DNA from: Chloroflexota bacterium
GTDB taxonomy: Bacteria > Chloroflexota > Anaerolineae > J036 > Brachytrichaceae
Direction: 5' to 3'
Assembly (NCBI GenBank): GCA_025354985.1
Contig: JANXLU010000068.1
Coordinates: 124,001 to 188,000 of the forward strand
Length of the DNA stretch: 64,000 bases
The notes under the pieces were generated by a model, which was not told the origin of the DNA, did not search any database, and was given only the letters and a program-made list of their open reading frames with translations. Of the stretch, positions 1 to 64,000 are shown piece by piece. Each line of letters begins with the position of its first letter. Positions within the stretch are counted from its first letter, which is position 1. The position numbers were made by a program, and so were the translations under genes.

Positions 1-126
1 AAGGAACGTACCCGCCTCATGGAATTGATCGAGGCGGACGAAGATCTTAAGCGTGCTAGAGACGCTGTATTGCAGTTGGCTCAAGGCGACACCGTCGCAC
101 GTGCACAATCGTTTGCACGCGCCTGA
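1..126 (+). CDS. C-terminal end of a protein cut by the window edge, possibly a MoxR-type AAA ATPase
   Basis: The first 126 bases form an open frame ending in TGA with the tail ...AQGDTVARAQSFARA. The start lies outside the window. The visible 41 residues are charged and helical and carry no diagnostic motif. The next gene, 15 bases downstream, encodes a VWA/DUF2201-type protein. Such proteins are commonly encoded directly after a MoxR-like AAA ATPase, so that identity is inferred from context only. Confidence 0.4.
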   Translation, partial: KERTRLMELIEADEDLKRARDAVLQLAQGDTVARAQSFARA

Positions 127-141
127 TCGCCCTGCCCCGCA

Positions 142-1329
142 ATGGATCAGATGTCCGCCCATTCCGCACCGCTGACACTAGACGAACGGCTGCTTACCAG
201 CAAAAAGGTAAATGCAAGTATTTTTCGTATTTGTCAGCGCAGTGCATTCTTTGCGGCCCTGGCACTCCACGCACGTATAGAGATCACACGCGAATTGCCC
301 ACGGCCGCCACCGACGGCAGATCCATTTTTGTCAATCCCGACTTTATCGAACCTCTGACCCTCACTCAGCAGGATGGTTTGATTCTCCACGAGGTGCTGC
401 ACGCTGCGCTACAGCACGTGGCACGTCGTGGAACCCGGCACCCGCGTATTTGGAACATCGCTGCGGACATTGTTGTAAACGGCATGATTCGCGCCACCGG
501 AGAGTATGACCTGCCTGAAGGAGGCGTGGAAAACCCTGGCCTGCAACACTTGTCTGTGGAAGAGGTTTATGAAAAGCTGATTGATCGATCCGACCAGGAA
601 GAATTAGAACTCACTATCGTCGACCTAGTTGATGGGCCACCGTCTGATGCCGGCGGAACTGGAGAAGGTGCCAGCCAACCCAACATGTCGGCAAGTGAAT
701 CTGAGTGGCGTGCCGCATTGGAGCAAGCCAGTCAAATTAGCCAGGCGGCAGGGCAAGGCCAACTTCCGGCAAATATGAAACGCGAAATTGCCGCGATTAC
801 ACAAGCGGTTTTTGACTGGAAGTCACACCTTTGGCGCTACATGGTACAGACTCCCACAGACTTTGGTGAATATGACAAGCGATTTATTGGGGATGGGCTT
901 TATTTGGAGACGCTCCAATCCGAAAATGTCCGTGTTGCAATCTGCGTCGATACCAGCGGTTCCATCGACCTCAGCTCGCTAACAGCGCTAATAACCGAAG
1001 TCCGCGCAATTGCCGAAAGCTACCCACATCTCAGGTGTGATTTGTACTATGCCGACACCAAGGTAGTGGGGCCATTTGCATTGACTGCTGATTCAGAGTT
1101 GCCTGCGCCAGTTGGAGGTGGTGGAACTGACTTTCGACCATTCTTTAAAGAATTGGATGAAAATTCTGATCCTTGGAAACCCACGGTCGCGGTTTATCTT
1201 ACGGATGGCTGGGGAGATTTCCCTGAAACACCATCTTCAATTCCGACACTTTGGGCAATCATCCCGGGCGGACGCGAAGCGGAACAGTTTCCATTTGGAG
1301 AAACGATTCGGCTTCTGCCCCACGCATAG
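142..1329 (+). CDS. VWA-like / DUF2201-type putative metallopeptidase protein
   Basis: This 395-residue soluble protein has two recognisable parts. Near residues 80-92 is LHEVLHAALQH, an HExxH-type metal site of the DUF2201 N-terminal metallopeptidase-like domain. Near residues 270-275 is DTSGSID, the DxSGS metal-ion-dependent adhesion (MIDAS) motif of a von Willebrand A-like domain, followed by a GGGTDF element and a TDG segment typical of the rest of that fold. Families of this type act with MoxR AAA ATPases as metal-insertion or complex-remodelling pairs, which fits the gene ending 15 bases upstream. Two close starts are possible, at 142 and 151; neither has an obvious Shine-Dalgarno sequence. 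Substrate unknown. Confidence 0.8.
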   Translation: MDQMSAHSAPLTLDERLLTSKKVNASIFRICQRSAFFAALALHARIEITRELPTAATDGRSIFVNPDFIEPLTLTQQDGLILHEVLHAALQHVARRGTRHPRIWNIAADIVVNGMIRATGEYDLPEGGVENPGLQHLSVEEVYEKLIDRSDQEELELTIVDLVDGPPSDAGGTGEGASQPNMSASESEWRAALEQASQISQAAGQGQLPANMKREIAAITQAVFDWKSHLWRYMVQTPTDFGEYDKRFIGDGLYLETLQSENVRVAICVDTSGSIDLSSLTALITEVRAIAESYPHLRCDLYYADTKVVGPFALTADSELPAPVGGGGTDFRPFFKELDENSDPWKPTVAVYLTDGWGDFPETPSSIPTLWAIIPGGREAEQFPFGETIRLLPHA

Positions 1330-1377
1330 GCCAATGCTGTCCAACTTGGAGAACCCATGTAAGCATTGCAATTCGTA

Positions 1378-1839
1378 TTAGCCTTGCGCGCTCCGCATGA
1401 GAAGTGCTTGCGACATCTCGGACAAAAACCCAACAGCTGCTCTATACAAATCCGTTCCACAGCATTTGCGCCAAACATCGCGTGCATTAAGCTCAGCTAC
1501 ACCCGGCCGCGAGAACACGACGTCGTATGCCGGGCCTAGATTCGATCGAGTATCGTTGGTGTCCCAGCCTGGAATAATGAAATGGCTGGCATCCACGAGC
1601 AGCGCCAACCCGGTGCCATGAGCCTGAAAGCTTTCGATCCAAAATGCCGGCCGACCTTCAAATTCGCGCAGCGAACCGAGCATTCCCCCTGCACCTGACG
1701 CACCCTCCCATGTGGTGTCAATTGTTATGTATGACGCGCCATATTGATCCCGAATTGACCATAAGTGCGCAGGCATTTCATACCCTTGCGTCTCGCCAAT
1801 CCATGGTCCTAAGAATCTCTGCTTTAGCTGCGTTGTCAC
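1378..1839 (-). CDS. hypothetical protein, last gene of the transporter/GT4 operon
   Basis: A 153-residue protein that I do not recognise. It has no signal peptide or membrane segment. It is rich in aromatic residues and short beta-like stretches (PWIGETQGYE, SYITIDTTWEG, FWIESFQAHG), which might suggest a small beta-barrel, but that is a guess. The start is a GTG at 1839 that overlaps the stop of the upstream WecA-like gene by four bases (GTGA), so translation is probably coupled. The gene sits at the end of the nucleoside ABC transporter operon and is convergent with the VWA gene. Confidence 0.6.
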   Translation of the reverse strand: MTTQLKQRFLGPWIGETQGYEMPAHLWSIRDQYGASYITIDTTWEGASGAGGMLGSLREFEGRPAFWIESFQAHGTGLALLVDASHFIIPGWDTNDTRSNLGPAYDVVFSRPGVAELNARDVWRKCCGTDLYRAAVGFLSEMSQALLMRSAQG

Positions 1840-2867
1840 ACCCGAGATTTTACCTGTCGCGCCAATAGTGCCAGGGTGACTGCAACCCCAACAAACAACA
1901 CCACGAGAAGGATAAGTTTGGCAATTCGCGGTATTGGCAAAAGTGACAAGGTACCGAGCAGCAGGCAGGCCGCGGAATAAATCACGACGATCGACCGGGC
2001 GGACCAGCCGCGATCTTGCAACCGAAAATGCAAGTGCCCCCGGTCACCCATCGTCGGGCTGTCACCTCGTATCACGCGCGCAACAATTTGCCAGGCCACA
2101 TCCGCAATGGGCAACCCCATGACGAGAAGCAAAAGAGCGACCTTTGCACCGGCGATGATGCCCAGACAGGCCAGAATATAGCCCAGCAGTGGAGCCCCGC
2201 CACCCAGAAAAATCCGTGCGGGTGGCAGGTTGAATAATAGAAAACCGACGAGCGTTCCGCACAATGCCAATGGCAAAAGTGCCACTGAATATTGACCCTC
2301 ACGAATCATGTGCACTGCCGTTAACGCACCGGCAATCAGTGCAACACTTGCGGCCAGTCCGTCGACACCGTCGAGCCAGTTGGCCGTATTGGTCATCCCC
2401 ATAAACCACAACACAGAAATGGCAATGGCGACGAACCGTGCTACTTGGGTCTCCTGATCCGTAAACGGATCGTGGAAAAACTCAATAAAAATCAAGAACG
2501 CGATTGCAACCAGTGCCGCCGTGGCCTGTGCAATAAACTGCGGCGCCGGACGCAGTTGAAACCTATCGTCAATGACCCCGACCGCAAACATCAGGGTTGA
2601 CCCGGCGATTAGACCAATAAACCGGATGCGCTCGTTTGCATCATCGTCCGAGGGCAACCCAAACGCACGCCCAAGTAGCGCCGCCCCGCAAAACGCCACA
2701 AAAATGGGGAGCGTTCCCAGCCTAGACGTAATCTGCGCATGGGTCCTCCGCCCCCCGGGTTTATCGGCAATACCAAAGCGTAACCCAAGCCTGATCGCAA
2801 CAGGCGTTATAACCACTGCAAGCACGAACGCGACACCTGGCACCGCGAACAACGCAAGTTCACGCAC
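1836..2867 (-). CDS. WecA/TagO/MraY-like undecaprenyl-phosphate sugar-1-phosphate transferase
   Basis: A 343-residue polytopic membrane protein with about ten hydrophobic segments. It carries the signature NTANWLDGVDGLAA near residues 158-171, matching the NxxNxxDGxDGL motif of polyprenyl-phosphate N-acetylhexosamine-1-phosphate transferases. Upstream is a DD-containing loop (AVGVIDDRFQL). A basic loop with a histidine motif (DRGHLHFRL) near residues 275-285 corresponds to the conserved cytoplasmic HLHHRL-type loop. These enzymes move GlcNAc-1-P or a related sugar phosphate from UDP onto undecaprenyl phosphate at the inner membrane. The start is a GTG two bases after the permease stop. A second family member lies at 60784-61806. 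WecA/TagO type fits better than MraY because no mur genes are near. Confidence 0.8.
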   Translation of the reverse strand: MRELALFAVPGVAFVLAVVITPVAIRLGLRFGIADKPGGRRTHAQITSRLGTLPIFVAFCGAALLGRAFGLPSDDDANERIRFIGLIAGSTLMFAVGVIDDRFQLRPAPQFIAQATAALVAIAFLIFIEFFHDPFTDQETQVARFVAIAISVLWFMGMTNTANWLDGVDGLAASVALIAGALTAVHMIREGQYSVALLPLALCGTLVGFLLFNLPPARIFLGGGAPLLGYILACLGIIAGAKVALLLLVMGLPIADVAWQIVARVIRGDSPTMGDRGHLHFRLQDRGWSARSIVVIYSAACLLLGTLSLLPIPRIAKLILLVVLFVGVAVTLALLARQVKSRV

Positions 2868-2869
2868 GG

Positions 2870-5068
2870 CTAAGGATAAGGCTTCCCAATGGCGGCCGGC
2901 GGACGGTTACGCAATGCGAAGCCACCCAGCACAATGATGGTAAACAGATTCGGTAACGCTGTGAAAAACTGGTACGGGATAAAGTCCAACCCAATCAACT
3001 GCAGCCGGCTTTGAATCGCGCCCGGCACTGTAAACAGCAAGGAAGCCAGAAACGCACCGACTGGGCTCCAATTTCCAAAAATCATGGTGGTCAGTCCGAT
3101 AAACCCTTTGCCTCCCACGATTCCCGGGTTAAACGTTCCAACTGCCTCCACGACAAACCACGCGCCACCTATGCCGGCCAGGAGTCCGCTCAGGATCACG
3201 TTTAGGTAGCGTACGCCGTTCACGTTCACGCCAGCCGTGGCAGCCGCACGCGGATATTCCCCGACAGCGCGCATGCGAAGCCCCCATGCCGTCCGCGCCA
3301 GCAATATGGAAAGTACGAATACCAACACAAGCGATCCATACACAATCGGCTGCTGCTGAAACAAGGCGACACCAACAATTGGCAGATTACTAAGAATCGG
3401 TATCGCAATTTGCGGCAGCGTGGTGATCGATGCATTAATGTCGATAATCTTCATTGTGGCAAGTTGCCGGTACAAATAACCCGTAATCCCCGCCGCCAAA
3501 ATGTTGATAACGGTTCCACTGATCACCTGATCAGTTCGATATGCAATCGATAGCACCGCATGTAACGAGGCGATTAACATTCCGCCGACAGCTGCAAACA
3601 CCAACCCCATAACCGCCGACTTGGTAACCAACGCAACGGCAAAGGCCGTGAACGCCCCTGTCACCATGATGCCATCAAGTGCAATATTGGTAACACCGCT
3701 CCGCTCCGATAATATGCCTCCCAACGCCGCCAGCACGATTGGCGTGGCTGAGTTAAACGTGGATCCGAGAATGCTGCTCCAATTCAAGTTAATAACGTCA
3801 CGCATCCAATTGGCGTTGCCACCCGTCACCCCTTTTCCCGCTGCCGACAGAATTCCCGAGCCTATCGTATATGCCAGGTAAGCGAGCGCACAAAACATTA
3901 CTATTGCAACGTAACCCAATGCAACGCTAACCAGCACGCGCACAAGCGCCGTATTGTTCCGGCCATGCATCGCGCTTGGCTTGGGCAAAACGGCCTCGGC
4001 TGCAGGTTCTGAAAATGACTTTGGCAACAACCCGCCTATGATCGCGGGCGCGCCAACAAAAATCAAAATCAAGGCCTTGATGACGTCGATAATTGTCGCC
4101 TGCACGTTCGACGAGAGTTGCATGTATCCCGACCCGGAATTAAAGGCCGCAAACAGCAGCGACGACAGAAATACACCCAACGGAGTACCCTGGCCAAGCA
4201 GCGCAATGGCAATACCGTCAAATCCATATCCGGTTGTAAACACGCTCGGCATCGCCCCAAATGAACCCAGAATCTCTGTAGATCCTGCCAGACCTGCCAG
4301 ACCTCCGCTCAACATCATGGTCAAAATCATTGTGCGCTTGATGTCAATCCCCGCATAACGCGCAGCGTTTTGGTTCGCCCCCACCATTCGAATTCGCAGA
4401 CCAATCGGTGACCTGCGAATCAGCCAGCCAAAAATCAGGACCAACCCCAGTGCCAACGGCAGTCCCAAATGGATCGGATTGTCAATTCCAAATAAATGTG
4501 GCAGTTTTGCACTGGCCAGTATGGGTGGTGACTGGGGCGCGGTGCCGGCACCCCGCATAGGTCCATTAATGAGCCAGTCGCTTAGCGAGTAGGCAATATA
4601 GTTGAGCATGATCGTCGTAATGACCTCATGCGCACCGCGATAAGCCTTCAACAAACCGGCAATCGCAGCCCACAACGCACCAGCGGCAAAACCGGCCGTC
4701 AACGCGAGCGGCAAATGAATAAATATGGGTAATCCCTTCAGTGAATAGCCTATGTAGGTCGAAGCCAGTGCGCCTACAAAAAACTGGCCTTCTGCGCCCA
4801 CGTTGAACAGCCCGCCCATAAAGCTTAGGCTGACCGCCATTCCCAACAACAGATAGGGCGCCATCTTGATCAGCGTGTCAAACAGTGCATCCGGTCTTAA
4901 AAACGCGCCTTCAATAAGCGCCGAATAGACCCGGATCGGGTCGGCACCTGTAAGCACCAAAATTGCGCCTGCAATAACCAGTGCCACAACAATACTAAGC
5001 ACTGGAACGGTCGCACCGCGCAGCCAGGCTGGAACTGCCAGGGACGGCTTGGAAGATTCGTTTGTCAT
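2870..5068 (-). CDS. fused double permease of a BMP-type nucleoside ABC importer (YufP-YufQ like)
   Basis: One uninterrupted frame of about 732 residues contains both permeases that are usually separate proteins. The first half (about residues 1-355) resembles YufP/NupP: it has the GLFNVGAEGQ motif and the cytoplasmic EAA-like region MVGANQNAARYAGI. The second half (about 385-725) resembles YufQ/NupQ: it has ERSGVTNIALDGIM and the coupling region RAVGEYPRAAATAGV. A hydrophilic linker (PKPSAMHGRNN) joins them. The ATG at 5068 overlaps the stop of the ATPase gene (ATGA), which is why I prefer it to an in-frame start 36 bases upstream. The protein forms the membrane channel for purine or other nucleosides with the adjoining ATPase and lipoprotein. 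The fusion is the unusual feature. Confidence 0.88.
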   Translation of the reverse strand: MTNESSKPSLAVPAWLRGATVPVLSIVVALVIAGAILVLTGADPIRVYSALIEGAFLRPDALFDTLIKMAPYLLLGMAVSLSFMGGLFNVGAEGQFFVGALASTYIGYSLKGLPIFIHLPLALTAGFAAGALWAAIAGLLKAYRGAHEVITTIMLNYIAYSLSDWLINGPMRGAGTAPQSPPILASAKLPHLFGIDNPIHLGLPLALGLVLIFGWLIRRSPIGLRIRMVGANQNAARYAGIDIKRTMILTMMLSGGLAGLAGSTEILGSFGAMPSVFTTGYGFDGIAIALLGQGTPLGVFLSSLLFAAFNSGSGYMQLSSNVQATIIDVIKALILIFVGAPAIIGGLLPKSFSEPAAEAVLPKPSAMHGRNNTALVRVLVSVALGYVAIVMFCALAYLAYTIGSGILSAAGKGVTGGNANWMRDVINLNWSSILGSTFNSATPIVLAALGGILSERSGVTNIALDGIMVTGAFTAFAVALVTKSAVMGLVFAAVGGMLIASLHAVLSIAYRTDQVISGTVINILAAGITGYLYRQLATMKIIDINASITTLPQIAIPILSNLPIVGVALFQQQPIVYGSLVLVFVLSILLARTAWGLRMRAVGEYPRAAATAGVNVNGVRYLNVILSGLLAGIGGAWFVVEAVGTFNPGIVGGKGFIGLTTMIFGNWSPVGAFLASLLFTVPGAIQSRLQLIGLDFIPYQFFTALPNLFTIIVLGGFALRNRPPAAIGKPYP

Positions 5069-6612
5069 GCGACCTGCTTGTTTGCAGTGCTGCCCATCAT
5101 CCACAGGCCAACCTGTTCCCGCGTCGCGTCCGCCGCCGCCATCTCGCCCACCAGTTTGCCTTTGAACATCACAAAAATTCTGTCACTCAATGCCATGATT
5201 TCATCCAGTTCCGCCGAGACAAGTAAAACGCCAACTCCTGAGTCGCGTTGCGCCACGATTTGATTGTGGATAAATTCGATGCTACCTACATCCACGCCGC
5301 GCGTGGGTTGGGCGGCAACCAGCAACTTATTTGGCCTTGAAAATTCGCGCGCCACAACCACCTTTTGCTGGTTTCCGCCGCTGAGTGCACTTGCGCGCGT
5401 GTGTTCGCCCGGCGTACGCACATCGAACCGTGTAATCAATTCGCGCGCATGCTCATCAATCGCCGGTTCGTCCAGCGACACACCTGATGTATACGGCGGA
5501 TCGCTGAACGTACTTAGGATGAGATTGTGGCTTATTGCAAACGGAAGCACTAGGCCATATTTGTGCCGATCCTCCGGCACGTGTGCCCCACCCTTGCGGA
5601 TGACATCAATCGGCACCTGATTGGTCATTTGCACGCCACCAACCAGAACGATACCGCCCTCGCGTTTTCGCAAGCCCGTAATGGCATCGACCAGTTCACT
5701 TTGACCATTCCCCTCAACGCCCGCAATGCCAACAATTTCACCGGGTCGAACCGCAAATGACACATGATCCACCGCCATTGTGCCGCGCTCACTCAATACG
5801 TGCAAATCACGCACGGCCAGCACGGGTTCCACGTCCTCGCCTATCGAAACCGGCTTCTTGTCAACTTTTAGAATCACGCTCCGCCCCACCATCATGCTCG
5901 CAAGCCGCGCGGTGTCCGCCTCCCCGGGCGTCGTGTGACCAACGACCCGGCCCTGCCGCAAAACGGTAATGCGGTTCGCAAGGGCAAGAACCTCACGGAG
6001 CTTGTGCGTAATAAAAACAATGCTTTTACCCTGCGCCACGAGACTCCGAAGTGTGACAAACAATTCATCCACTTCGATCGGCGTTAGCACCGCAGTTGGC
6101 TCATCCAGAACCAGCACATCCGCGTTTCGATACAGCGTTTTGATAATCTCCACGCGCTGTTGCTGGCCCACGGAAAGATCACTCACCAATGCGGTTGGGT
6201 CCACTGCGATGCCGTATTGTGCGGAAATTGCCCGAATTCGATCCGCTGGTGCACGCAGGTTCATAAATGCACCACCTTCTTCACGCCCAAGCGTCACATT
6301 CTCCACAACCGACAGCGTTGGCACGAGCATAAAATGCTGATGCACCATTCCGATGCCATGGTCGATGGCCGTTCGCGGGTTGGAAATTTTTACCGACTGG
6401 CCATTTAGAAAAATCTCTCCGCTGTCTGGTTGATACAAACCATAGAGAATGTTCATCAGCGTACTCTTACCCGCGCCGTTTTCGCCGAGCAACGCATGTA
6501 TTTCCCGCTTTCGAAGATCAAGTGAAATATTGTCGTTTGCAAGCACGCCTGGAAATCGCTTGGTAATGCCGCGCATTTCCAACGCTAGGGGAACCGCAGT
6601 GGAGCTAGTCAC
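5065..6612 (-). CDS. nucleoside-type ABC transporter ATP-binding protein with two nucleotide-binding domains
   Basis: A 515-residue cytoplasmic protein with tandem ABC domains, as in NupO/YufO and sugar importers of the RbsA type. The first half has Walker A GENGAGKS (about residue 43), LSVGQQQR signature, and VLVLDEPTAVLTP. The second half has the degenerate P-loop GVEGNGQS, LSGGNQQK signature, and a Walker B replaced by LLVAAQPTRGVD, with Gln in place of the usual catalytic Glu region. That asymmetry is normal for this family. It powers uptake by the fused permease encoded immediately downstream. It is separated from the upstream lipoprotein gene by a strong hairpin. Confidence 0.92.
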   Translation of the reverse strand: MTSSTAVPLALEMRGITKRFPGVLANDNISLDLRKREIHALLGENGAGKSTLMNILYGLYQPDSGEIFLNGQSVKISNPRTAIDHGIGMVHQHFMLVPTLSVVENVTLGREEGGAFMNLRAPADRIRAISAQYGIAVDPTALVSDLSVGQQQRVEIIKTLYRNADVLVLDEPTAVLTPIEVDELFVTLRSLVAQGKSIVFITHKLREVLALANRITVLRQGRVVGHTTPGEADTARLASMMVGRSVILKVDKKPVSIGEDVEPVLAVRDLHVLSERGTMAVDHVSFAVRPGEIVGIAGVEGNGQSELVDAITGLRKREGGIVLVGGVQMTNQVPIDVIRKGGAHVPEDRHKYGLVLPFAISHNLILSTFSDPPYTSGVSLDEPAIDEHARELITRFDVRTPGEHTRASALSGGNQQKVVVAREFSRPNKLLVAAQPTRGVDVGSIEFIHNQIVAQRDSGVGVLLVSAELDEIMALSDRIFVMFKGKLVGEMAAADATREQVGLWMMGSTANKQVA

Positions 6613-6632
6613 GTTGGGTAGATTCTAGCAAC

Positions 6633-6689
6633 ACCTGAAAAAGTTTCAACGCCAGCCACAATGTGTGGCTGGCGTTGAAACTTTCAGGT
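6633..6689 (-). terminator. strong intra-operon hairpin between lipoprotein and ATPase genes
   Basis: Two arms of 26-28 bases pair perfectly apart from a two-base bulge (AA) in one arm, with a 3-base loop at 6661-6663. The left arm starts ACCTGAAA and the right arm ends TTTCAGGT. There is no downstream T-run. It lies in the 110-base gap after the BMP lipoprotein gene and before the ATPase gene, transcribed minus. It therefore probably acts as an attenuator or 3'-end stabiliser that keeps lipoprotein mRNA more abundant than transporter mRNA. Confidence 0.8.
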
Positions 6690-6722
6690 TCAAAGCCCGT
6701 CGGGACTCTGCCTGGACAATTC

Positions 6723-7904
6723 CTATTGGCAGGGATCGCCCGCTGGCAAACCCGTCTTGATTGTTCCGGCCTTCATGTCGGCGACCAATTTTGTCATCTT
6801 GGCCTTGGCATCGGCTGACACTTTGCCATCCAAATCGTGGAACGGCGCGATCCCGACGCCGTCATTGTTCACATCAAAAGACTTGAGACCGGCTTTGAAT
6901 GAGCCGTCGACCACAGCCTTGACCGCAGTCGCTGTACTGACGTCCACACGCTTCATCGCGCTGGTTAGCAAAACCGGGCGGGCGGCTTCAAGTGTGTTCC
7001 ACTGATCCTGATCCACGCCGATTCCCAAAACGTCCTTGCCCGCTTTGGCCTGCTCGGCAATTCCGAGCAATCCACCGTTGCCAGTGTTGCCACCAGCGCT
7101 GAAGATCACGTCAAAACCTTCCGAGATTTGTGCAAGTGCGTTTTTCTTGCCCAATTCGGGGTTGTTAAACGGGGCGCCTTCGTTAAAGCCCTGATACACG
7201 TACTTCACGGTTACATTGCTGTTCGTGGATTTAGCGCCATTTGCAAAGCCAATTGCGAATTTGCACACAGGCGGGATCTTCAGCCCGTACACGCCGCCGA
7301 CTTTGTTGCTCTTGGTCATCAGTCCGGCTGCAGCGCCGGCGAGGAAACCGCTTTGGTCTTCGGCGAATACCAGGCTCATGACGTTGGTCAAACCACCGTC
7401 AGTGTAGCAATCTTTAACCGTGTCACCGCAAGCAGGCGAATCCTTGGTTGGGAAATAACCGTTGTCTACGATTGCAAACTTAACCTTGGGATTCTTTTTT
7501 GCCTGCGCGGCAATCGCATCGCCCATCAAGAATCCAACTCCAATCACGAGGTCATAGCCATCCTTGACAAAAAGATCCATGTTCTTCTCGTAGTCGGCGG
7601 ATTGGCTGCTTTCAATTGCCTTGATCTCAATTTTGTCGCCCAAATCGGCCTTGGCCTTCTGTACGCCCGCCCACGCGCTGGCGTTAAAGCTCTTGTCATC
7701 CAATTTTCCAATATCCGTTACCAATCCGATTTTCATCGCTTTTGGCATGGCTGGCGCTTGAGTGGGTGCTGGTGCTTTGGTGGCGGCGGGGGCGGCGGGG
7801 GCGGCCGTGGCAGCCGGTGCTGCAGTGGGCGCCGGCGCGCATGCTGCCAACATAACGCTGGATGCAATCAATACGCCAAACAGGTTCGACATGTTGTTCT
7901 TCAT
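6723..7904 (-). CDS. BMP-family nucleoside-binding lipoprotein
   Basis: A 393-residue secreted lipoprotein. The N-terminus has a short basic region, a hydrophobic core and the lipobox LAAC near residues 19-22. An Ala/Pro/Thr-rich low-complexity linker of about 35 residues follows. The mature domain (from MKIGLVTDIGKLDDKSFN) is the Bmp/PnrA fold: it has the opening strand with the conserved DDKSFN loop, and later GVGFLMGDA, VDNGY and GNGGLLG segments. BMP proteins bind purine nucleosides or related ligands outside the membrane and deliver them to the ABC permease encoded downstream. The ATG at 7904 follows a good Shine-Dalgarno sequence (AGGAGAAG). Ligand identity cannot be read from the sequence. 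Confidence 0.9.
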   Translation of the reverse strand: MKNNMSNLFGVLIASSVMLAACAPAPTAAPAATAAPAAPAATKAPAPTQAPAMPKAMKIGLVTDIGKLDDKSFNASAWAGVQKAKADLGDKIEIKAIESSQSADYEKNMDLFVKDGYDLVIGVGFLMGDAIAAQAKKNPKVKFAIVDNGYFPTKDSPACGDTVKDCYTDGGLTNVMSLVFAEDQSGFLAGAAAGLMTKSNKVGGVYGLKIPPVCKFAIGFANGAKSTNSNVTVKYVYQGFNEGAPFNNPELGKKNALAQISEGFDVIFSAGGNTGNGGLLGIAEQAKAGKDVLGIGVDQDQWNTLEAARPVLLTSAMKRVDVSTATAVKAVVDGSFKAGLKSFDVNNDGVGIAPFHDLDGKVSADAKAKMTKLVADMKAGTIKTGLPAGDPCQ

Positions 7905-8006
7905 CTTCTTCTCCTAATCTCCTAAATTTACGGTGAGGTACTTATTGGGGACCTTTACACTTGCAAAATCGCCAGCTTCTGGTTGGAAATCAGCATTTGC
8001 AAACCG

Positions 8007-8036
8007 TTTTATTTTATCAAACCTCCGCCCAGTCAA
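8007..8036 (-). promoter_or_regulatory. possible promoter of the BMP transporter operon
   Basis: On the minus strand a TTGACT (8036-8031) is followed after 14 bases by TAAAAT (8016-8011), or after 17 bases by AATAAA. The -35 is good but the spacing or the -10 is imperfect in either reading. The position, about 110 bases before the lipoprotein start and just after the end of the SirB1-like gene, is reasonable. Confidence 0.3.
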
Positions 8037-8043
8037 TTTGCGC

Positions 8044-8865
8044 TTAGTTCCACCGGGCCACAGTTTCCGCGAGCTGCCGCAAATGGTCCCGCACTTGGTC
8101 TGCATCCGGTGCCCCGGGATGCACGGTCAAATAGCGCTCATACGCTTGAATAGCCAGCCGCTTTTGATTTAGTGCCGAATAAACCGCGGCAAGATTTCGC
8201 ATTTCGGTTGCGTCAAGTGGATCAAGCTGTAGTAAACGCTGTACAACAGAAAGCGCCTTGTCAAATTCGCGGGTTCCCGCGTAAATATTCTTAAGATTGT
8301 TGAGCATACGGGTAAGCACATAGCGCGGGCCCACCGGATCCAGATACGAATCCCGCCACGGCATTTTTCCTTCCGACATATCTGACACCCGCCGGCGGCA
8401 ATCGTCTGCATCCATAACCATACCGCCAGCAAAGCCATCTATAAATACCGATGAGCCCGGTCGCAATTCCGCCCGTATCAAAAAATGCCCCGGGAGGCCA
8501 ATGCCAACCGCGGGAATGTCCAGCCGTTTGGCAACCTCCAAATACACAACCGAAAGCGAAATTGGTATCCCCAGCCTCCGGGTTAACACATCATTTAGGA
8601 AGCTGTTACGCGGATCGTTGTAGTGTGCGCGATTCCCACCAAATGCCAGGTGATCAAACAAAAACTGACCCAATCCAAGGGCCGATGATGTAGTTCTTGC
8701 CAGCGTACTCTTTGCATTTCTACTAATTGAGTCCAGTTGACCAATCCAGTAATCCACGTCAAGGTCCGGGTATTCAAATCCAGCAAGTAAGAAGGATGCG
8801 CGGCCAAGATCGATGTGCTCATCATTCTGGTTTACTTCACGCGCAAAATCTGGAAGCCCAATCAT
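8044..8865 (-). CDS. SirB1-family (transglutaminase-like plus TPR) protein
   Basis: A 273-residue soluble protein of the SirB1/transglutaminase-like family. It has the RNSFLNDVLTRRLGIPISL stretch near residues 87-105, then a VGLPGHFLIR segment, which are the recognisable conserved stretches of the family. The C-terminal 90 residues form two to three tetratricopeptide repeats (NLKNIYAGTREFDKALSVVQ, NLAAVYSALNQKRLAIQAYE). Function is poorly defined in all bacteria. It is divergent from thyX with a gap of about 65 bases and is not obviously linked to the transporter operon downstream. Confidence 0.82.
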   Translation of the reverse strand: MIGLPDFAREVNQNDEHIDLGRASFLLAGFEYPDLDVDYWIGQLDSISRNAKSTLARTTSSALGLGQFLFDHLAFGGNRAHYNDPRNSFLNDVLTRRLGIPISLSVVYLEVAKRLDIPAVGIGLPGHFLIRAELRPGSSVFIDGFAGGMVMDADDCRRRVSDMSEGKMPWRDSYLDPVGPRYVLTRMLNNLKNIYAGTREFDKALSVVQRLLQLDPLDATEMRNLAAVYSALNQKRLAIQAYERYLTVHPGAPDADQVRDHLRQLAETVARWN

Positions 8866-8930
8866 GCCCCGATTTTATGCGCAGCCCTCAAACTTGGCGA
8901 CCGCGTTTAAGCCGGTACAATTGCCCGCCG

Positions 8931-9662
8931 ATGCAACCTGTGACACCTTCCAACCCGCTTATTGGCCAGCGCGTGACCGTTCTTGATAAGGGCTGGGTCG
9001 AGTTGCAGGACCTGATGGGCAGTGATCTCGCAATTGTTAATGCCGCGCGCGTGTCATTCATGGGCGAAAGCAAGGGCCCTGATAAGGACAAAAAGCTGCT
9101 GTTCTACTTGTTGCGCCATCGTCACACATCGCCGTTTGAACAGGTTGAGTTTAAATTTCGAATTTGTGCGCCGGTGGTTACGTGGTGGCAGTGGGTGCGA
9201 CACCGAACGTGGAGCTTTAACGCACAGAGCGGGCGCTACGTGGCATTTGAAGAAAACGATTTCCATATCCCTGAAACGTGGCGCAAACAGTCGCCGTCAA
9301 ACAAGCAAGCCAGCCTCGGTGAACTGGATCCCATCCAAGCCGCCGTGTTAACGGAAGACTTGGTAGACCATTATCAAAAAGGTTACGTGCTATACGAAAA
9401 AGCGCTAAAAATGGGTGTGGCACGCGAGCAAGCTCGAATCTTCCTGCCGGGATTTGCCGTCTATTACACATGGGTCTGCAAGGTCGATGCACACAACCTC
9501 ATGCACTTTCTGGCATTGCGAATGGACTCTGAGGCACAATTCGAAATCCGTGTCTATGCCAACGCGATATATAACCACTTCTTCAAACCGGCACTGCCCT
9601 GGACGTCGGAAGCGTTTGAACAATTTGTGCTCAAGACCGACACGACGTCGGTCGAACTGTAA
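8931..9662 (+). CDS. thyX: flavin-dependent thymidylate synthase ThyX
   Basis: A 243-residue enzyme that makes dTMP from dUMP with methylene-tetrahydrofolate, FAD and NADPH. The diagnostic ThyX motif RHRTWSFNAQSGRY fits RHRxxSxNxxSxRY, near residue 84. The preceding RHRHTSPFEQ stretch and the C-terminal ALRMDSEAQFEIR segment, which contains substrate-binding arginines, are also present. The ATG at 8931 gives the normal family length; in-frame extension upstream would add non-homologous residues. No thyA or folate genes are near, so this may be the cell's only thymidylate synthase, but that cannot be judged from here. Confidence 0.95.
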   Translation: MQPVTPSNPLIGQRVTVLDKGWVELQDLMGSDLAIVNAARVSFMGESKGPDKDKKLLFYLLRHRHTSPFEQVEFKFRICAPVVTWWQWVRHRTWSFNAQSGRYVAFEENDFHIPETWRKQSPSNKQASLGELDPIQAAVLTEDLVDHYQKGYVLYEKALKMGVAREQARIFLPGFAVYYTWVCKVDAHNLMHFLALRMDSEAQFEIRVYANAIYNHFFKPALPWTSEAFEQFVLKTDTTSVEL

Positions 9663-9688
9663 TTCGTTGGCGTGCATTCCCCTGGTTA

Positions 9689-10885
9689 ATGATTCAATAT
9701 AAAGAGGCACTTCGCAACGAACGGTTGCTCGGGCTCGAAATATTCCTTGCGGCGCCCTTTATCGTCATCGTAACGCAGTACGCGCCTGTCCTCATTACCC
9801 GCCTTGGCGCCTCACCACTTCTCATCGGTGCCTTCACCAGCGCTCCGGCACTGGTCACCTCTCTGATGGCCGCATTGGGTCCGCGCTATATCGCACTGAT
9901 CCCAAATTTCCGCGTGTCTGTTGGGGTCCCTGCTACCATTTGGCGCCTTTTGATGGTGGTGATTCCGCTGGCCCTGCTGGCACCGGCATTTAGGCCCGAA
10001 ATAATCGTATTTGGAGCGGTATGCTTAAGCTTTGGAGCCGGGTTGACAAATTTTACGGTTCCGGCTTACTTTCCTCGACTTACCGTGCCTGAACGGCTCG
10101 GCAAAATGATTGGTAGACGGTGGACCTTGCTTGGCCTGGGCATGACCTTGTCCACACCCATATTGGGCTACCTGCTAGGCGCATTGTCTCAACCACTCAA
10201 CTACTTCGTTGTGTGCGGGATCGGCATCATCACCACGATTGCAGGTTTAACGACCCTCTTGATGGTACGCGTACCACCCGTTGCGGCAGCCGATCGGACA
10301 AGGAGGAAGGAACTCTCGGTTTCGGAGCTGGTTCAATATCCGGGCTCCGTCCGCTTTTTGCTGGTCGCGCTGTTGATGCATTTGGCCATAAATGCTGCCG
10401 GCCCACTTGTCACACTGCGGATGGTGCGTGGTCTCAACGCGTCTGATTCAGATTTCGGATGGTATTACGCAATTTTTTGGGTCGTTCTCGCGCTCGTTGG
10501 GCTGGTAAGTGCACGTATCACCGAACGTTTTGGCAACCGACTCACCTTTGCCATTTCAGGTATTGGGCTGGGTGCGCAGTTGCTAATCCTTGCCTTCGCA
10601 ACGGTCCTCCCCGTAACATGGCTGTCGGCCATCCTGAGTGGGCTGGCCTCGGTGCTTTTTCAGGTGAGTGCTTACGGATTACTGGTGGATTATGCGCCGT
10701 CGAATCGCTACGAAGGGTTCACCGGCTGGAACACAATTATTGCCAACATTGGCATCTTAGTTGCACCCATGCTCATGACTGCACTGGTGAGCGGGGGGAT
10801 GGATATCACAGCGGGACTAATTGTTTGCGCCGTGTTTAGAGCCGCCAGTGGTCTGGCGGCTCTGATCTTTCTCAAACGATCGTAA
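9689..10885 (+). CDS. MFS transporter
   Basis: A 398-residue protein with about twelve hydrophobic segments in two halves, the arrangement of the major facilitator superfamily. A basic loop follows the second helix region, and the central loop (AADRTRRKELS) lies near residue 200. It begins 26 bases after thyX and may be co-transcribed. The substrate is unknown. It converges on the MIP18-like gene, whose stop is one base away. A second unrelated MFS protein is at 23926-25224. Confidence 0.8.
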   Translation: MIQYKEALRNERLLGLEIFLAAPFIVIVTQYAPVLITRLGASPLLIGAFTSAPALVTSLMAALGPRYIALIPNFRVSVGVPATIWRLLMVVIPLALLAPAFRPEIIVFGAVCLSFGAGLTNFTVPAYFPRLTVPERLGKMIGRRWTLLGLGMTLSTPILGYLLGALSQPLNYFVVCGIGIITTIAGLTTLLMVRVPPVAAADRTRRKELSVSELVQYPGSVRFLLVALLMHLAINAAGPLVTLRMVRGLNASDSDFGWYYAIFWVVLALVGLVSARITERFGNRLTFAISGIGLGAQLLILAFATVLPVTWLSAILSGLASVLFQVSAYGLLVDYAPSNRYEGFTGWNTIIANIGILVAPMLMTALVSGGMDITAGLIVCAVFRAASGLAALIFLKRS

Positions 10886-10886
10886 A

Positions 10887-11246
10887 TTAGTAGTAAAGAC
10901 CCCAGTTCGCCGCCGCCTGATCCTCCATCATCGCCGGCTCCCAAACTTCAAGCCCCATCTGGACCGTTGTTACGCGCATGGTCGCTTCTTGCGTTGCGGC
11001 GCGCACCTGCTCAATCATCGCCGGTCCATATGGGCAAAATGGCGTGGTCAGGATCATGGTCACATCCACATTGTCCGCGTTCCACGCGAACTTCCGAATT
11101 AATCCGAGCTCGATCACACTCATGCCGAGTTCAGGATCGTAGACCTTGCGGAGTGCTTCCTTCGCCCGGGCCTCCAAATCCATTGCGTCCAACGGAATGG
11201 CATTCAATTCGGGAACCTCGGCCAAGACATTTTCAGCATTTTCCAT
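10887..11246 (-). CDS. MIP18/DUF59-family iron-sulfur assembly protein (SufT-like)
   Basis: A 119-residue protein with the DUF59 pattern. It has YDPELGMSVIELGLI near residues 36-50 and TTPFCPYGPAMIEQV with the conserved cysteine near residue 72. It ends with a metal/cluster-family tail rather than a DNA-binding region. MIP18 proteins help mature Fe-S proteins, and in bacteria are often annotated SufT. This copy is not in the suf operon, but sufC and sufB are in the same window at 21551-23868. It is divergent from secD with 81 bases between starts. Confidence 0.85.
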   Translation of the reverse strand: MENAENVLAEVPELNAIPLDAMDLEARAKEALRKVYDPELGMSVIELGLIRKFAWNADNVDVTMILTTPFCPYGPAMIEQVRAATQEATMRVTTVQMGLEVWEPAMMEDQAAANWGLYY

Positions 11247-11327
11247 GGAGCAAATTATACAAGTCTCACTCGGTTATAATCTGCCAGCTAATTTTCCAAG
11301 CAAATCTTTAGAGGACGACCCAATTGA

Positions 11328-12722
11328 ATGCGTGAACGGAATTTAATCTCCTTGGTGATCATCGGCTTTATTGCTCTCCTATCCGGCTATATTGCCGCCC
11401 CGATTGAAAAGCCCCAGTTTGTTCGTGATCTTGTTTTCTGGCAGAAGGCTCCTGATCTTCAATTAAAACAAGGGCTGGATCTAAAAGGTGGCATTCAAGT
11501 GCTGCTATCGGCCAACGGTGTGGATAGCAGCCGGGCATTGACCGGCACTATGGAAACCGCCCGAACCATCATCGAGGGCCGTGTCAACAGCTTGGGCACA
11601 ACCGAGGCCAACGTGCAGCTATCCGGTCAGGATCGTATTGCCATTGAACTTCCCGGGGTAACTGATCGCAAGCTTGCGATTGACTTGGTTCAACAAACCG
11701 GCAGCCTGGAGTTTGTTGATGCTGGTGCAAATCCACCGCCGGACGGCACTGTCATTTCCACCACTTATGCGCTCTACCGCGGACTCTTATATCCCGCGAC
11801 TGCGGCCGTTGGCAAGGCAATTACTGGTCAAACGCCTTCTGGAGCGACCATTTATCCGACCGCGTTTACCGGTGAAATTCTTGAGAGCAACGCCGCCCCC
11901 CAGGCGCAAACCGGCCAGGTGGTTGTGCGCTTTAGCATCAAACCGGCCGCCCAAGCCTCATTTCGCGAGTTTACGGGAAGTCGCTTGCAGCGCCCAATGT
12001 GCATTGTTTTGGACGGCAAAGTGCTCTCGTGCCCTCGCATCCAAGCGGCCCTGACAGACGGCGGTGTAATTACCGGCCAGTTCACAAACGACGCCGCTCG
12101 TAACTTTGCAGTCACCCTTAACTATGGTGCGCTGCCAATTCCCCTTTCGATTGAAACTATTCGCGACGTTGGCGCCACGCTGGGTGCCGAATCAGTGCGA
12201 CGAAGCATCATCGCCGGTCTCATCGGTCTAAGTGTGCTGATGCTATTTCTTATTTTGTACTATCGGCTGCCCGGTGCATTGGGCGCACTGGCCCTGATCT
12301 TCTTCACATTGTTCTCGCTGGCGGAATTCGTTTTGCTTCCCGTCACACTTACCTTGCCCGGTATTGCCGGCTTCCTCATCTCAGTAGCTACCGCGGTTGA
12401 CGCCAATATTCTCGTATTTGAACGCTTCAAGGAAGAACTGCGATCTGGCCGCACATTGCGCGGCGCGGTCGAAAGCGCCTTTAACCGCGCCTGGCCTTCG
12501 ATTCGGGATAGCAACGCAAGCACGTTGATCACCTGTGCAGTACTATTTTTATTTGGCAGCACCTTTGGTGCAAGCGCCGTTAAGGGGTTCGCAATCAACC
12601 TTGTTTTGGGAATCTTGACAAGCTTGTTTACTACCATGTTCGTAACACGAACGTTTATGCGCTTGAGCTTCGGTGGCGCGGGTGATGAAATGCGCGAGAA
12701 CAAGACCCTGCTCGGATTCTAA
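11328..12722 (+). CDS. secD: protein translocase subunit SecD
   Basis: A 464-residue inner-membrane protein that helps SecYEG export proteins, using the proton gradient. An N-terminal membrane helix is followed by a large extracytoplasmic domain that begins with the conserved DLQLKQGLDLKGGIQVLL segment. Six C-terminal helices contain the family stretch VDANILVFERFKEEL. It is shorter than the E. coli protein, as in many Gram-positive and Chloroflexota forms. The ATG at 11328 follows AGAGGACGA, and a TATAAT at 11275-11280 lies 48 bases upstream without a clear -35. It forms an operon with secF, five bases downstream. Confidence 0.95.
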   Translation: MRERNLISLVIIGFIALLSGYIAAPIEKPQFVRDLVFWQKAPDLQLKQGLDLKGGIQVLLSANGVDSSRALTGTMETARTIIEGRVNSLGTTEANVQLSGQDRIAIELPGVTDRKLAIDLVQQTGSLEFVDAGANPPPDGTVISTTYALYRGLLYPATAAVGKAITGQTPSGATIYPTAFTGEILESNAAPQAQTGQVVVRFSIKPAAQASFREFTGSRLQRPMCIVLDGKVLSCPRIQAALTDGGVITGQFTNDAARNFAVTLNYGALPIPLSIETIRDVGATLGAESVRRSIIAGLIGLSVLMLFLILYYRLPGALGALALIFFTLFSLAEFVLLPVTLTLPGIAGFLISVATAVDANILVFERFKEELRSGRTLRGAVESAFNRAWPSIRDSNASTLITCAVLFLFGSTFGASAVKGFAINLVLGILTSLFTTMFVTRTFMRLSFGGAGDEMRENKTLLGF

Positions 12723-12727
12723 AAATT

Positions 12728-13678
12728 ATGCTCTATAACATTATTAGCAATCGCAGACGCTACTTTCTGCTTTCATTGGCGATCATCATCCCTGGTCTAA
12801 TCGCAATGATCTACAACGTCGTCACGCTGCCCACTCACACACCGTGGAAGCTCAGCGTTGACTTTCGACCCGGAAGCCGCTACGTCATAAAGTTCCTGGC
12901 TCCAGCAACTGAAGACAAGATCCGCCAGGTCTTCCAGGGTGCGGGTTTTGGTAATGCCGAAATCTCCCGGTTGGGAACCGAGGCGGACAATACCTGGCAG
13001 ATTCGAACGGATTCGCCAAAGGGTGAAGAAGTGCAAAACCTGCGGACCGCGTTGTCGACCCAGGTCGCGCCGGTAGATGAGCCTAATTCGTCCGTGGATT
13101 CTGTAAGCCAACGCGTAGCTGGCGAAGTAACGCGTGCAGCAATCTTTGCCAGCATAGCCGCATCGCTGGTGGTTTTAGTGTATATCTGGTATGCGTTTAG
13201 ATCGGCTCCAAATGCAATGCGCTACAGTGTGTGCGCCATTGTGGCCATGATCCACGATGTATTGGTCGCCGCCGGGCTAACCGCCCTTGTTGGCTTGATC
13301 TTAAATTGGGAAATCGATGCGCTGTTCCTCACAGCCATGTTAACCTTAATTGGCTTTAGCGTGCAGGACACGATCGTGGTCTATGACCGCATCCGCGAAA
13401 ATTTGGTCCGTCACCGCGGCGAGACCTTCCAGGCTATTGTGACCCGGAGCCTGTTGGAAACGGTCCATCGATCGTTGGCGATTTCGCTTTGCAACATGTT
13501 TGTTTTGGTCGCGCTGCTTTTATTTGGTGGTGCAAGCATCAAACAATTTGTTGCGATCCTGCTCATGGGTTTGATCTCCGGCACATATTCATCCATATTC
13601 ACGGCTGTTCCGCTCGTCGTGGCTTGGGCCGAACGAAGCATTTTTGGCTCCAACAAACCTATCGTCACGAACGCATAG
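12728..13678 (+). CDS. secF: protein translocase subunit SecF
   Basis: A 316-residue partner of SecD with six predicted membrane helices. Conserved features include DFRPGSRYVIKF near residue 40 (the family's D(F)xGG-type region, with Pro-Gly in place of Gly-Gly) and the C-terminal VQDTIVVYDRIREN segment. The final helix region, which is LCNMFVLVALLLFGG, also fits. It begins five bases after secD, so the two are translated from one mRNA. The C-terminus (NKPIVTNA) is short. Confidence 0.95.
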   Translation: MLYNIISNRRRYFLLSLAIIIPGLIAMIYNVVTLPTHTPWKLSVDFRPGSRYVIKFLAPATEDKIRQVFQGAGFGNAEISRLGTEADNTWQIRTDSPKGEEVQNLRTALSTQVAPVDEPNSSVDSVSQRVAGEVTRAAIFASIAASLVVLVYIWYAFRSAPNAMRYSVCAIVAMIHDVLVAAGLTALVGLILNWEIDALFLTAMLTLIGFSVQDTIVVYDRIRENLVRHRGETFQAIVTRSLLETVHRSLAISLCNMFVLVALLLFGGASIKQFVAILLMGLISGTYSSIFTAVPLVVAWAERSIFGSNKPIVTNA

Positions 13679-13720
13679 AACTACTGCGGAATGCCGCGCA
13701 ACCTGGTCTGATGGCCGGAT

Positions 13721-14803
13721 GTGTCGTGCAGCGCCACTAAAATTGTTGCCGTGCGTGAAATTGGCGCAACAAACCACGCCTCGCGCCTTAAACGCGTGGT
13801 TCAACAATCGCTTAGGGATTGCGGGCTGGCAGATGCTGTTGCCGGCCCCACCCCGGTCCTAGTCGCGGTATCTGGCGGCGCAGATTCTATCTGCCTGGCC
13901 CATGTCGTCAGTTCGCAGGCAGCAGCTCTTAGCCTTTCGCCAAAAATAGCGCACCTCAATCATCATCTGCGCGGTGAGGCTTCAGATGCTGATGCCGCAT
14001 TTGTAGAAACACTTGCACGAACGCTGGCCAGTGCCTGTTACATCGGTCATGCAGACGTGCGTGCGGTAGCCGACAGGCGCCATCAATCAATTGAGGTTGC
14101 AGCTCGCGAGGAGCGTTATCGATTTCTCGCCAGCGTTGCCCGAAAGGTTTCTGCAAGTGCGGTGCTTGTTGGACATCATGCCGACGACCAGGCCGAAACG
14201 CTGCTATTGCGTCTAATTCGCGGCACGGGAACGGCCGGCCTCGCGGGGATGCGGCTTTCCACACCCATGCCTTATGACGACCGCGACAGTCCGTTGCGGC
14301 TTTTACGTCCGCTGTTGACTGTTACCCGTGATGAAATAACAAGCTACAACAAAGAGCATGACCTTGTGGCACGCGAAGATGCTACAAACTATTCTACGGA
14401 ACATCTGCGCAATAAAGTTCGGATGGAGCTTTTACCAGCGTTAACCCAATACAACCCGGGAATTCGCAAAGTGCTAGCGCACCTTGCCGACAATGCGGCG
14501 GAGGATCAGGAGCTGCTCGCCGGAATTACCGAGGCAGCCTGGCTCCAGTGTGCACTATCCGAACCAGCCCATGCGCTAAGTCGCCGGCTGTGGAAATTGC
14601 AATTGCCAGGTTTACAACGCGCCCTTATTCGCATGGGTGTCGCCCAGGTTCAACATAGCGTACTGGACGTGCGGTTTAATGCAATTGAGGAGGCCCGCGC
14701 AGTCCTCCTTGGTCCTGCGTCCACCGCGCAAATTTCACTAAACTCCCATATTGTCATCAACCTCAATCGCGATGTTATGACGTTTGCGCTCCGCGCTCTA
14801 TAA
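13721..14803 (+). CDS. tilS: tRNA(Ile)-lysidine synthase TilS, short form
   Basis: A 360-residue cytoplasmic enzyme that converts C34 of tRNA-Ile(CAU) to lysidine so that the tRNA reads AUA and is charged with Ile. The ATP-binding PP-loop SGGADS lies near residue 49. HLNHHLRGEASDADA and VGHHADDQAETLLLRLIRG are the other family signatures, and LRNKVRMELLP matches the conserved basic motif. It lacks the extra C-terminal domain of the E. coli protein, like the short forms of some other phyla. The start is uncertain: about 30 residues precede the conserved core. A suitable substrate tRNA is at 43643-43714. Confidence 0.92.
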   Translation: MSCSATKIVAVREIGATNHASRLKRVVQQSLRDCGLADAVAGPTPVLVAVSGGADSICLAHVVSSQAAALSLSPKIAHLNHHLRGEASDADAAFVETLARTLASACYIGHADVRAVADRRHQSIEVAAREERYRFLASVARKVSASAVLVGHHADDQAETLLLRLIRGTGTAGLAGMRLSTPMPYDDRDSPLRLLRPLLTVTRDEITSYNKEHDLVAREDATNYSTEHLRNKVRMELLPALTQYNPGIRKVLAHLADNAAEDQELLAGITEAAWLQCALSEPAHALSRRLWKLQLPGLQRALIRMGVAQVQHSVLDVRFNAIEEARAVLLGPASTAQISLNSHIVINLNRDVMTFALRAL

Positions 14804-14814
14804 TTTCAACTCGA

Positions 14815-16257
14815 ATGGCTGAGTTGAACGAGCCGCTCACAGAGCGTGAATTGGAAGTGGTCCGTTTGGTGGCCACTGGTCTGACAAATAAGGAGGTCGC
14901 CGGCAAGCTGTTTCTTAGTCCAAGCACGGTCAAAGTTCACCTGAACAATATTTTCACCAAGCTTGATTTACACACCCGAACCGAATTGAGCATGCACGCA
15001 GTGCGCAACGGATGGCTTGTCCCAATCCCTGTTCCAGGTGTTTCGCAACAGACCTCCGCCATACGTCCAGTACAAGGACTCACCGAACCACTCCAAATAG
15101 ATTCTGATGTGCAATTGCCCGTGGGGCTTTTGCAGCAGGAGCGGGAGATGGTGGTTCAGCCCGCCCTTCGCGTTGCACCAAATCCGCAACCGCTCCCTCC
15201 ATTGAGCAGTTTCCGTAAAGGTTCGATGATTGTTGTCGCGCTTCTAACCTTACTCGCCTCGCTGAGCCAACTGGCCGCTCCGCACAACCCAGGAGATACG
15301 GCAACTCCCGACGGCACCTCAATCAATGAAAATATTGGCAACGAGGCGCTCCTCCCTGGCGAAGCCAGCCGCTGGTTCCAGCGCGCGGACCTGCCAGTGC
15401 CCCGTGCCCGATCATCCGCTGCAAGCGTCGCAGGAAAAATTTACCTTATCGCAGGAGAAACCAACCAAACGGCGACGGCAGATGTCCAGGAATATGACCG
15501 GACATCAAATACTTGGACGACGCTTGATCAATTGAAGCCGACCGCGGTATGGAACGCCGCTGCATCCACGATTTCTGGGCGAATTTTTGTGACAGGCGGC
15601 AATCTGAGCAATGGTGTTGCTACTGACAAGCTTGAAGTATTTACCCCGGCTGATCGAACGTGGCAGATGCTGGCGCCGATGCCCAAAGCCCTGAGTGGTC
15701 ACGCCATGACCGCTGCGGGCAACAAACTCTATGTGTTCGGTGGCCGAACCGCTACCGGTTTGAGCGCCGATACATACATTTATGATTTGGCAACAAATTC
15801 GTGGCGACGCGGGCCGCCGCTTCCAACACCTCGATCTCTGGCGGGATCAGCCGCATTGGATAATAAACTGTATCTTGTGGGAGGTTTTGATGATGGGCGC
15901 GAGGTCAACACATGTGAATACTTGGATCTGGGTATTGGCGAGTGGAAATCCTGTGCACCGCTTCTGGTTCCGCGCGGCAGTATCGCGTTGATCGCCACTG
16001 GAAACACGCTTTTTGCCATCGGAGGTGGTCGAAGCGGATTCGTAGCAAGCAATGAACGCTATAACCCGAACACAAACCGATGGGTCACGTTTGAAACACC
16101 GTTTGTTGGCGATTGGCACAGTATGGCTTCCGCCACTCTCGGAAGCGAGGCCTACGCAATTGGCGGATACAGCAATGGACGCCGTTTGTCTTTTGCCTAT
16201 GTTTATGAGGCGCAGCAAGCGCAAACGTTCCTCCCAGCCGTGAGCTCCCAACCATGA
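14815..16257 (+). CDS. membrane-spanning LuxR-type regulator with extracytoplasmic Kelch propeller
   Basis: A 480-residue protein with three parts. Residues 1-68 are a GerE/LuxR-type helix-turn-helix: the stretches LTERELEVVRLVATGLTNKE and LSPSTVKVHLNNIFTKL are textbook. Residues 69-135 form a hydrophilic linker, and 136-155 (MIVVALLTLLASLSQLAA) a single membrane helix. Residues 187-470 contain six Kelch-like repeats, visible as repeated GG pairs (VTGG, VFGG, LVGG, AIGG) followed by a Trp per blade. The predicted topology is HTH inside and propeller outside, like ToxR/CadC but with a LuxR HTH. Its stop overlaps the anmK start by four bases, so it may sense cell-wall sugars for the recycling genes. 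That role is inference. Confidence 0.85.
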   Translation: MAELNEPLTERELEVVRLVATGLTNKEVAGKLFLSPSTVKVHLNNIFTKLDLHTRTELSMHAVRNGWLVPIPVPGVSQQTSAIRPVQGLTEPLQIDSDVQLPVGLLQQEREMVVQPALRVAPNPQPLPPLSSFRKGSMIVVALLTLLASLSQLAAPHNPGDTATPDGTSINENIGNEALLPGEASRWFQRADLPVPRARSSAASVAGKIYLIAGETNQTATADVQEYDRTSNTWTTLDQLKPTAVWNAAASTISGRIFVTGGNLSNGVATDKLEVFTPADRTWQMLAPMPKALSGHAMTAAGNKLYVFGGRTATGLSADTYIYDLATNSWRRGPPLPTPRSLAGSAALDNKLYLVGGFDDGREVNTCEYLDLGIGEWKSCAPLLVPRGSIALIATGNTLFAIGGGRSGFVASNERYNPNTNRWVTFETPFVGDWHSMASATLGSEAYAIGGYSNGRRLSFAYVYEAQQAQTFLPAVSSQP

Positions 16258-17432
16258 TCATCGTTGGCTTAATGTCAGGCACCTCGGCGGACGGCGTGGA
16301 CTCCGCAATCATGAGCCTTTCCGGCAAACCGCCAAAACTGCGCTGGAAATTGGTGCACCATTTGTTTCACCCTTACCCGGCAGAATTGCAGCGCAACGTG
16401 CTGGCCGGTATGAAAATCACCGCAACAGTTGATCGTATTTGCGACTTGAACGCTTCATTAGGAGAGTTCTACGCTTCCGTATCGCTTACCGCCCTGGCTG
16501 CCGCCAAAATAAATAGGGCCGATGTCGCCGCAATTGGATGCCACGGTCAAACTGTTTGGCACAACCCGGGTCGGTCCACGTTGCAATTGGGTGAGGCCGC
16601 GGTATTGGCGGAACGCACCGGGATTTACGTCGTCAGTAACTTTAGGGCGCGCGATATCGCCGCGGGTGGTCAGGGTGCACCATTGGTGGCCTACGTCGAC
16701 CAGCTCTTGTTCCAACACGACCAGAAAACCCGTGCGCTCCAAAATCTGGGCGGAATCGGGAATGTAACCTATTTGCCACGGCGCACAATGCTTACCGCGA
16801 CCGAACCGCGACTTCAACCTATTGGTAAACTCACGGCTGCCCAAACAATTGCCTTCGACACCGGCCCTGCGAACATGGTTATCGATGACATTGCCCGACG
16901 CGCCTCCGCAGGCGCGCTGCAGTGCGATCTGGATGGCACCCTTGCGGCCACCGGCGTGCCGCATGGTGCAGTCCTGGAAGAACTGCTTTCGCATTCCTTT
17001 TTTGCCGCCCCGCCTCCAAAGACCACTGGTCGGGAAGTATTTGGCGAACAATATGGTGAGGCTCTTTGGACGTCCATGCTGTCGCGCGGTGCAGCCCCAC
17101 AGGATGTGGCCGCCACAGCAACGATGCTAACCGCCACCTCAATTGCCGAGTCGTATCGCACATTTCTGCCCTCAATTCCAGACGAGGTGGTGTTGAGTGG
17201 CGGTGGTGTTCGCAATCCCACCCTCGTCAAAATGATTTCAGACTGTTTACATGCCGTTAGGCAGGATATTACGATCACGACCTCGGATGCACTCGGCATG
17301 CCTCCCGAGGCAAAGGAAGCCGCGTGCTTCGCGATCCTGGCCTACGAATCCTTACATGGAAGACCCGGCAATCTCCCGAGTGCGACCGGCGCCACCAAAC
17401 GCGTCGTGTTGGGAGACATTACTCAGGGATGA
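16254..17432 (+). CDS. anmK: anhydro-N-acetylmuramic acid kinase AnmK
   Basis: A 392-residue cytoplasmic kinase. It phosphorylates and opens 1,6-anhydro-MurNAc released by peptidoglycan turnover, giving MurNAc-6-phosphate. Motifs include the N-terminal GLMSGTSADGVD, which is diagnostic, then GCHGQTVWH near residue 97, NLGGIGNVT, FDTGPANMVID and VVLSGGGVRNP. The start ATG overlaps the stop of the LuxR-Kelch gene and its own stop overlaps the murQ start, so the three are translationally coupled. The product feeds directly into MurQ. Confidence 0.96.
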   Translation: MIIVGLMSGTSADGVDSAIMSLSGKPPKLRWKLVHHLFHPYPAELQRNVLAGMKITATVDRICDLNASLGEFYASVSLTALAAAKINRADVAAIGCHGQTVWHNPGRSTLQLGEAAVLAERTGIYVVSNFRARDIAAGGQGAPLVAYVDQLLFQHDQKTRALQNLGGIGNVTYLPRRTMLTATEPRLQPIGKLTAAQTIAFDTGPANMVIDDIARRASAGALQCDLDGTLAATGVPHGAVLEELLSHSFFAAPPPKTTGREVFGEQYGEALWTSMLSRGAAPQDVAATATMLTATSIAESYRTFLPSIPDEVVLSGGGVRNPTLVKMISDCLHAVRQDITITTSDALGMPPEAKEAACFAILAYESLHGRPGNLPSATGATKRVVLGDITQG

Positions 17433-18340
17433 GTGACACAACCAGGTTCCTGCCGCTAACGGAACGAAACAACTCTGCTACAAGAAACCTCGACGTGCTG
17501 CCGACCCGGGACATGCTCGCGTTGATCAACAATGAGGACGCCCGTATTGCGGCGGCGGTGCAAACCCAACTTCCGGCTATTTCGTCTGCCGTCGACGCAA
17601 TAACAGTGAGATTGCAAGCCGGTGGCAGGCTGGTCTATGTTGGTGCCGGAACAAGTGGTCGGCTGGGCGTGCTGGATGCGAGCGAAATGCCGCCCACTTT
17701 TGGGGTCTCGCCCGATCTGGTTATCGGTATCATCGCCGGCGGTGATCGGGCGCTTCGAAATCCAATTGAAGGGGCCGAGGATGACACCCTGCAGGGCCAA
17801 ATTGACCTAAGCGCGATTTTCTTGACAGCAAGAGACTGCGTCGTTGGTCTGGCTGCCAGCGGCCGCACGCCATACGTGGTTGGCGCGCTTTCATATGCGC
17901 GAGAAATTGGCGCACTAACCGTCAGCCTGGCGTGCAGCTATCCCGCTCCGGTACACCAGGCGGCCTCAATTAATATCTCCCCTGATGTCGGGCCCGAAGT
18001 GATTTCGGGCAGCACGCGGATGAAGAGCGGTACCGCCCAAAAAATGGTCTTGAATATGATCAGCACGGGCGTCATGATTCGGCTCGGAAAGACCTTTGGC
18101 AACCTCATGGTTGACGTGCGGGCGACCAATACAAAACTCCGCGAACGTGCCCACCGCATCGTCGCAGAGATTTGTGACCTGTCGATTGAGGATGCCGGCA
18201 GCTTGTTGCTTCAGACCGACGGCTCCGTCAAACCGGCTATTGTGATGAGCCGCGCCCATTGCACACTGCCACAAGCACAGGCCGCCTTGCTCACCGCCAG
18301 TGGATCCGTGCGTGCGGCTCTTGATCTACTAAAGGGATGA
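17429..18340 (+). CDS. murQ: N-acetylmuramic acid 6-phosphate etherase MurQ
   Basis: A 303-residue SIS-domain lyase that removes the lactyl ether from MurNAc-6-phosphate to give GlcNAc-6-phosphate. It begins with the family motif LPLTERNNSATRNLDVLPT. The SIS domain carries GAGTSGRLGVLDASEMPPTF near residue 75, and GSTRMKSGTAQKMVLNMIST is the conserved catalytic/substrate region. The ATG at 17429 sits within ATGA overlapping the anmK stop; extending upstream would run through anmK. Together with anmK it makes a complete MurNAc salvage branch. Confidence 0.96.
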   Translation: MSDTTRFLPLTERNNSATRNLDVLPTRDMLALINNEDARIAAAVQTQLPAISSAVDAITVRLQAGGRLVYVGAGTSGRLGVLDASEMPPTFGVSPDLVIGIIAGGDRALRNPIEGAEDDTLQGQIDLSAIFLTARDCVVGLAASGRTPYVVGALSYAREIGALTVSLACSYPAPVHQAASINISPDVGPEVISGSTRMKSGTAQKMVLNMISTGVMIRLGKTFGNLMVDVRATNTKLRERAHRIVAEICDLSIEDAGSLLLQTDGSVKPAIVMSRAHCTLPQAQAALLTASGSVRAALDLLKG

Positions 18341-18344
18341 CGCG

Positions 18345-19751
18345 TTACTCAACCAAGGCGGCCAACAGGTGATCATCATCGAGTACCGTCCGCAAATCCA
18401 ACACAACAGAACCATTGTGTATGCGAGCAATGACCGGCGTACGGCCTGTGCGCAAAGCTTTTGCAAGCACATCAGGTTTGCTCCCATGGCACGCGACTAA
18501 AGCGGTCGGTAAGGTTTCACCAGGCAAGGAACCACCTCCCACTGTCGATGAACCTTCTATTATTGACAGCGTTAGGCCGTTTGCACCCGCCCACGACGGA
18601 AGTTGCCGTACAAGTGCTGTCGCCCGGTTATGAATTGACGATGGGCTGGCCGCCATCATGCGCACCACGGGCACATGCAATTGTGCTTCACCACGCACGT
18701 AGTGGGTCAACGTAGCGTCAAGCGCCGCGATGGTTAACTTGTCAGCCCTCATGGCGCGCGCCAGGGGATGCTTGCGAATGCGCCCAATCGATGCGCGCTT
18801 GCCAACTAAAATTCCGGCTTGCGGGCCGCCCAACAACTTGTCGCCACTAAAACAGACCACATCTGCCCCGGCCAGTACGCCGTCATGCACCATGGGTTCC
18901 CTACTCAAACCAAATACAGAAGTGTCTACCAATGCACCTGAACCCAAATCTTGCAATAGCAAAACCGGTATTGTTCTCTCCCGGACCAAGCCACCCAGGT
19001 CCGCAATGGACACCTCCTGGGTAAACCCAATCATCTTGAAGTTGCTTGGATGCACGTGCAACAGCGCGCTTCCATCGCCCGGGCTTTCATCAAGCGCCGC
19101 CGCATAGTCTTGTAAGCGAACCCTATTAGTGGTCCCAACCTCACGTAATAGAGCACCACTTTGCGCCATAATTTCCGGCACGCGAAATCCACCTCCAATC
19201 TCAACCAATTGCCCGCGTGCAATGACGACTGGTTTACCGTGAGCAAGCGCAGTTAACATCAACATGGTTGCACTAGCGCAGTTATTTACAACCAGGGCGT
19301 CCTCGCATCCAAGCAACTCCCTCAACAGGGAAGCAACTGCCCAACCCCGCGTACCGCGCTCGCCTGTTTCAAGGTCATATTCGAGTGGTGAATAGGACCG
19401 TGCAACCTCATTTACCGCCTGCTGCGCCGCCAGACTCAATGGCGCACGTCCAAGATTCGTGTGCAAGATCACGCCGGTGGCGTTTATTACCCCGAAGTCC
19501 TTCCGTGCCATCTCATCGGTTAAAAGCTGTGACTGCGCAGCAGCGATTAGGTCAGCCACGGTGGGTGCCGGGCCACCGTCTGCAACGTTGGCTCGGGCGG
19601 AACCAAGTGCGCTACGCAACGCAGTTACCGTTCGGGCACGACCTTCCCGAGCCACCAAACTCGCGCTAAGTCCCAGCAATTGATCGACGCTTGGCAGACT
19701 GCGGAACCGTTCGTTTGACACAGAGTGATTATGCCATTTACATTTAGGCAT
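18345..19751 (-). CDS. selA: L-seryl-tRNA(Sec) selenium transferase SelA
   Basis: A 468-residue PLP enzyme that converts Ser-tRNA(Sec) to Sec-tRNA(Sec) with selenophosphate. It has the N-terminal FRSLPSVDQLL region and the central INATGVILHTNLGRAPLS motif. The PLP lysine lies in SGDKLLGGPQAG, with LRADKLTIAALDATL after it. I chose the ATG at 19751 because 27 further upstream residues are unlike the family. It is divergent from a secreted protease gene with only 16 bases between starts. No selB, selD or tRNA(Sec) is in the window, so selenocysteine use is implied but not shown here. The stop is four bases from that of murQ (convergent). Confidence 0.93.
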   Translation of the reverse strand: MPKCKWHNHSVSNERFRSLPSVDQLLGLSASLVAREGRARTVTALRSALGSARANVADGGPAPTVADLIAAAQSQLLTDEMARKDFGVINATGVILHTNLGRAPLSLAAQQAVNEVARSYSPLEYDLETGERGTRGWAVASLLRELLGCEDALVVNNCASATMLMLTALAHGKPVVIARGQLVEIGGGFRVPEIMAQSGALLREVGTTNRVRLQDYAAALDESPGDGSALLHVHPSNFKMIGFTQEVSIADLGGLVRERTIPVLLLQDLGSGALVDTSVFGLSREPMVHDGVLAGADVVCFSGDKLLGGPQAGILVGKRASIGRIRKHPLARAMRADKLTIAALDATLTHYVRGEAQLHVPVVRMMAASPSSIHNRATALVRQLPSWAGANGLTLSIIEGSSTVGGGSLPGETLPTALVACHGSKPDVLAKALRTGRTPVIARIHNGSVVLDLRTVLDDDHLLAALVE

Positions 19752-19767
19752 GGTAGTGTCTTGTTCA

Positions 19768-21501
19768 ATGCGTATGATGCTTTTTCGGAGAGCTTTGATT
19801 GGCGTCACTGGTGTTATCTTTATTTTGGCCATTTCACGTCATGTCGTCGCGCGTGAAATTGCGCCAAATTCCGGGGCACTTTCTTTGCCATCGCAAGTGT
19901 CTCGTCAATCCACGTTGTCCTTGCTGCTGCGAGCAGAAGCGACGGGTGAGCTTGACACGCCCACCACCGACTTGTATTTGGCCCTCGCGCTTACAAACGA
20001 TCCGCGGTTGCCACCAGCTTATGTTGGACAAGGGACTTGGCGCGGAACATTAGCTCTGCTGCGAATAAGGCGCCACCTCAGTACGGCAACAACTCCGCCA
20101 GGCTTGGTTCGATCTGGGACCGCAACGTCGCAAGCAATGTACACCGAAATTGCATCGATCCTGTCTACAGACCAATGTGACAACAAGTCGGAAAATTTGA
20201 CAAGTGTGCTCGATACCGATCACTTCCATATTGAGTATTCACCAGCGCTCGTAAGCAATGGATTGACAATTAGTGACTTCGCCAAATGGCTTGAAATTGC
20301 ATGGAATACTGAGATAGGAACGTTCGGCTGGGCGGCGCCACCTATAAAGTCCAATGCACCTTCTCACAAATACCCCGTACGTGTTTCGCCCTTGTCGGGC
20401 GGATTGCTTGGCGTTACAACCGACGTCGGCACGTACGCAGGCTTTATAGGCGACAACCCGAATACTCCGTGGAATGACGTTGGTGCTGAAGCATCTTGCA
20501 TGGTCATTAACTCAACCATCGGACTGTACCGGAATGCCTCAAATATCCTGGCTGCTACAGCAGCGCACGAATTTGCACATTCCGTGCAATTCGGAATGAA
20601 TTCCTTTCCGACACAAAACGGTGAGGACATGTTCGTCGAGAGTACCGCCGTATTAACAGAGGACGAAGTTGTTGACGGTTCAAATGACGGGATAAGCTAC
20701 TTGTGGCCCGACCTCAAGACCTGTATGGCGCTATTCACTTCAAACTCAACAACTGATTTTTTCCCATACGAGTATTGGATCGTGTTCCGCGCGATGACGG
20801 AGCGGTATGGACATGCTGTTGCCGGAGGCATAGAACAATGGATTCAAGATGTTTTTGAAACGGCCTCAATTCAGGGTAATTGGACGCTGGACACATTCAA
20901 CACTGCTTTTGCGAGGCGCGGCACGACTCTAGGTCAAGCGTTTCATGAAGCCGCCATCAGCATGAAATTTGATAAGCAGTGCTCTGCAACGTACCGACAG
21001 CCCTACTGCTTCATTGAGGGTGCCAGCTATGCAGCCGCAACGGCCAATGGGCAAACCATCAATCCGGCAATCGCTTATGACGCCGTCCTGACGACACCCG
21101 CAAGCATTGCCGCCGGTTCAATTGCCGACAATTACACTGCGGCTTGGATTCTCTTACCGGGCGTTGCCGCCAGCCTGCACGTTACAGTCGAAAACATTTC
21201 GTCGGGTGGAGAGTTTCGCAGCAGTCTGGCGTGCGACACTGGAGAAACAATGGTAATCGTGCCACTAACCGTGGCCAATCCAAACAACTCGCAATCCAGC
21301 CGTGTAAGTTTGCCAGGTCAAGCTCAATCGGGGGCATTTCCAGTTGGTTCAAGCTGCAAGCAACTTGCGCTGGTGATCACCAATCAGGCTCAAACTGCAG
21401 CAGCACCAATCTCTTGTCCGCTTGAATCCTTTCGTGTGCGCATGTCGACGACGCCGATTGTCCTTGATAAACATATTCGGCTTCCCTTTGTGAAAAACTA
21501 A
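19768..21501 (+). CDS. secreted putative zinc metalloprotease, MXAN_6640-like
   Basis: A 577-residue exported protein. The N-terminus is basic (MRMMLFRR), followed by a hydrophobic core (ALIGVTGVIFILAIS), so a signal peptide is likely. Near residue 265 is TAAHEFAHSVQFG, an HExxH zinc site, and about 25 residues later VESTAVLTEDEV could provide the third Glu ligand. The preceding layout (DHFHIEY... GTFGWAAPP... GAEASCMVINS) resembles the MXAN_6640-type putative metalloproteases as I remember them. The last residues are IRLPFVKN. An in-frame start at 19750 would overlap selA, so 19768 is preferred. The rest of the C-terminal half (about 350-577) is unrecognised and probably beta-rich. Confidence 0.65.
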   Translation: MRMMLFRRALIGVTGVIFILAISRHVVAREIAPNSGALSLPSQVSRQSTLSLLLRAEATGELDTPTTDLYLALALTNDPRLPPAYVGQGTWRGTLALLRIRRHLSTATTPPGLVRSGTATSQAMYTEIASILSTDQCDNKSENLTSVLDTDHFHIEYSPALVSNGLTISDFAKWLEIAWNTEIGTFGWAAPPIKSNAPSHKYPVRVSPLSGGLLGVTTDVGTYAGFIGDNPNTPWNDVGAEASCMVINSTIGLYRNASNILAATAAHEFAHSVQFGMNSFPTQNGEDMFVESTAVLTEDEVVDGSNDGISYLWPDLKTCMALFTSNSTTDFFPYEYWIVFRAMTERYGHAVAGGIEQWIQDVFETASIQGNWTLDTFNTAFARRGTTLGQAFHEAAISMKFDKQCSATYRQPYCFIEGASYAAATANGQTINPAIAYDAVLTTPASIAAGSIADNYTAAWILLPGVAASLHVTVENISSGGEFRSSLACDTGETMVIVPLTVANPNNSQSSRVSLPGQAQSGAFPVGSSCKQLALVITNQAQTAAAPISCPLESFRVRMSTTPIVLDKHIRLPFVKN

Positions 21502-21530
21502 GAGGCGCAAGCAACATGCTTGCGCCTCTT
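21500..21530. terminator. bidirectional terminator hairpin between the protease gene and sufB
   Basis: A perfect 14-base-pair inverted repeat, AAGAGGCGCAAGCA and its complement, with a 3-base loop (ACA). It lies between two convergent genes. The stem includes the last two bases of the TAA stop of the protease gene. The A-rich start and T-rich end of the stem give short U-tracts in both directions. Confidence 0.85.
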
Positions 21531-21550
21531 ATGCGATGTGCGATGACTGG

Positions 21551-22966
21551 TTAGCCGATCGTTCCTTCCATTTGCAGGGCGATCAAGCGGTTCATTTCAA
21601 CCGCATATTCCATTGGCAGTTCCTTGACCAATGGTTCAATAAACCCGCTAACGACCATTGTGCTGGCTGATTCCTCGTCGATGCCCCGGCTCATGGCATA
21701 GAACAACTGCTCTTCACCGATTTTGCTTACACTGGCTTCGTGACCGATATCCACGTTGTCATTGTCGACCTCGATATAAGGATACGTGTCACTGCGGCTG
21801 CGGCTGTCAAGAAGCAAGGCATCGCAAACGACGTTGCTCTTGGCGCCGGGCGCATCCTTATAGACCTTTAGCAATCCGCGATAGCTGGTGCGTCCGCCGT
21901 CCTTGCTGATCGACTTGCTCACAATCTTGCTAGTTGTCCTGGGCGCCGCATGCACAACTTTGCCACCTGCATCCTGATGTTGTCCTTTCCCGGCAAAGGC
22001 AATTGACAAAATCTCGCCATGTGCACCCGGCTCCATGAGATACACGGCGGGATACTTCATGGTTAGTTTGCTTCCAAGATTGCCATCCACCCACTCCATC
22101 GTCGCACCTTCATACGCCACTGCACGCTTGGTTACAAGATTGAACACATTTGTGCTCCAATTCTGGATCGTGGTGTATCGACAGCGGCCACCCTTCTTTA
22201 CGATGATTTCAACCACCGCGCTGTGCAACGAATCACTGCTCCATACCGGAGCTGTGCAGCCCTCAACATAGTGAACGCTGGCGCCCTCGTCGACAATGAT
22301 CAGGGTGCGCTCAAATTGACCGACGTTTTTGGCATTGATGCGGAAATACGCCTGCAAAGGCATGTCAATATGTACACCAGGTGGGATGTATATGAACGAC
22401 CCACCAGACCATACCGCGCTGTTTAGCGCAGCAAACTTGTTGTCAGTATACGGAATCACCGTTCCAAAATACTGGCGAAACAGCTCGGGATGTTCCCGGA
22501 GGGCTGAGTCGGTGTCCTTAAAGATCACGCCCTTGTCTTCCAGATCCTTGGCAAGATTATGATAAATAACTTCGCTCTCGTATTGGGCGCCCACACCGGC
22601 CAGATACTTCTTCTCAGCCTCAGGAATCCCAAGCCGATCATAGGTATTCTTTATCTCAGCGGGCAAATCCTCCCATGTCTTGGCCTGTCCCTCGGTTGGC
22701 TTGATATAGTAATAGATGCTGTCAAAGTCGATGGTTTGAAGCACCTCGCTGCCCCAGTTCGGCATGGGCTTGGCTTCAAACACCTCGTGAGATCGTACCC
22801 GAAAGTCAGTCATCCATGCCGGCTCTTTTTTCATCTCGGAGATCTGCTTTACCACTCCTACATTCAGACCTTGCTGACTCTTGAATACGTTATTTTCCTT
22901 CTCGTGAAAGCCGTACTTGTCAATGTATTCATCATTGACGGAAACTTGTGATCGTTCTTCAGACAT
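21551..22966 (-). CDS. sufB: Fe-S cluster scaffold subunit SufB
   Basis: A 471-residue SUF-system scaffold protein. It opens with the family sequence [12 protein letters not shown] and contains the beta-helix core of SufB. Near the end are [19 protein letters not shown], with the conserved cysteine, and [24 protein letters not shown], with the conserved histidine that takes part in cluster assembly. It lies 35 bases after sufC in the same direction. No sufD, sufS or sufU follows: the next gene is convergent. The pair therefore resembles a minimal SufBC system unless other subunits are elsewhere. Confidence 0.96.
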
Positions 22967-23001
22967 TTATCATTCTCCCTTCGTTGCAAGCAATTTACAG
23001 G

Positions 23002-23868
23002 CTAAGCAACAAGTTCAGGCTCGCGCAACCAATCATATCCCTTACTTTCCAACTGGAGCGCAAGTTCCGGTCCGCCAGCCTCAACAATGCGTCCGCCGAT
23101 TAACACATGCACAAATTGTGGCTTAATGTAATCCAACAAACGCTGATAATGCGTGATTACCAACACTCCCATTTTGCCATTCGTGCGGTGGAGGGTGTTA
23201 ACGCCCTCGCTAACCACGCGCAAAGCGTCGATGTCCAATCCGGAATCGGTTTCGTCCAGCACCGCAAAGTCCGGCTTGAGCATCGCCATTTGCAAAATCT
23301 CTGCGCGCTTTTTCTCGCCACCGCTAAATCCTTCATTCAAATACCGACCGGCAAATTGCTGATCCACCTTGAGGACAGCCATGGCCTCGCGAAGCGTTTT
23401 CGTGAATACTGGAATCGGCATTCCCTTGTAATCCGCAGGCATCACCCCGTTATTCTTGGCCCGTGCATCGGCTTTGATCCGCGCATTGACCGCCGTCCTT
23501 AAAAACTGGGCAACGGTCACGCCAGGGATGGAAACCGGATACTGGAAAGCCAGAAATAGACCCGCCCGGCTGCGCTCATCAGGTTCCAACTCGAGCACAT
23601 TTTGCCCCTTGAAATAAACCTCGCCACTGGTGACAACATAATTTGGGTGCCCCATAAGCGTATAGGCCAGCGTACTTTTGCCGCTGCCATTGGGTCCCAT
23701 AATCGCGTGAATTTCGCCTTCGTTTACAGTGAGTGTGAGACCTTTGAGAATCTCTTTATCGCCTACGTTTACATGAAGGTCTTTTATATCGAACCACTTA
23801 TTTGTCACGTTTGAAGCCTCGGTTATGTTTGATCGCGTCGACAATTTGTCAACATTTGATTGTACCAT
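23002..23868 (-). CDS. sufC: Fe-S cluster assembly ATPase SufC
   Basis: An ABC-type ATPase of about 250 core residues with Walker A GPNGSGKS, signature FSGGEKKR, and Walker [16 protein letters not shown], which has the SufC-specific Asp-Ser stretch. It drives the conformational changes of SufB (and SufD where present). The start is ambiguous. The ATG at 23868 gives 288 residues with an unusual 25-residue N-terminal extension. A GTG at 23808 begins with [10 protein letters not shown], the usual SufC start, and has GAGG upstream. I list the ATG form but the GTG form fits the family length better. Confidence 0.94.
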
Positions 23869-23925
23869 TGGCAAGCCTCGCAATTAAGGCCCTGCTCAGA
23901 AGCGCCACCTTAGAATCGGTTCCTT

Positions 23926-25224
23926 GTGATCGCATATTTCGACCACGTTCGCAGGTTTAACAAAAACGCCTGGTACTTCATCGTTGCACGGGTTGTGTTT
24001 GCCTTTGGGACAGCGGTAACCCGTGTATTTTTCAACCTATTCCTGCTGGCATCCGGCTTTGACGCCGCGCTTATCGGCGTTGCAGCCTCGATTGTCCAGG
24101 TGGGTGGCGCAATTTTTACCGTGCCCGCTTTGCTTTTGCTTGACCGCATCGGCAGAAAGCGCGCTGCACTGTTAGGTGCCGCGATCAGCATGTTAAGTTG
24201 GGCAGCTTCAATCAGCTCCTCGGTTCCAGTTTTAGTACTTGCGTTGCAACTATTGAGTGGGCTGGGAGACGTGCTATTTGGGATGGCTGTGGTACCGCTG
24301 CTCGCCGAGCTATCCGAACGCGACGAGCGCAGCGCACTATTTAGTACGCACGATGGTTTGACTTTTCTAAGCCTGTTTTTTGGCAGTCTGATCGCCGGGC
24401 CATTGTCTCTTCTAGTCGCAAGTCAGCTGGTGCTTCAGCCGGAATCCGTGGATGCCTATCGCGCCGTCCTGTTGGCCTCTATTGGGCTGCGTCTGATCGG
24501 CCTTTTGCCGCTCGCCCTGGTTTCTCCGACTGATGCCATCCACTCCACGATGCCGACATCAGGCACAGCTGCCGCCATTTCGACAACAAAACCGCGCGCG
24601 CTACGATATTTAGATCCGCGCTACTTGCTATCCCTGACAACTCCGATATGGAGATTTCTGGTTCCGTGGACGGTCTTATATTTCGCAGGTGCACTCGTTT
24701 CCCCTTTCTACAACACCCTGCTAAAGCTTCGCTTCGGGGCGGACGATACGACCATCGGGATCGTGTTTAGCCTGTTTAGCCTTTCGGAGGGAGTCATTGT
24801 GCTTTTGGGCCCGATAATTGGTATCGCTTTATCCAGAAGAACCATTGTCTCAGCGTGCCTTACAGGATCAATTCTCGTACTGAGCATTTTGCTGCTTTCA
24901 ACGTCGCTAACCTTGGTGGCGGCATTACTGATTGCACGTATTGGCCTTCTTAGCATGATCGTGCCGATCTACAAAGCACACGTTATCGATCAGGCCCCAC
25001 GTCACGAATTTGTCATCGTAAGCTTTCTCATGGGTCTCGCCGCTAATATCGGGCAGTTTAGCGGACCACTCGTCAGCGGTCTAACCCAGCGTGTATTCGG
25101 TGGCATGAACGAAGTGCTGATTATTTCAATTTTCGCCACACTGCTCGCCGCAGTGCTTTTCGGATTTGTTTTACAGCCTACCAAAGCGCCAACTGTTGGG
25201 CAGCCATCCTACCCGCCAACGTAA
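23926..25224 (+). CDS. MFS transporter
   Basis: A 432-residue membrane protein with about twelve hydrophobic helices and the MFS A-motif-like LDRIGRKRAALLG after helix 2 (near residue 75). The start codon is GTG. The substrate is not recognisable. It is divergent from sufC, and its 3' end overlaps the convergent radical SAM gene by 47 bases, so the two C-termini are encoded on opposite strands of the same DNA. Confidence 0.8.
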   Translation: MIAYFDHVRRFNKNAWYFIVARVVFAFGTAVTRVFFNLFLLASGFDAALIGVAASIVQVGGAIFTVPALLLLDRIGRKRAALLGAAISMLSWAASISSSVPVLVLALQLLSGLGDVLFGMAVVPLLAELSERDERSALFSTHDGLTFLSLFFGSLIAGPLSLLVASQLVLQPESVDAYRAVLLASIGLRLIGLLPLALVSPTDAIHSTMPTSGTAAAISTTKPRALRYLDPRYLLSLTTPIWRFLVPWTVLYFAGALVSPFYNTLLKLRFGADDTTIGIVFSLFSLSEGVIVLLGPIIGIALSRRTIVSACLTGSILVLSILLLSTSLTLVAALLIARIGLLSMIVPIYKAHVIDQAPRHEFVIVSFLMGLAANIGQFSGPLVSGLTQRVFGGMNEVLIISIFATLLAAVLFGFVLQPTKAPTVGQPSYPPT

Positions 25225-26392
25225 TAAACGGTGCTGCGCGCGCAGTAAGTACACCAAGCTGTCTCAAATCTTTCAGCTCGCGTAACGTTGTGTTCTTGCG
25301 GGCGAGCAAAATGCTATCAACACCCGCCGGCCCAATCCCGGGCACACGTAGCAAAGTGCGGCGATCCGCCTTGTTGATCTCTACCGGCTGCCCGGCCAGG
25401 TTCAGGCGCGCCCAGGCCATCTTGGGGTCCACGCCACGCGGTAAATTACCGCCGTCTCCAAACGGCAATTCTTCCAGCTCGAACCCATAATCGCGTATCA
25501 AAAAGCTACTTTGATACAAGCGATGCTCTCGCCAAGGGTCCTCGGCGGCAGTGTTTTCCAATGGCGTGTCCCTGACCGGTGAAAAGGCAGAGTAATATGC
25601 CCGCGACAAACCGGCCTGCCGGTGCAATCGCTCAGTTACGCTCAGCAGTTCAACATCGGTCTCGCCGACCGCCCCGACCACAAACTGTGTAACCGTTGAC
25701 GCCAGCTTCCGTCCCGGGTTTGCTCGGCGAAACTCGCCCGCCCACAATAACGGGGGCAGCAACTCCGAATCAAACGATTTCTTGGGAGCCAACGCAGTCA
25801 ACCGCTTTTGATTAGGTGCTTCCAAATTTATGGAAACGCGATCCGCAAGAACCATCGCCCGCTCCAGTTGCGCACGTTCTATCCCCGGCATTATCTTCAA
25901 ATGCACGTAACCCCGAAACGCGTGTTTGCGTCGCAAAATATCGACCGTATCCAGCAATTTGTCCTGGGTCCGCACCCCACCGCCAATAATTCCGCTGCTG
26001 AGGAATAGACCCGAAGCAAATTGCGAGACCTGCATTTGCATAAACACCCCGGCCATTTCCTCAGGCTTAAACGTAGCACGTCTCAGCGATCTCCCCGCTC
26101 GAAAAGGACAATAATTGCAATTCCGTTCACACGCACTTGTCAACATGGTCTTGAGCAATGCCATTCGCCTGCCACCCGGCATCACCGCATGATGCACGCC
26201 CACCGAATTACGTTTCATATCAAGCGCACTTGGCGTTTCGCTCGAACCAATCTTCATCAATGCTTTTAGCTGGCCCGGAGAACTGCCACAGGGAGCCCGT
26301 TCAAATGCCTGCTTTGGCGGCGGGCGCAGTTCCTCGGCGACCTCGATGTTCATTCCAGAAGCCATGGTCGCCAACCGTGCTGACATGTCCAT
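25178..26392 (-). CDS. radical SAM protein of the putative DNA modification/repair family, with C-terminal helix-hairpin-helix
   Basis: A 404-residue protein with the radical SAM cluster motif CERNCNYCPF (CxxxCxxC, near residue 92). Downstream stretches FLSSGIIGGG and GYVHLKIMPG match the family usually annotated as putative DNA modification/repair radical SAM protein (the group linked to uracil-DNA glycosylase-like partners). The C-terminus has a helix-hairpin-helix DNA-binding pattern (INKADRRTLLRVPGIGPAGVDSIL). The usual partner gene is absent nearby; priA is divergent instead. The promoter is covered by an SOS-like palindrome. The start is the ATG at 26392 or the one two codons later. The chemistry is unknown. 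Confidence 0.85.
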   Translation of the reverse strand: MDMSARLATMASGMNIEVAEELRPPPKQAFERAPCGSSPGQLKALMKIGSSETPSALDMKRNSVGVHHAVMPGGRRMALLKTMLTSACERNCNYCPFRAGRSLRRATFKPEEMAGVFMQMQVSQFASGLFLSSGIIGGGVRTQDKLLDTVDILRRKHAFRGYVHLKIMPGIERAQLERAMVLADRVSINLEAPNQKRLTALAPKKSFDSELLPPLLWAGEFRRANPGRKLASTVTQFVVGAVGETDVELLSVTERLHRQAGLSRAYYSAFSPVRDTPLENTAAEDPWREHRLYQSSFLIRDYGFELEELPFGDGGNLPRGVDPKMAWARLNLAGQPVEINKADRRTLLRVPGIGPAGVDSILLARKNTTLRELKDLRQLGVLTARAAPFITLAGRMAAQQLALW

Positions 26393-26399
26393 GCAATGA

Positions 26400-26405
26400 A
26401 TTATA
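26400..26405 (-). promoter_or_regulatory. -10 element of the radical SAM gene promoter
   Basis: On the minus strand a perfect TATAAT (26405-26400) lies eight bases before the ATG at 26392 and directly abuts the GAAC-N4-GTTC palindrome at 26406-26417. A -35 match is poor. Transcription from here would give a leaderless mRNA, or one starting at the second ATG at 26386. Confidence 0.4.
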
Positions 26406-26417
26406 GAACAAAAGTTC
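26406..26417. promoter_or_regulatory. SOS-like (LexA) operator, perfect GAAC-N4-GTTC
   Basis: The 12-base palindrome GAACAAAAGTTC matches the GAAC-N4-GTTC core of Gram-positive-type LexA boxes. It lies in the short divergent promoter region between the radical SAM repair-type gene and priA, next to a TATAAT. That LexA binds here is inferred. Confidence 0.55.
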
Positions 26418-26424
26418 CGTTATA

Positions 26425-26436
26425 AAACATTAGTTC
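26425..26436. promoter_or_regulatory. second SOS-like half-degenerate box, AAAC-N4-GTTC
   Basis: AAACATTAGTTC keeps five of the six variable core positions of GAAC-N4-GTTC and starts exactly 19 bases after the first box. It lies on the priA side, where a TATATT (26445-26450) could be the priA -10. Tandem spacing near two helical turns would allow cooperative binding. Confidence 0.4.
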
Positions 26437-26484
26437 TTTCCTGATATATTGGCATTCGGTCAGCCCCTGGGTGGACCATGTTGC

Positions 26485-29145
26485 ATGCCATCACTGATTG
26501 TTCCTTGCCTGGCCGAAATTGCCCTGCTTTCCGGTGTCCCTGCGGAACCATTGACTTATCTGGTTCCGGATGAGTTCCGCGCGGTCATTGGGCCCGGTTC
26601 GTTGGTAGTCGTGCCGTTACGTGCAAATATGGTTACAGGTGTGGTGCTGCGCGTCAACAATGACGCGCAGGCTCCTGCTTATGTTCTTCGTGCGATCGAC
26701 AAATTGCTCGATAACCAACCGGTGCTCGATACAAACCGCCTGACCCTCGCCGCCTGGATTAGTCGTGAATATCACACCCCGCTTGGGCGCGCCTGTGCGC
26801 TCATGATTCCACCTGGTCTGACACCAAAGACCGCGTATGTCATCCAGGTCCCGGATCCTTCCTCCGCATCTGAAAAAAGAAAGTCCCATGCCATGACTCC
26901 TGCAATTGCCGAACTGGTGCGATTTGTCAAAACGCGCGGCCCGCTCCTCGAACGTAAATTGGCGGCACATGCCCGCAAATCTAAATTCCCCAATTGGCGG
27001 GATTCGTTAACTCAGGCAACAAATGCCGGATTCTTGGTGCGCAAAAGCACACTTGAAATTCCAAAGGCACACCCAACCCGTACAACGGTGGTTCAACTCA
27101 CTATTGGCCCGCAAACCGTTGAGCTGGCGCAGGCCAACTTTGTTCGCAAACCATCCGACGCCACTGTTCGTCGAAGCGCGATTTTTGAAAATTTACAACG
27201 AAAAAATGGCATGGCATGGGCCGATTGGTTGCTTGCAGAAACCGGGGCCACGCGTGCAGATTTGGCCTGGATGCAGGATCGTGGATATCTACTTTTGGGC
27301 GATGCCCAGCGCTGGCGGGATCCACTGGCCGATAGTGATTACATATCAAAAACTGCGCCTCCTCTAACTGGCGACCAGCAGCGAGCGTGGGAGGCCGTTG
27401 CGCGTGGCTTGGATTCAAGTAACCAATCGGGAATGGTTGCTTCTGACACAGCCAGCAACCTGGACGAACCTCGTGAATTCCTTCTGCGCGGCGTGACGGG
27501 TTCCGGCAAAACCGAGATATATTTGCGTGCGGCCGAGCATGTCCTTGCAATGGGTAACGGGGCCATCATTCTGGTCCCAGAAATAAGCCTGACACCACAA
27601 ACTGCGCGCAGATTTTTGGAGCGCTTCCCTGGTCAGGTTGCGCTCATCCACTCGCGATTAAGCCCGGGGGAACGTTATGACACATGGCGCCGTATTCGTT
27701 CCGGTGACCTGGCCATCGTTGTGGGTGCACGATCTGCCCTATTTGCACCCGTCCCAAAGCTGGGCTTGGTGGTGATTGACGAAGAACACGATTCCAGTTA
27801 CAAGCAAGATTCGGCACCGCACTATGACGCGCGTGCAGTCGCCACGGTTGTCGCCAGACAGCACGGTGCGATTGTGATTCTGGGGAGTGCCACCCCAAGC
27901 CTGGAGATCATTGCCCGTGCAACGCTGCTACCCGCCCAAACTTCAGCCGCCAGTGGTGCACTTGAATCGCGGATCAAACTATTGGAACTCCCAAATCGCG
28001 TACGCGGCCATGCAGATAGGGTGGCCGAACAGGCCATCCGCCTCGGCGTCAAGCCAGTTTTCCTCAGCGAGGAGCGTAGCGTCGTTTACCAACCGCTACC
28101 TAATGTCCAGATTGTGGATATGCGCAGAGAACTGCGTGCAGGGAACAGTTCCATGTTTGGCGGATCTCTTCGCACCGCCCTGGCCCAAACACTGTCGCGC
28201 GGTGAACAGGCCCTCCTTTTCCTCAACCGGCGCGGGCTCGCCAGTTGCGTTGTGTGCCGCGATTGTGGGCAGCCCCTGCTATGCCCGAACGACGATGTGC
28301 CACTGACACTACATGGCGAAACAACTGCGGTCTCCACAATGCCAACTGCCTATGCGAAGCCTATCTTGCAGTGTCATCATTGTGAACACCGCGAACTAAT
28401 GCCATCAATTTGTCCCGGTTGTGGTAGCCCGCGCATCAAACAGATCGGGATTGGCACACAGCGGATCGAAGACGTCGTCCAGACCGAGTTCAAAACGGCA
28501 CGAATTGTGCGCTGGGATCGGGACACCGCCAGTAAACGTGGCGCCGCCGACAACTTACTAAAGCGATTTGTAAACCGCCAGGCAGATGTGCTCATCGGTA
28601 CCCAAATGATCGCAAAAGGGCTGGACTTGCCAATGGTTACACTTGTTGGGGTCGTGCTTGCCGATGTAGGGCTTTTCCTGCCAGATTTCCGTGCGAGTGA
28701 ACGTGTTTTCGACCTGATAGAGCAAGTTGCCGGTCGCGCCGGTCGTGGCCTGCTCAAGGGTCAGGTCATTGTTCAAACCTATAACCCTGATCATCCCGCG
28801 ATAAGTTTCGCCGCACATCATGACGTACTCGGGTTCGCCGCCCATGAACTCAAACACCGCAAAATGTTGGATCTTCCGCCCTTTACCCGTCTGGTGCGGT
28901 TTGAATTTGCCGACCCGGATCCGGCCATGGCGCGCCAAAAGTGCAGCGATTTGGCACGCCAACTGCGGACGCGAATCGCAAATCCGGCGGGTTTGATTGG
29001 ACCAAGTGCCTGTTACTTTCCCCGTAGAAACAAGGCTTACCGTTGGCAAGTGGTGGCGCGCTGCGTAACGCCAAACGGGTTGCTTGATGGACTCCAACTG
29101 CCGCGTGACTGCATCGTGGATGTGGACCCGGCAACCTTGTTATGA
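26485..29145 (+). CDS. priA: primosomal protein N' (replication restart helicase PriA)
   Basis: An 886-residue superfamily 2 helicase that reloads the replisome at stalled forks. The N-terminal part begins IVPCLAEIALLSG. Helicase motifs are Walker A GVTGSGKTEIYLRA (about residue 347), DEEHDSSYKQ and GSATPS. The paired zinc sites are CVVCRDCGQPLLCPN and CHHCEHRELMPSICPGCG, followed by GTQRIEDVV and the VAGRAGRG motif. I chose ATG 26485; twelve more in-frame codons upstream do not look like PriA. It is divergent from the radical SAM gene, sharing a regulatory region with two SOS-like boxes. Confidence 0.95.
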   Translation: MPSLIVPCLAEIALLSGVPAEPLTYLVPDEFRAVIGPGSLVVVPLRANMVTGVVLRVNNDAQAPAYVLRAIDKLLDNQPVLDTNRLTLAAWISREYHTPLGRACALMIPPGLTPKTAYVIQVPDPSSASEKRKSHAMTPAIAELVRFVKTRGPLLERKLAAHARKSKFPNWRDSLTQATNAGFLVRKSTLEIPKAHPTRTTVVQLTIGPQTVELAQANFVRKPSDATVRRSAIFENLQRKNGMAWADWLLAETGATRADLAWMQDRGYLLLGDAQRWRDPLADSDYISKTAPPLTGDQQRAWEAVARGLDSSNQSGMVASDTASNLDEPREFLLRGVTGSGKTEIYLRAAEHVLAMGNGAIILVPEISLTPQTARRFLERFPGQVALIHSRLSPGERYDTWRRIRSGDLAIVVGARSALFAPVPKLGLVVIDEEHDSSYKQDSAPHYDARAVATVVARQHGAIVILGSATPSLEIIARATLLPAQTSAASGALESRIKLLELPNRVRGHADRVAEQAIRLGVKPVFLSEERSVVYQPLPNVQIVDMRRELRAGNSSMFGGSLRTALAQTLSRGEQALLFLNRRGLASCVVCRDCGQPLLCPNDDVPLTLHGETTAVSTMPTAYAKPILQCHHCEHRELMPSICPGCGSPRIKQIGIGTQRIEDVVQTEFKTARIVRWDRDTASKRGAADNLLKRFVNRQADVLIGTQMIAKGLDLPMVTLVGVVLADVGLFLPDFRASERVFDLIEQVAGRAGRGLLKGQVIVQTYNPDHPAISFAAHHDVLGFAAHELKHRKMLDLPPFTRLVRFEFADPDPAMARQKCSDLARQLRTRIANPAGLIGPSACYFPRRNKAYRWQVVARCVTPNGLLDGLQLPRDCIVDVDPATLL

Positions 29146-29161
29146 AACGCCAAAAACGCAA

Positions 29162-29207
29162 ATCGGGGTTCAAAATCAAGCTTAGGTGCTCGACCATGAA
29201 CCCCGAT
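29162..29207. terminator. hairpin between priA and the tRNA cluster
   Basis: A perfect 11-base-pair inverted repeat (ATCGGGGTTCA and its complement) with a 24-base loop. It lies between the end of priA and the 3' end of the convergent tRNA-Ala. There is no strong T-run, and the loop is long, so it may act for either strand or in RNA 3'-end formation. Confidence 0.5.
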
Positions 29208-29219
29208 GAACCTTCCGTA

Positions 29220-29292
29220 TGGACCTGAGGGGATTTGAACCCCTGACCTCCTCAGTGCGATTGAGGCGCGCTCCCAACTGCGCTACAGGCCC
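29220..29292 (-). tRNA. tRNA-Ala (anticodon CGC)
   Basis: A full 73-base cloverleaf on the minus strand. The acceptor GGGCCTG pairs with CAGGTCC and includes a G3-U70 wobble, the alanine identity element. The anticodon stem is CCTCA/TGAGG with loop ATCGCAC, so the anticodon is CGC. The T arm is AGGGG-TTCAAAT-CCCCT. The discriminator is A and no CCA is encoded. It is the last of a three-tRNA group (Phe-Gly-Ala). Confidence 0.96.
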
Positions 29293-29314
29293 AAATACAC
29301 CCTTGGTATATTAA

Positions 29315-29386
29315 AGCGGGAGACGGGATTTGAACCCGCGACCTATTCCTTGGCAAGGAATCGCACTACCACTGTGCTACTCCCGC
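29315..29386 (-). tRNA. tRNA-Gly (anticodon GCC)
   Basis: A 72-base cloverleaf on the minus strand. Acceptor GCGGGAG pairs with CTCCCGC; the anticodon stem is ATTCC/GGAAT and the loop TTGCCAA gives anticodon GCC. The discriminator is T (normal for Gly). CCA is not encoded. It is 16 bases from tRNA-Phe and 22 from tRNA-Ala, so the three are probably one transcript. Confidence 0.97.
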
Positions 29387-29402
29387 ATGCCCCAACCTAA
29401 AG

Positions 29403-29475
29403 TGCCGACGGACAGGCTCGAACTGTCGACCCCACGATTTTCAGTCGTGTGCTCTACCAACTGAGCTACATCGGC
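29403..29475 (-). tRNA. tRNA-Phe (anticodon GAA)
   Basis: A 73-base cloverleaf on the minus strand. Acceptor GCCGATG pairs with CGTCGGC; the anticodon stem CACGA/TCGTG encloses loop CTGAAAA, giving GAA. The discriminator is A, and CCA is not encoded. It is first in the Phe-Gly-Ala group. A TATAAT on the minus strand at 29542-29537 is a possible -10, though its -35 is weak. Confidence 0.97.
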
Positions 29476-29555
29476 ATTATAACACTTGGGCAAGCGTGCT
29501 GAATCGGATCAGCTTCCTGATCAGAACAGCGCAGAAATTATACACGGTCTTAAGA

Positions 29556-30338
29556 TTACCGACGCACGATGAAATCGTCTACCGCCACGTGTGTGCGTTT
29601 TTCGGGATCTGCCGTTATTACCAACCCCACTTGCCCTTTCGCCACTTTACTAAGATCGGCCTGTCCCACTTCAACTTCATTAACGTACAGTCGCGCCCGA
29701 CCTGCCGTCATGTCTGATCGTAAATGGGTATACGCCGTCGCAGCGCGCTGGCTGCCACGTGCGAGATTGCCTGATCCCAACATGGTGAAACTGTCCTTTC
29801 CGCCATCTTTCGTACCCAGCTGAAACGTCCATTTTCCATCCTGAAATGGATAGTATTCAAAGTAATAGGCGGCCGAAGGTGTATATCGAACAATCAGGCC
29901 GTAGCGAGCGTTGACATCTGTATTTCCATCCACCCATTTCATGTCAGCCTCCACGCTGGCGCTGTCATAGTCGCCCGTCAAATATTCATGTAAGGCGGTG
30001 CCCGTCACCTCACCATGAAACTGCTCGTCAACAAGGCTAATCTTGTAATCCTTGCCCGAAGACGGTGGAAATGACCAGTGATCAAGGTTGTCAAACCTTT
30101 CTTGGGCAAGGATTTCACGGGAGGACACCACGCTTGATGGCTGAATGACCGTTGATTGATCTATCAGACGGCGTGCTGCCAGAACTCCACCTGCAACAAA
30201 CCCAATGACAAGCACGACCAACAAAATCAAACCAGCCGGACGAACTTTGATCGTAACCCTGGGCTTCGAACGTGTCACGACGGGTTGCAAATTCCGCTTT
30301 GCGGCTCGTTTTTTGGCGCGGTTGCTTCCGTCGTTCAT
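29556..30338 (-). CDS. single-pass membrane protein with extracytoplasmic lectin-like beta domain
   Basis: A 260-residue protein. About 35 basic N-terminal residues (KKRAAKRNLQP) precede one membrane helix, GLILLVVLVIGFVAGGVLAA (near residues 36-55). The outer part, about 200 residues, has the pattern of concanavalin-like/DUF1080-type beta-sandwiches: FDNLDHWSF, ADMKWVDGNTDVNARYGLIVRY, YFEYYPFQDGKWTFQLG, RLYVNEVEVG and a closing VAVDDFIVRR. Such domains often bind sugars, but no ligand can be named. The ATG at 30338 overlaps the stop of the upstream hydrolase gene by one base (TGATG). Confidence 0.7.
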   Translation of the reverse strand: MNDGSNRAKKRAAKRNLQPVVTRSKPRVTIKVRPAGLILLVVLVIGFVAGGVLAARRLIDQSTVIQPSSVVSSREILAQERFDNLDHWSFPPSSGKDYKISLVDEQFHGEVTGTALHEYLTGDYDSASVEADMKWVDGNTDVNARYGLIVRYTPSAAYYFEYYPFQDGKWTFQLGTKDGGKDSFTMLGSGNLARGSQRAATAYTHLRSDMTAGRARLYVNEVEVGQADLSKVAKGQVGLVITADPEKRTHVAVDDFIVRR

Positions 30339-31168
30339 CACTTTTGTTCAAAAAGTTGCTGAAAACTCTCGAGAATTACTGGCCACGCCCGCGACTGCGG
30401 TGCGACCAATTCAAAGTGACCACAGTCCTCGATGACCTTTAACGTCACAGTATCACCCGCTTTCATCGCCGCCTCGGGATAAGCGACAACGTGGCTGAGC
30501 GGCACGTCATAATCCTGCCGACCATGAACCAAAATTTGCGGAGTGCCCAGAGGCAACCGCTCAATCGGACTGGCATATGCGTAGCGATCGGGCACCTCGT
30601 CGGGCAATCCGCCCATTAGTTTTACAACGTTTTCCGAACAAACGCCACACGCAAGTGTGTCTGCAAGGTCGGTAATACCGGCAAGGGACAGCACGCCACG
30701 CAACCCAATTATGTTTGAACCTTGCAAAGCCGTCGCTCGTGGGCCCAGTTCTGCAGCAAGCCACAACGCCAGATGACCTCCTGCGCTGTGTCCGGTGACC
30801 ACTACCCGCGATAGGTCCAGCGGCTGATTCTTGGCCGCCTCGACGAGGCGACTGACTGCGCCTTTGACGTCCTCAAATATGACCGGCCACTCACCGCCAT
30901 TGTCAGTTCGCCGATATTCAATACTCCAAACCGCATAGCCTTGATCTGCCAGTGCACGACAAAATGGTCGCAAATGCAGCCGGTCGTACCTGGCCCGCCA
31001 ACATCCGCCATGAATGGCAATGATCACTGGCCAGCGATCGACTAGACTAGGATTCGATTCTGGCAAAAATAGGTCACTGGATTGGTCGCCTTCGCCAAAA
31101 CCCATGGGCGGCGCTCCAGCGGCCAGCCCAAAAAGCGTTTCGCCGGTCATTGGTGTAAAAGTTGTCAT
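30338..31168 (-). CDS. alpha/beta hydrolase, kynurenine-formamidase/BD-FAE-like esterase
   Basis: A 276-residue alpha/beta hydrolase. The HGGCW oxyanion-hole motif (HGGxW, as in arylformamidase and HSL-type esterases) is near residue 65, and the nucleophile elbow GHSAGG near residue 135. Asp in HGRQDYDVP and His in DCGHFELV complete the triad. The ATG at 31168 (MTTFTPMTG) is preferred over an 18-residue upstream extension. Kynurenine formamidase is one possibility, but no tryptophan-catabolism genes are near, so the substrate is open. Confidence 0.8.
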   Translation of the reverse strand: MTTFTPMTGETLFGLAAGAPPMGFGEGDQSSDLFLPESNPSLVDRWPVIIAIHGGCWRARYDRLHLRPFCRALADQGYAVWSIEYRRTDNGGEWPVIFEDVKGAVSRLVEAAKNQPLDLSRVVVTGHSAGGHLALWLAAELGPRATALQGSNIIGLRGVLSLAGITDLADTLACGVCSENVVKLMGGLPDEVPDRYAYASPIERLPLGTPQILVHGRQDYDVPLSHVVAYPEAAMKAGDTVTLKVIEDCGHFELVAPQSRAWPVILESFQQLFEQK

Positions 31169-31305
31169 TGGTGGTTGATGGGCATTGTAAATTAGACCAG
31201 CGACTTGCCTGTACCAGAACAAAACCTAGTAATATTGAGTGGCAATCTGGCATTGTCTCCTGCAGGTCGTTTGCAGGCCAAGCCACACGTTGGTTGCCCA
31301 AACGC

Positions 31306-32343
31306 ATGGTTCGACCGTTTGACATCAGGGACATGAGCACGCTACAGCGCCTCGGCGCACGTGGGCGCTCTCTCGCGCTCGAGAGTTCCCATATCGACGG
31401 GCTAAATCCGCTTATTGACGCAGTGCGATCTGTTTTGCAAATTGGGGTTGCATTTCCACACACGGCGGACCGGCAAGTTATTTTGACTCATCGCGTCGAA
31501 GGTGGGGCCGCCGATGCCCTGGCAATGATTCAACTCGTTGCCGCTCGACCCGGTAACCATCCACGCGTTGCGCTAGTGACCTATGCCTCACCAGCGCCAA
31601 ATACTGACCAATCGACCGCGGCATGGGAGGCACTGATCGACGCGGCACAAAGTCTTGCAGCCTCCGAGCTTGTCCGGTTTATGGTGGCCGAGGTTCCCGA
31701 GGACAGTCGGGAGGAGGACATCTTCCGTGCAAACGGATTCGTGCCTATCATTCACCAGGACCTTCTAAAGCTTACGCCAACCAATCGTGATCGCGTTCGA
31801 TCCCATAGTCCGGGTTCGCAACCATCGGTGCCGGTGGAAGGTATGCGCGTGCAGGCTGAGAAGGATGACTTACACATACGCCTGCTGGCAGGTCGTGTAA
31901 TCCCCAAAGTGGCCGCGATGCACATGGGCAACGTGGATCCAACGCGCATACTGCACCAAACCCGCACTGGCTACCTGCTTATGCATGCACAGGAAGCGTG
32001 CGGTCACGTGAGCATAAATCGTGGCAGGCGCGCAAGGTGCATGCGATTATTGTTTCGTCATGATCTACCGGAAATAGAACCGAAAATCGCTCCAATGTTG
32101 GAGTCCGTCATACGTGACGAGTCCGTCGCATCAGGTCAAACCATTTACTGCATGCTCCCGAGTTACCTAAGCTGGCTATTACCAATACTTGACGAATTAG
32201 GATTTGTACACGTAATGTCAACCTCAACCATGCTAAAACATATGACCGCCGTAGTGCGGACGCCTGTTTGGCAGGCCAAGAAAATTCCCGCCGCCGCCGG
32301 ATTGATTCGCAACGATCATAGGTCGCGATTCACACGCACTTAA
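31306..32343 (+). CDS. GNAT-like (acetyltransferase-fold) protein, possibly degenerate
   Basis: A 345-residue protein whose start MVRPFDIRDMSTLQRL is typical of GNAT acetyltransferases. Two halves of similar size each show an acetyltransferase-like order of strands: residues 1-165, ending in FRANGFVPIIHQDLLKL, and about 190-330, ending in LDELGFVHVMSTSTMLKH. A clear acetyl-CoA P-loop (RxxGxG/A) is not visible in either half, so activity is doubtful. I chose ATG 31306 because the 48 residues upstream are unlike the family. Codon use and length are otherwise ordinary. It stands divergent from the hydrolase and 18 bases before the R3H ATPase gene. Confidence 0.55.
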   Translation: MVRPFDIRDMSTLQRLGARGRSLALESSHIDGLNPLIDAVRSVLQIGVAFPHTADRQVILTHRVEGGAADALAMIQLVAARPGNHPRVALVTYASPAPNTDQSTAAWEALIDAAQSLAASELVRFMVAEVPEDSREEDIFRANGFVPIIHQDLLKLTPTNRDRVRSHSPGSQPSVPVEGMRVQAEKDDLHIRLLAGRVIPKVAAMHMGNVDPTRILHQTRTGYLLMHAQEACGHVSINRGRRARCMRLLFRHDLPEIEPKIAPMLESVIRDESVASGQTIYCMLPSYLSWLLPILDELGFVHVMSTSTMLKHMTAVVRTPVWQAKKIPAAAGLIRNDHRSRFTRT

Positions 32344-32361
32344 ACAAAACAACAAATATTC

Positions 32362-34062
32362 ATGGCTTATATGCAAGAAACACGAATAACGGACGACTTG
32401 GAAGGCTTACTGGATGTTCTGCCACCGTTCGTAGTCACGCAACTGCGATCCACTGGTCACTTTGCCGACCTTATTGAGATTGTGATGGACTTGGGACGGG
32501 TTCCGGAAATTCGCTTCGCCAGCGCCGTAGGCTCGGATTCCGAAAACGAAACCACGGTTCTTTTGGACGGCGAGGTAGTTCGCGAACATTTGGATCAGGT
32601 TCTTACCGGTATTGGTCAATTTGACGCTGATAACCGTGCGGGCATCACCCGAACACTGCATCGCATTAGCGCAATAAAAAACAGACGCGGCGAAGTGGTG
32701 GGTATAACGTGCCGCGTTGGTCGCGCAGTCTACGGCACAATAGAAATCATTGCCGACATCATCAAGAGTGGCAAAAGTGTCTTGCTGCTTGGCCGGCCCG
32801 GTGTCGGTAAAACAACCATGTTACGCGAGGCTGCACGCGTCCTTGCGGAGACGCGCCGTGTTGTGATCGTCGACACCAGCAATGAAATCGGTGGCGATGG
32901 AGACATTGCCCACCCGGCTGTTGGCCGGGCGCGTCGGATGCAGGTCGCCAAACCTTCGCTACAGCATGAAGTAATGATCGAGGCGGTCGAAAACCACAAT
33001 CCTCAGGTGATCGTTATTGATGAAATCGGCCGTGAGCAAGAGGCCGAAGCTGCGCGCACTATAGCCGAGCGCGGTGTTCAGCTAATCGGCACGGCCCATG
33101 GTCAAACGCTTGAAAACCTCATGCAAAATCCGACCCTAAGCGACCTTGTCGGGGGCATTGAAAGCGTAACCTTGGGAGATGATGAAGCGCGCAGACGCCA
33201 TACCCAAAAAACTGTCCTTGAGCGTCGGGCGCCGCCCACGTTTGACGTGTTGGTCGAGCTTCAGACACGTCACAAATTGGTAGTCCACACAGTGCTTGCC
33301 GATGCTGTTGACGCGCTCCTGCGTGGTCGTCAGCCACCTACCGAGCTGCGTGCGGTGGATGCCGAGGGACGGCTCACAATGCAGAAGAACGCCGGCGCTC
33401 CGGGGACGGAAGCGCGAGGTGAACCCCGCCGCGAATCCTTTGATGGTCGACGCGACCACTCCGAACCCCGTACGGCTGTTCGCAAGGCAACCTCGGAGGA
33501 TCAACCGTTGTCCGAGGTGTTTACGATCCCGCTTGCAGGTACTGGAGATTCCGTTGCCCCGCCGGAGGAAGTGTTTAATTCCAAATTTGTCGACCAACGT
33601 CTTCGTCTGATGCAGGTCTTTCCATTTGGAATTCCCCGCAACCGTCTCCTCCAAGCCGTTCGACACCTTGGTGTCCCGGTCGAGGTTGTGGATAGCGTCG
33701 ACGATGCGGACGTGGTTGTAACGGCCAAGAGCTACTACCGGCAACGCCCGCGCACCATTACCGATGCCGAACACAGAAATGTCCCGATTTATGTGTTACG
33801 AAGCAACAGCGCGGTCCAAATGGAGAGCGTGCTGGCAAGCCTGTTTAACATTGCACCCGGTGATGCCGCTCCGACGGCTGATGCAATGACTGAAACAGCG
33901 ACTGCGATCCAGCGAGTGTTGGGTGGCGAGCGCACGATAGACCTCTCACCGCAAAATCAATTTGTACGCCGCAAACAACATGAGCTGGCCAGGGAATCCA
34001 ACCTGGTAAGTCACTCCCATGGAAAAGAACCTTACCGCCATGTGCGAATCTTTCGAGAATGA
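32362..34062 (+). CDS. SpoIIIAA-like ATPase with C-terminal R3H domain
   Basis: A 566-residue cytoplasmic protein. The N-terminal 100 residues resemble the SpoIIIAA/Ycf45 entry domain (LLDVLPPFVVTQL, GRVPEIRF). The ATPase core has Walker A GRPGVGKTT (about residue 144) and Walker B VIVIDEIG (about 217). An acidic/basic linker follows (about 330-400). The last 40 residues, with RRKQHELARESNLVSHSHG and EPYRHVRIF, form an R3H single-strand nucleic-acid-binding motif. Proteins with this architecture occur in Cyanobacteria, Chloroflexota and plastids, without a settled function. A NurA-like nuclease gene follows by 49 bases. Confidence 0.88.
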   Translation: MAYMQETRITDDLEGLLDVLPPFVVTQLRSTGHFADLIEIVMDLGRVPEIRFASAVGSDSENETTVLLDGEVVREHLDQVLTGIGQFDADNRAGITRTLHRISAIKNRRGEVVGITCRVGRAVYGTIEIIADIIKSGKSVLLLGRPGVGKTTMLREAARVLAETRRVVIVDTSNEIGGDGDIAHPAVGRARRMQVAKPSLQHEVMIEAVENHNPQVIVIDEIGREQEAEAARTIAERGVQLIGTAHGQTLENLMQNPTLSDLVGGIESVTLGDDEARRRHTQKTVLERRAPPTFDVLVELQTRHKLVVHTVLADAVDALLRGRQPPTELRAVDAEGRLTMQKNAGAPGTEARGEPRRESFDGRRDHSEPRTAVRKATSEDQPLSEVFTIPLAGTGDSVAPPEEVFNSKFVDQRLRLMQVFPFGIPRNRLLQAVRHLGVPVEVVDSVDDADVVVTAKSYYRQRPRTITDAEHRNVPIYVLRSNSAVQMESVLASLFNIAPGDAAPTADAMTETATAIQRVLGGERTIDLSPQNQFVRRKQHELARESNLVSHSHGKEPYRHVRIFRE

Positions 34063-34111
34063 CTCGTGGATTCACGGTCACTACACCGCACGGCTCACGC
34101 GTAAAACCTGA

Positions 34112-35317
34112 ATGCCATTCGACCCATCTGCCGTCAGCAAGCTAGTGCCGAGACTGGCCGCAAGTTCGGCGCTCGCACGCGATGCGCGCGCCGAACATAT
34201 CCGCCGATTGCAACTGTTTTGGCAACCCGGGTTTGACCTGGAGGTTTGGTTACGTCAATTCGCGGCCGCAAATAAGCCCGGGCAATCCGCTGCCGCATCA
34301 GCACGGTTTGTTCCTGGCACCCTGCCCTCAAATGTATTCGAGACCGCTGGCGTAGAGTCCGAGGACTACGTTCTAATCACCTGTGACGGCTCGCAGATCA
34401 TGCCAGATCGGCATGCCTCTGCGCTGTTTGCCATGCTCCAGTCCGCTTGCGTCGTGCTACAGTACGGATTAGGTGGAAGCGACCACCCATCGATGCTGAC
34501 GGCGGCCATAGCCGCTTTGCAAATCCGGAAAACGAAGTTCTATTCTGATGACGAGTTGTGGGTTGATGGCGATTTGGTCTCACCTGCCACACTAAGCAAT
34601 GAGCGGGACGTTCAAGAAATCGAACACCTGGCTGAAACCGCTGAAAGTCTTGCCGCCGCTGGCGGACGCGTGGTTGCGCTGGCCGATGGCTCCTTAATGC
34701 CTTTTGCGCTAATCACTGGCAGGCTTCCGCAGCAGCAGGCCACCGCAATGGCCGAAAGGATAACTGTTGCACTAACTCGCCTGCGAGACTCGCGTGCGCT
34801 GGTCGCCGGGTATGTCGATCGGCCCGGCAGCAATACCCTCGCGATGTCGTTGGCGCATGGCTGCTATGGCGCAGCCATGTCCCAAGGAGTGCGTGCAGCT
34901 GTTGCGAACCTGGCCGATCGGCACATCGTGGAAGGGGTCACGCCTGTCGGCCACCGTACGGCCTTGTTCGAGCCGGGGTGGGCATCCCCGGCAATAGCCC
35001 ACGTGGCTGCGGCCGGACACGGCTTTGTAGCCACATACCTGAACGTGAGCAAATATCCTCACAAACCCTATATCGCACGCATTGAGGTGCCTACCTGGTG
35101 TGCTTCAAGGATCCCGGAATTGCATGCAATCGTCCAGCGTCATTGTGACGCCAGTGTGGGTGATCCATACCCGTTCTGCCTAAAGGCAGCGCATGAGTGC
35201 GCTGTTATCACCCGCGAGGATCAACGGGAGATCGCACAATTCGTCGATCGCGCCCTATTAAACGAAGGCATTCTACCCGCCATGTCGGCAAAACAATCGG
35301 CAAAGGACCTCGGCTGA
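34112..35317 (+). CDS. NurA-domain nuclease-like protein
   Basis: A 401-residue protein with the NurA fold pattern. ITCDGSQI near residue 91 carries the metal-binding Asp. A second acidic site ALADGSLMPF lies near residue 194 and GYVDRPGSN near residue 232. The C-terminal stretch YPFCLKAAHECAVITRED corresponds to the closing helix region. NurA acts with the HerA ATPase in DNA end resection in Archaea and some Bacteria; no HerA gene is adjacent. The neighbouring R3H ATPase may be its partner (inference). Its stop overlaps the next start (TGATG). Confidence 0.75.
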   Translation: MPFDPSAVSKLVPRLAASSALARDARAEHIRRLQLFWQPGFDLEVWLRQFAAANKPGQSAAASARFVPGTLPSNVFETAGVESEDYVLITCDGSQIMPDRHASALFAMLQSACVVLQYGLGGSDHPSMLTAAIAALQIRKTKFYSDDELWVDGDLVSPATLSNERDVQEIEHLAETAESLAAAGGRVVALADGSLMPFALITGRLPQQQATAMAERITVALTRLRDSRALVAGYVDRPGSNTLAMSLAHGCYGAAMSQGVRAAVANLADRHIVEGVTPVGHRTALFEPGWASPAIAHVAAAGHGFVATYLNVSKYPHKPYIARIEVPTWCASRIPELHAIVQRHCDASVGDPYPFCLKAAHECAVITREDQREIAQFVDRALLNEGILPAMSAKQSAKDLG

Positions 35318-36267
35318 TGCTGGTGGTAATCATTGTCAGCTGGAACGTTTGCGCGCTTCTTGATGCCTGCATTGCCTCCCTGCTTGCGTGTGCTCCAGTT
35401 GGCATTGACCTGCGTGTCGTAGTGGTGGACAACGGGTCAAACGATGGAAGCGTCGCACTAGTTCACGAAAAATTCGCGGACGTTGAGGTTATTACGAATG
35501 AGACAAACATCGGTTTCAGCGCCGCCAACAACGTTGGATTGCGCCGGGCTGAATCACTGATTTCGCCAACCATTGCCGCACACAGTTTCGTGATGTTGTT
35601 AAATCCAGACACGATTGTTCATCCAGGTGCCCTCGACAGGCTCTTAATGCATATTCTCCGGGATGAGACAATTGGCATTGTTGGGCCACAGCTGCGCTAC
35701 CCTGACGGCACGATCCAACCGACGCGACGTCGCTTCCCAAACCTTGCAACGATGATGTTTGAGAGCACGTGGTTGCAACCATTGGCGCCCAACGGTCTTA
35801 TCAGGGGATACTTTTTTGAGGATAAAGAACCCAACCAAACGTGCGACGTGGACTGGCTTGTTGGCGCGGCATTGCTGGCACGATTTTCGGCTTATATCCA
35901 GTGTGGCGGATTGGACGCTACCTTGTTTTTTATGTACTCTGAAGAAACCGACTGGTGCTTTCGCCTGAAACACGCTGGTTGGCGCATTGTCTACGTGCCT
36001 TCAGCCGTAATCACGCACCACGAAGGCGCCAGCAGCAGCCAGGTAAGTGCAAATCGGATGACTTTTTTTAACGTGAGTAAGGTGCGCTATGCGCGCAAGC
36101 ACTTGGGCCCCGTACAGGCTTGGCTGCTTCGGACCAATCTTGTCTTCCAACACGTTGTACAGCTGCTCGGCGAAGCTGGCAAACTGATCCTCGGCCACAA
36201 ACGGGCACTGCGGCAGGCGCGCATCGCCGCCTATAGGCAGGTCATAACGGCATTGGCCACCGCCTAA
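35317..36267 (+). CDS. family 2 glycosyltransferase (rhamnosyltransferase-like)
   Basis: A 316-residue GT-A enzyme. It begins VVIIVSWNVCALLDACIASLL and has VVDNGSNDGS near residue 35, NIGFSAANNVG, and the metal-binding LLNPDT near residue 90. The acceptor-side motif is DWLVGAALLARFSAY, then MYSEETDWCFRLKHAGW. The last 60 residues, after ITHHEGASS, are amphipathic and may touch the membrane. The layout is that of WbbL-type rhamnosyltransferases. The ATG at 35317 shares its A with the TGA of the NurA gene. It probably adds sugars to a lipid-linked or surface glycan, fitting the two WecA-like enzymes in the window. Confidence 0.88.
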   Translation: MLVVIIVSWNVCALLDACIASLLACAPVGIDLRVVVVDNGSNDGSVALVHEKFADVEVITNETNIGFSAANNVGLRRAESLISPTIAAHSFVMLLNPDTIVHPGALDRLLMHILRDETIGIVGPQLRYPDGTIQPTRRRFPNLATMMFESTWLQPLAPNGLIRGYFFEDKEPNQTCDVDWLVGAALLARFSAYIQCGGLDATLFFMYSEETDWCFRLKHAGWRIVYVPSAVITHHEGASSSQVSANRMTFFNVSKVRYARKHLGPVQAWLLRTNLVFQHVVQLLGEAGKLILGHKRALRQARIAAYRQVITALATA

Positions 36268-36274
36268 CGCGTCG

Positions 36275-37090
36275 CTAATCTGCCACAGTATTACCAAGGA
36301 CCACGTCACCGACCTGAATGGATACGCGATCCCCTGCCACCAAAGAAAATGTGTCAGGTGGAACAATTCCGGTGCCTGTCAATAGCAGCGCACCTTGCGG
36401 GTGGTTTAAGGCCAAAAACAGATATTTGGCAAGCTCCTCAAGCGTGCGTTTAAGCTGTGCGGTGCTTGTGACTCCGGTAAAAATCTGTGAGCCCGTGCGT
36501 TCAACGCTCAAATGAATAGGCAAGTCGCGCATCCCATCCGCGCCAACCAGATGTATGGTCTGGCCCAAAGCGCACGCGCCGTCATAGCTTTTTGCCTGCG
36601 GAAGATACAGCGGGTTTTCACCTTCAATATCTCGCGATGAAACATCGTTGGCCGCCGTGTATCCGACTATTTCACCCGCACTGTTTATCACAAGTGCAAG
36701 CTCTGGTTCGGGAACATTCCATTTGCTATCGCTTCTGATCTGTATCAATCCATCAGGTCCAATAACGCGCCAGCCAGGCGCCTTAAAGAATAACTCGGGG
36801 CGAACCGCGCTATATACCCTGTCATAAATGCTTGCTTCGGTGCTTTCCGCCATACGCGCATTCCGGCTTCGGAGGTAGGTTACGCCACATGCCCACACTT
36901 CATGCTGAGCATCGATAGGCGCCATCGGAGCACCGCTCACCATTTCGTCAGTTTGGAACGTTCGAATGGCGGCTTCCAGTTCCCCGGCACTTATTTTCAA
37001 GAGTTGGCCGAGCGTCACGCCCTTCGCAAGAAATTGGTGGTCAGCGGCCCAACGATCGCCGCCGGACGTTCGCAGTTTTGAGAGATGCAT
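36275..37090 (-). CDS. fumarylacetoacetate hydrolase (FAH) family enzyme
   Basis: A 271-residue protein. Residues 65-75 (WACGVTYLRS) match the beginning of the FAH catalytic domain, and the metal-site motif VPEPELALVI near residue 128 supplies the two Glu and nearby acids. AANDVSSRDIEGENP is the conserved loop, and LTGTGIVPP lies near the end. FAH-fold enzymes cleave or dehydrate 2-keto acids, for example 2-keto-3-deoxy-pentonate dehydratase. The LRSRNARMAES sequence after the start of the domain resembles that sugar-acid dehydratase branch more than true FAH, but I am not certain. No sugar-catabolism neighbours. Confidence 0.78.
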   Translation of the reverse strand: MHLSKLRTSGGDRWAADHQFLAKGVTLGQLLKISAGELEAAIRTFQTDEMVSGAPMAPIDAQHEVWACGVTYLRSRNARMAESTEASIYDRVYSAVRPELFFKAPGWRVIGPDGLIQIRSDSKWNVPEPELALVINSAGEIVGYTAANDVSSRDIEGENPLYLPQAKSYDGACALGQTIHLVGADGMRDLPIHLSVERTGSQIFTGVTSTAQLKRTLEELAKYLFLALNHPQGALLLTGTGIVPPDTFSLVAGDRVSIQVGDVVLGNTVAD

Positions 37091-37153
37091 GTCGCGATTG
37101 TAGCGCCATCCTTCGCGTTTCCCATCCCCGCCGAAGCAGTAATCAGCTCGTCG

Positions 37154-37534
37154 CTAAATCACGGTGCCGTCATGCGGGCCTTTTGCCTCGTGTGCAGCCC
37201 TGGACTGTGTCCGTTGGGCCATCTCGACATTCAGGCGGCGCAAACTTTCGAGCACGCTCGACCGCAAGTCCTCGACGATCTTTGGACCACCAGCCGACTC
37301 CCAAGCATCTCGTGCCATTACCCGCGCCTTTTTTACATTGGCTTCGAACTCCAATTGATCGAGCGTCTCATTAAATTTGCGCCCAAATTGATCCAACCCG
37401 CTCCGAAGCTCGGTTTCAACGAACTTTCGCTCGTCCATGTTCCACACGTTCTTAAGCAGGTTGCCCATGTTCTCGCCGAGCTTTCCCAGCTCATCTACAA
37501 ATTCGCTCGTTGATTTAGATGTGTTGTCAGCCAT
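37154..37534 (-). CDS. small helical/coiled-coil protein downstream of gmk
   Basis: A 126-residue hydrophilic protein with long charged helices (VDELGKLGENMGNLL, FVETELRSGLDQFGRKFNET, VLESLRRLNVEMAQ) and no membrane segment. I do not recognise a family. It follows gmk, where rpoZ (omega) is often found, but it lacks the omega start and motifs. A GTG at 37567, touching the gmk stop, is an alternative start giving 137 residues; ATG 37534 is preferred for its natural N-terminus. Confidence 0.6.
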   Translation of the reverse strand: MADNTSKSTSEFVDELGKLGENMGNLLKNVWNMDERKFVETELRSGLDQFGRKFNETLDQLEFEANVKKARVMARDAWESAGGPKIVEDLRSSVLESLRRLNVEMAQRTQSRAAHEAKGPHDGTVI

Positions 37535-37568
37535 AACTTTCACTGTAATCTTGAATGTTAGATGCACA

Positions 37569-38165
37569 TCAGAGCGTCACTGCCATCCGGTGCGTTTTGC
37601 AGTGCTCCGCTTTAATGATTCCCAAGATGCGGTCAACTGCCTCCAATTGCGCATCGTGCTGATTCACCACGCAATAATCAAATTCACCACGTCGAAACAT
37701 CTCGGCGCGTGCAGTACTAATACGACGCTGCATTTCCTGTTCATTTTCAGTCTTGCGCGCACGAAGTCGCCGTACCAGCTCGTCCTCTGATTCCGGCATC
37801 AAAAATATGGTGACGGCGTTTGGCACAATGGCCTTGATCTTGTGCGCCCCTTGAACATCGATACGCATAACCACATCCTTACCACTTGCAAAGGCCATCC
37901 GCACCTGGTCTTTGGGGATGCCCTTGTATTGCCCATAAACGACGCTATGCTCAATGAATTCATCGTGTGCAATCAATCCCTCAAATTTTGATTTGCTGAC
38001 AAAGAAGTAATCTCGTCCTTCGACTTCACCAGGTCGCATTTCACGACTGGTCATCGTAACAACAAAGCTGAAATCATGACCCCGTTCCTTCATGAATTGA
38101 AGAAGCGTGTCCTTGCCAACCCCGCTCGGTCCGGAAATAATGACAAGCAATGGATGATGGGGCAT
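37569..38165 (-). CDS. gmk: guanylate kinase
   Basis: A 198-residue nucleoside monophosphate kinase that converts GMP to GDP. Walker A is GPSGVGKD near residue 12. TSREMRPGEVEGRDYFFVS is the conserved GMP-binding stretch (with Glu-Gly-Arg-Asp-Tyr). The lid contains RRLRARKTENEQEMQRR, and the family tail DYCVVNQHDAQLEAVDRI follows. I chose ATG 38165 (MPHHPLLVI); an in-frame ATG at 38198 would add eleven residues. It is divergent from the lysine cluster, with about 100 bases between. Confidence 0.95.
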   Translation of the reverse strand: MPHHPLLVIISGPSGVGKDTLLQFMKERGHDFSFVVTMTSREMRPGEVEGRDYFFVSKSKFEGLIAHDEFIEHSVVYGQYKGIPKDQVRMAFASGKDVVMRIDVQGAHKIKAIVPNAVTIFLMPESEDELVRRLRARKTENEQEMQRRISTARAEMFRRGEFDYCVVNQHDAQLEAVDRILGIIKAEHCKTHRMAVTL

Positions 38166-38264
38166 GCAATATTGGTCAAGCGGCTCGGCGAACTCCATGA
38201 ACTGAAAATTGTACCGCAGCCACATTCAAAATGCCTCACCCGTATAATTGGCCGTCGCACACAC

Positions 38265-38756
38265 ATGGAGAATACAGGCGAACGGTTGGCTGGAAAACTA
38301 AGATCGGAAGGAGCGCGGACCAGCGAGTTTTTTAAGGGAATTCACGGTGACGCTTGGCAGCAAGTCGTATTCTCAAGCACAGAAAACCCGATTTGGTCCA
38401 TACGCGACGTGTTCGAACATCTGGTCATTTCTGAAGACTTATTGCGTGCCCTGTTCAGAGAGGTTGCCGCGGGCCACGAAGGTGCGCCGCCTGGTTTTAA
38501 GGTGGATGACGCCAACAACGCAGCCTTGGGAACATTGCGGGTTTTATCCCTCGCAGAGGTTTTCAGCCGGTTCCAAACCGGGCGTGACCTGACTGCGGCA
38601 TTTGCGGAAACACTCACGTCCGATCAATTTGCGACCATTGGGCGACACCCATTTTTGGGACTGTGCACGCTGGAGGAAATGCTCCGCCTCATATCTGTTC
38701 ACAACGCCATGCACGTCAAAGATATCAAGAAATCATTATCACAGCAGGAGAAATAG
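38265..38756 (+). CDS. DinB-like four-helix protein at the head of the lysine cluster
   Basis: A 163-residue protein with the DinB/YfiT-like helical-bundle pattern. The conserved histidines are in FEHLVISED near residue 48 and in SVHNAMHVKDIKK near the end, which would form a single metal site. Family members act in thiol or detoxification transfer reactions, or have unknown roles. It lies two bases before lysW and so is in the same mRNA. A TATAAT at 38243-38248 lies just ahead but without a good -35. Its link to lysine synthesis is unknown. Confidence 0.7.
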   Translation: MENTGERLAGKLRSEGARTSEFFKGIHGDAWQQVVFSSTENPIWSIRDVFEHLVISEDLLRALFREVAAGHEGAPPGFKVDDANNAALGTLRVLSLAEVFSRFQTGRDLTAAFAETLTSDQFATIGRHPFLGLCTLEEMLRLISVHNAMHVKDIKKSLSQQEK

Positions 38757-38758
38757 CA

Positions 38759-38929
38759 ATGTCCACAACAACATGCCCCGAATGCGCCGCAGATGTTCTT
38801 TTTAAGGAAGCTCCGGTCAAACATGAATTGGTTCGGTGCCCGTCCTGTGGCGCCGAGCTGGAGGTCACCAACCTCGAACCGCTTGCGCTCGAGCTGGCAC
38901 CCACTGAGGAAGAGGACTGGGGCGAGTAA
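38759..38929 (+). CDS. lysW: amino-group carrier protein LysW
   Basis: A 56-residue carrier protein. It has a zinc-ribbon with CPECAADV and CPSCGAEL. Its last residues are EDWGE, the signature end whose terminal Glu gamma-carboxyl attaches to the amino group of alpha-aminoadipate. LysW shields the amino group and presents the acidic surface to LysX, LysZ and LysY. The ATG at 38759 follows GGAG. Its TAA overlaps the lysX ATG (TAATG). Confidence 0.97.
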   Translation: MSTTTCPECAADVLFKEAPVKHELVRCPSCGAELEVTNLEPLALELAPTEEEDWGE

Positions 38930-39774
38930 TGCAGAAAAGGGTGGCGCTTATTTGCAGCCTGATTCGTCCTGAAGAAAAGCAACTGATCGAGGCATTTTCG
39001 CGTGCTGGTACGACGGTGGAGACCTATGACGACCGCGAACAAATCTTCGATATTGCTCATCTGGACAGTTGGCGCACATACGATGTGATCGTCGAGAGGT
39101 GCGTGTCACAGAGTCGCGCTCAATACGTGCAGCGAATCATGCGGTTGGCCGGCGTCAAAACGGTCAACAATTTCGAGGTCATCGAGAACTGTGGTGACAA
39201 ATTCATCACCTCACAGCTACTGATTCAGCACGCGGTTCCCACCACCCGAATTATGATGGCCTTCACGCCAGAAAGCGCACTTAAAGCCATCGAAGCGATG
39301 GGCTACCCGTGCGTTTTGAAGCCGGTGGTGGGTTCGTGGGGACGCGGTGTGGTGCGCGTTAATGATCGGGATGCAGCCGAGGCCGTGGTGAACCTTCGTG
39401 ATGAATTGGGAGGCTATCAGCAACACATCTACTACATACAGGAGATGGTTCGCAAACCCCAGCGTGATATTCGGTCATTTGTGATCGGCGATACATGCAT
39501 CGGAGCAATCTACCGTACGAGTGACCACTGGATCACAAATACCCACCTCGGCGGAAAAGCAAGTAATTGCCCGGTCACCAATGAACTGGGGCGTATCTCG
39601 GTCGCTGCAGCCAATGCGGTCGGCGGTGGAATAGTGGCAGTCGATTTGTTTGAAGATCCAGACCGTGGCCTACTTGTAAATGAAATTAACCACACTATGG
39701 AGTTTCGCAATTCGGTGCCTGCCACCGGCATTGATATTCCTGGACTGATGGTTGATTGGATTCTGCAACAATAA
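38929..39774 (+). CDS. lysX: alpha-aminoadipate-LysW ligase LysX
   Basis: A 281-residue ATP-grasp ligase that joins alpha-aminoadipate to the C-terminal Glu of LysW. It has the KPVVGSWGRGVVRV nucleotide-binding loop near residue 133, KASNCPVTNELG near 205, and the metal-binding LLVNEINHTMEFRNSV near 245. This last motif matches Thermus-type LysX rather than RimK. It starts within the lysW stop codon. The glutamate-versus-aminoadipate preference (ArgX/LysX) cannot be read with certainty. argJ elsewhere in the window supports a separate arginine route. Confidence 0.94.
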   Translation: MQKRVALICSLIRPEEKQLIEAFSRAGTTVETYDDREQIFDIAHLDSWRTYDVIVERCVSQSRAQYVQRIMRLAGVKTVNNFEVIENCGDKFITSQLLIQHAVPTTRIMMAFTPESALKAIEAMGYPCVLKPVVGSWGRGVVRVNDRDAAEAVVNLRDELGGYQQHIYYIQEMVRKPQRDIRSFVIGDTCIGAIYRTSDHWITNTHLGGKASNCPVTNELGRISVAAANAVGGGIVAVDLFEDPDRGLLVNEINHTMEFRNSVPATGIDIPGLMVDWILQQ

Positions 39775-39777
39775 ATA

Positions 39778-40512
39778 ATGGAAAATATGGAACTTCCCAA
39801 GACGGCGCTCGTAGTTGTGGCACATCCGGATGATGCCGAGTTTGGTTTTGGTGGTACGCTGGCAAAGTGGGCCCGTGATGGCTGGGACATTGTTCTGGTT
39901 GTTTGCACTGATGCATCGGGTGGCGGTCCGGATGACGCCCGCGATGTCACGCCCGCCGCGCGTAATGCGATTACGGTGATCCGTAAAGCAGAACAGCGCG
40001 CAGCGGCCAGGGTGCTTGGTCTGAAAGAAGTGATCTTCCTGGATCAGCCCGACGGTCTATTGACCCCAAGCATCGAACTGCGCCGCATGATCGTTCGCCT
40101 GATTCGCCGATTCAAACCAACCCGCCTGTTGTGCCAGTCACCCGACCGAGCCTGGAAACCAAATTATGCAATCGGGCGTCATCATTCTGACCACCTTGCA
40201 GCAGGTGCCGCCTCTATAACAGCAATGTATCCATCCGCACAAAATGGATGGGATTTTCCCGAGTTGTTACAAGAAGGGTTGTTCCCACACAAGGTCCGCG
40301 AACTCTATGTCGTCGGTGCACCAGAAATGGGCCATTATGAGGACATTTCGGACACTCTGGATATCAAGATAAACGCACTCCGCGAACATGCCAGCCAGCT
40401 TGCTGCAAACTTTGAAGGCATTGAAGCGCGCGTCCGTCAGTGGTCCGCCGAAAACGGGAAAAACCATAACGTGGCAGCCGCCGAGTTGTTTAGTAAATCC
40501 GAAAACGGCTGA
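39778..40512 (+). CDS. PIG-L/LmbE-family zinc deacetylase inside the lysine operon
   Basis: A 244-residue deacetylase-fold protein. The zinc motif AHPDDAEFGFGGT (AHPDD) begins near residue 15. FLDQPDGLL lies near 83, and the second metal motif HHSDHLAAG near 138 supplies the histidine ligands. PIG-L enzymes hydrolyse amides, usually N-acetyl-sugars or mycothiol precursors. It sits three bases after lysX and five before lysY, so is co-transcribed. No LysK carboxypeptidase is in the window. This enzyme is therefore a candidate for releasing lysine from LysW, although that is speculation. Confidence 0.88.
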   Translation: MENMELPKTALVVVAHPDDAEFGFGGTLAKWARDGWDIVLVVCTDASGGGPDDARDVTPAARNAITVIRKAEQRAAARVLGLKEVIFLDQPDGLLTPSIELRRMIVRLIRRFKPTRLLCQSPDRAWKPNYAIGRHHSDHLAAGAASITAMYPSAQNGWDFPELLQEGLFPHKVRELYVVGAPEMGHYEDISDTLDIKINALREHASQLAANFEGIEARVRQWSAENGKNHNVAAAELFSKSENG

Positions 40513-40517
40513 GTGCA

Positions 40518-41582
40518 ATGAGCAGGCTAAAACTGGCCATCATCGGCGGCACTGGATACACGGGTGGTGAACTGCTGCGACTGACTTTGACGCACCCGCA
40601 TGTCGAAGTCACGCAGATAACGTCGCGCTCTCGGATGGGTGAATATGTCACGGTGGCACACCCAAATTTGCGCGGAACATCTGTTGGCAATTTGCAATAC
40701 ATTCGGCCGGATGACGTTAAACAAGCCGACGTTTTATTTTTGTGTTTGCCGCATGGTGAAGCAAGCAAGCAAATCGACAGATGGTCAACGCTCGCGCCCA
40801 CCATCATTGACCTAAGTGCAGATTTTCGATTACAGAGTGACGAAGCTTACAAACGCTGGTACGGCGCGCCACACCCAAACCCAACCTGGGTGTCGAAGTT
40901 TGTATACGGCCTTCCCGAGCTTACGCGCGCACGGCTCAGCGGGGCAACGTATGCAAGCGGAGTCGGTTGCAATGCCACTGCCACCAATCTGGCCTTGCTA
41001 CCGTTGGTGCGAGGTGGGCTCATAGATTGGAACAAACCGATCATTGCCGACATAAAAGTTGGTAGTAGTGAAGCGGGATCAGAATCCAGTGACGCCTCTC
41101 ACCACCCGGAACGGTCGGGCGCCGTTCGCGTATACGCAGCGACCGGGCACCGACATACCGCGGAGGTTGAACAGATGATCGCCTGGAGCGCGCCTCAGCC
41201 CGCCAGACCCGAACTTCATATGACGGCGACGTCCATTGAAATGGTGCGTGGTGCAAGTGCCGCGGTTCACCTGTTCTTGATTCCGGGCGTGACCGAGAAA
41301 GATTTGTGGCGCGTATACCGTGCTACATACAAGACCGAGCCCTTTGTCCGCCTGGTCAAAACCACAACAGGCATTTTTCGTGCACCCGAACCAAAATTAC
41401 TATCTGGCACAAACTGGGCCGATGTTGGCTTTTACATAAGTGACTCCGGTAACAAGGCCACGCTTATTTGTGCGATCGATAATCTGGTAAAGGGCGCCGC
41501 CGGGTCGGCACTACAGTGTCTTAATGTGATGAAAGGCTGGGACGAGCGTCTTGGATTGGAATTTACAGGGTTGCATCCCTAA
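40518..41582 (+). CDS. lysY: LysW-aminoadipate-6-phosphate reductase LysY (ArgC family)
   Basis: A 354-residue NADPH-dependent dehydrogenase. The N-terminal nucleotide fold is IIGGTGYTGGELLRL. The catalytic cysteine is in ASGVGCNATATNL near residue 152, and the SEAGSESSDASHHPERSG loop is the conserved substrate region. HRHTAEVEQ supplies a conserved His. It converts LysW-aminoadipyl phosphate to the semialdehyde. The ArgC fold is shared, so it could also serve arginine synthesis, as there is no separate argC here. The operon with lysW, lysX and lysZ favours LysY. Confidence 0.93.
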   Translation: MSRLKLAIIGGTGYTGGELLRLTLTHPHVEVTQITSRSRMGEYVTVAHPNLRGTSVGNLQYIRPDDVKQADVLFLCLPHGEASKQIDRWSTLAPTIIDLSADFRLQSDEAYKRWYGAPHPNPTWVSKFVYGLPELTRARLSGATYASGVGCNATATNLALLPLVRGGLIDWNKPIIADIKVGSSEAGSESSDASHHPERSGAVRVYAATGHRHTAEVEQMIAWSAPQPARPELHMTATSIEMVRGASAAVHLFLIPGVTEKDLWRVYRATYKTEPFVRLVKTTTGIFRAPEPKLLSGTNWADVGFYISDSGNKATLICAIDNLVKGAAGSALQCLNVMKGWDERLGLEFTGLHP

Positions 41583-41592
41583 GCTCAAAAGC

Positions 41593-42441
41593 ATGACCGT
41601 TATTTCTGAAATAGACCCTGAGTTCTCTCCACAAATTACTGTTGTCAAGGTTGGTGGAAGCGCCGGTATCAATTACGATCTCGTTTGCGATGACATCGCA
41701 GCCCTTGTTCGAAAAGGTGAAAAAATTGTCCTGGTTCACGGTGGCAGCGACGAAACCAATCGGGTTAGTACGGCCCTTGGGCACCCACCCCAGGTGCTAA
41801 CGTCACCACAAGGCTACACGAGCCGCTTTACAGACACGGAGACATTGGACATTTTTTGCATGGTCTATGCCGGGAAAATGAACACGCGCATTGTGGAACG
41901 TCTGCAAAAGCGCGGCACAAACGCGGTTGGCTTGAGCGGTGTTGACGGCCGCCTGCTGCAAGGTCCACGCAAATCAAGTGTGCGATCCGTAGTGAATGGT
42001 AAACAGGTGTTGGTTCGTGACGACTATACCGGCAAAGTCGAAACCGTCAATGATTCGCTCCTGCACCTGCTGCTTGCCGCGGGTTATACGCCCGTCATTT
42101 CGCCTCCCGCCATTAGCACCGAAGGTGAAGCGATAAACGTTGATGGTGATAGAGCCAGCGCCATGATTGCGCGTGCGCTTGGTGCACGTCAACTCGTCAT
42201 CCTTAGCAACGTCCCGGGACTGCTGCGAACGTTCCCAGACGAGTCAACTTTGATTCGCCAACTAAAATTTACCAATCTTGATGAGGCACTTGGCTTTGCA
42301 GAAGGTCGGATGAAAAAGAAGGTTTTGGGAGCAAGTGAAGCATTGATGGGTGGCGTTGAGCAGGTGATATTTGGCGATGCCCGTGTGGCCGGATGTGTCA
42401 GCGCCTGTATGCAAGGGCAAGGCACGGTTATCACCAGATAG
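41593..42441 (+). CDS. lysZ: LysW-aminoadipate kinase LysZ (ArgB family)
   Basis: A 282-residue amino-acid kinase. Near residue 15 is VVKVGGSAG, then VLVHGGSDETNRVSTALG and the NVDGDRASAMIARALGA nucleotide site. It phosphorylates the side-chain carboxylate of LysW-bound aminoadipate. I chose ATG 41593 (MTVISEID), eleven bases after the lysY stop; the earlier in-frame ATG lies inside lysY. It is the last gene of the operon. The next gene, an aminotransferase, is convergent. Confidence 0.93.
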   Translation: MTVISEIDPEFSPQITVVKVGGSAGINYDLVCDDIAALVRKGEKIVLVHGGSDETNRVSTALGHPPQVLTSPQGYTSRFTDTETLDIFCMVYAGKMNTRIVERLQKRGTNAVGLSGVDGRLLQGPRKSSVRSVVNGKQVLVRDDYTGKVETVNDSLLHLLLAAGYTPVISPPAISTEGEAINVDGDRASAMIARALGARQLVILSNVPGLLRTFPDESTLIRQLKFTNLDEALGFAEGRMKKKVLGASEALMGGVEQVIFGDARVAGCVSACMQGQGTVITR

Positions 42442-42476
42442 TTCGAAATGACGGCACAATTGCGCGAGGCAGACGT

Positions 42477-43643
42477 TCAGTTAACCTCAATAGCGTCCAC
42501 GAGCATCCTGGCCGCCCGCATAAGCTCTTCCGGTGCGTAGAAGCTAAATGCCAGGCGCAGGGCGTGGTCGCCCCCACCACCGACAAAAAACTTGGTGCCA
42601 GGCAGGAATGACATTCCGCGCTCTTCAGCGCGCTCCAAAACGCGCATCGCACTTTTGACCTCGGGCAAGGAAACCCAAACAAAAAACCCGCCGTGCGGAG
42701 GTCGGACCTGACAACCGCGGTCACGCAGCGGCTCCAACCCGTTTAGCAACGCGTCACGTCGCCGTCGATACGCGTCCACAATCAAACCAAGGTTGGCCTG
42801 ATATCCGCCAGCCCGACATATCTCATTCACGATTAAGCCCGAGATAGGAGCCACGCCCCCTCCGCTATCCAACAAGCCATTTTCGCCAAGCGCACGACAA
42901 ACATCTGCAGGAGCGGTCATAAAACCCACCCTCAACCCTGGTGCCAAGGTTTTACTAAAGCTGCCCAGACGTATGACAATATCGTGCGTATCCAGGCTCC
43001 AAAGTGATACCGGTGCAGGCCCATCAAAAGATAGCTCACGATAAACGTCATCTTCGATAATCAAAAAACCTTCGCGTCCGGCCAAATCCACGAGCTGCTG
43101 CCGCCTTGCCGCTTCCAGTGAGCGCCCAGTTGGGTTGTTAAACGTCGGCACGCAATACAACATGCGTACAGTGCGGCCTGACCGTTTTAGCTGACGGACG
43201 CGATCACTCAGCTGCTCGATATCAATGCCGTCCTCGTCCGTAAAAACGGGGATCAATTCAACCGGATGATCCCTAAGAATCCGAACGGCCAGATGATAGG
43301 TCGGTGCCTCAACAAGAACGCAATCACCCGGTTTGGCCAATGTTGTGCATATCTGGTCGATTGCCCAGGAATTTCCACCGGTAACAACTACCTGCTCCAG
43401 CTCCGGTTTTCGACCTTCGTTTAAGTAGATTTGTGATTGCAGCCATTCCAAAAGCGGTCCCGGCCCCGTGGCATAGCCATAGGCTAACGCCTCCTGGCTC
43501 CTGGTTACAAATACAGCATTTGTCGCCTGGCGGATCAGGTCGGCTGGCAAAAGTGCCGAATCTGGATGACCCCAGCCCAAATCAATTAGTCCCGGTCGAA
43601 GAACCAGCTGGACAACCGGTGGGGAAGAATTGACCTTACTCAT
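42477..43643 (-). CDS. lysN: PLP-dependent aminotransferase, LysN-like (2-aminoadipate transaminase)
   Basis: A 388-residue fold-type I aminotransferase. VVVTGGNSWAIDQI lies near residue 90, LYCVPTFNNPTGRSLE near 168, and the PLP lysine in RLGSFSKTLAPGLRVGF near 238. This is the group that includes Thermus LysN. Convergent with lysZ, it would supply the transamination steps of the lysine pathway. MocR-like relatives exist, but there is no HTH domain here. The only good start (ATG 43643) begins with the discriminator base of the upstream tRNA, so expression is entangled with tRNA processing. Confidence 0.82.
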   Translation of the reverse strand: MSKVNSSPPVVQLVLRPGLIDLGWGHPDSALLPADLIRQATNAVFVTRSQEALAYGYATGPGPLLEWLQSQIYLNEGRKPELEQVVVTGGNSWAIDQICTTLAKPGDCVLVEAPTYHLAVRILRDHPVELIPVFTDEDGIDIEQLSDRVRQLKRSGRTVRMLYCVPTFNNPTGRSLEAARRQQLVDLAGREGFLIIEDDVYRELSFDGPAPVSLWSLDTHDIVIRLGSFSKTLAPGLRVGFMTAPADVCRALGENGLLDSGGGVAPISGLIVNEICRAGGYQANLGLIVDAYRRRRDALLNGLEPLRDRGCQVRPPHGGFFVWVSLPEVKSAMRVLERAEERGMSFLPGTKFFVGGGGDHALRLAFSFYAPEELMRAARMLVDAIEVN

Positions 43644-43714
43644 GGCCCCAACAGGGGTCGAACCTGTAACCCACGCTTTATGAGAGCGCTGCTCTGCCTT
43701 TGAGCTATGGGGCC
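43643..43714 (-). tRNA. tRNA with anticodon CAT, probably tRNA-Ile2 (lysidine) rather than elongator Met
   Basis: A 72-base cloverleaf on the minus strand. Acceptor GGCCCCA pairs with TGGGGCC. The anticodon stem is GCGCT/AGCGT with loop CTCATAA, so the anticodon is CAT. The T arm is ACAGG-TTCGACC-CCTGT. C4-G69 and C5-G68 in the acceptor resemble the E. coli tRNA-Ile2 elements used by TilS, and the E. coli tRNA also begins GGCCCC. It is not an initiator by these pairs. CCA is not encoded, and A73 is the A of the next gene's ATG. Confidence 0.9.
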
Positions 43715-43744
43715 CATTATGACTGACGATTTTACCCGACGGCT

Positions 43745-45334
43745 TTAATTAATTAGTTTGTAAGCCTCAAGCGTAAGGAACTCATCAAACACCGGTCGTT
43801 TGGTCATGTCGCGAAAAAGGACAGAGGCGCTTCTAAATTCGGCACGCTCGCATCGTTCAGGACCCAATTCCGCCCCGAGTTTCACCAAAACATCATCCAT
43901 GATGTGATCAAACAACTCTGAAGTTAGTTTTCGACCATCGGCCAAAGGCGCCTGGTGAAATACCCACTGCCACAATTGCGCGCGACTTATCTCGGCAGTA
44001 GCAGCATCCTCCATCAAGTTATACAGTGGCACGCATCCGTTTCCTCGCAACCACGCATCCATATATTGCACGCCCACGGAAATATTGGTTCGGACGCCTG
44101 TTTCAGTGATTAACCCTTCCTGCGGCTTAAGCAAGTCTGCAGAGGTAACCGATACATCCTCGCGTTTCCGTGCAATCTGGTTCTCGGTCTTCATCGCGGC
44201 AAACTGTTCCGCAGCAATGCCAACCAGACCAGGATGTGCAACCCAAGTGCCGTCGTGCCCATCGGTAACCTCGCGCAACTTGTCTGCCCGGACCTTGGAA
44301 AGTGCCACTTCATTCGCCGAGGAGTCGCCCTTGATTGGAATCTGCGCGGCCATGCCTCCGATTGCATAGGCGCCACGACGATGACACGTTTTTATTGTGT
44401 TGAGCGCATATGCGCGCATGAAAGGCGATGTCATGGTCACCTGTGCGCGATCAGGCAAAATATATGCCTTGTATGTTGCCAGCTTCTTGATATAGCTGAA
44501 TATGTAATCCCAGCGACCGCAATTCAACCCGACAATGTGCTCGCGCAACTCGTACAAAATTTCATCTTCTTCAAAAGCGGCAAGTATCGTTTCGATCAGC
44601 GCCGTTACCGCTATCGATCCACGGGGTACGCCGATCGTATCCTCGGCAAAAACAAACACGTCGTGCCACAACCTGGCCTCCAAGTGGCTCTCCATCTTTG
44701 GGAGATAAAAATACGGCCCGCTGCCGCGCCTCACGAGCTCGGCAACATTATGGAAAAAGTATAGACCAAAATCGAAGAGGCTGCCGGATATCTGGGCGCC
44801 ATCCACTGTCATATTTTTTTCATTTAGATGCCATCCACGCGGCCGAACAATTAATGTTGCGGTGTGCTCGGCAAGTTTGTACTGTTTCCCGTCTGGATTC
44901 TCAAAACTAATCGTGCGGTTTATGGCGTCGCGTAAATTAACGTGTCCCTGAATGTTGTTGTCACGGGTGGGTGAATTGCTATCTTCAAAATCCGCCATAA
45001 AGCAGTTTGCTCCACTGTTTAAGGCATTGATAATCATCTTTCGATCAACGGGGCCGGTAATTTCCACATTTCGCCTTTTCAAGTCAGCCGGCGCACTGCG
45101 AACTGACCAATCCGCATCACGAATATGCTTGGTTTGAGGAAGAAAATCCGGCAGCTCGCCCGCGGCGATGCGGGTCTGTCGCGCCATCCGGGCCGCCAAC
45201 AAATCAAGACGACGTGCATCAAAATTTCGGTGCAACGCAGCCAGAAACGACAGAGCCTGCGGCGTGAGCACTTGATGCGTCTGATCGTTATCAGGGAATT
45301 GAGTTGCGATTCCTGTGCTGTTTGTTACTGTCAT
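43745..45334 (-). CDS. aceB: malate synthase A
   Basis: A 529-residue enzyme that condenses glyoxylate and acetyl-CoA to malate. The stretch ITGPVDRKMIINALNSGA near residue 75, then ANCFMADFEDSNSP, is characteristic of the A isoform. RPRGWHLNEKNM and FDFGLYFFHN follow. TMTSPFMRAYALNTIKTCHRRGAYA is the last conserved region before the catalytic-Asp part. ATG 45334 has AGGTGA seven bases upstream; a GTG at 45343 is an alternative. It is the last gene of the protease operon, 13 bases after the emfourin-like gene. No isocitrate lyase is in the window. Confidence 0.95.
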   Translation of the reverse strand: MTVTNSTGIATQFPDNDQTHQVLTPQALSFLAALHRNFDARRLDLLAARMARQTRIAAGELPDFLPQTKHIRDADWSVRSAPADLKRRNVEITGPVDRKMIINALNSGANCFMADFEDSNSPTRDNNIQGHVNLRDAINRTISFENPDGKQYKLAEHTATLIVRPRGWHLNEKNMTVDGAQISGSLFDFGLYFFHNVAELVRRGSGPYFYLPKMESHLEARLWHDVFVFAEDTIGVPRGSIAVTALIETILAAFEEDEILYELREHIVGLNCGRWDYIFSYIKKLATYKAYILPDRAQVTMTSPFMRAYALNTIKTCHRRGAYAIGGMAAQIPIKGDSSANEVALSKVRADKLREVTDGHDGTWVAHPGLVGIAAEQFAAMKTENQIARKREDVSVTSADLLKPQEGLITETGVRTNISVGVQYMDAWLRGNGCVPLYNLMEDAATAEISRAQLWQWVFHQAPLADGRKLTSELFDHIMDDVLVKLGAELGPERCERAEFRSASVLFRDMTKRPVFDEFLTLEAYKLIN

Positions 45335-45347
45335 GTGAGTCACCTGA

Positions 45348-45986
45348 CTAGGCTACCAAATATGTTTTCAGTAGGGTGATGAGTTCGCCGACGGGTTTTG
45401 GAATTGATCCGTCAAAGACTTCCAAATCATGGACCTTGTTGTCTACAGTTGCGACAAGCTCGTAGGCATATGTGTCGGGCCGCTGATTGCCTATGATTGA
45501 GACTGGCGCAAATGTTTCGGCCGTAATTAAGGACACCATGTCCTCCAATACCCTGGCATCCAAATTCAATTCTGTCGCGGCCGCACCGTCGTTTCCATGC
45601 TCGACATGTTTGCTTCGCACGTGACCATCGGCAAATACCGATACCTCGCGTGACGAAAAACTAATTCCGCCACTCATTCGCATGCACACGATCGCGCCAT
45701 CAGAAAGCGTTGGCTTGGCCGCGCCCCTTAAAGACTGGGAAGCAATGTTCTTGCCCAGGGAAGCAAGGGTTGAATCCAACGAAGCATTGATGCCAATTAT
45801 CGTCTGAGGCTGCAAACCGTCATGGTCGGCGTTCGACACATCAAGCTGACCGAATAGCTTGTCATTGCTTTTTGCGGGCGGCGTCCCAATTCTGTCACTT
45901 CGCCGCGCAGTAGGTTTGGTGGCGCGTGTCCTTCTCGGCGTTCCCGCGGCGTGCCCCGGTTTGGCTTTCTTATGTCGCGCTGTCAT
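45348..45986 (-). CDS. emfourin-like candidate M4 protease inhibitor
   Basis: A 212-residue protein with two parts. The first 70 residues are basic and disordered (KKAKPGHAAGTPRRTRATKP). Residues 95-210 have MRMSGGISFSS, then FADGHVRSKH, LDARVLEDMVSLITAETF, PDTYAYELVATVDNKVHDLEVFDGSIP and a final LITLLKTYL. This order (SGG, Asp, helix, PDxxxYxL, G/K-HxV, DxxxP) is what I remember of emfourin, the inhibitor of the protealysin M4 protease in Serratia. It starts inside the stop of the gene before it (ATGA), in the operon of an M4 protease. No signal peptide is visible, so an intracellular inhibitor or docking role is possible. The family call is moderate. Confidence 0.5.
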   Translation of the reverse strand: MTARHKKAKPGHAAGTPRRTRATKPTARRSDRIGTPPAKSNDKLFGQLDVSNADHDGLQPQTIIGINASLDSTLASLGKNIASQSLRGAAKPTLSDGAIVCMRMSGGISFSSREVSVFADGHVRSKHVEHGNDGAAATELNLDARVLEDMVSLITAETFAPVSIIGNQRPDTYAYELVATVDNKVHDLEVFDGSIPKPVGELITLLKTYLVA

Positions 45987-46594
45987 TCCACCCTCACGGT
46001 TTTTAACATTTCGTCAAACTGCGCATTGGCGCGGTCATATTCACTGCTTGGTGCGGAAAGCGTCACATAATAGCTTGTCTGCCTGCCAACCAGTATGACG
46101 TCTCGCGTCTGAACCACCACCGGCAGCGAAGCACTGCGCGGTTGGTCAATCGGCTGGGTCGTAAAGGCATAGCCAAGTTCCACACCCTTGGTGCCTCCGA
46201 CCGTCGTCTCACGGCTTCCCAGAAAGTGGTATCCGGTCAACTTATTGCGCTCTTCCACACGACGATCCAACAAGGTCTGGAGGGTTGGTGGGCTTGCAAT
46301 GTCCAAGTCGCGCCTAATCACTACCACGTTTGACTTGTAGGCCGAACCGGTCTCCGGGTCTTGAACTTTGAGAAGTGAGTCCGACAGCGTCGTGCCCTTC
46401 TCCCAACCAGATGGGTACGCCAGCCGAAATGTTGATTCAGGCTCTTGATACACCTCCAAACGCGCATCAACAACCCGATGGATAATAAATCCTGCAACCA
46501 ACGCGAGTGCAGACACCAACAAGACACCAACATCCTTGCGGGTGTGTCGTATGCGCCAATATTGTTGACTGGCCGTTGTTTTGACCACCGCCAT
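45983..46594 (-). CDS. single-pass membrane protein with PsbP/DUF1795-like outer domain
   Basis: A 203-residue protein. Residues 1-22 are basic, residues 23-40 (GVLLVSALALVAGFIIHR) a membrane helix, and the rest lies outside. The outer domain contains FRLAYPSGWEKGTT near residue 58, KSNVVVIRRDLD, TTVGGTKGVELGYAF and DVILVGRQTSYYVTLSAPSSEYDRAN. This sequence order resembles the PsbP/DUF1795-type folds in which a YPxxW segment and a late FDxxLxTxR helix occur (here FDEMLKTVRVE). Function unknown. It begins two bases after the PrsW-like gene and its stop overlaps the emfourin-like start. Confidence 0.7.
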   Translation of the reverse strand: MAVVKTTASQQYWRIRHTRKDVGVLLVSALALVAGFIIHRVVDARLEVYQEPESTFRLAYPSGWEKGTTLSDSLLKVQDPETGSAYKSNVVVIRRDLDIASPPTLQTLLDRRVEERNKLTGYHFLGSRETTVGGTKGVELGYAFTTQPIDQPRSASLPVVVQTRDVILVGRQTSYYVTLSAPSSEYDRANAQFDEMLKTVRVE

Positions 46595-46596
46595 CG

Positions 46597-47526
46597 TTAT
46601 GCCCTCCCAAACTGAACCGACATGCTTCGTCGCATCAGCACCAACAATAGTCCAAATGCTGCCGCCGCCAGCAGCCCGCCCAAAATCAACGACCGAAATG
46701 GTTCAGTGGTTAATCCACTCGCGCTAACCTCACTCAGCAACCACGTAAATAGTCCGTTAAGAAAGGCGCACACGATAAACCCGGTCGGAACATACCATGT
46801 TGGCCGATGCTTAAACTTCGCTTCGGCCATCACATAGCCCATCAACCCACCAAATGCGGCCTGCGCCATTGCAGTGGTAACGGTGCGAATTACGCCTGCA
46901 GTCAAATCCACCCCTCCATTGTCAATGACATATCGCAAATTCAACAGGGCCGCCAGACCCAGACCTGCTGCCGTTCCATAAACGATACCGTCCATTCGCT
47001 CGTCAAAATCCGCCGATGCATACACCGTCCGCACCGCCAAATATTGCACAAGTTGATAGACCACGCCAAGAACCAAAACGCTAGCCATCAGCGACACCCA
47101 GGTCACGTGCGCCCACTCTGAAACATGAAACGCATCTTCAATGAGACGGCGCCCCGCCACGTCATACACGACCATCGCCACTATGACCACTTGCGCAATT
47201 CTGGTCTTTGGTTCCGGTTCAACTTGATCCTCGCGATAGAACCAGATAAGCCACAATATGCTGGGCACGACGGATATCAAAATTCCGGCGATCCACATTG
47301 GTGGGCCGCTGAGCGGCCCACTGCTTAGGCCAAGCAGCGCCGCCCCTACGGCAAAAACCACGAGCCCGATAATTTGTGCCAACCCTGCGCGCCACATGCC
47401 CGCATGCGGTTTGTTCACCAGCGCGAAATGTCGCGCACAGTACACCCTTCCGCCATAGGCGTTATAAGGAGCAACCAGCGGTTCTCCACAGATGCAACAA
47501 TCGGCGTCTTGCGACATATCTAGCAT
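46597..47526 (-). CDS. PrsW-like membrane protein without catalytic residues, with N-terminal zinc-ribbon
   Basis: A 309-residue protein. Residues 10-33 form a CxxC...CxxH site (C10, C13, C30, H33). About eight membrane helices follow. The core matches the PrsW pattern (YREDQVEPEPK, then ADFDERMDGIVYGTAAGLGLAAL and GLMGYVMAEAKF). The glutamates and lysine of the EExxK motif are replaced (Y157, Q158, Q161), the Glu of the EN motif is L195 and the metal histidines are Q222 and N257. PrsW cleaves anti-sigma factors inside membranes; this copy probably does not cleave. The ATG at 47526 has AGGAG seven bases upstream. It lies 21 bases after the M4 protease gene and two before the next. Confidence 0.8.
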   Translation of the reverse strand: MLDMSQDADCCICGEPLVAPYNAYGGRVYCARHFALVNKPHAGMWRAGLAQIIGLVVFAVGAALLGLSSGPLSGPPMWIAGILISVVPSILWLIWFYREDQVEPEPKTRIAQVVIVAMVVYDVAGRRLIEDAFHVSEWAHVTWVSLMASVLVLGVVYQLVQYLAVRTVYASADFDERMDGIVYGTAAGLGLAALLNLRYVIDNGGVDLTAGVIRTVTTAMAQAAFGGLMGYVMAEAKFKHRPTWYVPTGFIVCAFLNGLFTWLLSEVSASGLTTEPFRSLILGGLLAAAAFGLLLVLMRRSMSVQFGRA

Positions 47527-47547
47527 GAACTTCTCCTGATGGTTCCG

Positions 47548-50169
47548 TTACCTGCTTCGGCGGAGCGTGGCATTAACCAGGAACGGGTTGTTTGCGTTTG
47601 AAGGAAGCGTTACTCCATTGTCTGCGATTACGGGACGGTAATTTCGTGCAACAATGATCACACTGTACTGCTTGTTTCTGGCAATCGCACTCTCAGTTTG
47701 AAATTGACCGTTGCTATCAGTGACCGCTGTTGTCAGAATATCCTGCTCATTTACGTTGTCCTGCGCAGCCACCGCGCTGGCACTGAGACCCGCACGCAGA
47801 ATAATGACCTGCGCACCTGGCACCCCGCGTCCGGTATCCGCATCAACCAGCTTGCCACCCAAATAGACCACGTCGTTGGCCCGTGGTTGAGGAGCGGCGG
47901 GTGCCGTGCCTGTTGTGCACGCAATAATGCCCACGTCATCAACGAAGAAGCTGGAAGTATTTTGTCTGGGGTTCTCCGCAGTGAATAACAATCGGATCGA
48001 ATGGCCGGCTAGCTGGCTTATGTCAAATTGCTGTTGTGTCCAAGCATCATCTGCATCATCACTCGTTAACTGTTCGATCACCGCCCTACCCGTGCTTTGA
48101 GGATTAGCTATCTGGGTCGCAAATCGCGCCGGGCTGGTGAAGAACCCCAGTACGCCGCCGGTTTCCTTGTGGATCAGCCGAAAGTATCGCAAACTGACCG
48201 TTGTCGCGTTTGCCGGAATTGCGATATCCTGATAAATGGCCTGAAGCGGTTCCTGGTCCTGGCCACCAAGCCAGGCACTACCCGTACCCGTGTGCGGCAG
48301 CTCGGATTCGATCAAGCCGGTATTGCCTTTTGTATTCTGCTTCCATGTATCTTGACTTTCAAATCCACCGTTCTTTACGACGTTGACGCACCCCGCAGGC
48401 AGTGTCTCAGGCGCCGATGGTTGTGCCGGCGTTTGCGTCGTCGGTTGCGTTGTGGGAGCAGCCGGCCCTACACTGCTTGCACCAGCTCCTATGCCCACCT
48501 GTGACCAAGCCGTTCGTACCACAGTCGCGCCGTCTGCTCCATATAGTTCCTGGGCGCTCCGTATAGTTGCATTGGCAGCGTCCGCAAAATTGCTACGCGG
48601 AGTCAAATAGTTAGTCAGCGCGCGATACCAAATTTGCGCGAGTTTGTCCTTTCCAAGCGATTGACCCACGTAGTAGGCCGCGTGGTTTGGCACGCCGCTA
48701 TTGATATGTACACCGCCGTTATCCGCCCGGCGGCTTATTTCCAAATTGGCATACTCGTTCATCGTCGCCGGCTGCCCAACGCCTGCCAGAGGATTTCGGG
48801 GGTTGTAATAGCCACCGGCATTTGGATCACTCATGCTCCTCAAATAGGGCACGGGAAATGGCGGCGACTTCACTGTGCCCCGGCCAATGTCCCAGTTTGC
48901 ACCGCTAATTAGAACGCCAAAGACATCAGCATAGCTTTCGTTTAGCGCGCCACTTTGTGACTCATATACAAGGTTGGCCGTGCTTTCGACCACACCGTGG
49001 GTAAACTCATGCCCGATGACATCCAAACCATACGCCAGGGGACGAAACATCCGGCCTCCGTCGCCAAAGACCATTTGCTTCGCCTCGCCAATCCACGCCG
49101 CATTTTCCTGCTCCTGCGGGTCGCTTCCAAAATGCACCGTGCTAATAAGTGGCATACCGCGACCGTCCAGGCTGTCTCGCTTGAAATTCGTCGAATAAAA
49201 GTCATAGACCTTGCCGGCACCATCGTGTGCCGCCTGTCCGATTGGATCGGCTGTCCGGTTGCCTTCATCCGCCAGAAGCCTGCCTGGCAAATCTTCGGTT
49301 GCCTGCGCAGTAAATGTCTGGCGGCGCCGCAAAATTTCGTTCGCATCAATTGCATGGGTCACCACGGGGCGGCGTGCGTTTACAAAAAACGTCCACTGTC
49401 CCAGCGGCGTGCGCGTGAGCATTTTCACCATCCACACCAGCGTTGGATGGTCATTCACGTCCACATACACCATGAGCTGAGTTCGATTGCCGAGAACCGA
49501 TGGCAATGCAGTTGCGGCTTCAGCCCCGTCCAATTGGCGTTCGCGCAGATTACGCAACGCCAAATCTTCGGCTTCAGCCCGATCAACGGTTGGTTCTATG
49601 TTCAAAACTAGCGAGGGCACATACTGCCCGTTGACCGCGAGCACGTGATTGCTGGCGTCAACATGGACGAACAACTGCCGGCCATAAACTGGCAAACCCT
49701 GAAATATTTGTCCAAACCTTGCGTGTTGGAAACCATCCAATGTGTCCGGCGCCAGTTCCAATAGTTGCAAATCTTTCTGTGCCGAGCCCAGCATGAACAG
49801 GCCCCGGTTTTCGTCCAGGAACCCGCGCGCCAGAGCTTCGGGGTTGCCGCGCTCAATTGCCGGGGCAACATACGGAAGCGGCGTCACATGATCCGAAGAT
49901 TCAAGCCAGGTCACCGTACCAAAACTGTCACTTCGTGCAGCCAATAACGGTTGCGTTGTCATTGATTGCAGCCGCTTCAAGGCCACTGCTGGAGAGTCCT
50001 GATGAAGCGCTATTTCGCCTGTCACCTGATTGGTCGCGGTGCGTATTTGTTCGGCGTGCGGCGCAACAAAAAAGGCCGATGCTGCCAATGAAATCGTAGC
50101 AAGGATCGCGCCAATAGTCGCAATCCGCCTCGGTTTGGGATGCTGCTGTTTCAATATCAACTGCGTCAT
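47548..50169 (-). CDS. secreted M4 (thermolysin-like) zinc protease with C-terminal binding and regulatory domains
   Basis: An 873-residue exported protease. A signal-like stretch (residues 14-40, ATIGAILATISLAASAFFV) is followed by a propeptide (to about residue 290) of the FTP/PepSY type (GLPVYGRQLFVHVD). The catalytic domain has GHEFTH (about 387) and ESQSGALNESYADVFG, the two M4 zinc motifs. NNGGVHINSGVPNHAAY fits the family. After a Pro/Thr linker come a beta-sandwich-like domain (VVKNGGFESQDTW) and a carboxypeptidase-regulatory-like domain (LGGKLVDADTGRGVPGAQVI). The ATG at 50169 lies just after AGGAGG. It heads the operon with the pseudo-PrsW and emfourin-like genes. Confidence 0.92.
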   Translation of the reverse strand: MTQLILKQQHPKPRRIATIGAILATISLAASAFFVAPHAEQIRTATNQVTGEIALHQDSPAVALKRLQSMTTQPLLAARSDSFGTVTWLESSDHVTPLPYVAPAIERGNPEALARGFLDENRGLFMLGSAQKDLQLLELAPDTLDGFQHARFGQIFQGLPVYGRQLFVHVDASNHVLAVNGQYVPSLVLNIEPTVDRAEAEDLALRNLRERQLDGAEAATALPSVLGNRTQLMVYVDVNDHPTLVWMVKMLTRTPLGQWTFFVNARRPVVTHAIDANEILRRRQTFTAQATEDLPGRLLADEGNRTADPIGQAAHDGAGKVYDFYSTNFKRDSLDGRGMPLISTVHFGSDPQEQENAAWIGEAKQMVFGDGGRMFRPLAYGLDVIGHEFTHGVVESTANLVYESQSGALNESYADVFGVLISGANWDIGRGTVKSPPFPVPYLRSMSDPNAGGYYNPRNPLAGVGQPATMNEYANLEISRRADNGGVHINSGVPNHAAYYVGQSLGKDKLAQIWYRALTNYLTPRSNFADAANATIRSAQELYGADGATVVRTAWSQVGIGAGASSVGPAAPTTQPTTQTPAQPSAPETLPAGCVNVVKNGGFESQDTWKQNTKGNTGLIESELPHTGTGSAWLGGQDQEPLQAIYQDIAIPANATTVSLRYFRLIHKETGGVLGFFTSPARFATQIANPQSTGRAVIEQLTSDDADDAWTQQQFDISQLAGHSIRLLFTAENPRQNTSSFFVDDVGIIACTTGTAPAAPQPRANDVVYLGGKLVDADTGRGVPGAQVIILRAGLSASAVAAQDNVNEQDILTTAVTDSNGQFQTESAIARNKQYSVIIVARNYRPVIADNGVTLPSNANNPFLVNATLRRSR

Positions 50170-50322
50170 GTTCCTCCTGAGAACAACCAAAAGTTGCATG
50201 TAACAACGTTGAGTTTACGTTGTACCAGACACACATGCAACTGAACGCGTAAGCATGAATACTTGAGCGTCCAAATCCGACGTGCCAAGTGTAACGGACT
50301 TTTCGAAAGGTGAGTTACCAAA

Positions 50323-51168
50323 CTATTTGGAAGGTACAACATCTGGACGAAGGAGGCGAGCGACCAACGTCTGGTAAAAATAATTGCGATTTTGGATGCG
50401 CGCAAAGCGGGCGAAATACGGACAACTGGCCACCGTCACAATGTCGCCGTTTTCAAGCACAATCTCCTGTTGACCATCGGCTGTCATCGTCGCTTCGCTT
50501 TCAGTGCTGACTGTCAACTCAATCGTGCTGCCCAAATCCGCAACGATGGCCCGATCCAGGCTTAGGTGTGGCGCAATTGGCACGATCAACATGTTCTTTA
50601 ACGTCGGCGAAAGGATTGGTCCGCCGGCAGCCAGCGCGTATGCCGTGCTGCCCGTGGCCGTGCTCACAATCATTCCGTCGCAGGCGTAGTCGGTTAGAAC
50701 ACTACCGTCAATGCTGACCTTTACATGAACAAGTCTGGCCATTGTCCGGCGCCCAACCACGACGTCGTTAAGCGCATCCTGCCTGCCCAAGATTGTCTTG
50801 CCGCGCGATACAGTGGCGGTGATCATTGCGCGTTCCTCCAGCCAATAGTTGCCCATCAAAAAGCTGGGAAGTACAGTCCGCCAGTTATCGCGCGTCATCT
50901 CGCTCAAAAAGCCAAGCTTACCCATGTGGACGCTCGCCACCGGCACTCCGTTTGGTGCGGCCACGCGCGCGGCTCTCAAAATGCTGCCATCACCGCCCAG
51001 CGTTACAACCAGGTCAATACCGGGCATAAATGCGGCCATCATGTCGCTCTCCCAACTCGTTGCGCGATGAACCAGCACGCCCCTATGGATCAAGAAATCC
51101 GCGATTTCGCCGGCAAGTTCGCGCGTCTCGGGCTTTTTGGGATGATCCAATACTGCAACTTTACGCAT
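50323..51168 (-). CDS. nadK: NAD kinase
   Basis: A 281-residue enzyme that makes NADP from NAD and ATP. The diagnostic GGDG is in LVVTLGGDGSILRAAR near residue 59. CDGMIVSTATGSTAYALAAGGPI is the second NAD-binding motif. The N-terminal RKVAVLDHPKKPE and mid-region PVASVHMGKLGFLSEM also fit. ATG 51168 or ATG 51174 is possible. It follows hisS with a gap of four to ten bases. A 153-base region between nadK and the M4 protease gene contains no clear signal. Confidence 0.94.
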   Translation of the reverse strand: MRKVAVLDHPKKPETRELAGEIADFLIHRGVLVHRATSWESDMMAAFMPGIDLVVTLGGDGSILRAARVAAPNGVPVASVHMGKLGFLSEMTRDNWRTVLPSFLMGNYWLEERAMITATVSRGKTILGRQDALNDVVVGRRTMARLVHVKVSIDGSVLTDYACDGMIVSTATGSTAYALAAGGPILSPTLKNMLIVPIAPHLSLDRAIVADLGSTIELTVSTESEATMTADGQQEIVLENGDIVTVASCPYFARFARIQNRNYFYQTLVARLLRPDVVPSK

Positions 51169-51178
51169 GATCATAAAC

Positions 51179-52531
51179 TTATTCCGCCAAAAGCTGCCGA
51201 ACTGTTTCTGTTACATCCGATGCAAGGCAGGTGCACTCAGTGGTGGTGCGCATGTCCTTTATTTTGAAGCTATTTGTAGAAAATTCATCTGCACCGGCAA
51301 TCAACGCCAACTTAAAGCCTTTTTTGCTTGCATACTTTAATTGATCGCCCAAACCCTTTTTGTCGAAGAAGACCTCAGCGCCAACACCGTTGCTGCGGAG
51401 CTGGGCGGCAGTTTGAAGATAATAATCCATTCGTGCGGGATCCATTGATGTAACCAGAACGGGAGCCACGGTTTGTGCACCCGTCGGCAAGACGCCGCGC
51501 TCTAGTAGCGCAAACATAAGCCGGCTGAGCCCAATGGATATTCCGACGCCTGGAAGCTTTTCACTGGTGAAAAAGCTGGCCAGGTCTTCATATCGCCCGC
51601 CGCTACAAATACTGCCAAGGTCGGCATGGTCAATCAACTTCGTTTCATAAACCGTTCCGGTGTAATAGCCCAAGCCTCGTGCCACGCTGGGATCAATGAC
51701 AAAATTCGCCTCGGGTACACCCAAGCTGCGCATACCAGCGACTACGGTTTTCAATTCTGCCAAGCCCTGGTCGTATGTTGCATTGCCATATGACGCTCCA
51801 TTACTCAGCTGTGTCAAAAGTTCATCGGTCGGCAGCGATTGCGCCGTCATGGCCATGATTGCGCTTGCTTGCATCTCGCTCAGCCCAAGGTTTTTGGTAA
51901 GGTCGGCAAATACGGTGTCTCTACTGGTCTTATCCAACCGGTCTACAGCGCGCAAAACGTCCGCAATTTGCCCGTGTGCCACGCCCTGTGCTTCAAAGAA
52001 GCCTTGCAAGAGTCGCCTGTTATTGATACGAATTACAAACGCGCCGATGTCCATCCGGTCAAAAATTTTGTAGATGATGGACGGAATCTCAGAATCATTA
52101 AACAGGCTGACGGATCCGCGGCCAATCACGTCGATATCGCATTGGTAAAACTCGCGATAGCGGCCCTTTTGAGCGCGTTCACCCCTCCAAACCTTTTGGA
52201 TCTGATAGCGCCGAAACGGAAAGGTCAGTTTGTCTTTGTGTTGAGCGACATAGCGCGCAAATGGAACGGTAAGGTCAAAGTGCAATGCAAACTCGGTCTC
52301 GCCCACTTCACCTGGTTGTGATTGCATTCGGGAAATTGCGTATATTTCCTTTTCCTCGCCTCCTTTCGAAGTTAGCACCTCCTTGCGTTCCACCGAAGGT
52401 GTTTCGATCGGAGCGAAGCCAAATGCTTCAAAGGTTTCCCGAATAATTTGCAGTGATCGATTAAACACGATCTGTTGTTCAGGTAACAACTCGGGAAATC
52501 CGCTCATGGGTCGGGGCGTTATTGCTGTCAT
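51179..52531 (-). CDS. hisS: histidyl-tRNA synthetase
   Basis: A 450-residue class II synthetase. Motif 1 is in the first 40 residues (SGFPELLPEQQ). Motif 2 lies in RYQIQKVWRGERAQKGRYREFYQCD near residue 108, with the histidine-specific GLGYYTGTVYE near 296. CSGGRYEDLASFF and GVGISIGLSRLMFAL, near 318-345, form motif 3. The C-terminal anticodon domain (PVLVTSMDP, EVFFDKKGLGDQLKYA) fits too. Its ATG overlaps the stop of the preceding lipoprotein gene (ATGA), and nadK follows almost immediately. Confidence 0.95.
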   Translation of the reverse strand: MTAITPRPMSGFPELLPEQQIVFNRSLQIIRETFEAFGFAPIETPSVERKEVLTSKGGEEKEIYAISRMQSQPGEVGETEFALHFDLTVPFARYVAQHKDKLTFPFRRYQIQKVWRGERAQKGRYREFYQCDIDVIGRGSVSLFNDSEIPSIIYKIFDRMDIGAFVIRINNRRLLQGFFEAQGVAHGQIADVLRAVDRLDKTSRDTVFADLTKNLGLSEMQASAIMAMTAQSLPTDELLTQLSNGASYGNATYDQGLAELKTVVAGMRSLGVPEANFVIDPSVARGLGYYTGTVYETKLIDHADLGSICSGGRYEDLASFFTSEKLPGVGISIGLSRLMFALLERGVLPTGAQTVAPVLVTSMDPARMDYYLQTAAQLRSNGVGAEVFFDKKGLGDQLKYASKKGFKLALIAGADEFSTNSFKIKDMRTTTECTCLASDVTETVRQLLAE

Positions 52532-53874
52532 TGATTTAGTAGGATGATGGCGCTATTGGCGCCCATTGAAACTGTCTTGTCAACTGTGGCACCTGAGATG
52601 GTTTTATACACCTTGTCAACATCAAATTTTTTGGTCTCTGTGGCCACATTTATCAAAACCAGACCGTTTGAAAACTGACGTTTATATATCCCGCTACTAC
52701 TCTTTGAGTAGGCTTCCAGTGGTGACCCAATTGGCGCTGTCAGGTAGGGATCATCCGCCAAGTTCGGAAATGCCGTTGCCTCAAACTGCAAATAGGAGTG
52801 ATTCCCATTTTTGCCCACGAGATAACTCACCACCGTATATTGCAACCATTGGCGAGCCAGCTCCGCTGTCACATCAGTAATCACTATACGCGTGGACAAA
52901 AGCACAATCCGACCATCAGAACTTGCGGAACCCAACAAATCAATGTCTTTCTTCCAATCCTCTTCTTTCTTAAACGACGTTACTTTGCCGGCGGGTGCTC
53001 GTAAGAATTCATCAACCTTTACGCCGTCCACAATCGACGCCAACTCCAGCGCCTCGGTCGCCTTTTTGCCAAACGCGTCACCGTCGGTCCAGGCGTAACC
53101 GCCGGCCACTATCAGTTTGTCGGGAATCCGTGCCCGCACTGCCCGCAACAACCCTTCGACCGCATCTTTGCGCTGTTGGTCGGTAAATAGCTTTGTGCCC
53201 GTATAGACTGGTCCGGCATCCACCCTGATCAAGTCAGTGCCCAATCCCTCCAGGACGATTCCGTCCAACCCGCCGCTGCGCACGATTCCCAGCGAATCAT
53301 CCGCCAACAGCGCACGAACCTCTGGATCGCGAATATTCAACAATGGTTCTTTGTTTGTGCTCGCCAAAGCTACTGCTTGTTTGGCGTCATATAGAAAAAG
53401 GTTGGGTTTCGCGGACCTGACGGCCGTGATCGTACCGCTATAGCCAAAATAGACTTGTCGCGCCCCCAACGTGACCAACGTCGGATTAGCCTTTCGCGTG
53501 GCCGATGCGACCTCGCCCACGGCAATGTCCGCAACTCTTGAGATCACCGACCCGGCCCCGGGACTGTTCAACCACAACCCGACCGCAGCCGATGTATCAA
53601 TTGGCAACCGTTTCGCCACAGGTGGAGCTGGCGCAGGAGTTGCCGATGCAAGGGCCAACAAAGTCGCGGTTGGCTGCACTTGCGGCGGCGTCTGCGCCGT
53701 GACGTAAGCCACTGGCGACGGGAATTGACTTACGGCAGGCCGTGCCGCAGTTGCGCAACCTACCAGCACGGTGGCGGCTAGCGCCGTCGCTGCCAGCCCG
53801 AGGATCAAACGTATCTGTTTGACCCCAATCCCGGTACCCTGACCAGCGTCAACGCGCATGTGCACCAAACTCAC
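52528..53874 (-). CDS. lipoprotein with TIM-barrel-like putative glycoside hydrolase domain (GHL15-like)
   Basis: A 448-residue protein (GTG at 53874, or 443 from the ATG at 53859). A hydrophobic core and lipobox LVGC near residue 39 mark a lipoprotein, followed by a Pro/Ala/Thr linker. The domain after residue 90 has [31 protein letters not shown] and [13 protein letters not shown], which resembles the putative glycoside hydrolase GHL15/DUF4015 pattern; the acids in [10 protein letters not shown] could be catalytic. The GTG overlaps the dnaJ stop and its stop overlaps the hisS start. It therefore sits oddly inside the heat-shock operon. Confidence 0.65.
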
Positions 53875-54995
53875 ACGCCAAATGCGTCTTTAAGCCGGTC
53901 AAAAAAGCCCTTCTCACTTTGAGGGGTGACTTCCTTGCCCATCGTTTTTGCAAGGTCTGTCAAAATACGACGCTGTTCGCTCGTTAGCGACTTGGGGATG
54001 TTCACATTGACAATCACAACTTCGTCTCCACGCACGCCACCCCGCCTCAGGTGGGGCACACCCTTCCCTTTAATCCGAAACACGCTTCCGCCTTGCGTGC
54101 CGGGTGGAATCGTCAGCTTGTCCTTGCCATCGACGGTTGGTACTTCAATCTCGTCACCCATTGCAGCTTGTGCCATGTTTATGCCAAGCTCAACAATGAC
54201 ATCCTGATCCTTTCGCCTAAAGTATTGGTGAGGAGTTACGTTAACCACCACGTATAGGTTACCTGCAGGGCCACCGTTCAGTCCGGGCTCGCCCTCGCTG
54301 TTCAAACGCACTTGGGTGCCGTTGTCCACGCCGGGCGGAATGTTTACGCGCAGTGTTTTGCTAACCCGAATCTGCTTCTTTCCACCGCACTGTTTGCAGG
54401 GAGTGGGAATAATCTCGCCGGTTCCTCCACACGTTGGGCAGGTTGTCACGTTTACAAACGAGCCCAAAATACTTTGCTGCACACGGCGAACCTCGCCAGA
54501 ACCACTACACGTTTTGCATTTCCCAGGACTTGTTCCCGGTTCGCACCCGCTTGCGTTGCACCGGGGACACATGTCGCTACGCGCAACGTCGATGTCACGG
54601 TCAATACCGAAGACGGCCTCCATGAAGTCAAGCTTCAGGTCAAACCGCAGATCAGCGCCGCGTCGCGGACTGCGCCGACTTTGCTGTGCATTTTGGCGTT
54701 GAAAGCCACCAAAGAAATCGCTGAAGATTTCGTTTATGTCCGAGAATCCCCCATAATCTGGTGTTCCCTGGCCATTTGCCGTATGGCCGTAGCGATCGTA
54801 GGCTGCACGCTTCTGGTCATCGCTTAGATTCTCGTAGGCCTCGTTGACTTCCTTGAATTTAGCTTCCGCACCAGCCTCCCGATTTATGTCCGGGTGATAT
54901 TTCCGAGCCATGGCGCGAAACGCTTTTTTCACGTCGTCTGCCGTCGCACTGCGCTCAATGCCCAGCACTTCATAATAATCGCGTTTGTTCGCCAT
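53871..54995 (-). CDS. dnaJ: chaperone protein DnaJ
   Basis: A 374-residue co-chaperone. The J domain (residues 1-66) has the HPD motif in KYHPDINR. A short Gly/Phe region ([19 protein letters not shown]) follows. Four zinc motifs are present: [24 protein letters not shown] and CKQCGGKK, about residues 142-210. The C-terminal substrate domains ([19 protein letters not shown]) are normal. It delivers unfolded protein to DnaK. It lies about 80 bases after dnaK, separated by a hairpin. Confidence 0.97.
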
Positions 54996-55031
54996 AATTG
55001 TTGCGCATCCACCGCGCGCGTAGCCTTATGT

Positions 55032-55056
55032 GGGTCTGGGCTATGAACCCAGACCC
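55032..55056 (-). terminator. hairpin between dnaK and dnaJ
   Basis: A nine-base-pair inverted repeat (GGGTCTGGG and its complement) with a 7-base loop (CTATGAA); one more T-A pair extends the stem. It lies in the 80-base gap between dnaK and dnaJ, on an mRNA transcribed minus. There is no strong U-run, so it more likely attenuates dnaJ or protects the dnaK message. Confidence 0.7.
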
Positions 55057-55076
55057 AAACTTATGTACAAAATGTG

Positions 55077-56975
55077 CTATTTGTCCTCGCGGAACTCCCC
55101 ATCGACCACATCGCCTTCCGGTGCTGCTTCTGGTCCGGCGCCGTCGGCTGCTGAGGGTGCACCGCCATCCGGGGCGGTGTACATACTCGCACCAACTTGC
55201 GACATGACATTCTTAAGGTCGTCTACTGCCTTGCGCATTCCGGAGGCATCACCGGTGATGATCGCGTCGCGAACGTCCTTGATCTTGGATTCGAGCTCGG
55301 ATTTTTTGTCCGCTGGAATCTTTTCACCGTTGTCCTTCAACAATTTTTCGGCCTGATACGCGGAGTTATCAGCCTCATTTTTTACCTCGATTGCCTCTTT
55401 GCGTGACTTGTCTGCGGCTGAGTTTGCCTGTGCCTCGCGCACCATTCGCTCGATCTCTTCCTTTTGCAATCCGCTGCTCGAAGTAATTGTGATATGCGAG
55501 GATTTGCCCGTCGCCTTGTCACTCGCCGTAACGTTCAAAATGCCGTTTGCATCAATGTCAAAACTGACCTCAACTTGGGGCACGCCGCGTGGAGCCGGGG
55601 GAATTCCATCAAGAATAAACTTGCCCAGGCTTTTGTTGTCTGTAGCCATGGGTCGCTCACCCTGAACCACATGAATCTCCACACTACTTTGCATGTCACT
55701 CGCAGTGCTAAACACTTGGCTGCGTTTGGTGGGAATTGTGGTGTTACGCTCTATCAGGGGCGTGGCTACGCCGCCGAGGGTTTCAATGCTCAGGGAAAGT
55801 GGCGTCACGTCGAGCAACAAGACGTCCTTGACCTCTCCACCCAGGACGCCGGCCTGCACTGCGGCGCCGATTGCGACAACTTCATCCGGATTAACGGTTC
55901 GGTTGGGCTCCTTGCCAAATAGTTTTCGAGCCAACTGCTGCACGGCAGGCATGCGGGTCATACCGCCAACCATCACGACCTCATTTACCTTGCTGGTGTC
56001 GATACCGGCATCCTTTAGGGCCAGGCGACAGGGTTCGGCGCTTCGACTGATCAATCCGTCCGTCATTTGCTCGAGCTTGCTGCGCGTCAATCGAACCACA
56101 AGATGCTTTGGCCCGCTTGCATCGGCCGTCAAATAGGGCAGGTTAATTTCGGTCTCCATGACGGTGCTCAATTCAATCTTGGCCTTTTCGGCGGCTTCCT
56201 TCAATCGCTGCAATGCCTGGCGATCCTTGCTGATGTCGATCCCATTTTCTCGACGAAATTCATCAATCAGCCAGTTCATGACCACAATGTCAAAGTCATC
56301 GCCGCCGAGGAACGTGTCACCATTGGTGGCCTTGACCTCAAACACACCGTCGCCGACATCCAGAACACTCACATCAAAGGTGCCGCCGCCCAAGTCATAA
56401 ACGACGATCGTTTCATCCTTTTTCCGGTCTAGACCATACGCCAGCGAGGATGCAGTGGGCTCGTTGATGATTCGCAGAACTTCCAGACCGGCGATCTTTC
56501 CAGCGTCCTTGGTGGCCTGCCTTTGGCTGTCGTTGAAATAAGCAGGCACCGTAATGACGGCCTGTGTCACTGTGTCGCCAAGATACGCCTCGGCATCCGC
56601 CTTGATTTTTTGCAGAATCATCGCGCTAATTTCCTGAGGCGAGTACTCCTGACCACCCATGATGACACGTACATCGCCGTTTGGTGCGCCCACAACGCGA
56701 TAAGGAACAACCTTCATCGCGCGCTGCACTTCTGGATCGGTAAATTTTCGACCCATAAACCGCTTTACCGAAAAAATGGTGTTCTCGGGATTGGTTACTG
56801 CTTGTCGCTTGGCGACCTGCCCGACCATGCGCTCACCAGTTTTCGGGTTAACCGCCACGATTGAAGGGATAAGTCGCGATCCTTCCGCGCTCGCAATAAC
56901 GGATGGCTCCCCACCCTCCATAACGGCCACCACACTGTTTGTGGTCCCAAGATCGATTCCAATGATTTTTCCCAT
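55077..56975 (-). CDS. dnaK: chaperone protein DnaK (Hsp70)
   Basis: A 632-residue Hsp70. It begins [50 protein letters not shown] and the linker [18 protein letters not shown] are all classic. The acidic tail ([13 protein letters not shown]) is present. I chose ATG 56975 because the 18 residues upstream are not DnaK-like. It overlaps no neighbour and follows grpE by 16 bases. Its expression should be controlled by the CIRCE site ahead of hrcA. Confidence 0.98.
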
Positions 56976-56991
56976 TTGATGTTTTCCCCTT

Positions 56992-57534
56992 TTACTTCGC
57001 AACCCGGACGAGCGCGGGCCGCAACACACGTTCGCTCAGTTTGTAACCCTTCTGCAATTCTTCGATTACGCGCCCGCTCTCAATCCCATCTTTGTCATCA
57101 TGGCTTATGGCTTCATGATGAGTAGGATCAAACATGTCTCCAGGCTTGACCTCGATGAGTTTTACGCCTTCTGATTCCAAAACCAGACCGAATTTGCGCT
57201 GGATCAACAACATTCCTTCGATCCACGTTGTACCCTTTAATCCATCTGGCAAGGTCTTCCCGGCACGCTCAAAGTCGTCAAGCACCGGCAACAATTTGGC
57301 AAGCAAACTCGATGTTGCAAACGTGCGCAAGTTTGCCAGGTCGGCTTCCTGTCGCTTTTTATAATTGCTAAATTCCGCCCGTGAACGTTGCCAACCATCG
57401 AGGTTCTCCCTGGACTTGGTTTCAGCTTCGATCAGCTTGGCTGTCAGCGCGTTAAGTTCAAGTTGCAGGGATGTCTGCCCGTTCTCGGGCGACGCCGCAT
57501 CTTGTGTCGTTGTATTACTCGTTGGCTCATCCAT
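56992..57534 (-). CDS. grpE: nucleotide exchange factor GrpE
   Basis: A 180-residue protein. The N-terminal third is acidic, then a long coiled coil leads to [21 protein letters not shown]. The C-terminal beta region has [21 protein letters not shown] and [25 protein letters not shown], the family signature. It releases ADP from DnaK. It lies between hrcA and dnaK in the same operon. Confidence 0.96.
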
Positions 57535-57577
57535 GACTTTCTAGTTTCGCATTACTCTATTTGATTTTTGTTGGCGG

Positions 57578-58594
57578 TTATTCGCCAAACGTATCCGTTA
57601 CAAGGTCGCTCATCAATTCGCTCAGATACCTCACCGTTCCTATAGCCCGACCATAGGGCATCCTGGTGGGTCCAACAACTCCCAGCGTGCCTGTGGCAAA
57701 TCCTTCCATTCCATAGCGCGCCAAAACCACACTGCACGAGCTTAGCTCCCGCCAGCGACCCTCACCACCAATCACAACCCGAACCGTTCCCACGCGCGAA
57801 TCATGTATTTCGTCCAACAGACCACGGCTCTCCAGCGCATTAACCAGCGCACGCGCGTCGGCTTGGGCTCGAAATTCGGGTTCTTGCAGCACTTCGGTCA
57901 GCCCGTCGCGCACAACTTCACTGTTTGACGGTCCATCTGTTTGCATAAGTGCCATAACAATCGCGAGCACTGTCTGCTCCAGCTCGGAAAGTTCGTGGCG
58001 ATGGGTCTTGACCGATTGCTCATCGCGACCGGCAAACAGGTTATTTAGACGGTTGGATGACTGGGTCAGGAGGTTCTGATCCGCAGGCTCGCGAAGCTGC
58101 ACCATTTGTTGACGCACGGTGCCCCCTTGCATCACCAACACGAGAAGCACCGTCGTCGATTGAATGCTGATTAGCTGAATAGTCCGCAACCTGGGGTTTT
58201 CAATCTTTGGCGCCGTGATAACCGCCGCGCTGCGCACCGAGCGCGCCATCACCGCCGCGGCCAAATTCATCCACGCCCCTACTTCTAGCTTTGACTGATG
58301 AAACTGATGTCGGATAGTGTTGCGTTCCTCGAGCGGCAGCTCCACTTCTCCAAGCAGCCGTTCAACAAAATAGCGATAGCCGGCATCCGTTGGCTGCCTA
58401 CCCGCAGAGGTATGCGGATGGGTTAGAAAGCCCTTTGCCTCCAGTGCAGCCATTTCATTCCGCACTGTGGCGCTCGAAACGTCGATCGACGAGTGCTCTA
58501 GCAACGCCTTGCTGCTAACTGGTTGTGGATTCGAAATATAGCTTCGAATCACCACACCCAATATAGATTGCTGACGCGGTGTAAGTTCTTCCAT
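57578..58594 (-). CDS. hrcA: heat-inducible transcription repressor HrcA
   Basis: A 338-residue repressor. The N-terminal wHTH (ELTPRQQSILGVVIRSYI, then NPQPVSSKALLEHSSIDVSSATVRNEMAALE) is typical, with KGFLTHPHTSAGRQPTDAGYRYFV next. The C-terminal IGGEG and GVVGPTRMPYGRAIGTVRYLSELM are conserved. It binds CIRCE and loses activity when GroEL is occupied. I chose ATG 58594; the longer frame would run into the CIRCE site at 58608-58634. Confidence 0.96.
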   Translation of the reverse strand: MEELTPRQQSILGVVIRSYISNPQPVSSKALLEHSSIDVSSATVRNEMAALEAKGFLTHPHTSAGRQPTDAGYRYFVERLLGEVELPLEERNTIRHQFHQSKLEVGAWMNLAAAVMARSVRSAAVITAPKIENPRLRTIQLISIQSTTVLLVLVMQGGTVRQQMVQLREPADQNLLTQSSNRLNNLFAGRDEQSVKTHRHELSELEQTVLAIVMALMQTDGPSNSEVVRDGLTEVLQEPEFRAQADARALVNALESRGLLDEIHDSRVGTVRVVIGGEGRWRELSSCSVVLARYGMEGFATGTLGVVGPTRMPYGRAIGTVRYLSELMSDLVTDTFGE

Positions 58595-58607
58595 AACCCT
58601 GCGGTTG

Positions 58608-58634
58608 TTAGCACTCACTGCATGCGAGTGCCAA
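58608..58634. promoter_or_regulatory. CIRCE operator for HrcA
   Basis: TTAGCACTC, nine bases, GAGTGCCAA: one mismatch to the TTAGCACTC-N9-GAGTGCTAA consensus. It lies 13 bases before the hrcA start. It should make the hrcA-grpE-dnaK-dnaJ and downstream genes heat-inducible. Confidence 0.95.
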
Positions 58635-58758
58635 AACCCCAATCATGCTGATAATATCATGCAATAATGTTCTTTCTCAAATCTAGACAGACGAACTGTT
58701 TGCGGAATTGTGTTCCACTGCCTGCCACTCGGCAATTCCCTGGCATACAATCGGTGGA

Positions 58759-59937
58759 ATGAGCAACCTACCAATAGGTTTTAGGGCAGCAGGCGTGGCC
58801 GCAGGGATCAAAAAGGCAGCGGGGGCTTTGGATGTAGCTTTGATCGCCAGCAACACCAGTTGCAAAGCTGCAGCCGTATTCACCTCAAATAAGGTTAAAG
58901 CAGCGTGTGTTTTGCGCGGTAAAAACCAGATTGCGGCGAACGCCACGGACTTTAGAGCCGTGTTGATAAATGCCGGCTGTGCAAATGCGGTAACAGGCGA
59001 TTTGGGTGTTCGAAACGCGGAAGATTCCGCGGCTGCCGTTGCGGCAGCGCTGGGCTTGGAGACTGCCGCGCAGGTCATGACCATGAGCACTGGTGTTATC
59101 GGCGTGCAGCTTCCCATGGACAAGCTTCGGCATGGCATTCTTTTGGCGGCGCAGGCTGTCACAGAATCAGGCTTCGAAGACGCTTCGCGCGCCATTATGA
59201 CGACTGACACGGTGCCGAAAACCTCCACGGGCGTTTTCACGTCAGGGGGCAAGGCCTACATGATTACAGGCATGGCCAAGGGCAGCGGGATGATTCACCC
59301 AAATATGGCGACCATGCTCAGTCTGATCATGACTGATGCGGACGTGAGCGCAACACGACTGCGCCTGGCGCTACGCCGCGCGGCAGATCGCAGCTTCAAT
59401 TCAATAAGCGTCGACGGCGATACAAGCACAAATGACACGTTGCTTGTTTTGGCGAACGGTGCTTCCGAAGCCCGCCCCTCCGAAGCGGATTTTGAACTGG
59501 CATTGACCCAAATTTGCAGCGATCTTGCCCGCCAGGTGGCACGCGACGGCGAAGGCGCAACGAAGCTAATCACAATTCGAGTAACTGGAGCGCATACCGA
59601 AGCCATGGCCCGCAAGGTTGGTCGCTCAATCGCCGTGTCACCGCTGGTAAAAACCGCATTTTACGGAGAGGATGCCAACTGGGGAAGAATCTTGTGTGCC
59701 GCGGGATACAGCGGCGAGAATGTGGATCAAACCAAGTCAAGCCTGTGGTTTGGCGGTATCCATGTCTTGGACCGAGGCACCCCCACAGACTATAGCGAGG
59801 AAGCCGCCACGCTTGCACTAAAACCTCGTGAAGTTGCAATCCAACTGGACCTTGGCTTGGGCACCGCAGAGTCAACTGTGTGGACCTGTGACATGAGTCA
59901 CGAATACATAACAATAAATGGGAAATACCGTAGTTAG
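58759..59937 (+). CDS. argJ: bifunctional glutamate N-acetyltransferase / ornithine acetyltransferase ArgJ
   Basis: A 392-residue enzyme of arginine synthesis that moves acetyl groups between N-acetylornithine and glutamate. It cleaves itself at KGSGMIHPNMATM near residue 180, where the Thr becomes the nucleophile. FGEDANWGRI-like (YGEDANWGRILCAAGYSG) and the INGKYRS tail are standard. I chose ATG 58759 (MSNLPIGFRAAG), preceded by GGTGG; the earlier frame is not similar to ArgJ. The stop codon overlaps that of the convergent ABC ATPase gene by four bases. Its presence suggests an acetylated arginine route separate from the LysW route. Confidence 0.96.
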   Translation: MSNLPIGFRAAGVAAGIKKAAGALDVALIASNTSCKAAAVFTSNKVKAACVLRGKNQIAANATDFRAVLINAGCANAVTGDLGVRNAEDSAAAVAAALGLETAAQVMTMSTGVIGVQLPMDKLRHGILLAAQAVTESGFEDASRAIMTTDTVPKTSTGVFTSGGKAYMITGMAKGSGMIHPNMATMLSLIMTDADVSATRLRLALRRAADRSFNSISVDGDTSTNDTLLVLANGASEARPSEADFELALTQICSDLARQVARDGEGATKLITIRVTGAHTEAMARKVGRSIAVSPLVKTAFYGEDANWGRILCAAGYSGENVDQTKSSLWFGGIHVLDRGTPTDYSEEAATLALKPREVAIQLDLGLGTAESTVWTCDMSHEYITINGKYRS

Positions 59938-60626
59938 GTCAGAACGCTAAATTTGCCATCTTTGAGCGTATAAGCACGATCTGCCAGTGTCGCCACCTCG
60001 CCATTGTGGGTAACCATTACCAAGTTCTTGCCGGCTTGACGCGTAAGCGAGTCCAACAAAGCAATAACTTTTGCTCCGGTATCTGAATCCAGGTTTCCAG
60101 TTGGCTCGTCCGCAAGCACGACCAACGGATCAGAAACGAGCGCCCTGGCAATGGCGACACGCTGTTGCTCGCCACCACTAAGGTGATCGGGAAATGCAGC
60201 TGCACGCGCCACAATATCAACTCGATCCATCATGGCCAGCGCCCGTTCGCGATGACCGGTTTTCGTCGACCCAAGTTCAAGCGGCAACATGACATTTTCC
60301 AGCGCGGTCAAAGTGGGAATTAAGTTGAAGGCCTGAAAGACAAAGCCCACATGGTTACGCCGAAATAGGGTGCGATCCCGATCGGTCATCTGATTGATCG
60401 CTTGGCCCCGCACAAAAATGTCTCCAGAGCTTGGACTGTCAATTCCGCCAATCAGGTTCAACAGGGTGCTCTTGCCAGAACCGCTTTTGCCAAGTAGCAC
60501 TGTGAACTCACCTGGTCCCATGTTCAACGTTACATCATCGAGGATCGTGCGTTCGCGATCAGCCTCGGAAAATCGCTTGGTGACGTGCTTCAGTTTAATC
60601 AAAGGTTCATTTATTTGGTCTGCCAT
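59934..60626 (-). CDS. LolD/MacB-type ABC transporter ATPase
   Basis: A 230-residue ATPase. Walker A GKSGSGKS lies near residue 39. The [19 protein letters not shown]-loop region and LSGGEQQR signature fit the MacB/LolD class, as does [12 protein letters not shown]. No permease gene is beside it: the neighbours are argJ (convergent, overlapping by four bases) and tRNA-Val. Its partner must be elsewhere. ATG 60626 (MADQINEP) is preferred to 60641. Confidence 0.88.
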
Positions 60627-60645
60627 ACAAATTCTGGACACTTAA

Positions 60646-60675
60646 TTGCATACAATTTGCCACCCAACGTATAAT
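60646..60675 (+). promoter_or_regulatory. sigma70-type promoter of tRNA-Val
   Basis: TTGCAT (60646-60651), an 18-base spacer and a perfect TATAAT (60670-60675) end 12 bases ahead of the tRNA-Val 5' end. Spacing to the mature tRNA is as expected for a short leader. Confidence 0.65.
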
Positions 60676-60687
60676 CGACGAGCAAAA

Positions 60688-60761
60688 GGGCGGTTAGCTC
60701 AGTTGGTTAGAGCGTCTGTTTTACACACAGAAGGTCACAGGTTCGAGCCCTGTACTGCCCA
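60688..60761 (+). tRNA. tRNA-Val (anticodon TAC)
   Basis: A 74-base cloverleaf. Acceptor GGGCGGT pairs with ACTGCCC; anticodon stem TCTGT/ACAGA with loop TTTACAC gives TAC. The T arm is ACAGG-TTCGAGC-CCTGT. The discriminator is A and CCA is not encoded. A short T-run follows at 60774-60779. Confidence 0.97.
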
Positions 60762-60783
60762 TCAGATCCGAACTTTTTTGGTG

Positions 60784-61806
60784 TTAGTGCGATCCGCGCG
60801 ATTGTTTCCACGGACCAAACTCCATATACCAAAGCAGGTATATGCCCGCGAATACAACCGCCCCACCCAACAAATACGCGGCTACTCGATCGAGCATACT
60901 CACAAGCAACCCTGTAATTCCAAGGGCGACGCACACCAAATAAAGAACCATAACAGCCTCGCGCTTGCTCAATCCGTGATCCGCCAACCGGTGGGATGTG
61001 TGATCTTTTCCCGGTGTCGTTAGCGGATTTTTCCCGCGACGCAACCGTGAGATTGAAACCAGCGTGGTGTCAAACACCGGCAAAGCCAGAATGATCAACG
61101 GCACCGTCCAAGACACCGATTGCACCTGTGCAAATCGCAACTTGATGGCCACGCAACTAAGCAGGAAACCAATAAACATGCTACCCGAGTCACCCATAAA
61201 CACAGTTGCGGGGTTTAGGTTATAAAACAAAAAGCCCACGCAGGCGCCAACGAGCGCCGCAGCAAGTGCTCCAACCAAATACTGTCCGTTCATCACTGCG
61301 AGAACAAGAAAGAATGCCGAGATGACCGCACAAATACCTGCCAACAAGCCGTCCATATTGTCCAGAAAATTCATGGCATTGGTAATTCCGGCAATCCAGA
61401 CAATCGTCAACACCATATCCAACCATTCAATCTGAAATATCTGGATTTTTACGCCCGTGTAATAAATGAACCACGCCGCGGCCAGTTGCAATACAAGGCG
61501 CAAATAGGCGCTGAGTGAAAAGCGATCATCAGCGAGCCCCAAGAACGACATCAATGCTGCTCCAAACACCATTGCAGCGAGCTGCCGAAATTCAAACTGT
61601 TGCCCAAGTACCAAGGCCGCGGCCATGACACCGATAAATATTGCCAGGCCGCCCAGCCGGGGCACCGGTCGTGTGTGAATATCTCGTGCACGTGGTATGG
61701 CCATAACGCCAATGCGCGGCGCCAGCCATTTGCTAAGCGGCGTAATCGCGACGGCAATGACCATCGCTCCAAACAGCAAAATTACGATGGTGCTTTCGCT
61801 GGTCAT
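60784..61806 (-). CDS. WecA/MraY-like glycosyltransferase (second copy)
   Basis: A 340-residue membrane enzyme with about ten helices. NAMNFLDNMDGLLAGI near residue 153 fits NxxNxxDGxDGL with a DN in place of DG. LGLADDRFSLSAYLRL is the Asp-Asp loop, NPATVFMGDSGSMFIGFLL the following conserved stretch, and KDHTSHRLADHGLSKREA the histidine-containing cytoplasmic loop (HxxxR...). It transfers a sugar-1-phosphate to undecaprenyl phosphate. It sits eight bases after a TPR membrane protein gene and may serve the same surface-glycan or polymer pathway. The other copy at 1836-2867 is only distantly similar. Confidence 0.82.
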   Translation of the reverse strand: MTSESTIVILLFGAMVIAVAITPLSKWLAPRIGVMAIPRARDIHTRPVPRLGGLAIFIGVMAAALVLGQQFEFRQLAAMVFGAALMSFLGLADDRFSLSAYLRLVLQLAAAWFIYYTGVKIQIFQIEWLDMVLTIVWIAGITNAMNFLDNMDGLLAGICAVISAFFLVLAVMNGQYLVGALAAALVGACVGFLFYNLNPATVFMGDSGSMFIGFLLSCVAIKLRFAQVQSVSWTVPLIILALPVFDTTLVSISRLRRGKNPLTTPGKDHTSHRLADHGLSKREAVMVLYLVCVALGITGLLVSMLDRVAAYLLGGAVVFAGIYLLWYMEFGPWKQSRGSH

Positions 61807-61814
61807 GCGCCGAT

Positions 61815-64000
61815 TTATTGTTTCAACGTGCCGATGAATGCTTCGAGGCTCGCTTTTTGATCGGCTGGCGCCAAATCGCGTGAACGCTGGGCCAATTCAC
61901 GCGCCTTATCCACATTTCCCGAATCCTTATACAAGATCGCCGCATTCTTATAGCTGTTCCAATCTGTCGGGTTAAGCTCTATGAGTCGATTTGTCACACT
62001 GATTGCCCCGACAATGTCCCCCAGTTGCTGATCGATGTACGTCAACAAGTTAAATGCCTGTGCATTGGTAAGACCCTTGCTCAGCATGGTATCAAACTCG
62101 CTCTTGGCTTGGCCCAACTTTGCCCGATAATCCACGGACAGTTTGTCACCTTGGGCCTTCAAGTCAGCAAGCTTGACCGTTTCTGAAACCGGGACTGCTT
62201 GAATCGTGGTTGCCAGGGCCGTATTTTGGGCCTGAATTGCGTTGGCCTCCTGCATAAACATATCACCACGCAGCAAGTAGGTTTGATCAAATTTCTGATC
62301 AATCGCAAGCGACTGATCCAGTTTTGCCCAGGCCGTCGCTTTGTCTCCAAGGTTGAAGTTGTATAGCGTAGCCCATTCATTAAACAGCTGCGCGTTTTGC
62401 GGACTCAGAGTGGTCGCGACCTTATATTGCTTGCTTGATTCCAGGAAGCGCTGCTGCTTGAGCTCCGGCTCCTTGGTTATTTCGCCGGATTGCCGATACA
62501 TTCGCGCAAGGTTTGCACTGTGATCCGTGTTCAGGGGATTAATGCGGCGTGCTTCCAAAAGTGTCGCCCGCGCCAATTGCAGCAGGTCGTCGCGCCCGAT
62601 CACCGCTGACGGCAACGGGTTGGTCGTGGCATTGCGATTCCAGTATTGTGCGCCGTCTTGAATGATCTTGCTGACGTCCGTTGCATCCGTCAACGTTTGT
62701 GTCGCTTCGGACTTAGTCGATTTCGCCTTTTCCAGCAAACCTCGTCCCAACCACAGGTAATAGAAGTCTTCGTTTGGCGCCAATTGAATCGCCTTGCGAT
62801 GGTGTTCCAATCCCAAATCCCAGCCCTGAATATTTGTGCCTTGCTGCAAAATAGTGGCGCCCTGCCCGTCCCATGGGTTCGCCTGCTTATAGATGATGTC
62901 CGCGCGGATTGACTGCAGGTTGCTTGCAGTTATGCCAACCAATGTGACTGGGACCAGCAGTAGCAACATTGCAAAACCAGTCACGGTCATGGCCGTCCTC
63001 GGCCGAATCCTTTCTTCGCTATTTGCCAGAAGAAACGCCCCCGCGATCATTAACAATGCCAGTAGCAAATAGAGATACCCGGGAAACCAGGACAGGTCAT
63101 TTGCGATGCCCAAGATTCCATCCACACCCTGCTGTGTTGCAGTGATGAATGCCACGAGCCTGCCCGCCAACAGTGTTCCAAATGCCAACCAAATTAGTAG
63201 CGCAGCCGAGAGGCACACGCCAAGCGCACCCAAACTCGTAGAAAAGGAGGAATCCATGCCGACCGTCCCCTCCCGCTGCGCGTCCAATACAAGCATGAGG
63301 GCGCCAAGGATCCAGGTCAGGACAAAAATAGCAAACACACCTAGCGAGGTTTGTCCGCGCACTATGGTCATCATTTGGGTAAATACTTGACCGGGAACTT
63401 GTGCACGGTCAGGATTGGTCATAAAGTCATAGGCCATTACACCCAAAATGAGACCCAGCAACAATCCATCAATCACAACTGAGTTGAACCACGACGGCAA
63501 AGTTTGGGATGCCGTCCGTGCTCTCGGCGCGTTTACGCGACTTTGCTCTAAACGTGCCTGGCCACGCTGTCGTCGGGCGCCACCGGCTGCCACACTGGCA
63601 ACTGGTGCCACCGTGTGACTTGCCTGTGTTGGTTCAGGCACGGCTGGAATATCAGACGTCGTGTTATCCCTGCGAGCCCACTGTAGACCAAGGACCACGA
63701 GGAGACCGGCAAAGCCCCAAAAATGCGTGCGCGTCGAGGCGATTGCGATTCCCAAGTGAATTTCCACGAAGTGGGCCACGATGGCCGAAATCAGACCAAT
63801 GATCAACACACGGTCACCAATTGGAATCGCGTTCACTGCAGGCGCGTCGTCATGAGATGAATGAAGCAAGGCACTGACAATGACAAACGGCAACAATCCC
63901 AGAAAGGCAATCCCTCCGGCAACGCCAACGCCCAACAAGCTTGGCGACACGAACAGGATGGCCCCAATACCGCCGGCAGCCGCGCCAAAGGCCCACAGCA
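61815..64000 (-). CDS. large polytopic TPR membrane protein, 5' end outside the window
   Basis: At least 728 residues are in view. The frame stays open and hydrophobic to the window edge (FGAAAGGIGAILFVSPSLLG), so the GTG at 63950 is unlikely to be the start. The visible membrane part has about ten helices over residues 1-340. A soluble C-terminal half of some 340 residues contains TPR-like repeats (ANLARMYRQSGE, KQYKVATTLSPQNAQLFNEWA, KNAAILYKDSGNVDKAREL). The layout resembles O-antigen ligase/polymerase-like proteins with TPR tails found in Chloroflexota; no Wzy motif is plain. It is followed by a WecA-like gene, hinting at polysaccharide work. Confidence 0.65.
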   Translation of the reverse strand, partial: LWAFGAAAGGIGAILFVSPSLLGVGVAGGIAFLGLLPFVIVSALLHSSHDDAPAVNAIPIGDRVLIIGLISAIVAHFVEIHLGIAIASTRTHFWGFAGLLVVLGLQWARRDNTTSDIPAVPEPTQASHTVAPVASVAAGGARRQRGQARLEQSRVNAPRARTASQTLPSWFNSVVIDGLLLGLILGVMAYDFMTNPDRAQVPGQVFTQMMTIVRGQTSLGVFAIFVLTWILGALMLVLDAQREGTVGMDSSFSTSLGALGVCLSAALLIWLAFGTLLAGRLVAFITATQQGVDGILGIANDLSWFPGYLYLLLALLMIAGAFLLANSEERIRPRTAMTVTGFAMLLLLVPVTLVGITASNLQSIRADIIYKQANPWDGQGATILQQGTNIQGWDLGLEHHRKAIQLAPNEDFYYLWLGRGLLEKAKSTKSEATQTLTDATDVSKIIQDGAQYWNRNATTNPLPSAVIGRDDLLQLARATLLEARRINPLNTDHSANLARMYRQSGEITKEPELKQQRFLESSKQYKVATTLSPQNAQLFNEWATLYNFNLGDKATAWAKLDQSLAIDQKFDQTYLLRGDMFMQEANAIQAQNTALATTIQAVPVSETVKLADLKAQGDKLSVDYRAKLGQAKSEFDTMLSKGLTNAQAFNLLTYIDQQLGDIVGAISVTNRLIELNPTDWNSYKNAAILYKDSGNVDKARELAQRSRDLAPADQKASLEAFIGTLKQ

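Follow-up and report, generated by a model that had tools for sequence, protein, structure and literature searches.

Does the position of a gene reveal what its product senses? The question is raised by an open reading frame of a Chloroflexota bacterium, here called LK, which encodes a LuxR-type helix-turn-helix (HTH), a transmembrane (TM) segment and a Kelch propeller, and which directly precedes the MurNAc-recycling genes anmK and murQ in the window, that is, the whole 64,000-nucleotide stretch of DNA analysed here (Table 1). The stop codon of LK (TGA, 16255-16257) overlaps the ATG of anmK at 16254, and that of anmK (17430-17432) overlaps the ATG of murQ at 17429; both 4-nt overlaps described in an earlier note on this DNA are thus present. 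The products of the two genes pass the NCBIfam cut-offs for AnmK (440 bits, cut-off 387) and MurQ (371.5 bits, cut-off 302). Since tilS ends just 5' of LK, the latter comes after secD-secF-tilS.

Table 1. The LK gene, its neighbours and the parts of its product, in window coordinates
Feature	Position	Strand	Remarks
tilS	13721..14803	+	11 nt before LK; conserved neighbour across the window's family
LK, predicted LuxR-HTH / TM / Kelch regulator	14815..16257	+	ORF, ATG start, 480 aa
GerE/LuxR-type HTH, residues 7-62	14833..15000	+	Pfam, AlphaFold2 helices, ortholog conservation
Recognition helix of the HTH, about residues 36-50
Single transmembrane helix (predicted), residues 132-154	15208..15276	+	AlphaFold2 helix; hydrophobic segment in orthologs
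Six-bladed Kelch propeller, residues 187-465	15373..16209	+	Pfam Kelch, AlphaFold2, structural matches
Pro474 codon, C-terminal F-L-P motif	16234..16236	+	invariant in 74/74 full-length orthologs
anmK	16254..17432	+	4-nt overlap with LK; adjoins LK in the window's genus only
murQ	17429..18340	+	4-nt overlap with anmK; LK neighbour in the window genome only

Domain architecture of LK

The N-terminal head belongs to the LuxR/GerE HTH family (Pfam GerE, residues 7-62, 69.3 bits against a cut-off of 23.5), and the C-terminal half carries Kelch repeats (Kelch_1, 181.7 bits over 5 stretches). A structure predicted with AlphaFold2 on 35 orthologs has a mean pLDDT of 85.2, with the head, the helix and the propeller mostly above 90. 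It contains an HTH bundle with helices within residues 10-64, a 23-residue helix at 132-154 (block pLDDT 94) and a complete six-bladed propeller, a fold on which Pfam, AlphaFold2 and Foldseek concur, whose last blade is closed by an N-terminal strand at 187-189. Most of the linker (76-117) and of the stalk (156-177) has a pLDDT below 50.

The same plan recurs in the orthologs, of which 79 sequences were assembled and 74 kept as full-length, 5 being incomplete. In all 74, a single hydrophobic segment dominates at the corresponding position, and lysine and arginine residues are more numerous on its N-terminal side in 49 of them, equal in number in 22 and fewer in 3. The HTH is the best-conserved part (mean 3.16 bits), followed by the Kelch part (2.11), the stalk (0.89) and the linker (67-131; 0.75 bits), and the invariant Kelch positions are mostly structural glycine, tryptophan and proline residues of the repeat. 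LK is accordingly predicted, from its sequence and model, to cross the membrane once with its N-terminus inside and its C-terminal domain extracytoplasmic, the layout of ToxR and CadC, and the Kelch part is thereby predicted to lie outside the cell. The earlier description of LK as a GerE HTH, one TM helix and a six-bladed Kelch propeller is confirmed by the agreement of Pfam, AlphaFold2 and the 74 orthologs, and the same three lines support, as a prediction, the proposed one-component layout of ToxR/CadC type built from other parts.

Two details of the protein sequence can be added. Residue 44 in the recognition helix (14944-14946), which presumably corresponds to a base-contacting position of NarL, is an arginine in 64 of the 74 orthologs and an asparagine in the three full-length sequences from the window's own genus and in locus L039. 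At the C-terminus (16228-16236), where model confidence is low, the orthologs share an F/Y-L/I-P motif. Some exported proteins encoded near LK have a similar end, for example RLPFVKN in the ORF ending at 21501; the exported-looking protein at 19750-21501 has a HEFAH motif and scores 80.7 bits with the NCBIfam MXAN_6640 metalloprotease model, against a cut-off of 140. As a general export motif F/Y-L/I-P was rejected: it occurs in 4 of 66 Anaerolineae-side ORFs against 16 of 506, which is not significant, and the enrichment in ORFs of the other group is weak (4/41 against 4/192, p 0.034).

Comparison with known regulators

The heads of ToxR and CadC are winged helices (Trans_reg_C). LK has a GerE head instead, with Trans_reg_C absent from its Pfam matches, and therefore falls outside the ToxR/CadC family. 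The order of head, TM helix and sensor in one chain is nevertheless common to these proteins: excerpts of three papers describe CadC and ToxR as having an N-terminal head that binds DNA in the cytoplasm, a single TM helix and a C-terminal extracytoplasmic sensor (PMC6320335, PMC5430869, PMC7496328). The sensors differ, being CadC or ToxR periplasmic domains there and a Kelch propeller in LK, and so do the phyla. With the LuxR/NarL response regulators LK shares the HTH family, and its head matches the NarL, FimZ and UhpA models. However, this head is N-terminal and membrane-tethered, no receiver domain is among the Pfam matches of LK, and every response-regulator NCBIfam cut-off among the matches listed lies above its score.

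Propellers also serve as the sensors of Bacteroides hybrid two-component systems. In LK, by contrast, neither a histidine kinase nor a receiver is among the Pfam matches. According to an excerpt of one paper, these systems unite a membrane sensor and a DNA-binding output in one protein for polysaccharide control (PMC11253607). No description of a LuxR-TM-Kelch protein was noticed in the literature searched, as far as the opening lines of abstracts reveal. The parts of LK are known individually, and sequence databases may well list the combined architecture.

Distribution and descent

The LK architecture, full-length or cut by a contig end alone, is found in 38 of 40 relatives of the window genome; the two genomes in which it was not detected (G022 and G026) are assemblies 82 and 70% complete. 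In an even sample of 301 Chloroflexota genomes, the head and the propeller occur together in at least 46 (45 in one piece, G205 in two), a count made by hand from a table and a lower bound because 5 candidates per genome were scored. The families concerned include two (f36 and f46) from another class of the phylum than that of the window. Within the window's own class, 18 of 19 sampled genomes of family f18 gave no LK match at the cut-off used, and one gave a weak match. When genome contigs were searched with the LK sequence by itself, no relative was detected. An alignment search found at least 80 loci, including ones from Candidatus Roseilinea, Bellilinea and Anaerolinea, which assign the window's family to the Anaerolineae; those with Kelch coverage all belong to Chloroflexota or Anaerolineae records among the matches listed. 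A search of plasmids for LK gave no match.

In a tree of LK, the window's family (f1) forms one clade with support of 100/99 and there are few label changes between groups, although several long branches are unsure. This pattern is best read as mainly vertical inheritance of LK within Chloroflexota. LK would be an old receptor of the Anaerolineae and of a second Chloroflexota class, apparently Chloroflexia.

Linkage to anmK and murQ

From the overlaps, the earlier note had concluded that LK is made together with AnmK and MurQ and that its Kelch part could sense muropeptides or another wall sugar; LK would then control its own MurNAc-recycling operon. The overlaps in the window genome, and the adjacency of anmK to LK in all four genomes of the window's genus (G000-G003), are what this reading has in its favour. 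The whole-genome search detected anmK in 16 of the 40 relatives. All 16 also have LK, but 22 further relatives have LK and lack anmK, and in the 12 genomes with both that lie outside the window's genus the two genes are never adjacent: anmK is on another contig or, in the single-contig genome G021, about 3.8 Mb away by coordinate. In most of these 12 genomes murQ lies beside anmK, whereas it adjoins LK-anmK in the window genome only and is on another contig in the three sister genomes (G001-G003). Adjacency to anmK thus holds in 4 of 16 genomes, all of one genus, and adjacency to murQ in one, so the linkage is not conserved. An evolutionary survey of this linkage had been set beforehand as a refuting test, and the link to wall recycling fails it.

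The idea that LK is made with the two enzymes fares better in part. It stands for the window genome on account of the overlaps and fails in the three sister genomes, where a repeat-rich spacer of 73-152 nt separates LK from anmK; translational coupling of LK and anmK is therefore seen in the window genome only. In the window lineage, anmK and murQ may share the LK transcript. The spacers at loci L052, L053 and L058 contain short tandem or inverted repeats, and the two stretches folded form hairpins (-25.3 kcal/mol, z -5.2 in G002; -28.9 kcal/mol, z -2.8 in G003). In seven genomes from other genera of the window's family (G004, G008, G010, G015, G020, G021 and G023), adjacent matches in one frame of 689-770 aa look like an AnmK-MurQ fusion.

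The position of anmK and murQ is a local feature of the genus, not a pointer to the function of LK. A receptor found in 38 of 40 relatives gives no support to muropeptide or wall-sugar sensing by way of a gene present in 16, and we regard control of a MurNAc-recycling operon by LK as highly improbable, all the more as the LK fold is nearest to Kelch domains of Keap1 type. There is no sign that anmK and murQ form the conserved target of LK, or that its ligand is a wall sugar.

The fold of the propeller

The best structural matches of the propeller, among those listed, are NS1-BP, designed six-bladed Kelch proteins and Keap1/KLHL proteins. The Kelch domains of Keap1, KLHL proteins and NS1-BP superpose on LK with Z 37-39 and an rmsd of about 1.5-2.2 over about 255-281 residues. 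They have the six-bladed fold in common with LK, at 21-28% identity; they accompany BTB domains, whereas LK has an HTH and a TM helix, and the LK propeller is bacterial and predicted to be extracellular. With the N-acetylneuraminate epimerase NanM/YjhT, LK has Kelch repeats in common. The Pfam NANM model (67.9 bits, cut-off 45) is one of several Kelch models that LK passes, but LK falls far below both NCBIfam NanM cut-offs (58.7 against 416 bits and 55.7 against 256.35 bits), and its stretches each cover the NanM/YjhT profile only in part. NanM does not appear among the structural matches listed, an absence that carries no weight. The propeller is, as modelled, nearest in fold to the protein-binding Keap1/KLHL Kelch domains and not specifically to any sugar enzyme. 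A sugar-enzyme reading was rejected on the NCBIfam scores and the fold matches. Loop conservation is 1.89 bits at the top of the propeller and 1.70 at the bottom, with 458 of 5000 permutations as high, which makes no convincing case for a conserved ligand face.

That the closest folds are protein-binding could mean that a separate partner does the sensing for LK, as ToxS does for ToxR, with the propeller as its docking platform. Tell against it, tilS aside, no gene keeps a fixed place beside LK across many families. We consider the arrangement rather unlikely.

Other neighbours of LK

Upstream, tilS occupies the position directly before LK in 20 of 38 loci, namely 19 of the 23 in the window's family (f1) and L041; two of the four remaining f1 loci (L053 and L055) begin at a contig edge. 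Among the 79 loci, tilS lies two genes before LK in three further Anaerolineae. In other families the upstream neighbours are varied (FAD synthetase, PfkB kinase, AFOR, ABC-2 permease, CNNM). A scan of 11000-19900 for promoters and terminators gave 7 and 8, against 5.3 and 11.3 in shuffles, and so did not rise above shuffles. Shortly before LK, a TATGATC block is fully conserved in seven f36 loci (L147-L149, L151, L152, L154 and L155); its resemblance to a -10 element means that LK probably has its own promoter in f36.

Representatives of the neighbour clusters include GT4 and GT2 glycosyltransferases and a methyltransferase (Pfam). Outside f1, where 38 of 56 loci have enough flank to be counted, 13 of the 38 have GT2/GT4 genes no more than about 6.5 kb from LK, compared with 3 of 40 random stretches; at genus level, 9 of 31 units have them (p 0.025), among them f36 and Anaerolineaceae lineages and hence two classes. 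These counts would fit LK as a receptor-regulator of neighbouring cell-surface glycan genes (glycosyltransferases and methyltransferases) that senses the state of the envelope or surface. However, the window's own family shows such genes in 2 of 14 loci, at or near background, no binding site was found, and, with models derived from the LK neighbours themselves, control stretches from 10 genomes and a modest p, the glycosyltransferase signal is a hint at most. This role is a tentative possibility, and weak evidence points to surface-glycan genes in the LK regulon.

Proposed mechanism

LK is likely to be a membrane-integrated one-component transcription regulator in which a LuxR head is combined with a Kelch receptor. 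In its sequence and model, an unstructured linker of variable sequence joins a LuxR/GerE head of canonical type to a TM helix, which basic residues precede; a short and variable stalk then leads to the propeller. Whatever the propeller binds outside the cell, be it ligand or partner, would probably be protein-, peptide- or glycan-like. Binding would alter how the tethered head dimerises or where it lies, and the head would then switch promoters directly from the membrane, as in ToxR and CadC. The place of LK close behind tilS in the window's family suggests constitutive expression, in which case activity rather than amount would be regulated.

Other membrane-tethered regulators are known to be released by regulated intramembrane proteolysis, and the head of LK could be freed in this way instead of acting at the membrane. 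Its long, unconserved linker would tolerate a cut; yet a flexible linker fits CadC-like action equally well, and no protease is among the ten neighbour-cluster representatives scanned. We think release by proteolysis quite unlikely. Returning to a head that acts at the membrane, the boldest account would be that LK represents an undescribed type of receptor, characteristic of Chloroflexota, in which a Keap1-like surface propeller responds to a protein or glycan signal and directly sets the transcription of surface-glycan genes through the tethered LuxR head. In the window's genus the head would have been partly retargeted, in line with its asparagine at residue 44, while anmK came to adjoin LK. 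As a whole, this account is unlikely.

Significance

The locus calls for caution in taking a 4-base overlap as a guide to function, since the conspicuous neighbour of LK is a peculiarity of one genus. The best-known one-component membrane regulators are proteobacterial proteins with winged helices. That a protein with a LuxR head and a Kelch tip has been kept in two Chloroflexota classes suggests that the same principle of signalling has been realised from other parts. LK would be an old receptor in a phylum where signalling at the envelope has received little study.

Follow-up and report, generated by a model that had tools for sequence, protein, structure and literature searches.

Co-inheritance of a catalytically dead PrsW-family protein, a PsbP-fold protein and a C-terminal domain of secreted proteases in Chloroflexota

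Results

A four-gene unit with an exported M4 protease

The window, by which we mean the whole 64,000-nucleotide stretch of Chloroflexota DNA analysed here, carries a four-gene unit at 45348-50169 on the minus strand. Its open reading frames confirm that the genes for an M4 protease, a PrsW-like protein, a PsbP-like protein and an emfourin-like protein (Emf) follow one another head to tail in this order, with intergenic distances of 21, 2 and -4 bases, as the initial annotation had described. The four identities proposed there, including the single-pass PsbP-like protein, are supported by Pfam, orthologue profiles and the fold of a fused homologue. None of the outcomes that the annotation itself had listed as refuting it was observed.

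The first gene (47548-50169, minus strand; ATG at 50169, with a longer reading frame beginning at 50199) encodes a thermolysin-like protease of 873 residues, which was assigned as an exported M4 enzyme from Pfam matches (M4_C, 4.3e-41; M4, 8.3e-25; FTP, 3e-10), sequence motifs and a hydrophobic segment. The protein comprises an N-terminal signal or transmembrane (TM) segment (residues 16-34), an FTP propeptide motif, the M4 catalytic domains, a MAM-like region and a C-terminal domain (CTD). Pfam and motifs place the catalytic and alpha-helical domains at residues 294-560 (48490-49290, minus strand), with an intact zinc-binding motif: HEFTH and NESYAD are both present, and the protein thus has the catalytic domain with HExxH and a downstream Glu that defines an M4 peptidase. 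The HExTH motif was found in all 33 M4 proteins of the module.

The CTD (residues ~766-873; 47551-47874, minus strand), a domain of ~105 residues recognised by sequence profile comparison, is CarboxypepD_reg-like. The CarboxypepD_reg profile (PF13620) gave 2.4e-4 and 21.8 bits for the window CTD, below the 32.3-bit cut-off, and up to 33.0 and 34.0 bits for its relatives, while the top match in a search of PDB sequences was a cell-wall anchor protein (0.0014). The domain lies at the extreme C-terminus, at most three residues from the end in 104/111 matches, and the CTD sequences contain neither a TM helix nor an invariant or conserved Cys of the MYXO-CTERM kind.

A PrsW-family protein that has lost its active site

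The second gene (46597-47526, minus strand) encodes a multi-pass membrane protein of 309 residues with an N-terminal zinc-ribbon-like CxxC...CxxH. Its match to PF13367 (PrsW-protease, 2.4e-13) exceeds the cut-off and places it in the PrsW family by profile; it also matches NF033739 (2.4e-23), yet far under the 225-bit equivalog cut-off. The catalytic motifs of PrsW are EExxK, a His and HxxxD (PMC4602095), and the positions that we scored were EExxK, the E of EN, the TM5 His and the TM6 HxxxD. In the window protein they read Y157, Q158, Q161, L195, Q222, N257 and T261. Aligned to the PrsW motifs, the former EExxK is now YQLVQ (residues 157-161; 47044-47058, minus strand), the TM5 His is Q222 (46861-46863, minus strand) and HxxxD is NGLFT (N257...T261; 46744-46758, minus strand), confirming that every catalytic residue has been replaced. 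The full set is likewise kept in none of 104 distinct module PrsW proteins, and neither the HxxxD His nor the E of EN survives in any of them. The members paired with M4 proteases retain almost no catalytic residue, and EExxK or QExxK together with one His is retained in some of those paired with S1 proteases. The loss is therefore a property of the whole PsbP-paired PrsW family and not of one contig. The dN/dS values of PrsW (0.045-0.134 in nine pairs) indicate purifying selection, ruling out random decay.

The third gene (45983-46594, minus strand) encodes a single-pass membrane protein of 203 residues, with a TM segment at residues ~24-42 and a PsbP-fold domain predicted to lie outside, as judged from Pfam, hydrophobicity and the fold of the fused homologue. 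The Pfam PsbP profile (PF01789) gave 3.2e-4, slightly short of the cut-off. In many loci PrsW and PsbP form one fused protein of ~480-510 residues, and an AlphaFold model of one such fusion had a pLDDT of 88.7. The outer part of this model matched cyanobacterial PsbP (2xb3; Z 16.5, 142 residues, rmsd 2.7), identifying a PsbP/Mog1/DcrB fold. The best match of the membrane part was APH-1 of gamma-secretase (5a63_C; Z 13.4, 208 residues, rmsd 6.2), although helical bundles can give Z near 13 without kinship, and SpdC (6u0o_A, the SagB-SpdC entry) gave Z 7.6 over 167 residues with an rmsd of 4.4. This caveat notwithstanding, the PF13367 sequence match supports the placement of the membrane part in the PrsW family.

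The emfourin-like protein accompanies M4 proteases only

The last gene (45348-45986, minus strand) encodes a protein of 212 residues that we assign to the Emfourin family from Pfam, orthologue profile matches and predicted structure. It has a basic, variable N-terminus and an emfourin-like domain at residues 93-212, and a scan for a hydrophobic signal or TM segment detected none. The window protein alone stayed below the cut-off of PF20242 (0.03-0.059), whereas 26/27 orthologues match this profile, the best at 8.9e-10 and several beyond the curated cut-off. Judged from these sequences, the weak match of the window protein is real. The AlphaFold model, built from an alignment without the misframed row L094, had a pLDDT of 88.5; in a Foldseek search emfourin (6zyg) appeared at rank 37 with Z 4.5, and Mago nashi gave Z 10. 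Comparison of the Emf profile with PDB sequences returned chance-level matches only. Emf, which had been regarded as a core component, was found at 32/37 M4 loci and at 0/56 S1 loci; it is an M4-only add-on. Its dN/dS values (0.08-0.38) reflect faster evolution than in the other module genes.

A malate synthase gene (43745-45343) starts 4 bases past the Emf stop, so the transcript in the window genome may continue into it. There was no indication that the malate synthase, NAD kinase, HisS or DnaJ neighbours belong to the module. Scans of 43600-50400 gave 5 promoter-like sites against 4.9 expected, which is chance level, and 14 terminator-like sites against 7.9 expected, none of them decisive.

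The CTD, and not the M4 enzyme, is the constant partner of PrsW and PsbP

Gene maps revealed the order M4, PrsW, PsbP, Emf in several Chloroflexota families and across genera, which is far beyond chance and rules out a single-contig artefact or a gene order unique to this contig. There are two layouts, this one (M4-CTD, PrsW, PsbP, Emf) and another in which PrsW and PsbP are followed by S1-CTD. The window genome has only one CTD; in other genomes, the same domain also ends S1-type cargo. In about half of the modules it terminates an unrelated serine protease (S1, trypsin/HtrA-like), the His and Ser motifs of which were present in 42/46 under a strict pattern, and in 11 modules the CTD cargo has no recognised protease domain. 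In most modules, then, the cargo is either a trypsin-like S1 enzyme or a protein in which no protease domain was recognised, and the name "protease-control" is too narrow. The proposed module for controlling or quenching an M4 protease therefore holds as a link to proteases, but not as one specific to M4. What characterises the system, and what constantly partners PrsW and PsbP, is the CTD rather than the M4 enzyme.

In the PrsW tree, the root of which is uncertain owing to a very long outgroup branch, the M4 type forms a single clade (100/99), indicating that the protease was swapped while the CTD, the dead PrsW and PsbP stayed. Since the loci were gathered mostly via the PrsW sequence, their conserved neighbourhoods are partly selected for; separate CTD and PrsW profile searches of 400 Chloroflexota genomes are free of this bias. 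They detected the CTD in 26 genomes, the module PrsW in 27 and both in 24 (Fisher p 4e-33), corroborating the suspicion that secreted proteases and dead intramembrane proteases are linked. Wherever PrsW matched strongly, the genome also has the CTD; an apparent exception, G430, also has a PrsW beside S1-CTD. The CTD match in G254, in an arginine-rich, spurious-looking frame, was left out of the support. Three genomes carry two modules; there, each CTD shares 78-90% identity with the CTD of the same module in another genome and only 33-36% with the second CTD of its own genome, and PrsW behaves likewise, which argues against species phylogeny as the sole cause. In G118, the M4-CTD gene and PrsW-PsbP-Emf lie on different contigs, far from the contig ends, and the CTD is retained.

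Discussion

A candidate receptor for CTD-tagged secreted proteins

The co-inheritance of the dead PrsW, PsbP and the CTD suggests a mechanism, not described so far, that keeps proteases on the cell surface. We consider it somewhat likelier to be right than wrong that the dead PrsW and PsbP form a membrane receptor or scaffold for CTD-tagged secreted proteins, with emfourin guarding the cytoplasm. For the narrower reading of surface retention, in which the pseudo-intramembrane protease and PsbP would be a specific receptor for the folded CTD into which S1 or M4 can be plugged, we see evenly balanced chances; such a system was not described in the literature searched. The N-terminal signal would export the cargo, and the CTD would dock on the PsbP domain, on the outward side of the dead PrsW or on both, which may hold the protease at the cell surface and prevent its loss. 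In the window lineage, an S1 trypsin-like cargo was probably succeeded by an M4 protease that shares its CTD, and a cytoplasmic emfourin-type inhibitor may have joined the module to neutralise any M4 enzyme folding ahead of export. The CTD could also serve another purpose than binding PrsW-PsbP, for instance attachment to substrates or sugars.

The same co-inheritance and dead active site would fit a restraint role, in which PrsW-PsbP would hold the protease at the membrane in an inactive or immature form pending a release signal, as iRhom2 does with ADAM17 (PMC11248996). We regard this as possible but unlikely: the 11 cargo proteins without a recognised protease domain need no restraint, emfourin would already give inhibition in the M4 version, and M4 brings its own FTP propeptide motif.

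Somewhat less probable is a sensing role, with PsbP detecting outside what state the CTD protein is in and relaying this via the dead PrsW to a zinc-ribbon-like segment predicted in the cytoplasm (C10-C13...C30-H33; 47428-47499, minus strand), a sequence feature unconserved across the family. Zn-ribbon-PrsW fusions have been interpreted as signalling proteins (PMC3482391), and the ligand pattern is present in 29/34 M4-type and 25/49 S1-type PrsW proteins. However, many members are without the ribbon or have lost its ligands (the pattern is missing in 5/34 and 24/49, respectively), and inspection of the gene maps revealed no further constant neighbour. The ribbon, which the initial annotation had named as part of the PrsW-like protein, is dispensable judging by this distribution.

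Residual or altered catalysis, in which PrsW cuts the CTD or a membrane substrate using other residues, is improbable. It would suit the S1-type members that keep EExxK or QExxK and one His, and a CPBP-family myxosortase does process C-terminal tags (PMC11980579), but the HxxxD His and the E of EN are lost throughout, the M4 clade is almost devoid of catalytic residues, and no TM helix or conserved Cys of the MYXO-CTERM kind occurs in the CTD.

Quite improbable, too, is an antagonistic role in which the secreted M4 attacks neighbours, emfourin shields kin and PrsW-PsbP is an export aid. Emfourin has been proposed as the immunity protein of protealysin (PMC9505478), and the fast evolution of Emf would agree with this, but the S1 versions have no Emf and toxin-like cargo variation was not seen. 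PADLOC returned no match for the four window proteins and only a generic protease match for one S1 cargo, and a defence system was rejected. An operon of convenience without joint function is hardly credible: although the malate synthase gene 4 bases behind Emf means that tight packing is no proof by itself, the near-perfect co-occurrence in 400 genomes, the exclusive CTD, the protease exchange and the paralogue-matched CTDs all speak against it.

Comparison with known systems

Under the receptor or scaffold reading, the module would work much as APH-1 or SpdC does. APH-1 is a CPBP/PrsW superfamily member in a protease complex, gamma-secretase, and its QExxR (PMC6588880) resembles the QExxK of many module PrsW proteins; unlike the module, it is eukaryotic, has an intramembrane aspartyl protease as its partner, and lacks a PsbP domain and a secreted CTD-tagged protease. 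SpdC (LyrA) of Staphylococcus aureus, a membrane protein of the CAAX-protease family, binds the enzyme SagB directly and modulates it (PMC12272431), but it belongs to the Abi/CPBP and not the PrsW family, its partner is a glycosidase, and there is no CTD or PsbP protein. In the iRhom2-ADAM17 pair a dead intramembrane protease is likewise essential to a surface metalloprotease (PMC11248996), whereas iRhom2 is a eukaryotic rhomboid-family protein and ADAM17 is membrane-tethered itself.

The protealysin operon similarly joins an M4 protease gene to an emfourin-family inhibitor gene, but protealysin is described as intracellular, and PrsW, PsbP and the CTD are absent going by PMC9505478. Myxosortase/MYXO-CTERM and rhombosortase/GlyGly-CTERM also match a protease-family protein of the membrane to exported proteins tagged at the C-terminus (PMC11980579, PMC3237569). 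These enzymes are active, and the tag on which they act is short and includes a TM helix, in contrast to the dead enzyme, the ~105-residue domain and the mostly one-to-one pairing of the module; the CTD does not show their combination of short motif, TM helix and basic C-terminal tail. PrsW-dependent polymorphic toxins also tie PrsW to exported cargo, with a proposed export role (PMC3482391). There, toxin domains are fused to PrsW, which acts as a processing peptidase, whereas the PrsW of the module lacks activity and is not fused to its cargo, and we rejected toxin export of this kind.

If the scaffold reading is correct, a dead intramembrane protease has been retained as a partner of secreted proteases widely among bacteria, for example in Chloroflexus and Oscillochloris, and would parallel, in bacteria, scaffolds of the APH-1 and iRhom type. 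The exchange of S1 and M4 with a constant CTD, PrsW and PsbP is a natural domain swap that hints at the recognised part, and the module is a compact system in which to test how active enzymes could turn into such scaffolds, with QExxK or a His still kept in intermediates. The findings also suggest that many Chloroflexota proteins annotated as "PrsW family intramembrane metalloprotease" are non-proteases; a second PrsW of the window genome (L158) keeps the catalytic motifs.

Recurrence of the four-gene unit and a shared C-terminal domain

The four genes at 45348-50169 on the minus strand are packed as initially annotated, with gaps of 21, 2 and -4 bases, and Pfam bore out the identities proposed for their products: an exported thermolysin-like M4 protease with the FTP propeptide motif, a PrsW-family membrane protein (PrsW-protease), a single-pass PsbP-fold protein just under the cut-off, and an emfourin-family protein (Emf; a weak Emfourin match for the window protein alone). 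We searched for the PrsW-like protein in 60 relatives and retrieved the flanking regions, in which the order M4, PrsW, PsbP, Emf recurred in members of the same genus and family as well as in other families. The four parts are present as the initial annotation had claimed, but a shared C-terminal domain of ~105 residues (CTD) had been overlooked. In distant loci, the PrsW-PsbP pair adjoins proteins whose match to the M4 protein is confined to its last ~110 residues. These CTD-bearing neighbours belong to the secreted, trypsin-like S1 proteases (Trypsin_2, E values of about 1e-17 to 1e-25). Some neighbours consist only of a middle domain and the CTD; many S1 cargo proteins also match the middle-domain profile. 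Using the CTD profile, we found that almost all complete modules include a CTD protein, with the domain at the extreme C-terminus.

The modules have two layouts, M4-CTD, PrsW, PsbP, Emf and PrsW, PsbP, S1-CTD, and a fused single PrsW-PsbP protein is frequent in the latter. The cargo of 85 non-identical three-part modules was S1 in 44, M4 in 30 and other in 11; the loci of this neighbourhood analysis were picked by PrsW sequence, and genome-wide counts carry less bias. A scan across GTDB representative genomes gave 224 relatives. The 80 best belong to Chloroflexus, Oscillochloris, Kouleothrix, Viridilinea, Roseiflexaceae, Roseilinea, Thermoflexales, Caldilineaceae and further Chloroflexota; a few are from MAGs bearing labels of other phyla. 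A module in a MAG labelled Gracilibacteria (L122, 7986-8938), in which the PrsW frame is broken into two and the best segment shares 66% identity with the window PrsW, probably lies on a misassigned Chloroflexota contig. The window's family also has tandem double modules (L037, L039, L041, L045, L048), in which a fused PrsW-PsbP and a protease-less CTD protein adjoin another PrsW-PsbP that has cargo of its own.

Co-inheritance of the CTD and PrsW

Separate CTD and PrsW profiles were both run on one sample of 400 genomes of the phylum. CTD was detected in 26, PrsW in 27 and both in 24 (Fisher p 4e-33, which takes no account of shared ancestry and so overstates independence). The three PrsW-only genomes all gave weak matches (1e-24 to 1e-31); inspection of one of them (L165 of G337) showed the catalytic set to be intact. 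As for the two CTD-only genomes, PrsW is in fact present in G430, next to an S1-CTD gene at the end of a contig, and the frame that gave the match in G254 looks spurious. G118 has its M4-CTD gene on a different contig from PrsW-PsbP-Emf (L159, L160), both far from contig ends; the parts do not form one operon there, yet the CTD and all the others are kept. CTD distances correlated with those of PrsW and PsbP (r 0.85-0.86), and the CTDs of three two-module genomes were 78-90% identical to their own module type across genomes, versus 33-36% to the other CTD in the same genome.

The CTD, the dead PrsW and PsbP stay constant; the protease can be exchanged or absent. The simplest account would be that PrsW-PsbP recognises the CTD, which would dock there, and keeps the cargo at the surface of the membrane. 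Restraint of the cargo and sensing are rivals to such display. Partnering of another enzyme has precedents within the superfamily in APH-1 (PMC6588880) and SpdC-SagB (PMC12272431), and in iRhom2-ADAM17 a metalloprotease has a dead intramembrane protease as its partner (PMC11248996). Among open-licence PMC papers, preprints excluded, we found none on the PrsW/PsbP/CTD-protease combination, which does not prove absence.

Loss of the catalytic residues in PrsW

A further rival to display, residual catalysis, would have to operate in proteins among which the catalytic set (EExxK, E of EN, TM5 His, HxxxD) is kept in 0 of 104 distinct PsbP-paired PrsW. The E of EN and the HxxxD histidine are lost in every readable sequence, EExxK reads QExxK in most of the S1-type proteins retaining the motif at all and degraded in the M4 type, and the N of EN is retained in almost all. 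In nine pairs, PrsW dN/dS (0.045-0.134) was close to the protease-domain values (0.026-0.137), indicating that PrsW is under selection. The window's genome provides internal controls, namely another PrsW (contig C80) with the catalytic set intact and a further M4-type match without the CTD (L167, contig C11, 95166-95384; open frame of 905 aa). In Roseilinea-type genomes (L022-L024, L026), the N-terminal zinc-ribbon ligands are replaced (CCITGEP...YSDRAF), with the segment itself conserved.

The AlphaFold model of a natural PrsW-PsbP fusion (L129, the same locus as L039; pLDDT 88.7) comprises a membrane part made of helices, one more helix and a PsbP domain. The membrane part matched APH-1 (Z 13.4, 208 residues, rmsd 6.2), with a weaker match to SpdC (Z 7.6), and the match of the outer domain was to PsbP (Z 16.5).

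Protease exchange and the emfourin-family protein

In the PrsW tree, M4-type proteins form one clade (100/99) that appears nested among S1-type proteins, suggesting one exchange in which M4 replaced S1, with the root unsure because the outgroup branch is very long. Emf was not detected beside the deepest-branching M4-type module (L105, 5387-9544), and so may have joined after the exchange.

Emf occurs in 32 of 37 M4-type loci and 0 of 56 S1-type loci, counts in which a few loci are included twice and some M4-type loci without Emf are cut by contig ends. All 15 strong matches (E below 1e-18) in the 400-genome sample were in genomes with both CTD and PrsW, whose CTD proteins are M4-sized; S1-type genomes had weak matches at most, elsewhere in the genome. 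The sequence profile supports membership in the emfourin family, which structure alone does not settle, as the domain model (pLDDT 88.5) best matched Mago nashi (Z 10), with emfourin 6zyg at Z 4.5. Emf may inhibit M4 and, having no hydrophobic signal or TM segment, would most naturally be read as a cytoplasmic guard against prematurely folded enzyme. It evolves faster than its neighbour genes.

Elsewhere in the window, a 448-aa protein without a Pfam match at E<=1 is encoded between the HisS and DnaJ genes (52528-53874). The malate synthase gene (43745-45343) starts 4 bases past the Emf stop, a packing that looks like chance in this genome.

Follow-up and report, generated by a model that had tools for sequence, protein, structure and literature searches.

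The locus described here raises the question of what a membrane protein may do after it has kept the framework of an intramembrane protease and lost every residue expected to cut. The window, by which we mean the whole 64,000-nucleotide stretch of Chloroflexota DNA that was analysed, carries at 46597..47526 on the minus strand an ORF for a 309 aa protein with eight predicted long helices, assigned by ORF, profile, alignment and model as a PrsW-family membrane pseudoprotease. PrsW is the site-1 protease for RsiW in B. subtilis and is represented by PF13367. A sequence-only reading of the window had placed this ORF in the PrsW family, and both the ORF itself and the PF13367 match (E 2.4e-13, 50.5 bits at a cut-off of 23.5) bear this out, making the protein PrsW by descent. 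Its score with NF033739, the NCBIfam model of the true PrsW equivalog, is 82.9 bits, below the cut-off of 225. The same genome encodes a second PrsW (C80) which has all the canonical residues and scores 151 bits versus 53 for the window gene. A search of the genome contigs returned only three distant relatives, all with canonical residues.

In B. subtilis PrsW the motifs are described as E75E76xxK79, F110xxxE114, H138 and H175xxxD/N179, and the E75A/E76A and H175A substitutions show functional importance (PMC12943098); a predicted active site is also given in PMC4602095. In alignments of up to 129 rows the canonical residues E, E, K, E, H and H correspond to Y157, Q158, Q161, L195, Q222 and N257 of the window protein. 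Y157-Q158-x-x-Q161 (47044..47058, minus strand, like all features below) occupies the E-E-x-x-K columns, L195 (46942..46944) the place of the active-site glutamate of FxxxE, Q222 (46861..46863) that of the third-motif histidine and N257 (46756..46758) that of the fourth-motif histidine of HxxxN/D, H175 in B. subtilis PrsW. EExxK is thus absent, the second motif reads L191-x3-L195, the third Q222 and the fourth N257-x3-T261, so that none of the motifs of an active PrsW protease is present. The distance from the EExxK place to the FDxxxDG motif is the same, free of gaps, in the window protein and in the canonical paralogue from the same genome (L055). This mapping is based on the large alignments; a four-row alignment, in which the EExxK region is gap-shifted, served structure prediction only. 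All six residues occur in 14 of 14 canonical rows, which are a sample of loci and are defined by keeping all six, and none occurs in the window protein. The six positions given in the sequence-only reading all proved exact; its statement that all predicted catalytic residues are gone while the PrsW framework remains holds in the 129-row alignment.

Relatives were sought in 99 and then in 396 genomes of the window's class; 48 of the 99 match at E ≤ 1e-3, canonical PrsW included, and 113 of the 396 at E ≤ 1e-15. After hits shorter than 200 aa and identical copies had been dropped, 160 hits gave a main alignment of 115 rows besides the window, and 13 rows added later brought it to 129; not included are twelve matches of low score or partial length and many low-scoring ones of canonical type. 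Fourteen of the aligned rows keep all six residues and 115 do not, the latter comprising 113 distinct proteins and two duplicates. The two kinds of rows split at one branch (95/78) of a 126-row tree, from which two duplicates and one truncated row were omitted. E195 is found in none of the 115 non-canonical rows, and position 257 has asparagine in 83 and histidine in five; of the 114 rows in which this position is filled, 109 lack the histidine. The tree requires one change for E195 and four for H257, as against ten each for E157 and E158, eleven for K161 and fourteen for H222. Hence E195 and most of H257 were lost early, and EExxK and H222 changed many times. As position 195 separates the two groups by a single change, the loss in the window protein is more than chance. 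Judged from the alignment, it is not special to this gene: it belongs to a class-wide clade in which EExxK was eroded about ten times after the early losses.

Two ways in which the apparent loss could mislead were looked for. The expected residues could lie elsewhere in the protein, and no conserved substitute was found in the non-canonical clade: no histidine is conserved in at least 80% of its members, and acidic residues reach at least 80% only in the loops 100-105 and 173-179 (residues 40-299). Homologues could also keep the residues. The window groups with G002 of its own genus in a clade of 18 rows, 15 of which keep none of the six, while the other three (L011, L076 and L079) keep E158 and K161 only. 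Thirty rows of the whole alignment keep none; they represent 29 distinct proteins (L047 and L165 are duplicates), including the truncated L045_4540, which has no residue at two of the six positions. The death of the site in the window protein is therefore well supported as the loss of all six residues, and these residues suggest that activity was lost with them. Two pseudoproteases, L127 2924-5029(+) and L101 1312-3552(-), have long N-terminal extensions, the latter with a weak TPR match.

The gene is nevertheless maintained. In four genomes of the window's family, whose pseudoproteases also keep none of the six residues, pseudoprotease dN/dS is 0.060-0.100 in six of six pairs; the values are those of these relatives, the closest relative of the window gene being 54% identical. 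Homologues with the same losses are thus under purifying selection, which is the check that the sequence-only reading had proposed. In the same genomes dN/dS is 0.070-0.103 for the adjoining M4 protease gene, 0.074-0.227 for the gene of a PsbP-like protein and 0.220-0.318 (three pairs) for an emfourin-like gene. Constraint is lifted at the places once held by EExxK: entropy in the clade is 2.42, 2.21 and 2.30 bits at 157, 158 and 161 versus a core mean of 1.72, and in the group with M4 partners it is 1.45, 1.93 and 2.15 bits versus 0.83, while canonical PrsW has 0.00 at all six positions versus 1.88 in the core, its rows having been selected by the presence of these residues. Two other residues, W138 and R166, each occur in 112 of 113 clade members versus 2 and 4 of 14 canonical proteins, respectively. 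Having given up its original function, the pseudoprotease appears to have acquired a new one.

The neighbouring genes point to what this function may be. On the minus strand of the window the pseudoprotease gene is preceded by the gene of a secreted M4 (thermolysin-type) metalloprotease (47548..50199, 883 aa) with an FTP propeptide motif and intact HEFTH and GALNE, and is followed by genes of a PsbP/DcrB-like protein with one N-terminal TM helix (45983..46594, 203 aa), which starts right after the pseudoprotease stop, and of an emfourin-like protein of the M4 protease inhibitor family (45348..45986, 212 aa). The spacing is about 20 bases, then 2 bases, then a 4-base overlap between the last two. 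The M4 protein ends in a CarboxypepD_reg-like C-terminal domain (CTD, 47548..47904), which is common to partner proteins across the clade. A further ORF, 43745-45343(-), which resembles a malate synthase gene, begins a few bases past the end of the emfourin-like gene, so that the operon may run on or the start may be misplaced.

A PsbP-like partner accompanies 111 of the 115 non-canonical rows, being encoded by an adjacent gene in 83 and fused to the C-terminus of the pseudoprotease in 28; the remaining four lie at contig ends with 1 to 177 bases left downstream. A CTD protein, with a CTD of about 110 residues, is encoded nearby in 95 of the 115 rows, and 16 of the 20 rows without it have too little DNA on one side. 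The other four (L132, L172, L175 and L176) have long flanks, a pseudoprotease and a PsbP-like gene, yet no CTD protein. Neither gene was found at the 14 canonical loci, seven of which have only 1.4-2.5 kb per side. Among the 99 relatives the PsbP-like gene occurs in 35 of the 37 genomes that have a pseudoprotease (E ≤ 1e-13) and in none of the 62 that do not; a CTD is found in 35 and 5 of these genomes, respectively, two of the five being at contig ends. Shared ancestry of the genomes is disregarded in these counts. A single PsbP-like gene and a single clear CTD copy occur in the window's genome (the next best CTD match has E 0.318). Therefore, the set is a dedicated one, and a general sorting system acting through a common CTD is ruled out by the single clear copy. 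We infer a partnership between the clade and this gene set from their genomic linkage, which emerged from this analysis. In three loci (L037, L039 and L043) a short CTD protein lies between two tandem pseudoproteases, which may form a hetero-oligomer: the smaller, of about 295 aa, has its PsbP-like protein encoded separately, and the larger, of about 490 aa, carries PsbP in the same chain.

The CTD is attached to different proteins. Sixty-four of the 101 distinct CTD proteins are trypsin-like, 18 are of the M4 type and about 19, short proteins or cut ORFs, are neither. Catalytic sites are intact in 61 of the 64 trypsin-like proteins (H-D-S) and in 18 of 18 M4 proteins (HEFTH and GALNE); the altered triads are QDS in L067 9133-11424(+) and HDT in L173 and L174. 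All rows of the window's own 18-row clade have an M4 partner, except one whose contig ends. Emfourin-like genes are found at 17 of 17 M4-type loci (16 by rule, the 17th being L071) and at none of the 78 loci with another CTD protein. PF20242 (emfourin) matches 13 of 14 emfourin-like members at E ≤ 0.1, with a best value of 2.2e-7; the window's own gene matches it weakly (14.2 bits at a cut-off of 27, E 0.059). These counts suggest a constant platform with a protease of variable class and an inhibitor that comes only with the M4 form. Three CTD serine proteases (L158, L159 and L161) occur without a pseudoprotease and have a glycine-rich, repeat-bearing ORF just upstream; no Pfam match was found in the two of these ORFs examined.

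The set also recurs outside the window's class. Searching 301 genomes of the phylum with the PsbP-like profile gave 20 with matches, and 12 of these belong to a single family outside the window's class. All 12 loci of this family, which are not part of the main counts, have a non-canonical PrsW with a zinc motif and a PsbP-like gene; a CTD protein is present at 11, an emfourin-like gene at 11, and none of the six residues is kept at 11. PF13367 is matched by 51 of 51 non-canonical clade members scanned, and it is very likely that the PrsW protease label that follows from such profile matches is wrong for the whole clade, in the window's class and in this one family beyond it.

Hydropathy, positive-inside charge counts and the even number of helices predict both termini of the pseudoprotease in the cytosol; in one natural PrsW-PsbP fusion a further helix would place the PsbP-like domain outside. 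An AlphaFold2 model of the window protein built from four sequences has eight long helices and low confidence (pLDDT 61.4). In a VIA-align comparison with this low-confidence model APH-1 (5a63_C) came first (Z 16.7, rmsd 4.2, 213 aligned), followed by 7tm3_6 (Z 15.0) and a 9c7u subunit (Z 13.7) of the multipass translocon and BOS complex, with the SpdC-SagB entry 6u0o (Z 8.3) and Rce1 (4cad_C, Z 6.8) lower. Chain 6 of 7tm3 is presumably TMEM147. The model thus suggests a transmembrane fold of the APH-1/CAAX superfamily. Foldseek found nothing for the window model at E ≤ 0.001, and searching the PDB with a sequence profile built from 51 clade members yielded neither APH-1 nor Rce1 chains. A control model of canonical PrsW produced a similar match list, with APH-1 at Z 18.0 against 16.7 for the window model; the likeness therefore belongs to the PrsW fold as a whole and is not a consequence of activity loss. 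A special kinship of the clade to APH-1 is unsupported, the control scoring at least as high.

Since the cutting residues are lost, selection keeps the gene, and a secreted partner, usually an active protease, is encoded next door, the clade protein probably holds or controls its partner instead of cutting. We consider it probable, at roughly 60%, that a dead PrsW-fold protein now serves one exported protease as its scaffold or regulator in the membrane. The dead fold would keep a membrane-embedded binding surface and form a membrane complex with the one-helix PsbP-like protein. This complex would dock the secreted protease, likely via the CarboxypepD_reg-like CTD, and would control, at the cell surface, where it is placed, how it matures or how active it is; a zinc site predicted to face the cytosol may link the complex to something inside, and the emfourin-like protein would protect the cell from the M4 protease. 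The scaffold or regulator reading draws on residue loss, constraint elsewhere in the protein, linkage, intact partner proteases, emfourin-like genes at M4 loci, recurrence outside the class and the APH-1-like fold. Counted against it are the four long-flanked loci without a CTD protein, the CTD in five genomes without a pseudoprotease, the roughly one fifth of CTD proteins (about 19 of 101) that have no protease domain, the weak window model and the generality of the fold likeness to PrsW. More tentatively, we envisage a surface-protease holder in which a constant pseudoprotease and PsbP platform accepts serine proteases, M4 proteases or non-proteases that plug in via one CTD; it would be a prokaryotic counterpart of APH-1/TMEM147 within the same fold superfamily and a functional match of iRhom-ADAM17.

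The N-terminus of the pseudoprotease allows a different reading. Residues 10-33 (47428..47499) form a CxxC-x16-CxxH zinc-site motif, predicted to be cytosolic, and all four putative ligands, C10-x2-C13-x16-C30-x2-H33, are present. The complex may accordingly detect an outside signal, or the condition of the surface protease, and relay it to the cytosol via the zinc domain, without anchoring or placing the protease. A role as signalling peptidases was proposed in 2012 for PrsW domains joined to Zn-ribbon, FHA, PilZ and cNMP domains (PMC3482391). However, all four ligands occur in only 43 of 113 clade members, and a four-genome lineage (L005, L006, L007 and L009) has C13T, C30S and H33A with the rest of the N-terminal domain kept, while the PsbP and CTD partners persist. 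The motif is thus not essential to the clade, and we regard signalling of this kind as unlikely. The metal-binding N-terminal domain proposed in the sequence-only reading stands for the window protein as a predicted site; it is like one half of a LIM domain, the one with the second zinc site, and does not extend to the clade as a whole. The LIM profile matches in relatives alone, at 15.6 bits, which is below its cut-off. The N-termini of the four-genome lineage represent a second dead site in the same protein.

Rather more doubtful is the idea of an antagonistic effector: the M4 protein would be exported with PrsW-like help, and the emfourin-like protein would confer immunity. For polymorphic toxins, export that depends on PrsW has been proposed (PMC3482391), and an effector/immunity pair was suggested for emfourin with its M4 protease (PMC9505478); that emfourin-like genes accompany only the M4 form also favours the idea. 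However, the window M4 protein has its own N-terminal hydrophobic segment, most loci encode a serine protease or a non-protease without an emfourin-like gene, and the CTD is the constant part of the partner and not a variable tip.

It is improbable that the protein still cleaves with a rearranged site. The wider clade keeps E158 in 55, K161 in 50 and H222 in 31 of 115 rows, and activity may remain in some members, as up to four of the six residues are kept in some and H257 in five. Against this, E195 is gone throughout, H257 almost so, no histidine or membrane-embedded acid is widely conserved in its stead, and no more than two of the six are kept within the window's 18-row group. A gene decaying for want of a function would explain the loss of all active-site residues, and it is practically discounted by dN/dS of 0.06-0.10 in relatives, the new near-invariant residues and a gene set conserved in and beyond the class.

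On the scaffold or regulator reading, the clade would show in simple bacterial form how an intramembrane protease becomes a scaffold, with residue losses that can be ordered on a tree and a protease partner that is defined and swappable. It would open to testing the way in which such proteins acquire the handling of other proteases, for which iRhoms and APH-1 have been the subjects of study. In the literature searched, outside which most subscription journals lie, no paper joining PrsW with "pseudoprotease" was found; searches for PrsW with the phylum and class names gave no mention of PrsW among the matches listed, nor was there a title on a non-canonical clade among those listed. Pseudoenzymes of intramembrane proteases are already known, while no description of this clade or of its protease partnership was found in the literature searched.

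Compared with known systems, PrsW itself shares the fold and the framework motifs with the clade, whereas the window protein differs from it in the six lost residues, in the linkage to a secreted protease and in the sub-cut-off NCBIfam score. Emfourin is an inhibitor of M4 proteases encoded in one operon with protealysin (PMC9505478). The window likewise has M4 protease and inhibitor genes together, but the pseudoprotease and PsbP-like genes stand between them and the emfourin match is weak. The conversion of the iRhom type put forward in the sequence-only reading is supported, and the analogy is better than first thought, because a gene for an active secreted protease adjoins. iRhom2 is reported to control ADAM17 (PMC11248996), so that there too an inactive intramembrane protease handles an active metalloprotease; unlike the clade, that system is human, has a rhomboid fold and has a partner from another sequence family.

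APH-1 and the SpdC scaffold are nearer parallels than iRhom, as they lie within the PrsW fold superfamily. SpdC of Staphylococcus aureus scaffolds and orients SagB (PMC10581084; PMC12272431), and hence a CAAX-protease-like membrane protein also handles an extracytoplasmic hydrolase; this hydrolase is a glucosaminidase, however, and the available parts of these reports describe no PsbP-like partner or common docking domain for SpdC-SagB. In APH-1 and TMEM147 a PrsW/CAAX-superfamily fold serves as a scaffold beside an extracytoplasmic peptidase-like subunit, much as proposed for the clade. Nicastrin and nicalin are these peptidase-like subunits, and NOMO carries CarboxypepD_reg-like domains. TMEM147 is built like APH-1, and its pairing with nicalin parallels that of APH-1 with nicastrin (PMC7505659). 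APH-1 has QExxR (PMC6588880), which may be set against the QExxK common in the wider clade. The partner of the clade is an active protease, unlike that of APH-1 or TMEM147, and canonical PrsW is equally similar to these proteins, so no special kinship follows from the likeness.
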